Assembly (NCBI GenBank): GCA_009695285.1
Contig: SIBH01000007.1
Location: forward strand, 1-37,444
DNA length: 37,444 nt
Origin: Pedosphaera sp.
GTDB taxonomy: Bacteria; Verrucomicrobiota; Verrucomicrobiia; Limisphaerales; SIBH01
Direction of reading: 5' to 3'
The position numbers and the translations under genes are program-made. Positions 1 to 37,444 of the stretch are shown here, in pieces (position 1 is the first letter of the stretch; every line of letters begins with the position of its first letter). A model generated the notes under the pieces. That model ran no database searches, had not been told where the DNA came from, and saw only the letters and a list, made by a program, of their open reading frames with translations.

Positions 1-1628
1 CCCTTGAGCAGCCACGACTGGCTCATGTCGAGGTTGAGCGCGCGCAGGCCACGCAGCACCTGCCATGTTCCGTAGATGTAATTCACACCCCAGCGGCCGT
101 ACCAGGAGCCGTCGTCTTCCTGTTCCCCGCGCAGATATTCGAGCGCCTTCTGAATCTGCGGGTTTTTCCGGTCGTAATGTTCATAGCCGAGCAGTTCGAG
201 GATGCGCGCGGTGATGTCGGCACACTCGGGATCGAGCATCGCGTTGTGGTCGGCGAAGGGAACTTTTTCGAGAATGCCCTTGGTGCAGTCCTTGTCGAAG
301 GCCGCCCAGCCGCCGTCCTTGCACTGGAAAGTGAGCATCCACTTCAACCCGCGCTGGAAACATTCGTCGCGTTTCGCGGGGTTGGCCGTCGGAATTTTTC
401 GGAGGGCCAGCAGCACCATCGCGGTGTCGTCCACGTCCGGGTTCCATTTGTTCTCATACTCGAAGACCCAGCCGCTCGGCTCGACGTTGGCCGGGTTCTT
501 GTAGATCCAGTCGCCGGGAAAACGAATTTCCTTTTCCATCAGCCAGTCGGCGCACTTCTGAAGCGCGGGATGTTCGGCGGGGACGCCGGACTCGTGCAGG
601 CAGATGGCGACGATGGCCGTGTCCCAGACGGGTGAAAAGCACGGCTCGATGCGGACGGTGTCGGCGGTTTCGTGTTCGAGCTTCTTCAGCTCCATTTCGG
701 CCCGCACCACCTGCGGGTGATTGTCCGCATAGCCGAGGGCCTTGAGCGCGATGAGCGCGTTGAGCATGGCGGGAAAAATGGCGCACAGACCGTGCGAGCC
801 TTCGAAGCGTTCGAGCATCCATTGCTCGGCCTTCTTGAGCGCGAATTTCCGGAAGGGACGGAGTTTGTTGCGTTCGACAAATTTGTGGAGGCTGTCCAGC
901 CAGAGGAAAAAATTCCGCAGGGTGAAGGGCTGGGGATCGGCGACTGGCACGAGATCGCGCGCGTGGCGACCGTGGGGATAAAGCTCGTCGAGGGTGACGC
1001 CGCTCTTCAGGGGGCGGGTCGGTTGGAAATGGTTGATGATGGAAAGCGGCACGAGCATGGAGCGCGACCAGTTGCTCATGTCGTGGAAGTTCACATGAAA
1101 CCATTTGCCGATGAGGATGACCTCGCTGGGGATGGTCGGGACGTACTCCCACGGGAACAGGCCGATGAGCGCAAGATAGAGCTTGGAGAACGTGTTCATG
1201 CGCGGCACGCCGCCCAGGTTGTTGGCGATCTCGCGGGCGCGCAGCATCCGGGGATCGGTGACGGAGTTCCCGGCCAGTTTGAGCGCGAGGTAGGCCTTGA
1301 TGGTGGCGTTCACCTCGGCGGGACCGCCGTAGTAGATGTTCCAGCCACCGTCCGGCAGTTGCATCGAGAACAGATGATTCACCGCCTTGCGCTCCCAGGC
1401 CCGGTCCACCTTCCCGTTCCAGTGATGGTAGGCGACCATGTCCGAGACCAGCGTGGAATCAACGATCAGTTCGCCGACCCAATAGCCCTCGAGCTTTTGT
1501 TCGCCGAGCAGAAAATCTTGCGACCGCTTGATGACGGCCTCGGCGGCGGAAACTGGGCGGCCGGAAATTGGTTCAGTCGAGGAATCGGCCGGTCTGTCGC
1601 GTTGCGTTTGAGTCACAAAGAAGGGCAT
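1..1628 (-). CDS. shc: Squalene-hopene cyclase (C-terminus cut off by window edge)
   Basis: This enzyme cyclises squalene to hopene and so starts hopanoid synthesis at the membrane. The ORF track missed it because it runs off the left edge; reading the minus strand from the ATG at 1626-1628 gives 542 uninterrupted codons. The acid catalytic motif DVDDTA lies at about residues 395-400, matching the DXDD motif of class II triterpene cyclases. QW-type repeats are visible as LPDGGWNIYYGG near the N-terminus, CKDGGWAAF after the catalytic motif, and GSWYGRWGVNYIYGT near the cut end. The N-terminal LEGYWVGEL segment is also typical. Family members are usually about 630-720 residues, so roughly 100 or more are missing here. 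DXDD together with the GRWGVNY region favours a bacterial squalene-hopene cyclase over an oxidosqualene cyclase. No partner hopanoid gene is visible in the window. Confidence 0.93.
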   Translation of the reverse strand, partial: MPFFVTQTQRDRPADSSTEPISGRPVSAAEAVIKRSQDFLLGEQKLEGYWVGELIVDSTLVSDMVAYHHWNGKVDRAWERKAVNHLFSMQLPDGGWNIYYGGPAEVNATIKAYLALKLAGNSVTDPRMLRAREIANNLGGVPRMNTFSKLYLALIGLFPWEYVPTIPSEVILIGKWFHVNFHDMSNWSRSMLVPLSIINHFQPTRPLKSGVTLDELYPHGRHARDLVPVADPQPFTLRNFFLWLDSLHKFVERNKLRPFRKFALKKAEQWMLERFEGSHGLCAIFPAMLNALIALKALGYADNHPQVVRAEMELKKLEHETADTVRIEPCFSPVWDTAIVAICLHESGVPAEHPALQKCADWLMEKEIRFPGDWIYKNPANVEPSGWVFEYENKWNPDVDDTAMVLLALRKIPTANPAKRDECFQRGLKWMLTFQCKDGGWAAFDKDCTKGILEKVPFADHNAMLDPECADITARILELLGYEHYDRKNPQIQKALEYLRGEQEDDGSWYGRWGVNYIYGTWQVLRGLRALNLDMSQSWLLK

Positions 1629-1784
1629 GATTTGCGGACTGGCAAAGGGCTGTAAAGCTCTTAAATTGGCGACGCAAAGTTGGAAATCACATGAACGACA
1701 TCACGACTCAGGAAGACATTCGCAAACCGCCCCCTCAAGCGAGCCGTCCGCGCCGGCAGTGACATTGCCATGCGCTCGCGCCCG

Positions 1785-1813
1785 TTGACTCATGCGAGAA
1801 ATTGCGATTTACT
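1785..1813 (+). promoter_or_regulatory. Sigma70-like promoter, apparently leaderless
   Basis: A TTGACT -35 box (1785-1790) and a TTTACT -10 box (1808-1813) are separated by exactly 17 bases. The predicted transcription start falls at about 1819-1820, on the ATG of the downstream antitoxin reading frame, so the transcript would have no leader. The -35 box matches the consensus at five of six positions and the -10 box at four of six. This is a sequence-only prediction. Confidence 0.5.
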
Positions 1814-1819
1814 AAGAAC

Positions 1820-2062
1820 ATGACAGCGGCCCGGCTCATCGAAGAAATGAAAGTGCTTCCCGTCCGGGAACGCGCCTATGTCGTCGAGGCAACCATCCGC
1901 GAATCGACCACGGCGGAGCGCAAATCCCTGGAGCGGTTCTTGCGCCGTCTGTAACACCCGGGCGTTCCCGAAGCTTTCTGGCAGGGCGTGGAAGACCATG
2001 AGGACGACCGGACGGTGGACATGGAAATGGCGCTGCATGACCGGCCTCCTGGTCGCAAATGA
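1820..2062 (+). pseudogene. Antitoxin-like gene with in-frame TAA stop
   Basis: The frame starts MTAARLIEEMKVLPV, runs 44 codons to a TAA at 1952-1954, then continues in the same frame as HPGVPEAFWQGVEDHED and ends at a TGA at 2060-2062. The total is 80 codons before the final stop. The size, the charged composition and the ATGA overlap with the following toxin-like frame fit an antitoxin of a type II toxin-antitoxin module. Coding character persists on both sides of the internal stop, so a recent nonsense mutation is the simplest reading. It might still yield a 44-residue N-terminal peptide, which could hold the DNA-binding part. The exact antitoxin family is not identified. Confidence 0.6.
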
Positions 2063-2328
2063 AATTCCGTGCCCCAGAAACTTTCTGGAAGCATTTCTAC
2101 GATCTGAGTCCGGGCCAGAAGGAATCCGCCCGCGTAGCCTAGAAGATTTTAAAAAATGATCCATTCGATCCACGGCTGCGTACTCACAAAATCCATCACT
2201 TCTCGGCCGCCTTGGGGCGCACGGTCTATGCGGCGGACCTCGAAGCCGATCTGCGTGTGGTCTTCTATCTCGACGGGAAAATGGTTCGCACGGTGGACAT
2301 CGGCACGCACGATCTTTACAAACTCTGA
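2059..2328 (+). pseudogene. RelE/ParE-like toxin gene with in-frame TAG stop
   Basis: The frame starts MKFRAPETFWKHFYDL and ends VDIGTHDLYKL at the TGA at 2326-2328, with a single TAG at codon 28 (2140-2142). Without that stop it would be an 89-residue protein. The segment DPRLRTHKIH followed by LRVVFYLDG and the ending IGTHDLY resemble the compact RelE/ParE/YafQ-like toxin fold, in which a late His/Tyr-containing strand is common. Its ATG overlaps the antitoxin stop by four bases (ATGA), as in coupled toxin-antitoxin operons. TAG is one base from TGG, so loss of a tryptophan codon is plausible. A re-initiated product from the ATG at 2156 would be out of frame. Most likely a dead toxin. Confidence 0.6.
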
Positions 2329-2365
2329 ACCCGCCAGCCCTGTCGCGCCTTCCATCCGCGCCCAT

Positions 2366-2386
2366 TTTCAACTTTCAACTTTCCAC
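2366..2386. repeat. Heptamer tandem repeat TTTCAAC upstream of dapF
   Basis: Two perfect TTTCAAC units are followed by one TTTCCAC unit, ending 22 bases before the dapF start codon. It is one of three different heptanucleotide repeats in this window. Its position in the dapF 5' region means copy-number change would alter spacing, not reading frame. Confidence 0.6.
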
Positions 2387-2408
2387 GTTCATCGTAACTT
2401 CCTTCCGC

Positions 2409-3218
2409 ATGAATTTGGACTTTGTGAAAATGAACGGAGCCGGGAATGACTTTGTGCTCATCGACAATCGTGCGCAAAAAATTTCCCTGACCACCGCGCA
2501 GGTCGTCCGTCTTTGCGACCGCCAGCGCGGCGTGGGCGCGGATGGCGTGATGCTGCTCGTGCCGTGCGCCAGCGGAAAGGCCGACTGGGCGTGGGAGTTC
2601 TACAACAACGACGGCAGCCGCGCCGAAATGTGCGGCAACGGGGCGCGCTGTTTCGCCCGCTACATTCAGCGCCAGACCGGCGCGGATCGCGACATCACTT
2701 TCGAGACGGTCGCGGGCGTCATCACCGCGCATTTCACCGGCGAGCGTGTGACCGTCGGCCTCACGGCCCCGAAGCATCTGCGCCTCGGCCAGACCGTGCC
2801 GCTGGCGAACGGCCCCGCCACGATTCACTCGCTCAACACCGGCGTGCCGCACGCCGTGCTCTTCGTGCCGGACGCCGACCAGGCGATGGTCGCGCCGCTC
2901 GGACGCGAGATTCGTTTTCATCCGCACTTCGCGCCGAAGGGTACGAACGTGAACTTCGTGCAGGTGCTCGGCACGAATCACATTCGCGTCCGCACCTACG
3001 AACGCGGCGTCGAAGGCGAGACCCTCGCCTGCGGCACCGGCGTCACGGCCTCCGCGCTCATCTCGTCGCGTGTCCATGGATTTTCCTCGCCCGTGAAAGT
3101 GCAGGTGCAGGGCGGCGACACGCTGGAAGTGAGTTTCACGGAAAAGGAGAGCGCGTTCACCGATGTGCGGCTGAACGGCCCGGCGGATTTTTGTTTCGAC
3201 GGGAAGATTGAGTTGTAA
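2409..3218 (+). CDS. dapF: Diaminopimelate epimerase
   Basis: DapF converts LL-diaminopimelate to meso-diaminopimelate in the cytoplasm, the last step before peptidoglycan cross-link precursor use and lysine synthesis. The 269-residue length is normal. The N-terminus MNLDFVKMNGAGNDFVLID is the classic opening of the family. The two catalytic cysteines are visible: Cys75 in AEMCGNGARC and Cys208 in LACGTGVTAS. The start ATG at 2409 places the family motif right at the N-terminus, and no upstream alternative is needed. It is the first gene of a same-strand dapF-dapA-(two small genes)-dapB block, with 33 bases to dapA. No clear Shine-Dalgarno sequence is seen. Confidence 0.97.
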   Translation: MNLDFVKMNGAGNDFVLIDNRAQKISLTTAQVVRLCDRQRGVGADGVMLLVPCASGKADWAWEFYNNDGSRAEMCGNGARCFARYIQRQTGADRDITFETVAGVITAHFTGERVTVGLTAPKHLRLGQTVPLANGPATIHSLNTGVPHAVLFVPDADQAMVAPLGREIRFHPHFAPKGTNVNFVQVLGTNHIRVRTYERGVEGETLACGTGVTASALISSRVHGFSSPVKVQVQGGDTLEVSFTEKESAFTDVRLNGPADFCFDGKIEL

Positions 3219-3251
3219 AACCGCCCTATTTACCCAAAATCACCCCATACT

Positions 3252-4145
3252 GTGAACGAACAACACCTGTTTACCGGCACCTACACCGCCATCGTCACGC
3301 CGTTCAAAAACGGTACGCTCGACGAGAGCGCGCTTGAACGCCTTGTCAAAGCCCAGATCAAGGGTGGCGTGGACGGCATCGTCCCCGTCGGCACCACCGG
3401 CGAATCGCCCACGCTCGATTACGAGGAGCACATCCGCGTCATCGAACTGGCCGTCGAATTCGCCCACGGCAAGATCAAGGTGCTCGCCGGCACCGGTGGC
3501 AATTCCACCAGCGAGGCCATTTATCTCACCAAGGCCGCCGAGGAGGCCGGGGCCGACGGCACGCTGCAAGTCGCGCCCTACTACAACAAGCCGTCGCAGG
3601 AAGGTTTGTTCCAGCATTTCCACGCCATCGCCCGCGCCACGAAAATGCCCGTCGTGCTCTACAGCATTCCGGGCCGGTGCGGCATCGAGATCGCCGTGGA
3701 CACGGTGAACCGTCTCGCGCACGACAGCGTGAACATCGTCGGCATCAAGGAAGCCGGCGGCAACGCCGACCGCGTCAGCCAGCTCCGCCAGGTGCTGGGG
3801 CCGAAGTTCACGATTCTCAGCGGTGATGATTCGCTCACGCTGCCGTTCATGGCGGTCGGCGCAGACGGCGTGATCAGCGTGGCTTCGAATGTGATTCCGC
3901 GCGAAGTGGCGCATCTGGTGGACGCCTTCGCCAAGGGCAAAGTCGGCCTGGCGCAGAGAATTCACGCGAAATATTATCCGCTCTTCAAAGACCTGTTCAT
4001 CGAGACCAACCCGGTCCCGGTCAAGGCCGCGCTGGCCATGATGGGAATGGTGGCGGAAGAATACCGCCTGCCCCTCGTCGCGATGAGCGGGAAAAATCGC
4101 GAGACGCTTCGGGCGACGTTGAAGGCGTGCGGGGTTTTGAAATGA
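3252..4145 (+). CDS. dapA: 4-hydroxy-tetrahydrodipicolinate synthase
   Basis: DapA condenses pyruvate with aspartate semialdehyde through a Schiff-base lysine, the first committed step of the diaminopimelate pathway. The 297-residue protein has the expected (beta/alpha)8 landmarks: GTTGESPTL at about 47-55, the active-site tyrosine in LYSIPGR (Tyr137) and the Schiff-base lysine in GIKEAGG (Lys166). The start is GTG at 3252, which gives the usual N-terminus with TGTYTAIVTPF; no in-frame upstream ATG competes. It follows dapF closely and is probably co-transcribed with it. No feedback-inhibition residues were assessed. Confidence 0.97.
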   Translation: MNEQHLFTGTYTAIVTPFKNGTLDESALERLVKAQIKGGVDGIVPVGTTGESPTLDYEEHIRVIELAVEFAHGKIKVLAGTGGNSTSEAIYLTKAAEEAGADGTLQVAPYYNKPSQEGLFQHFHAIARATKMPVVLYSIPGRCGIEIAVDTVNRLAHDSVNIVGIKEAGGNADRVSQLRQVLGPKFTILSGDDSLTLPFMAVGADGVISVASNVIPREVAHLVDAFAKGKVGLAQRIHAKYYPLFKDLFIETNPVPVKAALAMMGMVAEEYRLPLVAMSGKNRETLRATLKACGVLK

Positions 4146-4163
4146 TTGCGCCGAGCAACAGTC

Positions 4164-4192
4164 TTGCGCTGTTGTTGGCCTTGGCCTACAAT
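4164..4192 (+). promoter_or_regulatory. Sigma70-like promoter inside the dap block
   Basis: TTGCGC (4164-4169) and TACAAT (4187-4192) are separated by 17 bases. The -10 box ends eight bases before the ATG at 4201, so transcription would start on or next to the start codon. This suggests that the two small genes downstream can be expressed apart from dapFA. Sequence-based prediction only. Confidence 0.45.
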
Positions 4193-4200
4193 TAAAAACC

Positions 4201-4629
4201 ATGAAAACGTCCCTGAGTTTTGAAGACATTGTCACCGTTGGCCAACCGCGCATCACCGAACTCCAACGGGTGGGAGATTCATTTCCTGACGCTTTTTCCC
4301 CCGGGGCCCTTCTGGCCTTTTCCCGCCAGGTAAAAAACGTCGAAGCCGCCGTGGTTCAAACCTACGCCATTGCGGCGACTGCCGCCAAAAAGGCGGACAC
4401 TCATGACGAAGTTGCGGACATCTGGAAGCTGATGGGGCAACTGTGCGAATCTGCTTTGCAGGCGCTTTCGGGATTGATGAACAAATATCCGGAGTGCGGA
4501 ACTTCACAATTATACGATTTAGTTTTGGACTATAAACTTGCATGTGATGAACGCCAGCGGGGCGCATTGGAGGAAAAGGCATGTCTGACGATGGAATTTC
4601 CGAAGGGATTGTTACCCGATCCGATTTAG
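4201..4629 (+). CDS. Unknown 142-residue protein between dapA and dapB
   Basis: No family is recognised. The predicted protein is soluble and mostly alpha-helical, with alternating hydrophobic and charged residues (for example AFSRQVKNVEAAVVQTYAI and LMGQLCESALQALSGLM), no signal peptide and no membrane segment. It contains three cysteines but no paired CxxC motif. Its base composition appears less GC-rich than dapA and dapB, and it has its own predicted near-leaderless promoter. Its 3' end overlaps the next small gene by 49 bases in another frame, implying co-translation of the two. The sequence between dapA and dapB is therefore an inserted two-gene cassette rather than part of the lysine pathway as usually known. 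It could be a distant toxin-antitoxin or regulatory pair; nothing in the sequence proves this. Confidence 0.65.
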   Translation: MKTSLSFEDIVTVGQPRITELQRVGDSFPDAFSPGALLAFSRQVKNVEAAVVQTYAIAATAAKKADTHDEVADIWKLMGQLCESALQALSGLMNKYPECGTSQLYDLVLDYKLACDERQRGALEEKACLTMEFPKGLLPDPI

Positions 4630-4847
4630 CCAAGCTGGCCGAGTTGTTTGATCGTTTTGAATTTGCCTTGGATCCGTTGTCGCGTGAGGCACATGAGGCC
4701 AGATCTCAATTTAACAACATTGTTCGCGATCTGTTTAAGCAGCGGGGCAAGCCGACGCTCCCGGAAAATTCCACCGTGACGCTGCTGCTTTTTGAAACAC
4801 GCATCCGTTGCGCGTGCCGCCACTACTTAAAAAAGAATGCGGTCTGA
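4581..4847 (+). CDS. Unknown 88-residue protein overlapping its upstream neighbour
   Basis: No family is recognised. The protein is small and charged, with a helical N-terminal half (SDLAKLAELFDRFEF) and a basic C-terminal tail ending CRHYLKKNAV. The start ATG at 4581 is preceded by a purine-rich GGAGGAAAAG stretch at good spacing, one of the clearest ribosome-binding sites in the window, which supports this start despite the 49-base overlap with the previous gene. The same-strand dapB start follows 35 bases after its stop. Its unlikeness to any DAP-pathway enzyme and the long overlap suggest that it works together with its upstream neighbour. Confidence 0.6.
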   Translation: MSDDGISEGIVTRSDLAKLAELFDRFEFALDPLSREAHEARSQFNNIVRDLFKQRGKPTLPENSTVTLLLFETRIRCACRHYLKKNAV

Positions 4848-4882
4848 GAGGACTGCTCGCGCACTGGATATCCATTTTTCGT

Positions 4883-5617
4883 ATGACTCGCATCATCATC
4901 ACCGGTTCCAAAGGCCGCATGGGCCAGACGCTGCTCGCCTGCGCCGCGCGCCTTCCCGATCTTCAAGTCACCGGCCAGGTCGATCAAGGCGACGATCTCG
5001 GGGCCATCATCGTCGGGTGCGACGCGGTGATTGATTTCAGCTTCCACAACGTCACGCCCGCCGTCGCCGCCTTGTGCGCGCAACACCGCAAGGCCCTCGT
5101 CATTGGCACCACCGGCCACTCGGCGGAGGAAAAATCGCAAATCGCAAATCGCAAATCGCAAATCCCGATGGTCTGGGCTTCGAACTATTCCACCGGCGTG
5201 AATACGCTCTTCTGGCTCACGCGCAAAGCGGCGGAAATTCTGGGGCCGGGCTTCGATCTGGAAGTCGTCGAGATGCACCATCGCCTCAAGAAAGACGCGC
5301 CGAGCGGCACCGCCACCACACTCCTCGAAATTCTTGCCGACGTCCGCCAGTTCCAGCTCGCCGACGCGCTGCGCCACGGACGCGAAGGCATCGTGGGCGA
5401 GCGCACCAGCGGCGAGATCGGCATCCACGCGATTCGCGGCGGCGATGTGGTCGGCGATCACACCATCATTTTCGCCGCCAACGGCGAGCGGGTGGAACTC
5501 ACCCACAAGGCCAGCAGCCGCGAGACCTTCGCCAACGGCGCGCTCCGCGCCGCGCAGTGGGTGGTGCAGCAGAAGCCGGGGATTTACGACATGCAGGATG
5601 TGCTCGGACTGAAATGA
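4883..5617 (+). CDS. dapB: 4-hydroxy-tetrahydrodipicolinate reductase
   Basis: DapB reduces hydroxy-tetrahydrodipicolinate with NAD(P)H, directly after DapA. The ORF track begins at 4808, but the ATG at 4883 is preferred because it puts the nucleotide-binding motif MTRIIITGSKGRMGQ at the N-terminus, gives 244 residues (normal size) and avoids overlap with the small upstream gene. Family landmarks are GTTGHSAEE, ASNYSTGVNTLF and the catalytic EMHHRLKKDAPSGTA segment, whose two histidines and lysine bind and protonate the substrate. An unusual point is that the helix after GTTGHS is encoded by a perfect heptamer tandem repeat (see the separate entry). The enzyme otherwise looks intact. Confidence 0.95.
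   Translation: MTRIIITGSKGRMGQTLLACAARLPDLQVTGQVDQGDDLGAIIVGCDAVIDFSFHNVTPAVAALCAQHRKALVIGTTGHSAEEKSQIANRKSQIPMVWASNYSTGVNTLFWLTRKAAEILGPGFDLEVVEMHHRLKKDAPSGTATTLLEILADVRQFQLADALRHGREGIVGERTSGEIGIHAIRGGDVVGDHTIIFAANGERVELTHKASSRETFANGALRAAQWVVQQKPGIYDMQDVLGLK
5132..5166. repeat. Heptamer tandem repeat AAATCGC inside dapB
   Basis: Four perfect copies of AAATCGC (5132-5159) are followed by a fifth with one mismatch (AAATCCC). Because seven is not a multiple of three, the units are read in successive frames as KSQIANRKSQIP; gain or loss of one copy would shift the dapB frame, whereas three copies would keep it. The repeat lies in the variable helix after the GTTGHS motif, a place that tolerates sequence change. 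Confidence 0.85.
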
Positions 5618-5652
5618 ATTCGGGCCATGCACCTGATTTTCCCCGGCCCATC

Positions 5653-5724
5653 GGACACGCTAAAGCGTGAACTCCAACGCCGCACCAAGGCCGTCTTCGT
5701 TGGAGTTCAACCTTTAGGTTGTCC
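5653..5724. repeat. Palindromic intergenic element (REP-like) between dapB and folK
   Basis: TGAACTCCAACG (5668-5679) and CGTTGGAGTTCA (5698-5709) form a perfect 12-base inverted repeat. Each arm carries its own small hairpin: CACGCTAAAGCGTG on the left and CAACCTTTAGGTTG on the right. The outer GGACA and TGTCC bases also pair. This compound, two-headed palindrome looks like a REP or small non-autonomous element. It could fold in the dapB-folK RNA; no T-run follows, so it is not a clear terminator. Confidence 0.7.
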
Positions 5725-5748
5725 CGGCCTGCGGGGGAAATAAATCAG

Positions 5749-6264
5749 ATGCGTAGCCACAAAATGCTTTCAGAATCTGCCATCATCGCGCTCGGCTCCA
5801 ATCTCGGCGACTCCGCGCAAATCCTCCGCGACGCGATGGCGCGATTGCAGGAGTTCTCGGACCTGCCGCTGAAAAAATCCTCTCTGTGGCAAACCACGCC
5901 GGTCGATTGCCCGCCCGGCTCGCCGATGTTCGTAAACGTCGTGGTCGCACTCACGCCACGCGCGGGTGAGACACCGGAATCGCTGCACGGCAAATTGCAG
6001 GCGCTGGAGAAGGAGTTTGGTCGCCGGCCCAAAAAAGTTTTGCACGAGGCGCGTCCGCTCGATCTGGATTTGATCGCCTTCGGCCCTGAGATCCGCGCCA
6101 CAATGCAGCTCACGCTCCCGCATCCACGCGCGCACGAACGCCGTTTTGTGCTGCAACCGTTAAGCGAGATCGTGCCGGACCTCGTGCTGCCGGGACAAAG
6201 CTGCAGCGTGAGCGAACTGCTGAGCCTGCTTGCGCCGGATGCATCGATCCGCCGCCTCGCTTAG
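5749..6264 (+). CDS. folK: 2-amino-4-hydroxy-6-hydroxymethyldihydropteridine pyrophosphokinase
   Basis: FolK transfers pyrophosphate from ATP to the pterin in folate synthesis. The 171-residue product (start ATG 5749) contains IIALGSNLGDS at about 12-22, the ATP/pterin-binding EARPLDLDLIAFG segment and the C-terminal HPRAHERRFVLQPL block, all standard for the family. The ORF track starts at a TTG inside the palindromic repeat, which is unlikely. ATG 5749 has a GGGGGA stretch upstream, and ATG 5764 is an alternative that also keeps all motifs. It lies downstream of dapB on the same strand but is separated by the palindromic element, so co-transcription is possible but not certain. Confidence 0.93.
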   Translation: MRSHKMLSESAIIALGSNLGDSAQILRDAMARLQEFSDLPLKKSSLWQTTPVDCPPGSPMFVNVVVALTPRAGETPESLHGKLQALEKEFGRRPKKVLHEARPLDLDLIAFGPEIRATMQLTLPHPRAHERRFVLQPLSEIVPDLVLPGQSCSVSELLSLLAPDASIRRLA

Positions 6265-6289
6265 CCTGCCTTTCTCACCGCGAAGCGGC

Positions 6290-6404
6290 GTAGCGCAGAT
6301 TTTCAATCTGCTGTATCGCGGATTTCTAATCCGCAGGCGCTCCGCGTGGCCGACGCCCTGCCGAATGCAATTCGGCGATACGGCAGATTGAAAATCTGCG
6401 CTAC
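6290..6404. repeat. 115-bp structured inverted-repeat element (MITE/REP-like)
   Basis: The ends form a perfect 22-base inverted repeat: the left arm 6290-6311 (GTAGCGCAGATTTTCAATCT...) pairs with the right arm 6383-6404. Pairing extends inward for about eight more bases with one mismatch. Inside are two further hairpins, GCGGATTTCTAATCCGC and CCGAATGCAATTCGG. There is no coding content. The organisation is that of a non-autonomous palindromic element, possibly mobilised by a RAYT-type transposase elsewhere in the genome. It occupies most of the 230-base gap between folK and the kinase-like gene. Confidence 0.8.
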
Positions 6405-6494
6405 GAGCGGGCCACGGGCTCGTGCCTCGCCCAAGCCAGCGGGCACATTGATGAAAAGATTTACGCCGCCGGCGATTTTCGGCATAAACGGCGC

Positions 6495-7922
6495 GTGAAT
6501 TTTCCCCCTGCATCAGAACCGGAAACGAACCACGGCCTGCCGTTGGTGCGGCCGCAAATCGTGCCGCCGCTGGACCCGGCGTTCCGCCCGGCGGCGCTGG
6601 CCAATCGCGCCTTTCTCGCCGCCGTCAGGGCTTCCGGAGCCCCGCAGCCGCTGCGGCTCGCGCTGGAGCAGGCCGATGGTTCCGTGTTTCATCACACCAC
6701 GGAAATTTTCGCGGAAGGGCAGCCCGGGGCGGCAGGTAATTTCACCTACATCGAACGGCTGGTGAAATTTCTCCTGTGGAGCCGGGGCGGCTGGAGAATT
6801 TATCTCGATGGCTCCGCACCGCTCGCGGCGCAGTTGCAAAACTATTTCCGGGAGACGGCCACGGGGAAGTTCGATTCCCACATCATCGGCGAGAAAATTT
6901 ACGACCGGCCCATCGTGGTCAGCAGCACGCGCGAACTGCCGCCGCCGCGTGCCGCCACGCAGCCGCTGGGCCGCCATCTTGACGGCTGCCGCATCGGCTT
7001 CGATCTCGGCGGCAGCGATCGCAAGGTCGCGGCGGTCATCGATGGCCGGGTTGTCTTCAGCGAGGAGACGGTGTGGGACCCGTATTTTCATCCCGACCCG
7101 CAGTATCACTTCGACGGCATCATGGACTCGCTGCAAAAGGCCGCTGCCCACCTCCCGCGCGTTGATGCCATCGGCGGCAGCGCGGCGGGCTGCTACGTGA
7201 ACAACCGCGTGAAAGTCGCCTCGCTCTTTCGCGGGGTCGCGCCCGAGCTGTTTGAACAGCGCGTGAAAAATCTGTTCTTCGAGGTGCAGCGCGCGATGGG
7301 CGGCGTGCCGCTCGAAGTGGTCAATGACGGCGAAGTGACCGCGCTGGCCGGTTCGATGGCGCTCGGACAAAACGCCGTGCTCGGCCTGGCGATGGGCACC
7401 AGCCTGGCGGCCGGCTACGTCACGCGGGACGGCGGCATCACGTCCTGGCTCAACGAACTCGCCTTCACGCCGGTGGATTTCCGCGCCGATGCGCCGCGGG
7501 ACGAGTGGAGCGGCGACGCCGGCGTGGGCGCGCAGTATTTCTCACAGCAGGCCGTCGGCCGGCTGCTCGTGCCGGCGGGCATCGAGGTGGATGCGAAATT
7601 GCCGTTGCCGGAAAAGCTCAAGCTGGTGCAGGCGCTCATGGCGCAGGACGACGAGCGAGCTCGGAAGATTTATCAGACCATCGGCGTCTTCCTCGGCTAC
7701 GCGATCGCACACTACGCGGACTTCTACGATTTCGACCATGTGCTCATTCTTGGGCGCGTGACCAGCGGCCAGGGCGGCGACGTGATCATTGCGGGTGCGA
7801 AGGAAGTGCTGCGCGCCGAGTTCGCGGAACTGGCGAAACGCATCGCGTTTCACGTGCCGGACGAGAAGGACAAGCGGCACGGCCAAGCGGTGGCGGCGGC
7901 GAGCCTGCCCCGAGTGAAATAA
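6495..7922 (+). CDS. ROK/ASKHA-family sugar kinase-like protein
   Basis: The central and C-terminal parts have the actin-like ATPase fold: a phosphate-1 loop GFDLGGSDRKVAAVIDG at about 168-184, VVNDGEVTALAG at 275-286 (the NDG motif of ROK kinases) and an adenosine-type glycine motif AMGTSLAAGYV at 299-309. About 160 residues precede the ATPase core, which is longer than in a normal ROK protein, and no helix-turn-helix is evident there. At 475 residues it is larger than typical ROK glucokinases (about 300). The start is GTG at 6495, just after the palindromic element. The substrate is not known; a sugar or amino sugar is the family expectation. It may form a separate transcription unit. Confidence 0.75.
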   Translation: MNFPPASEPETNHGLPLVRPQIVPPLDPAFRPAALANRAFLAAVRASGAPQPLRLALEQADGSVFHHTTEIFAEGQPGAAGNFTYIERLVKFLLWSRGGWRIYLDGSAPLAAQLQNYFRETATGKFDSHIIGEKIYDRPIVVSSTRELPPPRAATQPLGRHLDGCRIGFDLGGSDRKVAAVIDGRVVFSEETVWDPYFHPDPQYHFDGIMDSLQKAAAHLPRVDAIGGSAAGCYVNNRVKVASLFRGVAPELFEQRVKNLFFEVQRAMGGVPLEVVNDGEVTALAGSMALGQNAVLGLAMGTSLAAGYVTRDGGITSWLNELAFTPVDFRADAPRDEWSGDAGVGAQYFSQQAVGRLLVPAGIEVDAKLPLPEKLKLVQALMAQDDERARKIYQTIGVFLGYAIAHYADFYDFDHVLILGRVTSGQGGDVIIAGAKEVLRAEFAELAKRIAFHVPDEKDKRHGQAVAAASLPRVK

Positions 7923-7963
7923 CTTCCTCTTGAAATCCACCCGACATCTCCCAACTTCCGCGC

Positions 7964-10900
7964 TTACGGTTTCACTTCCAGCCGGTAGAAGCGTGTTGTG
8001 TTCGTCAGGCTCGTGGTGAACGAAAGGATGCTCCCGTTGGCGCGAGTCCAATCCGCAACCGTGCTCCACGAATTCAGATTGGTGCTGCCGGTCAGGCGAT
8101 AGCTGCGGCCCGGCACCGTCGGCCAGTCGAGCCGCACCGCGCCGGTGTTCTGCACCACCGGTTTCAGGAAGCGGAGCACCGACGCGCTGTTCGTCGGGTT
8201 CGTGCCGGCGAGAAATTCCCCGTAATCGGACATGCCGTCGTGGTCCGTGTCGGTCGTCGCCGGATGCGAGGCGGGCGCGCTGCCGAACCAGGTCCGCTCC
8301 CACGAGTCGGCCATGCCGTTGCCGTTCGTGTCGGTGAGGGTGTAGCTGCCGGTGAACACCATCGTGCCGAGCGCGACCACCGAGGCAGTCTGCGGCGCGG
8401 GCGTGTTCCAGTTCGTGACCAGGTCCCAGGTCACCGTGTAAGTCCCCGGCACGGCGTTGGTCAGCACGAAGGAAGTCCCTTGCCCCGCGATCGACACGCT
8501 GCCGCTGGCGTTGTCGATGGTGAACGCCGCCTGCGAAAGGTTGTTCGTCACGCGCAACGTGCCGGGCGTGATGGTGCTGACCGTCACGGACACATCATCG
8601 ATCAGCCAGCCGGGGCGCGACGCGGCCTCGAACGCCAGCAGTTGATGATGCCACACGAAATAAACCACGCGTCCGAGGTGCGGCGAAAGGTCGATGTCCT
8701 CCAGCTCCCAGCCGCCGTTGAGGTCTTCATAGACGGCGAGCGAGATCGGCGCGGAGTTGGCGTTGGTGATGATGAGCAGCTCGCCGCCGGTGATCAGGTC
8801 CGTCTCCGTCTGCTCGCTGAAATCGTAGGCGTGCCAGAACTGCAGCCGCGCGGAGTTGCCACCGGTGAGCCGGATCGCCGGGCTGATGAGAAACGTGTCG
8901 ATCAGATCAGCGTAATCGTTGTTCAGGCTGCTGCCCCAGGCGTTCGGCGGCGAATGGCCGGCAGTGGCGAGGTCGTTGTTCGGCACGCCGAGCGTCCATT
9001 GCACCTGTGTGTCCTCGCTGTTGAAGACCGTCCAGACATCCGGACCGGAATCGAAGTGGTTCGTGTAGGGCGGCGTGAGCGGCGCCAGCGTGCGCACGGA
9101 ATAATTGGTTCCGAAATTATCCGTCGTCACCGTGTTGCCCGACGGATCGCGCGAGGTGACGCGGTAGTAATACACTTGGTCCGGCACCAGTCCGGTCAGC
9201 ACGATTTCGTGCTCCGTGTCGAAGTCCTCAAGATAGGCGGTGCGTCCGAGGAAGGGTGATTCGCCGAACTCCACCAGCGCGTCGGTGTCTTCCGAAGTCG
9301 TCCAGGTCACGGTCACGCTTTCGTAATCCGGCACCGCGAGCAGGCCGGAGATCGTCGGCGCGGTCGCATCCACTTCCGCCACCGCCGCAATGGTGACACC
9401 GCCCGACGCATCGACGTAGAGCGCATGAATGGTGTCGCCGTTGTTCGCGCGCAACCGTCCGGCGGCCGGTGGCGCGTTGGTGTTCATCAGCGTGGCGATG
9501 CCCCGGAACATGCCCGGATGCGTCGTCGCGTAAAGCGTGACCGGAATGCGGTTCGTGACGCTGTCACTGTAAACCTGGACGGTGATTTGATTCGTGCCGG
9601 CGAGGTCCGCGTCGGCGACTTCGATCGTGACCGCATCCGGCAGGGTGTAGCCGTCCCGGTCCAGGCCGATGCCGCCAATGCCGTCGAGTCCAGGAATGAG
9701 AAACTGCATCACGCGCCGCAGCACCGTCGCGCGCAGATTCCCGTCCGGGCCGTTCGTCGGAATGGCGTCCAGCGGGAACGAGAAAAAGACGACCCGCCCG
9801 GTGCTTTCCTGGCCCGTGCGCGGGTAGCGCATGCCAGCGGGCAGACCGGAATTGTAATCCCACCACGCTTCCGTCGCGTCGTGCTTCACGCCGAAGGTGT
9901 CGGCGAAATCGGGACCCAGCCCGAGAATTTCAATCTCCGGATAGTGCGAGTAATCCAGATCGACCAGCAGGCCGTCGGTGATCGGATCCTGCGGAATGCC
10001 CTCGGCGGTCGGGACGGTGTGGTCCTCGTCGCAGGTGTCGCAGCCACTGAAAAGAGGGTTGCGCGTGAAGCGCGAGACATGAAGGACATTGGTCACGAAG
10101 CCCGCGCCGCCGCCGTCGATGAGCCGCGTGAGAATCTCCATCGACGACATGAAGAACGAGCCGCCGTTGGTGACGTACTGGGTGATGAGATTCCGCTGCG
10201 TGGCGCTGAGCGAATCACTGCTGTCGTAGGCGTCGTTGATCCGCCACATCACGACGGGATACGGCCGCAACCGCGCGATGCCGAGGTTCGTGACACTCAC
10301 CACGTCGAAGCTGATGCCCGCCGCGCGCAGGGCGTTTGTATAGACACTGAGCGGAAGTTTCTCGGCGTCTGAATTAGCGTCGTCGAACGTGTAGGCGTTG
10401 ACGAGCAGCACCGTGGCATTGGTCGGCGCGACGAAGTTGAAGAAGACGCCGCCGTTGTTGTTCGTGGAGGTGTTGCCCGCCGCGTCCGTGCCGCTCACCG
10501 CGTAATGGTAGGTCTTGCCCGGCTGGAAATTTGCCACCACCACGGAATGACTCGTCACCAGAAAGTTGTTCGAGATGACCAGGCTCAACGGCGTGTTCGT
10601 GTTGTAGCGCACGACGGAGGTGGCCGGTTCATCGGTGAGCCAGGTGATGACCGCCTCGCCGTATTCGTTGACCTCGACGACGCTCGTGATGACCGGCGGC
10701 AGCAGATCGGCCACGGCGCTGGCGGTGCGCGTCACGTTCGCGGACACATCGAAATACTCGGCGCGAATCCAGTTGCCATGCGCGATCTGGAGCACGCCGT
10801 CGTTCGCCGCCGCGCCTGCCGCCGTCGCCACGCTGCCGGTGAAACTGCCGGGATAGCCCGCGGAATGCAGCACGAGCGCGAAGCCGTTCGTCTCCGTCGC

Positions 10901-13084
10901 GCTCTTGATCGTCACGTTTGGCGTCGCGCCAGTGGCCAGACTCGCGTCGATGAGCTTGATCTTCACCACGCCCAGCGCGGTGTAGGCGGGGCGGTCCAGA
11001 AACACGATCCCCTGCCCCGCCGGCGGCATGATCCCGGACGCGACGAGCGCGAAATCCTGATCGACCCCGACGGTGTCCGTGCGCGCATCGGACGGGACGT
11101 TGCGCGCGTGGATGCGGACGATGTATTCCCCCGGCAGCGGCACTGTGATGTGGACGGCCTCGACATTGTTGATCGCATCGTAGCCCGGCGCGTTCGGAAT
11201 GGATGCGCCGCCTTCAAACTGGTTGCCGTGATACGTCGTTCCGTCCGGCGCGATCACTTCCAGATCGAGATCGTTGACCAGCGCCGCGAGCGCGCCGGGA
11301 AAACCCGGCACGTCCGTGTAGGCCAGCGTGATCTTCAACGGCTCAATCGAATCCGAAATGATGACGTGCCGCTCGAATTGCTGGCCGGTCGCAAGCGTGA
11401 CGGCCTGATCGACGAAATCAAACACGCGGTCGCTCCCGATGATTTCCGTGAGGTCGATTTGGCCCCAGCCCTCGTCATGGTTCGGGGCCGGGCTGGTGCC
11501 GCCCGTTTCGTCGTCCATGTCCACGGCGGAGTTGATCAGCGCGGCCTTGACCAGCGCAGGCGAAGGCGTGGCGTTAGTGTGCGACTCGCGATACCACTGG
11601 ACGAAGACCGCCGCCGCGCCGGAGGCGTGCGGGCCGGACTGGCTCGTGCCGCCCTGGAACATGTAGAAAAACGAAATGTCCCCCCAGGCGAACTCGTCGT
11701 TGCCCACCGGCGAACGCAGCGAGGAAATCCAGGTGCCCGGCGCCGTCAGATCCGGCTTGATGCGCCCGTCTTCGCACGGCCCGCGGCTGGAAAAATCCGC
11801 CATCGTTTCCTGCCCGGAATCGTAGATGAAGTAGTCGTAGCGGTTGTTCTCCGCCGCCCCGGTGGCGATGACGTTCTTCGCGACCGCCGGACTGCCGATG
11901 GTCTGCGCGCCCGGCCCGGCGTTGCCCGCCGAGAATTCCAGGATGTACGGATGCCCCGTGCCGTCCGCGTCCCGCACCAACCCGTCAAACTCCGCCGCGC
12001 TCAGATCGTACCGGCCCTGCGTGTCATCGCCCCAACTGTTCGAGCCGATGTCCGCGCCGGCCTGCACCGCGTCGCGCGTGAGATCGAAGAAGCTCGGAGG
12101 AGCCTCGTAATTTCCTTCGCCGTCGAAAATGCGCTGCGCGATGACATGCGCGCCCGGCGCCACGCCCAAACCCCACAGCGCCCCGTAGTCGTCGATCTCG
12201 CCCGTCGCGCCGTTCGCCGCGACGATGCCGGCGACGTGCGTGCCATGGCCGTGTTCATCCGACGCGTCGGTGAGTTCGCCGTAAAAAAACAGCGCATCGA
12301 TCCGGCCGAACAGATCGGGGTGCATGAGGTTCGTGTCGCCGAGGTGAAGTCCGCTGTCCGCCACGGCGACCACCACGCCGCTGCCGTCATAGCCGAGCGA
12401 TTGCACTTGGGTCGGATGCGCGCCGGACTCGCCGCCGACAATTTTGGAAGCCGTCTCGTCGAAGAGCCGGATCTGCGGCCCGCGTTCGATCCACAGCACC
12501 GCGTCGGAGGCGGCGAGCGTGTTTAATTGCGCGCGCGGAATCTGCCCGCGCCAGACATGGCCGAACCGCGACGAAGTTTCCGAGGCGCCGCGCTTCATCA
12601 ACCCGCGGGCGCCCGCAAGCTGCTGCGGCGTGGCATCGGCGGCGAGCAAGATGGAAACGCCCACCTCACCGGCCGCCGCTACATTTTTGTTTTTCAACCC
12701 GCCATGGACCTTGTGTTCCGGGCGGAACGCGCCCGTCCAGCGCACGAACGGAAGAGTTTCGAGATCGCGCAACTTCACGCCGTCCGCGCGCGCGATGAAG
12801 GCGTGGTCGGGCACGTAGCGAATCAAGGTCACCCGGTGCTTCTTCAACTCCGCGCTCCACGCCGCCTGCAGCGGGCCGTCAAACTGCAAAACAAACAGAC
12901 CTGTATGCGCCGGCTCAGGGCTCTGCGCCAATGGCTGCACGAGCTGCTGACTTTTGTCCGGCGTCTCGATGCGTTCGTTGCGCAACCGGACAACCCCGCT
13001 CTCGGCAAAAGCCGCGGCGGTCGCGAGGAGGAAGGCTGCGACGAACAACAATCGTCGTACGCTTCCAAGTTGTCCGAGAATCAT
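7964..13084 (-). CDS. Very large secreted subtilisin-like (S8) serine protease
   Basis: The start at 13084 is preferred over the ORF-track start because it begins a good signal peptide (MILGQLGSVRRLLFVAAFLLATAAAFAE). The 1706-residue product has the full S8 catalytic triad: Asp243 in VADSGLH, His280 in HGHGTHVAG and Ser481 in GGTSQSGPHASG, with the oxyanion Asn in SAGNAG. After the peptidase come two related repeat modules (about 690-830 and 1140-1270), each a beta-sandwich followed by a fibronectin-III-like domain. A Rossmann-like segment lies between them (VLLVNAYTFDDA). A MAM/jelly-roll-like domain follows. Calcium-loop motifs (DTNGNGMADSWE, DTDHDGMSDYGEF) and a final segment ending RFYRLEVKP close the protein, as in other verrucomicrobial exported proteins. 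It is likely extracellular or surface-bound and probably degrades proteins. It is divergent from the LmbE gene. Confidence 0.93.
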   Translation of the reverse strand: MILGQLGSVRRLLFVAAFLLATAAAFAESGVVRLRNERIETPDKSQQLVQPLAQSPEPAHTGLFVLQFDGPLQAAWSAELKKHRVTLIRYVPDHAFIARADGVKLRDLETLPFVRWTGAFRPEHKVHGGLKNKNVAAAGEVGVSILLAADATPQQLAGARGLMKRGASETSSRFGHVWRGQIPRAQLNTLAASDAVLWIERGPQIRLFDETASKIVGGESGAHPTQVQSLGYDGSGVVVAVADSGLHLGDTNLMHPDLFGRIDALFFYGELTDASDEHGHGTHVAGIVAANGATGEIDDYGALWGLGVAPGAHVIAQRIFDGEGNYEAPPSFFDLTRDAVQAGADIGSNSWGDDTQGRYDLSAAEFDGLVRDADGTGHPYILEFSAGNAGPGAQTIGSPAVAKNVIATGAAENNRYDYFIYDSGQETMADFSSRGPCEDGRIKPDLTAPGTWISSLRSPVGNDEFAWGDISFFYMFQGGTSQSGPHASGAAAVFVQWYRESHTNATPSPALVKAALINSAVDMDDETGGTSPAPNHDEGWGQIDLTEIIGSDRVFDFVDQAVTLATGQQFERHVIISDSIEPLKITLAYTDVPGFPGALAALVNDLDLEVIAPDGTTYHGNQFEGGASIPNAPGYDAINNVEAVHITVPLPGEYIVRIHARNVPSDARTDTVGVDQDFALVASGIMPPAGQGIVFLDRPAYTALGVVKIKLIDASLATGATPNVTIKSATETNGFALVLHSAGYPGSFTGSVATAAGAAANDGVLQIAHGNWIRAEYFDVSANVTRTASAVADLLPPVITSVVEVNEYGEAVITWLTDEPATSVVRYNTNTPLSLVISNNFLVTSHSVVVANFQPGKTYHYAVSGTDAAGNTSTNNNGGVFFNFVAPTNATVLLVNAYTFDDANSDAEKLPLSVYTNALRAAGISFDVVSVTNLGIARLRPYPVVMWRINDAYDSSDSLSATQRNLITQYVTNGGSFFMSSMEILTRLIDGGGAGFVTNVLHVSRFTRNPLFSGCDTCDEDHTVPTAEGIPQDPITDGLLVDLDYSHYPEIEILGLGPDFADTFGVKHDATEAWWDYNSGLPAGMRYPRTGQESTGRVVFFSFPLDAIPTNGPDGNLRATVLRRVMQFLIPGLDGIGGIGLDRDGYTLPDAVTIEVADADLAGTNQITVQVYSDSVTNRIPVTLYATTHPGMFRGIATLMNTNAPPAAGRLRANNGDTIHALYVDASGGVTIAAVAEVDATAPTISGLLAVPDYESVTVTWTTSEDTDALVEFGESPFLGRTAYLEDFDTEHEIVLTGLVPDQVYYYRVTSRDPSGNTVTTDNFGTNYSVRTLAPLTPPYTNHFDSGPDVWTVFNSEDTQVQWTLGVPNNDLATAGHSPPNAWGSSLNNDYADLIDTFLISPAIRLTGGNSARLQFWHAYDFSEQTETDLITGGELLIITNANSAPISLAVYEDLNGGWELEDIDLSPHLGRVVYFVWHHQLLAFEAASRPGWLIDDVSVTVSTITPGTLRVTNNLSQAAFTIDNASGSVSIAGQGTSFVLTNAVPGTYTVTWDLVTNWNTPAPQTASVVALGTMVFTGSYTLTDTNGNGMADSWERTWFGSAPASHPATTDTDHDGMSDYGEFLAGTNPTNSASVLRFLKPVVQNTGAVRLDWPTVPGRSYRLTGSTNLNSWSTVADWTRANGSILSFTTSLTNTTRFYRLEVKP

Positions 13085-13259
13085 GGCGACACAATAGCGT
13101 GCGACGGCAGAATGAACAAGGACGGCAGTGCAAACGCCAGCCACCACGAGGTAGACCGGCTGCGGCTGGTCTCCAACACACAGCCGCGCTCCGGATCGGC
13201 AGATGGAAATGCTGCCCAGTTGCTCCTCAAGATTGATTTACAATCGCAATTCCGCTCTT

Positions 13260-14129
13260 ATGGCGGCAATGAATCCCTATCGCCATCTCGTCTCTGAATT
13301 CGTCCGACTCGCCCACGCGGGCAAAACTTATCCACTCGGCGGATTGCCGGACTGCCCGCGCCCCCGTCTCGCGGCGGATGCGCCCAAGGCGCTGATTTTT
13401 TCACCGCACCCAGATGACGAGGTCATCATCGGTGGGCTGGCCTTGCGGCTCTTTCGCAATGCCGGGATGAACGTGATCAATGTCGCCGTCACGCAGGGCA
13501 GCAACCGCGCGCGGCAGGCGGAGCGGCTCACGGAACTGCGCGCTTGCTGCGACCACATCGGTTTCGGCCTGCTGCAAACGGCGCCGAACGGACTCGAAGG
13601 CGTGAACCTGAAAAGCCGCGCGGCGAACCCGGCGCAATGGTCGGCTTCGGTCGCGCGCCTCGCGGAGATTCTCGCGGAGCAGCAGCCGCGGATCATTTTC
13701 TTTCCGCACAGCGAAGACTGGAACAGTTCTCACATCGGGACGCACTATCTGGTGCTCGAGGCGCTCCAGCAACTCGGCGGGGGCTTTTCCTGTTTCACGG
13801 TGGAGACGGAATTCTGGGGCGCGATGGACACGCCAAACCTGATGGTGGAATCGAGCGAGGATGATGTGGCCGATCTGGTGGCGGCGCTGTCGTTCCATGT
13901 CGGGGAAGTGAGGCGCAATCCCTATCATCTGCGCATGACGGCGTGGCTCATGGACAACGTTCGGCGCGGCACGGAGCTCGTCGGCGGCCAGGGCGGCGCG
14001 TCTCCGGATTTCATGTTCGGCACGCTCTACCGTCTGCGGCGCTGGCGCGGTGGAAAGTTTGAAACGGTGCTGGAGAATGGCCGATTCCTTTCCTGCGCGG
14101 ATAATCCGGCGGCGCTGTTCGGCGTCTGA
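13260..14129 (+). CDS. LmbE-like N-acetylglucosaminyl deacetylase family protein
   Basis: This family removes acetyl groups from N-acetylglucosamine-containing substrates using a zinc ion. The zinc/catalytic motif SPHPDDEV lies at about 48-55 and a second metal-binding block, HSEDWNSSHIGTHYLV, lies near the middle. The 289-residue length fits. The ORF track opens 57 bases earlier, but the ATG at 13260 (or 13269) gives the usual short N-terminal extension. A TACAAT at 13239-13244 could be a -10 element, but no convincing -35 is visible. No signal peptide is seen, so it is probably cytoplasmic. Possible roles are sugar deacetylation in catabolism or in thiol or glycolipid synthesis; the exact substrate is unknown. 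Confidence 0.85.
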   Translation: MAAMNPYRHLVSEFVRLAHAGKTYPLGGLPDCPRPRLAADAPKALIFSPHPDDEVIIGGLALRLFRNAGMNVINVAVTQGSNRARQAERLTELRACCDHIGFGLLQTAPNGLEGVNLKSRAANPAQWSASVARLAEILAEQQPRIIFFPHSEDWNSSHIGTHYLVLEALQQLGGGFSCFTVETEFWGAMDTPNLMVESSEDDVADLVAALSFHVGEVRRNPYHLRMTAWLMDNVRRGTELVGGQGGASPDFMFGTLYRLRRWRGGKFETVLENGRFLSCADNPAALFGV

Positions 14130-14139
14130 TTAGTGGCGC

Positions 14140-14207
14140 AGCCGTCCCGGCTGTGTTCACGGGCGTCTCGCCCGTAAACTAGCAACAGTTCAGGGGCAAA
14201 ACGCCCC
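14140..14207. repeat. Cluster of three palindromes (REP-like) before the DUF1549 gene
   Basis: Three hairpins stand in a row: AGCCGTCCCGGCT (14140-14152), ACGGGCGTCTCGCCCGT (14159-14175) and GGGGCAAAACGCCCC (14193-14207). They fill the gap between the LmbE gene stop and the ATG at 14236. The first two resemble the REP style used elsewhere in this window. The cluster may act as a terminator-like barrier for the LmbE transcript, although no T-run is present. Confidence 0.65.
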
Positions 14208-14235
14208 ACGAGACAGGTGGGACGCCAACCCCAAT

Positions 14236-16527
14236 ATGATTGCGAATTTCGAGCACCTTGTTATCGTCCAGCTTGCTCAACCAGACGTGAAACCAAACCG
14301 GCAAACCATCGCGCGCTGCCTCGCTGCCGTGTTCGGAATTCTGCTGCCTTGCCAGATCACGTTCGCGGCGGAACCGCCCGTCTCCTTCCGCACCGACGTC
14401 ATGCCGCTGCTCTCGAAGCTGGGCTGCAATGCCGGCACCTGCCATGGCAACGCCAACGGCAAGGGAGGCTTCAAACTTTCCCTGCGCGGCCAGGATCCCG
14501 ATCTCGACTGGATCGCCCTCACCCGCGATCAGTCCGGCCGCCGCGTCAATCCGCTCGATCCGCCGAACAGCCTGTTTCTGCTCAAGTCCACCACCGGCCT
14601 CGCCCACGAAGGCGGACAGCGGTTGCGGCCCGATTCCGACGCCTGGCGCACGTTGACGCGCTGGATCGCCAACGGCGCGAAGGATGACGGCGCGACGGCG
14701 CTCAAGCTCGCGCGGCTCGAAGTCACGCCGCCCGAACAGGTGCTGATCGAACCAAAGCGCGAAGTAAAACTGCAGGCGCGCGCAATCTTCACCGACGGAT
14801 CGGAACGCGACGTGTCGCGCCTTGCGGTCTATGACCCGGCGAATCTGCTCGTGAGCGTTTCGCCCGACGGCCTCGTGACCAGCCAGCGTCCGGGCGAGAC
14901 GACGGTGATTGTCCGCTTCCTCGAAAAGCAAACGCCCGTGCGGCTCGCCTTCGTGCCGAAGCGTCCGGCCTTCAAATGGAGCAGCCCGCCGGAAAACAAT
15001 TTCATCGACCACGAAGTCTTCGCCAAGCTGCGCACGCTGCGCATGAATCCCGCACCGTTGTGCTCTGATGAAATTTTTCTCCGCCGCGCGCATCTCGATC
15101 TGCTCGGCCTGATTCCGACCGGCGACGAGGCGCGCGCGTTCCTGGCCGACACCGCGCCCGGCAAGCGCACGAAACTCGTCGAGACGCTGCTGCAACGGCC
15201 GGAGTTCGTGGATTTCTGGACGCTCAAGTGGGCCGACCTGCTGCGCATCGAGGAGCGCCAACTCGACGCGAAAGGGATGCAGACGTTTCACCAATGGATT
15301 CACGAGAGCATCGCCGCGAACAAGCCGCTCGACCAGTTTGCGCGCGAACTCGTGTCCGCGCGCGGCAGCACCTACACGAACGCGCCGGCCAACTGGTATC
15401 GCGCCAACCGCACGGCGGTGCAGCGCGCGGAAAACACCGCGCAGCTTTTTCTAGGCGCCCGACTCAACTGCGCCCAGTGCCACAACCATCCGTTCGAGCG
15501 CTGGACGCAGGATGACTATCACAACTGGACGGCGGTCTTCGCCCGTGTGGACTACAAGATTCTCGAAAACAAGCGCAAGGACGAGAGTGACAAGCAGGAG
15601 TTCAAGGGCGACCAGATTGTCTTCCTCACGAACAGCGCCTCGTGGATCAATCCGCGCCTCGGCAAGCCGGCCACGCCGCGCCTGCTCGGCGGTTCGACCA
15701 TTGCCGAATTGAAACTGCCCGTCGAGCGCGACGAACTCGACGCGCTCGCCGACTGGTTGACCAGGCGGGAGAATCCGTGGTTCGCGAAGATGCAGGCGAA
15801 CCGCATCTGGTTTCACCTGATGGGCCGCGGCCTCGTCGATCCGGTCGATGATTTTCGCGCGAGCAATCCGCCGTCGCATCCGGAACTGATCACAGCGCTC
15901 GCCAGGGAACTGGCCGATCATCATTTCGATATGCGCCACCTGATCCGCGTGGTGATGAATTCCCGCGCCTACCAGCTTGCCTCCGAGACGAACGAAACGA
16001 ACGGTGATGACGAAATCAATTATTCGCACAACCGCCTCCGCCGCCTCGGCGCCGAGCAGTTGCTTGACTCGCAGTGCCTCGCCACCGGGGCGGCGCTTCA
16101 GTTGAAAGACCAGCCCAAGCTCACCCGCATCTCGGAAATGATCGAGGGCCGCAAGCACTACAAGCCGTTGACCTCGACCGAGGACAAATTTCTCGCGGCG
16201 TTCGGCAAGCCGCCGCGCCTGGTCTGCTCGGAGAGCGAACGCTCGAATGACACGACCATGGGCCAGGCCTTCCAGTTCGTGAGCGGCCCGCTGCTGAATG
16301 AACTGCTGACGCGGCAGAAAAATCGCCTCGGCCGGCTGGTGGCCAGCGGCCAAGACGAGCGCGCCATGCTGACGGAGTTGTATTGGGCCACGCTTTCCCG
16401 CCCACCGGCTGGGGCGGAACTGGGCCGGTTGGCACCACGGCTCAAGGCGGCGAATGACAAGCGCGCCGCGCTGGAAGACATCGAGTGGGCGCTGCTGAAT
16501 TCGAAAGAATTTGTATTTCGGAGATGA
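14236..16527 (+). CDS. Exported cytochrome c protein with DUF1549 and DUF1553 domains
   Basis: This is a typical planctomycete/verrucomicrobial protein of 763 residues. A signal peptide (RQTIARCLAAVFGILLPCQITFAAE) is followed by a heme-type motif CNAGTCHG (Cys64, Cys69, His70; the widely spaced form common in this family). Next come a BIG2-like segment (about 155-245), DUF1549 (from about 258, NFIDHEVFAKLR), a second heme site CAQCH (Cys412, Cys415, His416) and DUF1553 (from about 540 to the end). The first ATG lies 51 bases before a GTG at 14287 that gives a tighter signal peptide, so the start is uncertain. It overlaps the DUF1501 gene by ATGA. It is likely periplasmic; the function is not established for the family. 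Confidence 0.92.
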   Translation: MIANFEHLVIVQLAQPDVKPNRQTIARCLAAVFGILLPCQITFAAEPPVSFRTDVMPLLSKLGCNAGTCHGNANGKGGFKLSLRGQDPDLDWIALTRDQSGRRVNPLDPPNSLFLLKSTTGLAHEGGQRLRPDSDAWRTLTRWIANGAKDDGATALKLARLEVTPPEQVLIEPKREVKLQARAIFTDGSERDVSRLAVYDPANLLVSVSPDGLVTSQRPGETTVIVRFLEKQTPVRLAFVPKRPAFKWSSPPENNFIDHEVFAKLRTLRMNPAPLCSDEIFLRRAHLDLLGLIPTGDEARAFLADTAPGKRTKLVETLLQRPEFVDFWTLKWADLLRIEERQLDAKGMQTFHQWIHESIAANKPLDQFARELVSARGSTYTNAPANWYRANRTAVQRAENTAQLFLGARLNCAQCHNHPFERWTQDDYHNWTAVFARVDYKILENKRKDESDKQEFKGDQIVFLTNSASWINPRLGKPATPRLLGGSTIAELKLPVERDELDALADWLTRRENPWFAKMQANRIWFHLMGRGLVDPVDDFRASNPPSHPELITALARELADHHFDMRHLIRVVMNSRAYQLASETNETNGDDEINYSHNRLRRLGAEQLLDSQCLATGAALQLKDQPKLTRISEMIEGRKHYKPLTSTEDKFLAAFGKPPRLVCSESERSNDTTMGQAFQFVSGPLLNELLTRQKNRLGRLVASGQDERAMLTELYWATLSRPPAGAELGRLAPRLKAANDKRAALEDIEWALLNSKEFVFRR

Positions 16528-17930
16528 AGCTTATGAACCGTCCCTTTTCCTGCTCCAGTTTCGCTGCGGAAAAATTTTCTCGCCGGCACGCGATCAAGGT
16601 CGGCGGGCTCGGCTTGCTCGGACTCACACTGCCCGGACTGCTGCGCGCCGAATCCGCGCCTGCCGCGAAGGCCGGCAAGTCGCGCGTGAAATCCGTGGTG
16701 TTTCTTTTCCAGTTCGGCGGCCCGAGCCACCTCGACATGTTCGACATGAAGCCCAATGCCGTGGAAAATGTGCGCGGGCCGCACAAACCAATTTCCAGCA
16801 GCGCGGACGGCATCCAGGTTTCCGAGCATCTGCCGAAGACGGCGAAGATCATGGACAAGGTGACGCTCATCCGCTCAATGCACCACACCATGAACAACCA
16901 CAACTCGGCGGCCTACTACGCCCTGAGCGGTCACGCGCCCGCGACTGACGACCAGCGCCTGCGCGATTCGATCGACCTGTTCCCCTGCTACGGCTCGGTG
17001 GTCGATTTGCTTTCTCCCAGCGGCGCGGAAATGCCGACCTCTGTTTCCTATCCTTACGTGATCGGCGACGGCTCGGTCACGCCCGGCCAACACGCGAGTT
17101 TTCTCGGCAAGAACCACGACCCGTTTTTCTTCGCGCAGGATCCGAACTCGCCGAACTTCAGCCTGCCGGAACTGAGCCTACCCGCGAACATTTCGTTCGA
17201 GCGGATGCAGGCGCGGCGCGAACTGCAAAAGCTCGTCGATCAGCAGACGCGCCTGATGGACAACCCGGCGGCGCGCGGTTTCGACACCTACTACGACAAG
17301 GCGATGGCCATGCTGCAATCGCCCCGGCTCCGCAAGGCCTTCAACATCGCCGAGGAACCGGCAGTCATGCGCGAGGCCTACGGGCGCACCACCTACGGAC
17401 AAAGCTGTTTGCTCGCGCGGCGGTTGGTCGAGGCGGGCACGAAGTTTGTAACGGTGTATTTCTCGGACAACATCGGCGGGCAGAAGACCGACGGCGGCGG
17501 CTGGGACACGCACGGATTCAACAACACCAAGATGTATCCCATCATCGAGAAGTATCACCTCCCGATCACCGAGCAGACACTGCCGACCTTTCTCAACGAT
17601 CTCGAAACGCGCGGCCTGCTCGACACCACGCTCGTCGTCTGGATGGGGGAATTCGGGCGCACGCCGAACATCAACAAGAACGCCAGCCGCGATCACTGGC
17701 CGCAATGCTACACCACGCTCCTCTGCGGCGGCGGCATCAAGCGCGGCTTCGTCTATGGCGCGTCCGACCAGACCGGCTCCTATCCCGCCGAGAAACCAGT
17801 GCGCCCCGACGATCTCGCCGCGACCGTCTATCACATGCTCGGCATCGATCCGCACACGGAAGTCCGCAACACCCAGCAGCGCCCCGTGCTCATTGCGGAT
17901 GGCAAGCCGGTGCTGGATGTGATCGCGTGA
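16524..17930 (+). CDS. DUF1501 family exported protein (Tat-type signal)
   Basis: DUF1501 proteins are almost always encoded next to DUF1549/DUF1553 cytochrome c proteins in PVC bacteria, and this one overlaps its partner by four bases (ATGA), implying coupled translation. The 468-residue product starts with a twin-arginine-like leader (SRRHAIKVGGLGLLGLTLPGLLRAE). Family blocks seen are FQFGGPSHLDMFDMKP near the N-terminus, the GGGWDTHGFNN segment and WMGEFGRTPNINKNASRDHWP near the C-terminus. These motifs place it in the sulfatase/alkaline-phosphatase-like superfamily. A second start at 16533 is possible and has a better-spaced GGAG upstream. The substrate is unknown. Confidence 0.92.
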   Translation: MKLMNRPFSCSSFAAEKFSRRHAIKVGGLGLLGLTLPGLLRAESAPAAKAGKSRVKSVVFLFQFGGPSHLDMFDMKPNAVENVRGPHKPISSSADGIQVSEHLPKTAKIMDKVTLIRSMHHTMNNHNSAAYYALSGHAPATDDQRLRDSIDLFPCYGSVVDLLSPSGAEMPTSVSYPYVIGDGSVTPGQHASFLGKNHDPFFFAQDPNSPNFSLPELSLPANISFERMQARRELQKLVDQQTRLMDNPAARGFDTYYDKAMAMLQSPRLRKAFNIAEEPAVMREAYGRTTYGQSCLLARRLVEAGTKFVTVYFSDNIGGQKTDGGGWDTHGFNNTKMYPIIEKYHLPITEQTLPTFLNDLETRGLLDTTLVVWMGEFGRTPNINKNASRDHWPQCYTTLLCGGGIKRGFVYGASDQTGSYPAEKPVRPDDLAATVYHMLGIDPHTEVRNTQQRPVLIADGKPVLDVIA

Positions 17931-17983
17931 AGCGGCCTTTGACTGGAGAGAAGCGGGAAGCCCTGTTCAAAACTTAAGCCGAA

Positions 17984-18697
17984 TCAGTTAGTGAGAGGAT
18001 TAAGGTGCTTACGAATCTCGTCTATCGAAAAGGCTGGCCGTCGTCGGTGTAGCATAGCATGACAGTTAGGACAGACCGGGCGGAGATCAGTAACAGGATC
18101 GACGCGATATTTGCCCCCTATCTGTGAAATCTCAAGCAAGTGGTGGACGTGAATAAAACCCTTCCCGATCTCACCATAAGCTCTGCCAAAGTTGAATCCG
18201 CACACTACACAGATGGGGCCGTAGTGCTGAATGCAAAGCGCACGCGCTGTCGGATTGCGTTCATAGGCATTCACGCTGATCACTCGTATCGCTCCCTCGA
18301 AAAGATCGGGGTAGTCTGATACTTCGTCGGCATAGCTATCAGCTACGTTTTCAAGCAATCGCAGTTGAATAAGTGCAGAGACTAACTCCTCTCGCAAAGT
18401 CCACACAAAGCCTTGCTGCTCCTGAACGCCCTCGGCGAGAATCGCCCACCACTGAATAGTCTCGTTCGGTCGCACCGAGGAACTGATACGCAAGAAATCC
18501 GCGACTCGATGGCCAAGTCTGCCAAACGCGCCGTTGACTTCGACAACGGCTTGATAGCCGAGAAGGCGACAAAGCTGTCCGGCAGTCGCACTGCAATTCC
18601 GGCAGCCATAATGCGTACGAAGAAGCTCTAGGTCGCGCGCTCTGAGCACTCCATCTGCGGCTATGGCGTCTTTGAATTGCTCAATTGAAATTCTCAT
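17984..18697 (-). CDS. HNH endonuclease
   Basis: The C-terminal third is a zinc-stabilised HNH nuclease domain: CVVCGF (Cys163, Cys166), the catalytic-type HVHHLLEIS (His183-His186), and DLRPVCPNCHAMLH with the second zinc pair (Cys209, Cys212) and His213. The N-terminal 150 residues are not recognised; they contain an isolated CRNC pair (Cys32, Cys35) and may bind DNA or a partner. The 237-residue product has no signal peptide. The gene appears lower in GC than its exported-protein neighbours, which suggests transfer. No methyltransferase lies nearby, so it is not part of a visible restriction-modification operon. It could be an orphan McrA-like modification-dependent nuclease. Confidence 0.88.
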   Translation of the reverse strand: MRISIEQFKDAIAADGVLRARDLELLRTHYGCRNCSATAGQLCRLLGYQAVVEVNGAFGRLGHRVADFLRISSSVRPNETIQWWAILAEGVQEQQGFVWTLREELVSALIQLRLLENVADSYADEVSDYPDLFEGAIRVISVNAYERNPTARALCIQHYGPICVVCGFNFGRAYGEIGKGFIHVHHLLEISQIGGKYRVDPVTDLRPVCPNCHAMLHRRRPAFSIDEIRKHLNPLTN

Positions 18698-18745
18698 ATC
18701 TGCGGTTTCTATCGCTTCGTTCGGTTACGCTATGGCATCGCAAAA

Positions 18746-20128
18746 TTACTTCCCCGCCACTTCCACAAAACCCGGCGAGGCCGTGAATTCTCCGAGCAGT
18801 TTTCCATCCGTCAGATTCCACAGCCGCACCTTGCCGTCGTGCGCGCCGGTCGCGAGCCGTTGCGACGCCGCGTGAAACGCCAGCGCCGTCACGCGGTCAC
18901 CGTGGCCCGTGAACGACTGCACTTCGTCGCGCTTGACAAGGCGCCGCTGCGTGACCCGCCCATCCGCCAGCGCGATGAACACCGACTGTTCCACCCGCGC
19001 CAACCCCGTCACCGCAACCTCGAACCTGGCGAACTCTCCCGGCTTGCCCGGCTCGCTGACACCGGAGAAGCGCACCTTGCGATCCGTGCCGGCGGTCAGC
19101 AGAACTTTGCCGTCGTCGTTGAACGTCACGAACTCCACCGCCGCCTCGTGGCCGCGAAACGTGGTGATGGCCGCGCCGTTCGTGGAGTTGTAAATGCGCG
19201 CCGTGCGGTCGCGACTGGCGGAGGCGAGCCGCTGGCCGTCCGGTGAGAAGGCCACGCTGTGGACCCAGTCCGAGTGCTGCTCCAGCCGCAGGATTTCCGA
19301 GCCGGACTTCACCGCGAACACGCGCAAAAATTTGTCCGTCCCGCCGGCGGCGAGGCGCGAACCATCAGGCGAAAATGTGGCGCAGAGCATCGCGTCGCCC
19401 GTCACGGCCAGCGTGCGCGGCGCGGTGTTGCTGAGAAGATTGAGCAACAGCAGTTCGCCCGAGCGGCCCGGCGCGCCGCCCGCGACGGCCAGCCAGTTTC
19501 CGCCCGGCTGCAAGGCCAGCGCCTGAATCCGCTCCGGCATTCCACCAACACGACGGAGCAAGGCATGATTGGTTGCGCTCCAGAAAGTGATTTCGTGACA
19601 GCCGCCCGCGATGAGTTCGGAGCCGTCGGCATTGAAGGCCAGCGCGGTGACGGGCCACGGCTGCGCGTAGCGTTGCGGCGCGGGCGGATGGACCGGTCGG
19701 GGCATCAGCAGCGTGAGCGCCGCGGTCGTGCTCGCGCCGTCGAACTTTGCGCCACCCGCGATCCACGCACGAATGACCGCTATCTCGGCGGCAGGCAACG
19801 GTTCCGCGTCCTGCGGCATCCGGTCGTCCGGATTCTTTTCGACCAGCAGTTGGTAGAGCCGGCTCTTTTCGGGCCGGCCCGCGATCACGGTCGCCTGGTC
19901 GCCGCCCGGCTTGAGCAGGCCGGCGAAGGTGTCGAGACGGTAGCGGCCCTTGGACTTTTCCGGCCCGTGACAGGCCACGCAGCGCCGTTGCAAAATCGGC
20001 GCAACGTCAGCGGTGAAGCTGACGGCGGATTTGCCGGAGGAGGCCGGCAGTCCTGCCGCGACAAGCTGGCTGCCTACGATCCAGAGCGCGGTCAGCGAAA
20101 CGAGGTGGGCAGTTTTGAACAGCGACAT
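18746..20128 (-). CDS. Exported cytochrome c / WD40 beta-propeller protein
   Basis: A signal peptide (MSLFKTAHLVSLTALWIVGSQLVAAG) is followed by a class I cytochrome c-like domain with CVACHG (Cys50, Cys53, His54) and a distal MPQDAEPL segment that could supply the sixth ligand. A seven-bladed WD40 propeller fills about residues 155-455, with blades such as HSDWVHSVAFSPDGQRLASASRDRTARIYN. The 460-residue product therefore combines an electron-transfer or heme module with a scaffold module. It is the last exported gene of the minus-strand cluster, starting six bases after the previous stop, so it is surely co-transcribed with it. The partner bound by the propeller is unknown. Confidence 0.88.
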   Translation of the reverse strand: MSLFKTAHLVSLTALWIVGSQLVAAGLPASSGKSAVSFTADVAPILQRRCVACHGPEKSKGRYRLDTFAGLLKPGGDQATVIAGRPEKSRLYQLLVEKNPDDRMPQDAEPLPAAEIAVIRAWIAGGAKFDGASTTAALTLLMPRPVHPPAPQRYAQPWPVTALAFNADGSELIAGGCHEITFWSATNHALLRRVGGMPERIQALALQPGGNWLAVAGGAPGRSGELLLLNLLSNTAPRTLAVTGDAMLCATFSPDGSRLAAGGTDKFLRVFAVKSGSEILRLEQHSDWVHSVAFSPDGQRLASASRDRTARIYNSTNGAAITTFRGHEAAVEFVTFNDDGKVLLTAGTDRKVRFSGVSEPGKPGEFARFEVAVTGLARVEQSVFIALADGRVTQRRLVKRDEVQSFTGHGDRVTALAFHAASQRLATGAHDGKVRLWNLTDGKLLGEFTASPGFVEVAGK

Positions 20129-20134
20129 GGGTGG

Positions 20135-21313
20135 CTATTTGACCCGGTTGTCCGCCGGCCAGAGCATTTCCTCCCAGGGCAAATCGTCGAGGGGCCAGTT
20201 CGCGGCGAGGAGACGGAGGATGCGGCGGGGGCGAAATCCTTCGAGCAGGTTCTCGGGCTTGATGACGAACTGCAGGCCGCTGCTGCCGGGGGCCGCGGGA
20301 ACGCTCCGGATCTCCAGCACCTCGCAATACATCCGGTCATTGATCTGATCGTAGGCGCGCAGTGAATCTTCCGCCACGAGCGCGGCGACGCGGGACTTCA
20401 GTTTGAAATCGTTCGTCAGCGCGGCATTGAAACCGCCAAAGAGCGTGATGGTGAGGTGGCTTTTTTCGTTGTCCACGGTGTTGATCCAGCCGGCCAGCCC
20501 GTGGGTTTTCTGGTGGGCGCGATGCACTTCGGTCTGGCGCGCGGCGGCGAGTTGGCGGCTTTCGTCGTCGAGCCAGATGTCCGTGCAGTGGCCGGGGCCT
20601 TTGAGCGTGGCCACGGTGATGTTGACGAGCAGGGTCTGGCCGGCGGCGAGGTTGGTGAGCGCGCCGAAGCCGCGGCCCTGCCAGACGCGAGTGGCGGCGT
20701 TCACCTTGAAGACGGTGGGCTTCTCGTCGGCCTTGTGGTCGGCGAGCGAGAGGCCGGTGACGGTGATGTTGCCCTTGTTCAGGTCGATGGCATCCAGCCG
20801 CCACGCGCGCTGCTGGCGCTGGTGAAAACTGAAATCGTCCTCCAGCAGAAACCCCGAACTAAAACCGCCTTTGACCGGGCGGCCCTGCTTCGCGTCGAAG
20901 TAGAACTGCCCGTGCAGGTGCGTGCCGATGGGCAGGTCGCGCAATTCGGCGGGTGCGCCGTGGTAACGAAAGGTGCCGTAGGGCAGCATCGCGAAGAACA
21001 TCGCGCGGTCGTAGTCGTCGGTGCGCTGGTCGTTCCGGCGGTCGGGGCGGAGCTGGCCGGTGCGGTTGACGTGATCCATCTGGATCAGCTCGCCGGCGAT
21101 GTAATGCGCGGAGCCTTCCGGTGGAAATTGACCAGGTTGGATCTGGTAGGTCGTGGGTTTCTTGTCACCGTCGGCGGCAGTTGCGAATGACGAAACCAGA
21201 ATGACGAATGACGAAACGGCGGCGGCGAGCGCCAATGACAAATGGCGAGGGGCGAGTGCCGAAAAGGACCGTCGGTCGATGTTTCGCTCAGTGATGCAGT
21301 CGTGGTTCGTCAT
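20135..21313 (-). CDS. Exported protein of unknown function (392 residues)
   Basis: No named domain is recognised. The N-terminus has a signal-like hydrophobic core (LSLALAAAVSSFVILVSSFATAADG), and the mature part is rich in short beta-strand patterns, with TRVWQGRGF and LQFVIKPENLLEGFRPRRI blocks. The segment AMFFAMLPYGTFRYHGAPAE and PIGTHLHGQFYFD suggest a conserved family in this bacterial group. Three cysteines occur in the predicted mature part. The ATG at 21313 and part of the signal peptide are encoded by copies of the heptamer TGACGAA. It sits six bases upstream of the cytochrome c/WD40 gene and follows two other exported genes on the same strand, so it is likely a periplasmic or surface partner of that protein. 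Confidence 0.8.
   Translation of the reverse strand: MTNHDCITERNIDRRSFSALAPRHLSLALAAAVSSFVILVSSFATAADGDKKPTTYQIQPGQFPPEGSAHYIAGELIQMDHVNRTGQLRPDRRNDQRTDDYDRAMFFAMLPYGTFRYHGAPAELRDLPIGTHLHGQFYFDAKQGRPVKGGFSSGFLLEDDFSFHQRQQRAWRLDAIDLNKGNITVTGLSLADHKADEKPTVFKVNAATRVWQGRGFGALTNLAAGQTLLVNITVATLKGPGHCTDIWLDDESRQLAAARQTEVHRAHQKTHGLAGWINTVDNEKSHLTITLFGGFNAALTNDFKLKSRVAALVAEDSLRAYDQINDRMYCEVLEIRSVPAAPGSSGLQFVIKPENLLEGFRPRRILRLLAANWPLDDLPWEEMLWPADNRVK
21188..21215. repeat. Heptamer repeat TGACGAA encoding part of a signal peptide
   Basis: TGACGAA occurs at 21188-21194, 21202-21208 and 21209-21215, and on the minus strand these bases encode about residues 33-42 (SSFVILVSS) of the exported protein. The hydrophobic core therefore arises from a microsatellite, read in different frames by successive units. 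Confidence 0.75.
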
Positions 21314-21324
21314 TCGTCATTTCG
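21267..21324. repeat. Dispersed repeat unit, copy 1 (58 bp), with TGACGAA heptamers
   Basis: This block overlaps the start of the 392-residue gene. On the minus strand it reads ATGACGAATGACGAACC, then TGCATCACTGA, then CATCGACC. It is similar to copy 2 at 22085-22147. Two tandem TGACGAA units (21306-21319) create overlapping ATG codons seven bases apart, one of which (21313) is the chosen start. Confidence 0.65.
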
Positions 21325-21345
21325 CATAATTCCTGAAACGCCGTG

Positions 21346-22020
21346 TCATTTTGCGGACGGGTGCGCTCGTTGCAATTTCTCGGGCAGTTCCTTCAGCGGG
21401 GTGACTTCGGTTACGTCATCGTAATACCACGCCTTGCCGGTGGTCTTCTTGTATCCGACCACGCTGGTCGGATACTTCGTGCCGGCCGGCAAGTTGGTCC
21501 AACCCGAGAACCGATGGATGTCGCTGCGCCAATCGATGCGGGCGAGCAGGTCGTTGGTCCGGCTGAAGTAGAGTTCCATTGCCGGTTTCACGCTGCCGCT
21601 GATGCGCAGACCCCAGAGTTCCATGTCGCCATCCTTCAAGTCCTGGACGACTTCAATCGTCGAGACCGAGTCGGTGAGCGCGCCGAGTGTCCAAGCCCAG
21701 ACCAGGAACCTCGCGGGTTCATCCTCGCGTTCCGAGAACCCGCCGGGTGCCTTGAGCCACCAGTGACGCGGCGCGTCCATGACGCTTTCGCGTTTCGCGC
21801 CGAAGCCGGGGTCCTTCTCGCCCAACCGCACATGATCCTTGAAGGTGAAGTAGGCCAATAGATTGGTTCTGCCGCCAGCAGCCTGAATCGCCTTTTGCAT
21901 CAGAGGCCGCGCCGCAGGCGAAACAGTTCCGATATCTCCACGTTGGTGCGGTCCATCGGCGCAGGGCGCGGCCAGCGGAAGCAGCAAGCCAGCGTGCAGG
22001 GCAAGGAGCAGTGGTTTCAT
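21346..22020 (-). CDS. Exported protein of unknown function (224 residues)
   Basis: A clean signal peptide (MKPLLLALHAGLLLPLAAPCADG) opens a 224-residue protein. The mature part has alternating strands and a pattern (ELYFSRTNDLLARIDW and TSVVGYKKTTGKAWYYDDV) that loosely recalls outer-membrane lipoprotein-sorting/LolA-like beta-sheet proteins, but I cannot assign it to that family with confidence. The cysteine near the end of the signal peptide (APCAD) might be a lipobox variant, but LAAPC is a poor fit. It lies between the DUF1552 gene and another exported unknown on the same strand and is probably part of the same operon. Confidence 0.78.
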   Translation of the reverse strand: MKPLLLALHAGLLLPLAAPCADGPHQRGDIGTVSPAARPLMQKAIQAAGGRTNLLAYFTFKDHVRLGEKDPGFGAKRESVMDAPRHWWLKAPGGFSEREDEPARFLVWAWTLGALTDSVSTIEVVQDLKDGDMELWGLRISGSVKPAMELYFSRTNDLLARIDWRSDIHRFSGWTNLPAGTKYPTSVVGYKKTTGKAWYYDDVTEVTPLKELPEKLQRAHPSAK

Positions 22021-22084
22021 TGAATTTTGAGGACGGGTTTGCGCTTTCGCGAGTGGGAAGGGAGTGGCTGCCTATGCCAAAAAC

Positions 22085-22147
22085 GACCCGGGGTCGATGG
22101 TTCATTCAGTGATGCAAAGTGATTCGTCATTCTGGCTTCGTCATTTC
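22085..22147. repeat. Dispersed repeat unit, copy 2 (63 bp)
   Basis: This second copy of the repeat at 21267-21324 overlaps the DUF1552 stop codon. Shared blocks include GTCGATG, TCAGTGATGCA and TTCGTCATT, with small differences between the copies. Both copies lie directly after one gene and upstream of the next on the same strand, about 820 bases apart. Confidence 0.6.
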
Positions 22148-23546
22148 AAACGATTTCCGAAACCGGTCCGAGGCTGTCCACGAACTTCTCCGACTTCACA
22201 TCCATCTTCTGCAGCATGGTAAGGAGCAGATTACTGACGCGGGCCTTGTCGTCCGCCGGCTTGCCGCAGACGCCGTAGTGCGCCCCGGCGTTGGCGAGAT
22301 CGTAGGATTTGATTTTCGGAAGGTTGTAATCGAGGTGCTGGCCGTGCTGAAAACCAAGGGCGCGGCCGCCGGCCAGAATCGTGGGCAGGTTGGCGTTGCC
22401 GTGGCTGTGGCCGTAGCTCATGCCGCTGCCGAACAGAACCATCGTGCGGTCAAGCAGCGACTCGTCGCCATCGCGCACCGCCGTGAGCTGGTCCAGGAAA
22501 TAGGAGAACTGCTCGGTGATGAACGCATCGCTCTTGCTCAGGCGGGCCATGATTTCCGGATCGCCATTGTGATGGGACAGCTCGTGCCGTGTCTGGGTGA
22601 TGCCGATTTCGGGAATCGCCAGCCCGTTGCCCTCCGTGCCGCTCATGTAGGTGATGACGCGCGTCATGTCCGTGCGCAACGCGAGCACGATGAGATCATA
22701 CATCGTGCGGTAATACTCGCCAGCCTGCGACTTGGAGACATCGCGCTGGAAGTGGCCGGTGACGGCTGGATCGAGCTTGGGCTTGGGCACGTTGAGCCAG
22801 GCATCCAGCCGCTCGGTGCGCACCTCGACTTCGCGGACGGCGGTCAGATATTCGTCGAGCTTGGTGCGGTCCTCGCCGCCAAGCGTGCGGCGGAGCGAGC
22901 GGGCGTCGTCCAGCACGGCGTCGAGCACGCCGTGCCGGCGGTTGAGACGGCGGCGGCGCACCTCGACACCGCCCGACTCCTCGCCAAAGAGGCGGTTGAA
23001 GACGTTGCGTGGATTGTCCTCGGCGGGCAGCGGCACCCCGTCGCGCGACCACGAGAGGGTATTGATGACATTGCCCGGTGCGCCGGTCCCGCTGGCGAGT
23101 GAAAGTTCGAGCGACGAAAACCGCGTGTGAATCGACGTCGCCTCGGCCATGAGTTGGTCGCAGGAAACGCTGTTGCGATACGCGCCACCCTCCTGGCTAA
23201 GCTTCGCGCCGGTGAGCCACAGATCGGCGCAGACGTGGGCCGTGCCGAGGCCGCCAGGATGATGCAGGCCGCTGATGGGGGTGAGATTCGCGCGATGCTT
23301 TTCGAGCGAGCGCATCGGCGCGCTGAACTCGTAGTCGCGCCCGGCCTTGGTGATCTGCCAGGTGAGCACATTCACACCGTTGGGAATGTAAACGAAGACG
23401 GAGCGCCGCGGTTTGGCGGCGGTCCCGGCGGCGAGAGCACGCAGCGGATTCATGCAGTCCAGCAGCGGCAGGGCGACGGTCGCGCCGAGGCCGCGCAGGA
23501 AGTGGCGGCGGTTAAGGAGCCAGCGCTGGGAGAGGATGTTGCTCAT
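22146..23546 (-). CDS. DUF1552 family exported protein (Tat-type signal)
   Basis: The protein begins with a twin-arginine-like leader ([29 protein letters not shown]), and the body carries DUF1552 landmarks: [48 protein letters not shown] and the final [12 protein letters not shown]-type ending. The 466-residue length is normal. DUF1552 genes are found next to DUF1592/DUF1588/DUF1585 cytochrome c genes in PVC and myxobacterial genomes; here its start is 15 bases after the stop of such a gene. DUF1552 is related to DUF1501, so this pair parallels the DUF1549-DUF1501 pair on the other strand. It is likely periplasmic with unknown activity. Confidence 0.92.
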
Positions 23547-23561
23547 AAATTTGTTTCGTGT

Positions 23562-25973
23562 TCAGCGTTGCTGGAAGAGATCGGAAACCACGAGTGCTTC
23601 GACAATTTTACGAAGCCGATAGTCCGTCGCCTTGCTTTGCGAGGCAAGCGCGGACAGGGCACGGCGATCGTCGATCGTCATCGCGCGGCGCAGCGCGTAG
23701 GTGCCGAGCTTCTCGACGAAGGCGGCGGCGAACTTGTCCGTGTCCGCGACGAGCAACCGTCGCAGTTCGGCGCCATCAGCGAACTTGCGTCCGTCGGGCA
23801 GCACGCCGCTCGGATCGACTTTGGGATTCGCACCCGCCCCGTCCCGGACGACTTCTTCCGTGCGCCAGCGGCCGATGGCGTCGTAGTTGTCGAAGGCCAC
23901 GCCGAGGGGATCGATCTTGCGATGGCAGGCCGCGCAGTTCTCGTCGCTTTTGTGCGCTTCAAGTTTCATGCGCAACGTCGCCTTGGGCTGGCCGGCGGGT
24001 GTGGGCTCGATGGGCTTCACATTGGCTGGCGGCGGAGGCGGCGGTTTGTTGAAGATGGTTTCGAGCACCCATTTCCCGCGATGCACTGGCCGGTGTCGCT
24101 GGCCGTCGGAGGTGAGGCTGAGCACGCCGGCCTGGGTGAGCAGTCCGCCGCGATGATCTTCCGGTCGCAACGCCACGCGCTGGAACTCATCCCCCTTCAC
24201 CCCCGCGATGCCGTAGTGCTCGGCGAGCCGGGCGTTCAACAGGGTCCAGTCCGAGCTGAGAAATTCGCGCACGCTCAGATTTTTCTCCAGCACCTCGCGG
24301 AAATATTCCGTGCCCTCGGCGATCATGCTTTTCTCCAGATGCGCGTCGTAGTCGGGATAAAGCTTTTTATCCGGCGGAAACATGCCCACGTGTTTCAACT
24401 GCAGCCACTGCTTCGGGAAGCCGGTGGTGAACCGCGCCGCCCTAGGATCGCGCAGCATCCGCGCGACCTCGCCGCGCAGGACCGACGGCTGGTGCAAACC
24501 ATTCGTCCGCGCCAGATCAAAGAGACGGTCGTCAGGCATGGTGCTCCAGAGAAAATAGGAAAGACGCGCGGCGAGTTCCCAGTCGTTGAGGCGCGGGTTG
24601 ACCTGGCCGGCGGAGCCTTCGACGAGGTAGAGAAAATCCTTGGCGCACAAAGTCGCGACGAGCGCGGCCTTGACCGCCGACTCAAACTTCTCGCCGCTCT
24701 GCAACTCGCTCTCGACGAGCTTGACCAACCGTCCGATCTCGTCGGCCCGCGCGGGACGCCGGAAGGCCCGGCTGGCGAAGCTGGTCACGATCTCCTTCGC
24801 CTGCGCCACGTCCTGCGTGCCGCCGGTCGAAAAAAACTTCTGCTGCTGCGGCGTGGGCCACGTCGATTGCAATGGGCCTTCCACTTCCACGAAGTCCACG
24901 ATGAGGAAAGGCCGGAGGGGAACGCCGTCTTCGTCGGTCAGCTTCCACTGCCAGGGCTGACGTCCCGTGGGCGAGTCCTTGATGGTGGTGAAAAAACGGC
25001 CGGCGTCGTAACGGCCGTGCCGCGGCAGATTCGACGGGCCGGGCGCCTCGCAGGTCAGGCGGATGTCGCGACGCCCGGCCGGAACGTGAAAGGTAAAATC
25101 GAGCGTCGCGGGCTGATCCTCCGGTGTGACCACGTCCTGCTCAAAAAGCATCCGGTCGAGATCCTTCGCGTAAACAGAGACGTGTGGCGCCCGGCCCAGT
25201 GGCGGCTTCATCCCGCTCACCTTGATCCTCATGCGATAATCACCCGACACGGGAAAATCCGTGCTGACATCCAGCCCGTCATGAGGCCAGATCTCCACGC
25301 GGGCCTGGTCGGCAATCCCCAGTTTCTCCGCCTTGGGCCGCTGGCCGTGATACCGGAGGTCCCAGACATCTTTGCGCTTGGAAAACTTTTTCGGCGCGAC
25401 CGTCGGCAGGGCCTCGTTCAACACCGCCTCGGCGGCGGCGAAATATTTCTCCACATGCGCGGGCGAGAGCGACAGCACCGAGCCGATGCGCTCAAAACCC
25501 TGCCAGCTCGGATCCTCCGGCAGGCCGGTCGGATCGGTGGCGTCGAAATTCACCCCAAGCAGATCGCGGATCGTGTTCGCGTATTCCTCGCGGGTCAGTT
25601 TGTGGAAGGTCACACGCTCGCGCCTGGCGAGCCGGGTCTTCTCGCCCTCCTTGATCTGCCCCGCGATCCATTCCGCGATGCGCGCCGCCTCCGCCACCTT
25701 GGGCTTCGGCTCATCCTCCGGCGGCATTTCGCCGGTGCTGATCCGCTCCATCACATCCGCCCAGTGCGAGGCGGAAAGCGGCGCGGCGAAATCCCGGGAC
25801 AGAGTGTCCAATCGGAGATTTCCCTTCTGCTTCTTCTCCCCGTGACAGCGGACGCAGTGCTCGGCGAGGAACGGCTTCACGACCGTGTCAAAGCCCGGCG
25901 AGGCCGCGGCAGAGATTCCGAGCGACGCGGCCAAGATGCAGGCGATGGTTCGGAGTGGCGGCATTAGTCGCAT
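23562..25973 (-). CDS. Exported cytochrome c protein with DUF1587-DUF1595-DUF1592-DUF1588-DUF1585 domains
   Basis: The ORF-track start at 26066 gives a poor N-terminus; ATG 25973 yields MRLMPPLRTIACILAASLGISAAA, a good signal peptide, and an 803-residue protein (25964 is an alternative). An N-terminal heme motif CVRCHG (Cys40, Cys43, His44) is followed by KLTREEYANTIRDLLGV (DUF1587), a carbohydrate-binding-like beta segment (DVSTDFPVSGDYRMRI), SRAFRRPARADEI (DUF1595), NDWELAARLSYFLWSTMPDD (DUF1592), the second heme site CAACH with DPLGVAFDNYDAIGRWR (Cys680, His684; DUF1588) and a C-terminal DUF1585. This is the full known domain order for the family. It heads the minus-strand operon and is probably periplasmic. 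The function is not established. Confidence 0.92.
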   Translation of the reverse strand: MRLMPPLRTIACILAASLGISAAASPGFDTVVKPFLAEHCVRCHGEKKQKGNLRLDTLSRDFAAPLSASHWADVMERISTGEMPPEDEPKPKVAEAARIAEWIAGQIKEGEKTRLARRERVTFHKLTREEYANTIRDLLGVNFDATDPTGLPEDPSWQGFERIGSVLSLSPAHVEKYFAAAEAVLNEALPTVAPKKFSKRKDVWDLRYHGQRPKAEKLGIADQARVEIWPHDGLDVSTDFPVSGDYRMRIKVSGMKPPLGRAPHVSVYAKDLDRMLFEQDVVTPEDQPATLDFTFHVPAGRRDIRLTCEAPGPSNLPRHGRYDAGRFFTTIKDSPTGRQPWQWKLTDEDGVPLRPFLIVDFVEVEGPLQSTWPTPQQQKFFSTGGTQDVAQAKEIVTSFASRAFRRPARADEIGRLVKLVESELQSGEKFESAVKAALVATLCAKDFLYLVEGSAGQVNPRLNDWELAARLSYFLWSTMPDDRLFDLARTNGLHQPSVLRGEVARMLRDPRAARFTTGFPKQWLQLKHVGMFPPDKKLYPDYDAHLEKSMIAEGTEYFREVLEKNLSVREFLSSDWTLLNARLAEHYGIAGVKGDEFQRVALRPEDHRGGLLTQAGVLSLTSDGQRHRPVHRGKWVLETIFNKPPPPPPANVKPIEPTPAGQPKATLRMKLEAHKSDENCAACHRKIDPLGVAFDNYDAIGRWRTEEVVRDGAGANPKVDPSGVLPDGRKFADGAELRRLLVADTDKFAAAFVEKLGTYALRRAMTIDDRRALSALASQSKATDYRLRKIVEALVVSDLFQQR

Positions 25974-26167
25974 ATTGGCGACAAGGTTGAACCGGCGACA
26001 AGGAGCAAAATGTCTTCGGTCAGGTGTCGTCATTGTCGAAGTTTTCCTTGGACACAATGTCAACAAATTGACCGGCTCCGGTGTGTTGCAGCCATTATTG
26101 GGGGGTGTTTGACACGATTTTTTCTCGAAAGACGGCTCGTGGCATATCCACTGCTAAAGCCTTCGCC

Positions 26168-26479
26168 ATGCATGACAAATCTTTTTGCAATGCCATGAAC
26201 CAGATCGCCGCCGAGGCCGAGGCGGAGCAAATTCTCGAACGACGCCGGATTCATCGGCGGGAACGAAACGCCAAAATCTTTTTCTGGGTCAGGTCGGTCC
26301 TGCTGCTCGCCGTGCTAGGAGGACTGGTCGCCTACCGCGTGGAATTGCAAAAATATGTTTCGGAAAATCTGCTCACCTCTCCCAAACCGACGATCGACAG
26401 CAAGACCGGAGCCGTCCTGGCGGGCATTCAGGAAAACGCCGGCAAGCGCGACAAGGCGCTCGAAACACTCATGAAGTAG
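26168..26479 (+). CDS. Small single-pass membrane protein, unknown function
   Basis: This is a 103-residue protein with a charged N-terminal half (EAEAEQILERRRIHRRERNAK), one transmembrane helix (IFFWVRSVLLLAVLGGLVAYRV) and a short C-terminal tail (PTIDSKTGAVLAGIQENAG). By the positive-inside rule the basic N-terminus would be cytoplasmic. The start ATG at 26168 was chosen because the longer ORF reaches back into a spacer; 26195 is also possible. A TTGACA-like box lies at 26109-26114, but no matching -10 follows at normal spacing. The gene stands alone, divergent from the cytochrome c operon. No family is recognised. Confidence 0.6.
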   Translation: MHDKSFCNAMNQIAAEAEAEQILERRRIHRRERNAKIFFWVRSVLLLAVLGGLVAYRVELQKYVSENLLTSPKPTIDSKTGAVLAGIQENAGKRDKALETLMK

Positions 26480-26553
26480 AAGACGGTCTCTGTCCCGCCT
26501 GCACAGGATTGGCTGGCTCCGGCAAGGTCCGGTCATCCTCCGGTCCGGACATA

Positions 26554-26604
26554 TTACTCCACCACGAGCACACCGCGCATGATGCGCCAGTGGCCGGGGT
26601 AACA
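26554..26604 (-). pseudogene. Remnant of an azurin-domain gene 3' end
   Basis: The minus strand reads CYPGHWRIMRGVLVVE then TAA, matching the last residues of the azurin-like domain encoded at 30699-34022 (CTFPGHWRIMRGVLVVE). The shared DNA stretch is nearly identical over about 30 bases, but codons differ mostly at third positions (CTG/CTC, GTT/GTG, GAA/GAG), and one extra base relative to the intact gene disrupts the frame further upstream. Nothing longer is recognisable beyond it. It is a decayed fragment of a paralogous copper-domain gene in the 279-base gap between the small membrane protein and the large exported gene. Confidence 0.7.
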
Positions 26605-26758
26605 TGCAACTGCGCTGGGGCACGTGGTCAACGCATAACAGGGTGAGATCAAAAATTTACGCAGGGTGGCTGGGACGGAGCGTGGACGCGGTTGGGATAC
26701 GTCTCATGTGATTTTCTGGGCGCAACTGAATCGTCCCAACGGAGCATGAATGGCCCAC

Positions 26759-29700
26759 TTATTGCCCCACCTCGTAAACATGCAACACCACCGGCGCGTT
26801 GCCGTAACCCAGTCGCTCGCCGCCGTAACGCTGATACCAATCGACACCGGTGAAATCGTCCGTGAAAGAGCCATCCTCGGCCGCGAGCACGCGATCCTCG
26901 AACAGCACGCGTACCGACGTGCCCTTTTTCAAGCCGGCCACAAAAAATTTTGTCCGGGCCAACAATTCCGGTGCCGGGCGATCCTCGTGTTCCCCAAACA
27001 CCACCGTCTCCTTTCCATCCGGCGTCACCAGCACCGTCCGCGCCCACCACACGCGGCCGCCGTCATGCACGAACGCGACGCCATCCAGCAACTTGTCCGC
27101 GGCGCCGATGCGCTCCAGCGGCACCTCCAGTTTCACCCATTCGCCCGCGCCCGGCAACGCGCCCATCGGCGTGGTGGCACCCGGCACGTACGCGAGCGCA
27201 TACGGCTCCACCTTGTTGCCCCAACCGAGGAAGCCGCGCGCGTGCCGGTAAAAGGTCCGCAAAAACCAGAACGCCCGTTCATTGTTCGACCGCAGCCCCT
27301 CCCAATCCACCGCGCCCCACGCCGCCCCGTGCGTCCAGCGGCCATCCGCCTTCACCAGCGCCATGACGTTCTTCGGCGGCGCCCCGTTATCCAGCTTGAT
27401 CCACGTCACCAGCCTGCTCCCGGCAGGCCACTTCTTCGCGTTGGGCAAATACGCGATCCCGTGCGGCACCCAACTCAAGGAATCCGGCTCGCCCGTCGCG
27501 TGATAGCCGTCCGATTCATCACGAAAGATATGCGGATCAACCGTGACCCGCGCCCGCCCGCCCGGCGACGCTTCCGTCGGCGTCCCGCGCCAGTTGCCAA
27601 AGGTCAATCCATGCGTCGTCGCCGCGATGATGACCGTTTTGCCGGCCGCCTTTCGCGTCATGTATTCGATGCCCGGCTCGATCGTGACGGCTGGCGGCTT
27701 CTCCCGCGAATAGATCGCCGGCTGCAGACGCAGCAGTTCCCCGTGCAATCCGCGAAAGGTCGAAGGATCGGCCGGTCCGTGCGCCAACTGCCAGCCCCGG
27801 GTCCCTCGCATCAACTCGACGAACACGTGATACCGCCATCGTTCGTATGGCACACTTTCGTACATCTGCGGGCGCAGCCACACGACTTTTTTTTGCCCCT
27901 CGACCAGCGGCCGCAAATCCGTATGCACCGGCGCGGGATACCACGGCTCCGTCTCGGGATCGTAAATGTCGAAGAAAGGAGCACGCTCGAATTCGAGACG
28001 GTTCCAATAGCCCCCGTGCCCCGTCATCACCGGCTTGCCCGTCGCTGCGCGCAACTGCTCGACCTCCGCTTTGACATCGTCAAGCTGCTTTGGCGTCATG
28101 GCCGTGAAATACGCGAACGCCTCCTCCGGTCCGCGCGACACCGCCGCCACCATCGGCGCGGTGCGCAAGTAAGCCAGATGTTCCGGCGGCCACGGCTTCG
28201 CGCCCGGCGGCAGAAACACCGTGGAAGCATACAGCCCGCTCTTCCACAATGTCTCCAGTTGCGCCTGTGGCATAAACTTCCCCTGCTCGACATGCCGCAC
28301 GCAGTTCGCATCCCAGAGCGCCCGCGTGCCCAGGTTGCCACCGTGCCGGTCGTAAAGTCCCCACGGCTTCAGATTCGTCAGGTCGTAATACTTCCCCGAC
28401 TCCGCCGGCCCGTCGTAAACCGGATTGTGTCCGTAGCTCACGCCCCACGGCATCCACGGCCGGCCGTTGATGAGAAAATCCCCGTCCTTGTTGATCCGCG
28501 CCGACTCGATGGCCGGCTGCGGCCCGTCATGTGCCTGCCGGCAAAACGGCGACGACAGCACGCTCCACGACGCCTGGCCCGCGCCGTCCACCGTGCTGAC
28601 GCGCAGCACCCAGTTGCGCTGCGGATCATTGAACGGCTGCAACGGCAGAAACGAGACGTCCAACTCCGTGACCAGCAGATTGCGGAAATCATCCAGCATC
28701 CCGACGGGAATTCTCGTCCGCTGTTGCGCAATCGCCTCGGGCGTCGCGGGCATCGTGAAGGTCTTCAACACCTCCCCGGTTCCGCGCCGCAAAACTTCCA
28801 GTCGCAGTTCCTTCACCCGCGCCAACTCCGCGGCCGTAAGCCCGAGATTTACACGAACGAACTGCTTTTGTTCCGGGTGCAAATAAAGCGAACCCAACTC
28901 CAGATCCAGCGGCACGGTCCACGTCGCGACGGGCCAGCGTGAGGAAGCCATCACCCGCTGCCGGTGATCGCTCAGCAATAAACCAAACGTCCGCTCCCCA
29001 TAAGCCCGCCCCACGCCGGACAAATCATACGGCATCCGAATCAATCCGCGCGCGCCAACCGGCAGCGGCGTCATCCCCCCGATCATCTTGGGCGCCGCGT
29101 CGCCGGCACCTTCCTCGAGACGGACGGTCAAACCCTTCTCCGCCGGGGGATTCACCAGCTCGGCCGTGACGAAATTAGCTCCCAACAACTGCTCCCCCAA
29201 ATCCAGTTTCTCCAAACGCACCCCGCTCTCTGCTGGCACCGGCGGCGCGGGCTTGACCCCGCGCGCCTGCAATTCTGCCGACGAACTCTCCGGCTCGAAC
29301 ACCGCCACGTCATCCCACCACACTACGCCCGCCGCGTTCTGCTGCGGCTGATGCCCCGTTCCGCCGAGCGTGAACCCGTTCATCCCGCGCGCACACAGCT
29401 TGATCCGGATCGACTTCAACGGCGCCGTCGGCGCGAACACCTGCCGGATCAGCCGCCAGTCCTCGGTGCCAAACGAGAGTGGATTTTTCTGGATGAAATT
29501 GTATCCGTTCAGCCGCTTCCCGTTCTCGTCCTCCGCATCGAGCTGCAACATGCACAACTGATGCGTCTTGATCCACGCCCGCACCTCGATCTGGCGTGGC
29601 GCGGTCTGATTCAGCGCCACCGCGTCGCCCGTCACGCACACCTCGTCACCCGTCGGCACCGTCATCCGCAGCGAACCCTTCCCACCGTGCGGCACCAGAT

Positions 29701-30673
29701 TATCCCGCTCGACCGTGCCGCGATTGTCCGAGTTGGCGTTGTGCCAGGTGTTGAAAATATAATAAATCCCCGGCGGAAAATACCGGTAGCGCTGCGCCCG
29801 CGACCAGCCCTTCGGATACTCCACTCCATCCGGCTCGAACCCGCCGTGTGGCATGAGATTTGGCGCGCCCGGCCCCGGCTCCGTCACCGCCGCCTCGATC
29901 AATTCCACCGAGCCGCCCGTCCCGGCTGCATAGCTAATCTGGCATTCCAACGCCATCGGCAACAGCGCGCCCTTGCCCGAAAATTCCTTGTCCTTCTGCG
30001 CCGCCGCGAGCCACTCCGCCGCCGGCAGCTTCACCTCCACCGTCCGCGCCGCGTAAGTCCCCTCCGGCACCGCCACGCTCGCGCTCGCGATCCGCGCCTT
30101 CGCCGCCGCACCCTCGTTCCAGCCCAGATTCGCCTCCGCACTCAGCCATGATACCGTGAGCGTCACCGCGCCCAACGGCACCTCCTTCGCCACCAGTCGC
30201 ACCGCAAACGTCACATCCCGCACCATTGCCAGTCCGTTCGTGCTTCGCATCGCGACCGCGTCCGGATACCCGCCCGCGTCCGGCCAGCCCACCAGCTTTG
30301 TCGGATTGTGAACCGTCACCCAATTTACCGCCTGCACGGCGCGCGATCCCGGACTCAAAAACACCCGCCGTCCGCCGCGCGGCAGATCCGTCCCGCGCCA
30401 ATCCCACTTCCCCGTGAACCGCCAGCCGTCCGGGTTGTAATCGCGCCGATTAAAAACCTCCGTCGTGTAATTCCAGTGATGGTTCTTCAACTCGGGCAGC
30501 AGGGTCAGCCAATCATCCTGAAAATTCCCGTTGCGCAGCAGGTTCCCCGGCGCGTGCGCCGCGACCGCCGGCGCGCTGGCCATCGCCAGTGTGCAAAGCC
30601 AAAAAATCGCCCGGAAGCATCGCAGGCAAATTCGCGCATGGCTGAACGAATAAGGCTTTGATTTTGCGTTCAT
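26759..30673 (-). CDS. Very large exported protein with carbohydrate-binding-like and TIM-barrel-like regions
   Basis: The start at 30673 (MNAKSKPYSFSHARICLR...) replaces the ORF-track start, which overlaps the upstream gene; the result is a 1304-residue protein with a signal peptide ending near VAAHA. Two segments begin like family 4/9 carbohydrate-binding modules (NLLRNGNFQDDW near residue 44 and NLMPHGGFEPDG near 280). A central beta-rich stretch leads to a TIM-barrel-like region opening with FLINGRPWMPWGVSYGH (about 750), as in glycoside hydrolases of clans with an inserted catalytic barrel. Glutamates such as those in GHGGYWNRLEFERAPF and YDPETEPW are candidates, but no catalytic pair can be assigned. 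It follows the PVC dehydrogenase fusion gene by 25 bases, so an operon is likely. Probably a polysaccharide-acting enzyme; unproven. Confidence 0.75.
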   Translation of the reverse strand: MNAKSKPYSFSHARICLRCFRAIFWLCTLAMASAPAVAAHAPGNLLRNGNFQDDWLTLLPELKNHHWNYTTEVFNRRDYNPDGWRFTGKWDWRGTDLPRGGRRVFLSPGSRAVQAVNWVTVHNPTKLVGWPDAGGYPDAVAMRSTNGLAMVRDVTFAVRLVAKEVPLGAVTLTVSWLSAEANLGWNEGAAAKARIASASVAVPEGTYAARTVEVKLPAAEWLAAAQKDKEFSGKGALLPMALECQISYAAGTGGSVELIEAAVTEPGPGAPNLMPHGGFEPDGVEYPKGWSRAQRYRYFPPGIYYIFNTWHNANSDNRGTVERDNLVPHGGKGSLRMTVPTGDEVCVTGDAVALNQTAPRQIEVRAWIKTHQLCMLQLDAEDENGKRLNGYNFIQKNPLSFGTEDWRLIRQVFAPTAPLKSIRIKLCARGMNGFTLGGTGHQPQQNAAGVVWWDDVAVFEPESSSAELQARGVKPAPPVPAESGVRLEKLDLGEQLLGANFVTAELVNPPAEKGLTVRLEEGAGDAAPKMIGGMTPLPVGARGLIRMPYDLSGVGRAYGERTFGLLLSDHRQRVMASSRWPVATWTVPLDLELGSLYLHPEQKQFVRVNLGLTAAELARVKELRLEVLRRGTGEVLKTFTMPATPEAIAQQRTRIPVGMLDDFRNLLVTELDVSFLPLQPFNDPQRNWVLRVSTVDGAGQASWSVLSSPFCRQAHDGPQPAIESARINKDGDFLINGRPWMPWGVSYGHNPVYDGPAESGKYYDLTNLKPWGLYDRHGGNLGTRALWDANCVRHVEQGKFMPQAQLETLWKSGLYASTVFLPPGAKPWPPEHLAYLRTAPMVAAVSRGPEEAFAYFTAMTPKQLDDVKAEVEQLRAATGKPVMTGHGGYWNRLEFERAPFFDIYDPETEPWYPAPVHTDLRPLVEGQKKVVWLRPQMYESVPYERWRYHVFVELMRGTRGWQLAHGPADPSTFRGLHGELLRLQPAIYSREKPPAVTIEPGIEYMTRKAAGKTVIIAATTHGLTFGNWRGTPTEASPGGRARVTVDPHIFRDESDGYHATGEPDSLSWVPHGIAYLPNAKKWPAGSRLVTWIKLDNGAPPKNVMALVKADGRWTHGAAWGAVDWEGLRSNNERAFWFLRTFYRHARGFLGWGNKVEPYALAYVPGATTPMGALPGAGEWVKLEVPLERIGAADKLLDGVAFVHDGGRVWWARTVLVTPDGKETVVFGEHEDRPAPELLARTKFFVAGLKKGTSVRVLFEDRVLAAEDGSFTDDFTGVDWYQRYGGERLGYGNAPVVLHVYEVGQ

Positions 30674-30698
30674 AGGTCCAGCGAGGTTTGTTCCAATT

Positions 30699-33600
30699 CT
30701 ATTCAACCACCAGCACACCGCGCATGATGCGCCAGTGGCCAGGGAACGTGCAAAGGAACGGGTAGGTGCCCGGTGCGACGGGCGCGGTAAAGATCAACTC
30801 GGCTTTCTGTTTCGGCTGAACGAGCCCGGTGGCGTGGAGAATTTTTTTTGATTCGGGGATATAACCCCTGGCCAGGCCGTCCGGCTGGAGGGCCAACTTG
30901 TCGGCGAGCGCACCGATTTCCTCAGCGGAACCGGGGGCGAGAATCAGGAGGTTGTGAATCATTAGGTCGGGATTTTCAAAGATGAGGCGGACTTTCGCAC
31001 CGGCTTTCACCCGCAGTTCCTTGGGCGCAAATTGCATTTTGTTCGGCACTGCCCGGACAATGAGTGCATCACCGAAGGCGGCACTGGCCTTTTCAAACTC
31101 GGCGGCTAGGGCGCTGAGGCTATTGGTGTCGGCGGCGGGGCGCGCGGTGGTGAGGCGCTGGCCGAGCGGATCGTAGAGGAAGACAGGCGGCGGATTCTTG
31201 GTGTTGCGGAACGCGACGTCGATGACATTGAGGCCGGAACGGAGATCGAGCTGGACCTGCTGGTCGTTGATCCACATCGAGTCGGAGGACAGGAGTTGGA
31301 CGCCGTTGACGAGGACGTCGAGATAGCCGTGGCGGACGGAGAGGACGGCCGGCTGCGCGGCCTCGGCTTTGACGAAGGTGCGGCGCGTGCCTTTGCCGAG
31401 GTCGAGCCATTGGGTGAGGCGGGTTTCGGGCGCGATTTCGAGAACGGGGACACTGCGGCCTTTGGCGGGCTTGGTGCCGTGCTTGAGATCGGCCAGCATG
31501 TGTTGCACGTCGGCATGGGTTGTGGTTAGCCCATGCAGCGCGTGCTCGACGGCGGGCACGGCGGGGCGGAGATGTGCAATGGCATCCACGACTTCCATCT
31601 GCACGCGCGGGTGCGGGTCGGCGGCCATGTTGTGAAGGAGGTCGGAGGTGTTCAGCAGGCGGTCGGCCTGGAAGCGGATCATGCGGACGGCGGCGGCGCG
31701 ATGGAGCGGAGATTTTGACTTCAGCAATTCGGCGAGCAGCGCGGGACGGGTCTGTTCCAGTCCCTCGGCGACGAAAAGGGTCTCGAGCGCGGACTGGTCG
31801 AACTCGGGATTCGCGCGGTCAATCCCGGCGATCCATTTGTTCAGGCTCGGCAGCACCGTCGCGCCACCTTTGCGCAGCTCAATGCGCGCGTGATGGCGCA
31901 CGATGTCCTGCGGATGCTGGAGCAGCGCGAGCAGTTCGGAAACAGCGGCTCCTTCGATGCGCGGAAATTTTTTCACCACCGGCTTTGCATTGTGCACCAC
32001 ACGCCAGATGCGCCCGTGGTCGTGGTCCCAGTTCGGGTCGCGCATCGCGTGCTGCGCGTGGCCGATGATGGCGCTGCAAAAGTCCGAGACGTAAAGCGCG
32101 CCGTCGAAGCCGAACGCGAGATCGGCGGGGCGGAAGGCGGCGTTCGTTGAGGAAAAGATATCGAGGCGCTTCGAGCCGCGCATGTTGCCGCGCTCGTAGT
32201 CGTATTTCCAGAGCGAGACGGTGCAGTTGCCAAGGAGCGAGGCACTGGCCATGCCCTGCTGGTAGTCGTCCGGAAAATTCGGACTCGAGATGCTCGCGAT
32301 GCCTGAGCCTTTGCCGTTGTCGCCGGCATTGCCGTAGCCGAAGGGATGATAGACGCCCAGCGGCGTCCAGGTGAGCGCCAGCGTGTCGAGCGGGAGGCCG
32401 TCGCCATACATCTGGAAAATGTTACCCGTGCGGTCATAGGTGATCTTCCACGGATTCGGCGTGTTGCTTTGCCACTCGGTCTCGACGCGCCCGGTGCGCG
32501 GGTTCAGTCGGTAGGTCGTGGCGTCAATCCCGCGCACGACACCGAACGGCGTCTCCAGCGTGGAGCGGTGAAACACGCCATCGCAGAAAAGGACGTGGCC
32601 GATGGGATCGGTCGCGATCATCCCGCCGTGATGTGAGTCGGTCACATCAATGCCGCGAAATAGCTCGCGCTTCGTGTCGGCCTTGCCGTCGCCGTTGGTG
32701 TCAGCCATCAGCCAGAGCTTCGGTTGCTCGGAGATGATGATGCCCTCCTCGGTGAAGGCGACGCCGTCAAGCGCGTCGAGGCCGTCGGCGAAGGTTGTGC
32801 ATTTGTCGGCCTTGCCATCGTGGTCGGTGTCTTCGAGGACGATGATTTTGTCCTGTGGCGGCAGGCCCGGCACGGTGTGGGGAAAGGACGGCATGGTCAC
32901 GACCCAGAGCCGTCCGCGCGCGTCGAAGGCGATTTGCACGGGATTCTTCAGCTCGGGAAATTCCACCTCGGACGCGAAGAGATTCACAGTGTAATCGTCG
33001 GCGACTTTGAACTCCGCCTGCGCCTCGGCGGGCGGCCGGATGATGCCGGTGTTCTTGCCGTCGTCACGGCCTTTGATCGGCGGGGGCGGCTGCAGCCAGG
33101 CCAGCGGAAGGTCAGCGAATTTCTTGCCGGGCGATGCGGCCAACTCATGCACAACGGCCTCGGTCGCGGCAATCATCTGATGGTAACGCGGTATCTCGGC
33201 GTTGTATTCACTCTGGCGCTTGCGAATGCCGTAATAGAGATCCGCGTTCTTTGGGCGGGCAATCTCGGCCACGAAATAGTTTTTCCGTGCGACGGCCTTC
33301 GCCACTTCCACCACGCGGGCCTGGTCCGCTTTCGCGACCGCGGCGTCACCGAGCAGCGCGCGGGCGATGACCTGGGCGGTCTCGTGATTGCCCGTGCCGT
33401 TGAGATGAAGGCCGTTTCCGGTCAGGCGGGTCTTGCTCTTCGCATACTGCTGCTGGCTCGTGGTAAACAAATCCACGAAGACCGCCCCGCGTGCCCCGGC
33501 CGTTTCGCCGATGACTTTTGCGCGGTCCGCCAGATCGCGATTGCGCACTTCGACTTCCGGCACCTGCCCGCCCTTCTCCACCGCCGTCGGCGCGAGCAGC

Positions 33601-34022
33601 ACCAGCTTTGCGCCGGGATGCAGTCGCGCGATCTGGTCGAGATACCCGTCGAGTTGCTTGCGAAAATCCGCCAGTCCGACCGGGCCGGCGAACGCTTCGT
33701 TCATCCCGAAGCCCACGATCACGACTTTAGCCGGCCACTCCTTGAGCAGTGCCTTCATGTAGGCCTCGTAACCCTCGGGCCGGAGCCGATAGCCGACTTC
33801 GTCGCCCGTCCACGCGAAGCTGCGGAAATGCAGTTTCTTGTCCGAATGCGCGAGCTGAACCAGCGCCTCCAGTTCGCCGTGCTCGGCCAGTCGCTCGATC
33901 ATGGAGTTGCCGTAGAAAAGAATCGTGTCACCGGGCTGGAGCGCGATCTGGGCCCGCGCGGAAACGGGCGAGAGAAGGCTGAAGGCAAAAACGGTGACGA
34001 GGAGGGCGAGAAATCGGGTCAT
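30699..34022 (-). CDS. SGNH hydrolase - PVC dehydrogenase - HEAT - azurin fusion protein
   Basis: The 1107-residue exported protein combines several modules. A signal peptide (1-24) is followed by an SGNH/GDSL-type domain (25-225) with FYGNSMIE (Ser40), GFGMNEAF (Asn108) and NGLHLNGTGN (His206); the usual Asp of the last block is Asn203. A PVC-type membrane-bound dehydrogenase propeller (about 340-680) contains PVQIAFDARGRLWVV and calcium-loop-like DTDHDGKAD and DTNGDGKAD. A HEAT-like helical region (about 690-860) and a linking beta domain follow. An azurin-like copper domain (about 1000-1107) ends the protein, with ligands His in LMIHNLLIL, Cys1091, His1096 and Met1100 in CTFPGHWRIM, the same spacing as azurin. 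It probably oxidises a sugar or alcohol in the periplasm and passes electrons to copper. Confidence 0.9.
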   Translation of the reverse strand: MTRFLALLVTVFAFSLLSPVSARAQIALQPGDTILFYGNSMIERLAEHGELEALVQLAHSDKKLHFRSFAWTGDEVGYRLRPEGYEAYMKALLKEWPAKVVIVGFGMNEAFAGPVGLADFRKQLDGYLDQIARLHPGAKLVLLAPTAVEKGGQVPEVEVRNRDLADRAKVIGETAGARGAVFVDLFTTSQQQYAKSKTRLTGNGLHLNGTGNHETAQVIARALLGDAAVAKADQARVVEVAKAVARKNYFVAEIARPKNADLYYGIRKRQSEYNAEIPRYHQMIAATEAVVHELAASPGKKFADLPLAWLQPPPPIKGRDDGKNTGIIRPPAEAQAEFKVADDYTVNLFASEVEFPELKNPVQIAFDARGRLWVVTMPSFPHTVPGLPPQDKIIVLEDTDHDGKADKCTTFADGLDALDGVAFTEEGIIISEQPKLWLMADTNGDGKADTKRELFRGIDVTDSHHGGMIATDPIGHVLFCDGVFHRSTLETPFGVVRGIDATTYRLNPRTGRVETEWQSNTPNPWKITYDRTGNIFQMYGDGLPLDTLALTWTPLGVYHPFGYGNAGDNGKGSGIASISSPNFPDDYQQGMASASLLGNCTVSLWKYDYERGNMRGSKRLDIFSSTNAAFRPADLAFGFDGALYVSDFCSAIIGHAQHAMRDPNWDHDHGRIWRVVHNAKPVVKKFPRIEGAAVSELLALLQHPQDIVRHHARIELRKGGATVLPSLNKWIAGIDRANPEFDQSALETLFVAEGLEQTRPALLAELLKSKSPLHRAAAVRMIRFQADRLLNTSDLLHNMAADPHPRVQMEVVDAIAHLRPAVPAVEHALHGLTTTHADVQHMLADLKHGTKPAKGRSVPVLEIAPETRLTQWLDLGKGTRRTFVKAEAAQPAVLSVRHGYLDVLVNGVQLLSSDSMWINDQQVQLDLRSGLNVIDVAFRNTKNPPPVFLYDPLGQRLTTARPAADTNSLSALAAEFEKASAAFGDALIVRAVPNKMQFAPKELRVKAGAKVRLIFENPDLMIHNLLILAPGSAEEIGALADKLALQPDGLARGYIPESKKILHATGLVQPKQKAELIFTAPVAPGTYPFLCTFPGHWRIMRGVLVVE

Positions 34023-34272
34023 GGGTTGAATGAGGTGAACTGCGATTGGAAGCGGGGCAAATGGTGCGGCGGATTTCTAACCCCAGAACTTAACAGACAA
34101 CAGGCCGGACGCTGCCGGGGTCGCGGAAAATTGTTTTGGCGCCGGATTCATGGGCGGTGATTTAGCAATTTCCAGCGAGGCGAGCAAGCGTCGTTTGACC
34201 GGGTTTCATCCTCGTCATGCCGGGCCGGTGACCGCGCCGCTCCCATCCAGACGACGAAACTTCAGTGAGGAG

Positions 34273-35463
34273 CTACAGCAGGGAAAATGGGTTCTGTCTT
34301 GTCTGGAGCGGGAGCGTGACGCGCTGGCCGCCGAGACGATGCGACTCGAACACCGCGGAAATCATCTCCACGGTCGTGGCGCCGGCGCGCGCGTTGCACA
34401 GCGGCTCACGGCCTTCGCGAACGGCGGCAATCAGATCGCGGCCGGAGATGAGGTGATCGGATATCTGCCGGTCAAGTCCGGCAACAGGCTCGGGCTGGCT
34501 GATGCCGGCGGTGGTGATTGGCACCCACGCGCGCGGTTCCTTCAGTGGCTCGAACGGATGGCCCGCGAGCAGGTGCGCCAACGGCGCACGGTCGGCACGC
34601 AGATCGATGATGCCCTTGGTGCCGATGATCTGGACGTTGAAACCGGCGGTCGGAATTCCCGCCTTCGCCACCGAGTCGAAGAAAACCGGGAAGCCGCGCT
34701 TCATCTCGAACCGCGCATGGACTTCGTGGCCAGCCAGCGGGCCTACGCCTTCGGCGCCTTCTCTCACATCCGCGCGCGTCACGGGCCGGCCGTCTTGCAG
34801 CACGGTGGCGGTGCACGCGACTGGCTCGCCGGCGAAGACGGTGGCCAAGTTGAGCAGATGCGAGCCGAGCACCCACAGATCGAGGGAGCCGCCGCGTTCG
34901 TCCTCCTTGCCGCGCGTCCGGATTTCCAGGACGCGCCCGATGGCGTCCTGCTGGATCAGCTTCGTGAGCACGGGCAGGACCGGGTGACAGCGGTTGCGGT
35001 GCGCGACGGCGATCTTCACCTGGTGCCGGTCGGCGGCGGCGATGATTTCATCCGCCTCGGCGGGCGTGCGGCAAAAAGGTTTCTCAATGTAAATACCACG
35101 CGCGCCCGCTTCGATCGCCGCCAGGAGCATGTCGCGGTGTTGATCAACGTGCCGCGGACCGATGGCCACGAGGTCAGGCTTCATCTCCGTCAGCATCTTG
35201 CGGTAGTCGGCGAAGCCCCGGTCGGTCTGTAATGTTTTCAGCGCGCCTTCGAGCCCCCTGGCGCTGGCATCGGCAACGGCGACGATTTTCGTCTCCGGCA
35301 ATTGCAGCCACATCGTGTCCACGCCGTGGCCGTAGTTGCCGCGCCCGGTGTGACCGATGACGGTGACGCGAAGTTTGGGATCGGGATCGGCGGCGTGCCC
35401 CGCGAGTGCGAGACCGGCAGCGGTGGCGGTGATGAATTGACGGCGGTTGATCAGTGAGGACAT
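34273..35463 (-). CDS. Tat-exported Gfo/Idh/MocA family oxidoreductase
   Basis: This is an NAD(P)-dependent sugar-type oxidoreductase of 396 residues with a twin-arginine-like leader (LINRRQFITATAAGLALAGHAAD), suggesting folded export with its cofactor. The dinucleotide-binding segment LRVTVIGHTGRGNYGHG lies at 31-47, and the family signature GIYIEKPFCRTPAEADEI is at about 123-140 (EKPF at 127-130). The second half forms the usual mixed beta-sheet domain (GGSLDLWVLGSHLLNLA). It lies upstream of the dehydrogenase-azurin fusion gene on the same strand with a 250-base gap, so it may be a separate transcription unit of the same pathway. The substrate is unknown. Confidence 0.92.
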   Translation of the reverse strand: MSSLINRRQFITATAAGLALAGHAADPDPKLRVTVIGHTGRGNYGHGVDTMWLQLPETKIVAVADASARGLEGALKTLQTDRGFADYRKMLTEMKPDLVAIGPRHVDQHRDMLLAAIEAGARGIYIEKPFCRTPAEADEIIAAADRHQVKIAVAHRNRCHPVLPVLTKLIQQDAIGRVLEIRTRGKEDERGGSLDLWVLGSHLLNLATVFAGEPVACTATVLQDGRPVTRADVREGAEGVGPLAGHEVHARFEMKRGFPVFFDSVAKAGIPTAGFNVQIIGTKGIIDLRADRAPLAHLLAGHPFEPLKEPRAWVPITTAGISQPEPVAGLDRQISDHLISGRDLIAAVREGREPLCNARAGATTVEMISAVFESHRLGGQRVTLPLQTRQNPFSLL

Positions 35464-35587
35464 GGCTGGAGGCGGGCCGTTTTTTTCACTGCGCGGATAA
35501 TGACGCTGCGGGGGTCACTGGCCAGACTTATTTTTTGAGCCGCCGCCGGACGGGTGCAGCTTGACACTGTTATCGGAAGCTCTGGAA

Positions 35588-35657
35588 GAGCCGGTATCTT
35601 TGCCGGCGCGATGCGGTAGGTCAAAACACGAACACGCCGGCAAGGATACCGGCGCTC
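35588..35657. repeat. Palindromic intergenic element, about 21-base arms
   Basis: GAGCCGGTATCTTTGCCGGC (from 35588) pairs with CGCCGGCAAGGATACCGG...CTC (35635-35657), giving a long stem with small mismatches around a 26-base loop. It lies in the gap between the Gfo/Idh/MocA gene and typA and belongs to the same style of REP-like structure as the others in this window. No protein is encoded in the gap. Confidence 0.75.
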
Positions 35658-35689
35658 CCAAAGGCAGACTCCCCACCGGCCAAGAGCGG

Positions 35690-35709
35690 CGTGGGCGGGG
35701 AGGCCCACG
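35690..35709. other. Hairpin downstream of typA
   Basis: CGTGGGC (35690-35696) and GCCCACG (35703-35709) form a seven-base GC-rich stem with a six-base loop, 37 bases after the typA stop on the minus strand. No U-tract follows in the typA direction, so it may be a processing or stability hairpin instead of an intrinsic terminator. Confidence 0.45.
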
Positions 35710-35746
35710 GCGAGACGAGCCTTTCCGGCAGCGAAGGGACGCCACG

Positions 35747-37444
35747 TCAGGCGGTCAGATCTTCCACGAACTTGATCACGCGCTTTTTCTCAGAACGACG
35801 GCGCAGGCCTTCATCAAGAATCTTTTTGCGCAGGCGCAGGTTCTTCGGCGTGGCTTCTACGTATTCGTCCACGTCGATGTATTCGAGCGCGCGTTCGAGC
35901 GAGAGCTTGAGCGGCGGGGCGAGCTGGATGCCCTTGCCATCGCCGCCGGAACGCATGTTATTGAGGCGTTTTTCCTTCACCGGATTCACGGGGATGTCGT
36001 TCTCGCGGGCGTTCTCGCCCACGATCATGCCGATGTAAATGTCGTCGCCGGCCTCGACCATCAGGCGGCCGCGTTCTTGCACCATGTTGAGCGCGTAGCT
36101 GGTGGCCTCGCCGTTGTCCATGCTGACGAGCGAGCCGTTTTTGCGGGCGGCGATTTCGCCGCAGTCCGGGCCGTATTCGTGGAAGAGATGGCTCATCACG
36201 CCCATGCCCTTGGTGGAGTTGACGAGGTCGGTCTCAAAGCCGATGAGGCCGCGCATCGGCACGAGTGCCTCAACGGAGACGATGGTGCCGACGTGGTTCA
36301 TGTTCGTGATCTGCGCCTTGCGGCCGGAAAGATTTTCCATGATCGCGCCGAGGTTTTCGCTCGGAACTTCCACGAACAACTTTTCAATCGGCTCGAGCGC
36401 GTCGCCGGTGGTCGGGTCTTTTTTCCAGAGCACTTCGGGGCGCGAAACCAGGACTTCGTGGCCTTCGCGGCGCATCTGTTCGACGAGAATGGCGATCTGC
36501 ATTTCGCCACGACCGCTGACGGCAAAAATTTTCGGGTCGCTGGTCTGGGCGATGCGGAGCGCGACGTTGGTGCGGATTTCCTTCACGAGCCGGTCCCAGA
36601 TGTGACGCGCGGTGACGAGCTTGCCGTCCTTGCCCGCGAGCGGGCCGTCGTTGACGGCGAATTCCATCTGAATGGTCGGCGGATCGATCGGGATGTAGGG
36701 CAGGGCCTGGCGCGCCTCGCTGTCGCAGATGCTTTCACCGATGAAAACGTCCTCGAAGCCGGTCACACCGATGATGTCGCCGGCGTGGGCCTCCTGAATC
36801 TCGATGCGCTTCATGCCCTCGAAATGGTAGATCGCGGTAATCTTGCCCTTGGAAATTTTCCCGTGACCGTGGCGGCAGATGGCGGGATCGCCAATCTTAA
36901 CCTTGCCCTCGTAAATTTTACCGAACGCGATACGTCCGAGGTAATCGCTGTAGTCCAGGTTCGCGACGAGGAGTTGAAAGCCTTCGCCGGCGTGGGCGCG
37001 CGGCGGGGGGATGTGCTTCACGATGGCGTCGAAAAGCGGCTCCATCGTGCCGGCGACGTGTTCGAGTTCGACCTTGGCGTAGCCCTGCTTGGCCGAGCAG
37101 TAGATGAACGGGAAATCGAGCTGTTCGTCGGTGGCGTTGAGCGAGACGAAGAGTTCAAAAATCTGGTCGAGGACTTTTTTCGGGTTGGCGTTCTCGCGGT
37201 CGATCTTGTTGATCACGACGATGGGTTTGGCCCCAGCTTCGAGCGCCTTGCGGAGCACGAAACGCGTCTGCGCCTGCGGACCTTCGGCGGAATCCACGAC
37301 GAGCAGCACGCCGTCGATCATGTTCATGATGCGCTCCACCTCGCCGCCGAAATCCGCGTGGCCGGGGGTGTCCACGATGTTGATGTGGTAATTCTTGTAT
37401 TTGAACGCGGCGTTCTTGGCGCGGATGGTGATGCCCTTTTCCTT
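35747..37444 (-). CDS. typA: Translational GTPase TypA/BipA (N-terminus cut off by window edge)
   Basis: TypA is a ribosome-binding GTPase of the EF-G/LepA superfamily that helps ribosome assembly and stress adaptation. The reading frame is open to the window end, so the start lies outside; 565 residues are visible of the usual 600-615. From the cut edge come [11 protein letters not shown] (G2 region), [15 protein letters not shown] (G3) and INKIDRENA (G4), then [11 protein letters not shown] (G5 region). The C-terminal half contains [29 protein letters not shown] and [30 protein letters not shown], which are diagnostic for TypA over LepA or EF-G. Only the P-loop end of the protein is missing. 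Confidence 0.96.

Follow-up and report, generated by a model that had tools for sequence, protein, structure and literature searches.

A dispersed palindromic heptamer repeat as the probable source of a start region and signal peptide in Verrucomicrobia

The 5' end of a gene for a predicted exported protein of 392 amino acids in Pedosphaera sp. is best read as a captured copy of a palindromic element that is dispersed through the bacterial order. The repeat would have been exapted as start region and signal peptide, and possibly also as a hairpin that occludes the start codon, and we put the probability of the whole explanation at roughly 0.65. The left arm of the element would give the start codon (ATG ACG AAC, read MTN), the interior would give the n-region, and the right arm would give the hydrophobic h-region. 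The reading draws on direct observation of the inverted arms, of dispersed copies and their intergenic placement, of conservation in orthologues, and of recurrence in unrelated exported genes. Features of the locus are listed in Table 1 by their position in the window, the whole stretch of 37,444 nucleotides that was analyzed, together with unrelated genes in which an arm is read in frame. The focal genome is called G000, and its relatives carry other G numbers.

Table 1. Features of the focal locus, and unrelated genes of the order in which an arm of the element is fused in frame.
Feature	Position in window, or genome	Strand	Sequence or translation	Basis or remark
392-aa predicted exported protein gene, family unassigned	20135..21313	-	begins MTNHDCITERNIDRRSFSALAPRHLSLALAAAVSSFVILVSSFATAADGDKK...	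ORF calls
Left arm (gene sense), contains start codon ATG at 21313	21306..21322	-	AAATGACGAATGACGAA	unit matches, 16-bp inverted match
Element interior, codes n-region of signal peptide	21216..21305	-		translation
Right arm (gene sense), codes hydrophobic core	21188..21215	-	TTCGTCATTCGTCATTCTGGTTTCGTCA; SSFVILVSS	unit matches, translation
Predicted signal peptide, residues 1-46	21176..21313	-	AXA-type cleavage ATA/AD (between second A of ATA and AD)	manual prediction, translation, hydrophobicity
Predicted mRNA hairpin, start region paired with signal core	21175..21335	-		RNA fold
Second copy of the element's 5' part (R1), right behind DUF1552 stop codon	22075..22145	-	left arm TGACGAA-GCCAGAA-TGACGAA	
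224-aa gene between DUF1552 gene and 392-aa gene, R1 and R2 on its flanks	21346..22020	-		
DUF1552 (HXXSHH) gene	22146..23546	-		Pfam PF07586, E 3e-93
NodT-family outer-membrane lipoprotein	G107		...RISSFVILFLLNGC-AIGPNYKRP	TIGR01845, E 2e-110
GH127 enzyme	G091		FFRFVIRHSSFVIFLFTLMANA	arm is predicted hydrophobic core
Sulfatase	G016		RHSSFVIFLLAFLLSFAANA	arm is predicted hydrophobic core
PSCyt1/PSCyt2 cytochrome	G002		MKARAILVSSFVIGHSSFGAADG	arm is predicted hydrophobic core
Exported protein, family unassigned, MTN start too	G140		MTNHPNPKES...WLSSFVILSVLPAAAQ	arm is predicted hydrophobic core
Amidohydrolase-like protein	G016		...SSFVILLASSAFA	arm is predicted hydrophobic core

The repeat unit is the heptamer TGACGAA. 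The window holds 16 matches to it where 6.2 +/- 2.6 are expected, and none of 100 shuffles reached as many. Five units lie within 132 bp at the focal locus, three on the plus strand (21188, 21202, and 21209) and two on the minus strand (21306 and 21313), and this clustering is not due to chance. The original prediction correctly placed two units at the ATG at 21313, such that ATGs at 21313 and 21320 stand seven bases apart in different frames. It also placed the same unit again inside the signal peptide, and while units are indeed present there, they lie on the opposite strand, and the two clusters form inverted arms about 90 bp apart. The start arm matches the core arm exactly over 16 bp in inverted orientation, and none of 1000 dinucleotide shuffles gave a match as good. 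We conclude that the units form one palindrome and not a single tandem array, with the start region as one mirrored arm and the signal core as the other.

Read in the sense of the gene, the 5' end is GCGAAATGACGAATGACGAACCACGAC...CCGTTTCGTCATTCGTCATTCTGGTTTCGTCATTCGCAACTGCC. Translation of positions 21185 to 21214 gives SSFVILVSSF, in agreement with the earlier statement that the units inside the signal peptide encode SSFVILVSS. The right arm overlaps AAAVSSFVILV, the most hydrophobic 11-residue window on the Kyte-Doolittle scale. The N terminus, examined by eye and with the Kyte-Doolittle window, shows putative Sec features, namely, a basic n-region, an h-region, and an AXA motif, and the signal peptide was predicted manually. 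The protein had no match in Pfam, NCBIfam, or PDB. It probably starts at 21313 and is probably exported.

R1 resembles the 5' part of the focal element with 80% identity over 59 bp (BLAST) and has a 27-bp inverted match to it at 93%. We note that copies of the junction sequence (R1 and R2) flank the 224-aa gene on either side, the gene and R1 together occupying window positions 21346 to 22145, and that this gene is absent from the junction in the orthologous loci read. An orthologue of the 224-aa gene in G284 (78%) lies on a different contig, and the homology ends at the stop of the open reading frame. The exact double unit occurs only four times in the 2.15-Mb draft of the focal genome, and two of the occurrences are at the focal locus.

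Across the order, 30 of 97 genomes carry the double unit TGACGAATGACGAA; G016 has 102 copies and G084 the maximum of 128, and a reversed-pattern control was near zero. Most copies inspected consist of (TGACGAA)n, an interior of about 30 to 150 bp, and (TTCGTCA)n, in which the arrays have two to four or more units. The interiors, compared by eye, vary between copies within one genome, an observation that speaks against a consensus conserved over the full length of the element. Context was quantified in 347 kb of one relative, G016, with coding sequence called by a simple home-made gene finder. There, 13 of 14 tandem arms were intergenic, where coding sequence made up 89% of the DNA, and 12 of the 14 had an inward-facing partner within 200 bp while none had an outward-facing one. 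All 13 intergenic arms sat between co-directional genes, a weak point in that 119 of 165 gapped gene pairs in the background are co-directional too. The element has the attributes of MITEs or palindromic elements fused to open reading frames, namely, inverted arms, dispersal, a mostly intergenic location, and short length. The repeat sequence was not found in the literature searched, where further searches yielded only general papers on repeats, and Rfam covariance models gave no match at an E value of 1 for window positions 20900 to 22300. We note that in the focal genome a heptamer pair (L177, contig C49, 1609-1625) supplies the codon that ends one gene (AAA TGA) and also the start of the gene behind it (ATGACGAACCA), again as MTN. 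We also note that in G284 a second element copy (L179, contig C89, 2777-2790) immediately precedes the DUF1552 gene in the same operon, again as the ATTCTGGTTTCGTCATT variant.

How such an element might become a signal peptide can be outlined. The element usually fills the gap between two co-directional genes, and the reading frame of an exported downstream gene could therefore be extended back into the element, so that an arm would become the signal peptide. The right arm could form the h-region because (TTCGTCA)n is free of stop codons in every frame and reads ...SSFVIRH... in rotation. In-frame fusion of an arm to an open reading frame was found in the focal gene and in at least six unrelated genes (Table 1); their signal cores are predicted, and export of the products is implied by protein family or cleavage motif. 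In a relative of the NodT-family protein, 59% identical and encoded in the same family of genomes, the signal is an ordinary one that lacks the arm. Copies of the element are not fused as a rule, as in many others the gene start lies downstream of the arm, for example, in genes for MutL, TsaD, an ABC ATPase, and an aminotransferase (the first three names were assigned by reading the sequence). Moreover, most fusion cases were found with patterns that favor hydrophobic codons behind the arm, and thus they indicate recurrence and not rate. We note that the NodT orthologue of G106 (L296) has a 5' end in which the signal peptide seemingly derives from another inverted repeat, CCAAGCTCCAAGCTCC ... 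GCTTGGCGCTTGGAGC, translated as LGLGAWSFSGGWSLVLGA, hinting that other repeat families do likewise.

Orthologues of the 392-aa protein occur in the order with 60 to 79% identity, and the relatives with orthologous contigs are mostly Pedosphaera-type Verrucomicrobia. The gene lies directly behind the DUF1552 gene in G284, G273, G092, G018, G056, and G015. The closest orthologue, that of G284 (79% amino acid identity), starts MTNEERTSERS, has the core LSSFVILLSSL, and shares the DNA plan and length of the focal gene. The orthologues of G092 and G273 start MTNHPSSIRR and MTNRPSSIRR, respectively; in each, the start holds a single exact TGACGAA and the core has diverged. A hydrophobic core is found at the corresponding place in the orthologues, and the start arm always ends in a TGACGAA unit, which in four genes (G000, G092, G273, and G284) contains the ATG. 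The arrangement at the junction of the DUF1552 and 392-aa genes is thus old. Retention of the MTN start and of a similar core in diverged orthologues also weakens the idea that an element was recently inserted into an unrelated signal peptide. Two histories would account for the pattern: capture of the element ahead of the split of these lineages, with erosion in some of them, or a core that was partly heptamer-like to begin with.

The palindrome might instead be conserved as an intercistronic RNA hairpin that sequesters the start codon and couples translation to the upstream gene, or that serves as an mRNA processing site, with coding of the signal core as a side effect. The predicted fold pairs AAAUGACGAAUGACGAA with UUCGUCAUUCGUCAUU (minimum free energy, -51.5 kcal/mol; z, -2.2; equaled by 5 of 200 shuffles), and the predicted pairing probability of the focal start codon is 1.0. 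In four orthologues the start codon is paired with the core, in predicted helices of 15 bp (G000), 20 bp (G284), 17 bp (G092), and 15 bp (G273), against a background median of 5 bp in 241 genes. Moreover, both arms have changed at position -3, where the pair is C-G, A-U, A-U, and G-C in the same order of genomes, and most elements lie 2 to 50 bp away from the stop and start codons of genes that run in the same direction. The pairing, however, is seen in four related sequences only, 5% of the 241 background genes reach a start-codon helix of 15 bp, and the hairpin is missing in G056, G015, and several other fused genes. We regard a hairpin as possible, if somewhat unlikely, as the explanation of the locus. 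It is compatible with capture of the element, and both could be true together. Because the upstream stop codon adjoins the helix, translational coupling is suggested, and the pairing of start codon and core may restrict translation to ribosomes that come from the upstream gene. A bolder form of capture would make the element a portable module of start and signal peptide, with an ATG in the left arm, a core readable in all three frames, and arms that pair such that translation occurs only when coupled to the preceding gene. Independent and recurrent captures of such a module would then supply new exported proteins, but we hold this extension to be doubtful.

Alternatively, the core may be an ancestral hydrophobic sequence that resembles the heptamer by coincidence or local drift, with no element captured. 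G018 retains GTCATTCTGGTTTCGTC and CVILVSSF, and G092 has FVVLILS, both without perfect heptamers, and thus the core could be ancestral and its likeness to the repeat partly convergent. The start region, however, recurs in inverted form as the core, with a significant match in G000, G284, and G092 (p 0.006); in G273 (p 0.115) and G018 (p 0.06) the match is weak, and G056 and G015 have none. Moreover, the layout of array, interior, and inverted array equals that of the dispersed elements, and the same fusion recurs in unrelated exported genes. An ancestral core without capture seems unlikely to us. The original prediction that the export signal derives from repeat sequence is upheld insofar as start codon and core are repeat-derived or repeat-like and the same arm serves other exported genes, but part of the likeness may be convergent.

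Translation might also begin beyond the left arm, at an in-frame TTG for instance, in which case the start arm would be leader DNA only. Two in-frame TTG codons precede the focal core (APRH-TTG-S-TTG-ALA), and G284 has an in-frame ATG right before its core (MVALSSFVILL). MTN, however, stands at the corresponding place in G000, G284, G273, and G092, and in G092 and G273 it yields an ordinary short signal peptide with a basic n-region (MTNHPSSIRRLAI...). We find a downstream start quite improbable. The upstream ATG at 21320 yields MTNDEPRLHH and then a stop, a dead end of ten codons.

Finally, a phase-variable simple sequence repeat in which unit number switches export on and off is very improbable, and we rejected it on frame logic and on the core length of the orthologue. 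The start arm does differ by one 7-bp unit between R1 and R2 and also among orthologues, with two heptamer-like units in G000, three in R1, G092, and G273, and four in G284, counted by eye, but the four genes all start MTN. The 3'-most ATG of (ATGACGA)n holds its frame whatever the value of n, and a change in copy number would add or remove only out-of-frame decoy ATGs instead of selecting the start frame as had been proposed. Copy changes were also expected to alter the hydrophobic core, but the core has two truly tandem units only, a change of one unit (7 bp) would frameshift the whole protein, and the core of G284 is equal in length.

The element that we take to have been captured resembles several known repeats. 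The YPAL/RU-2 element of Yersinia, a small dispersed palindrome of 168 bp, likewise makes up part of the signal peptide in YPO1552, a protein predicted to be exported (PMC2229807). YPAL/RU-2 does so at one Yersinia locus, whereas the element here has heptamer-array arms and a variable interior and is found in several unrelated exported genes across the order. Rickettsia palindromic elements, of about 100 to 150 bp, also occur both between genes and in frame within open reading frames (PMC2229807, PMC10969869). They lie inside conserved proteins and encode a conserved peptide, whereas the fusions described here are N-terminal, in predicted exported proteins, and the interior appears not to be conserved. 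GTAG- and CGTC-tagged REPs are also short, palindromic, and intergenic and often form inverted pairs, and the verrucomicrobium O. terrae carries GTAG REPs in abundance (PMC3733652). A REP, however, is a 20- to 40-bp stem-loop with a tetranucleotide tag, whereas the element has heptamer-array arms with CGTC inside each unit and no unpaired tag. None of 20 Y1_Tnp loci in five genomes was flanked by the element, and one (L238) had a copy about 0.9 kb away. Membership among REPs or REPINs with a RAYT was rejected, as the element is not a tag-bearing palindrome of 20 to 40 bp and flanks no RAYT-type gene in the five genomes. In Beggiatoaceae, tandem TAACTGA heptamers also lie between genes close to start codons, and a posttranscriptional role has been suggested (PMC4679880). 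Those are direct repeats (169 sets, one indirect), whereas the arms here come in inverted pairs.

That palindromic elements can be fused in frame into open reading frames is already known. What appears to be new is an element of inverted heptamer arrays that is used repeatedly as a signal peptide core within one order. Little is known about how new signal peptides originate. In the present case, an intergenic repeat that is dispersed, that lacks stop codons in all three frames of one strand, and that encodes a hydrophobic stretch at each turn may have come to serve several unrelated genes as their export signal. Were this confirmed, the element would offer a repeated natural experiment on the birth of signal peptides from noncoding DNA, with orthologues in different states. 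Annotators of Verrucomicrobia may encounter SSFVIRH-like N termini as translated repeats, some of which would be real signal peptides and others wrongly extended starts.

Further heptamer arrays were also seen. Long pure TGACGAA arrays occur in G018, one of about 17 units at the end of a contig and one of 9 units (L055, contig C179, 45580-45700; L186, contig C365), and the window itself holds another perfect tandem heptamer, AAATCGC repeated 4.7 times, at positions 5132 to 5164.
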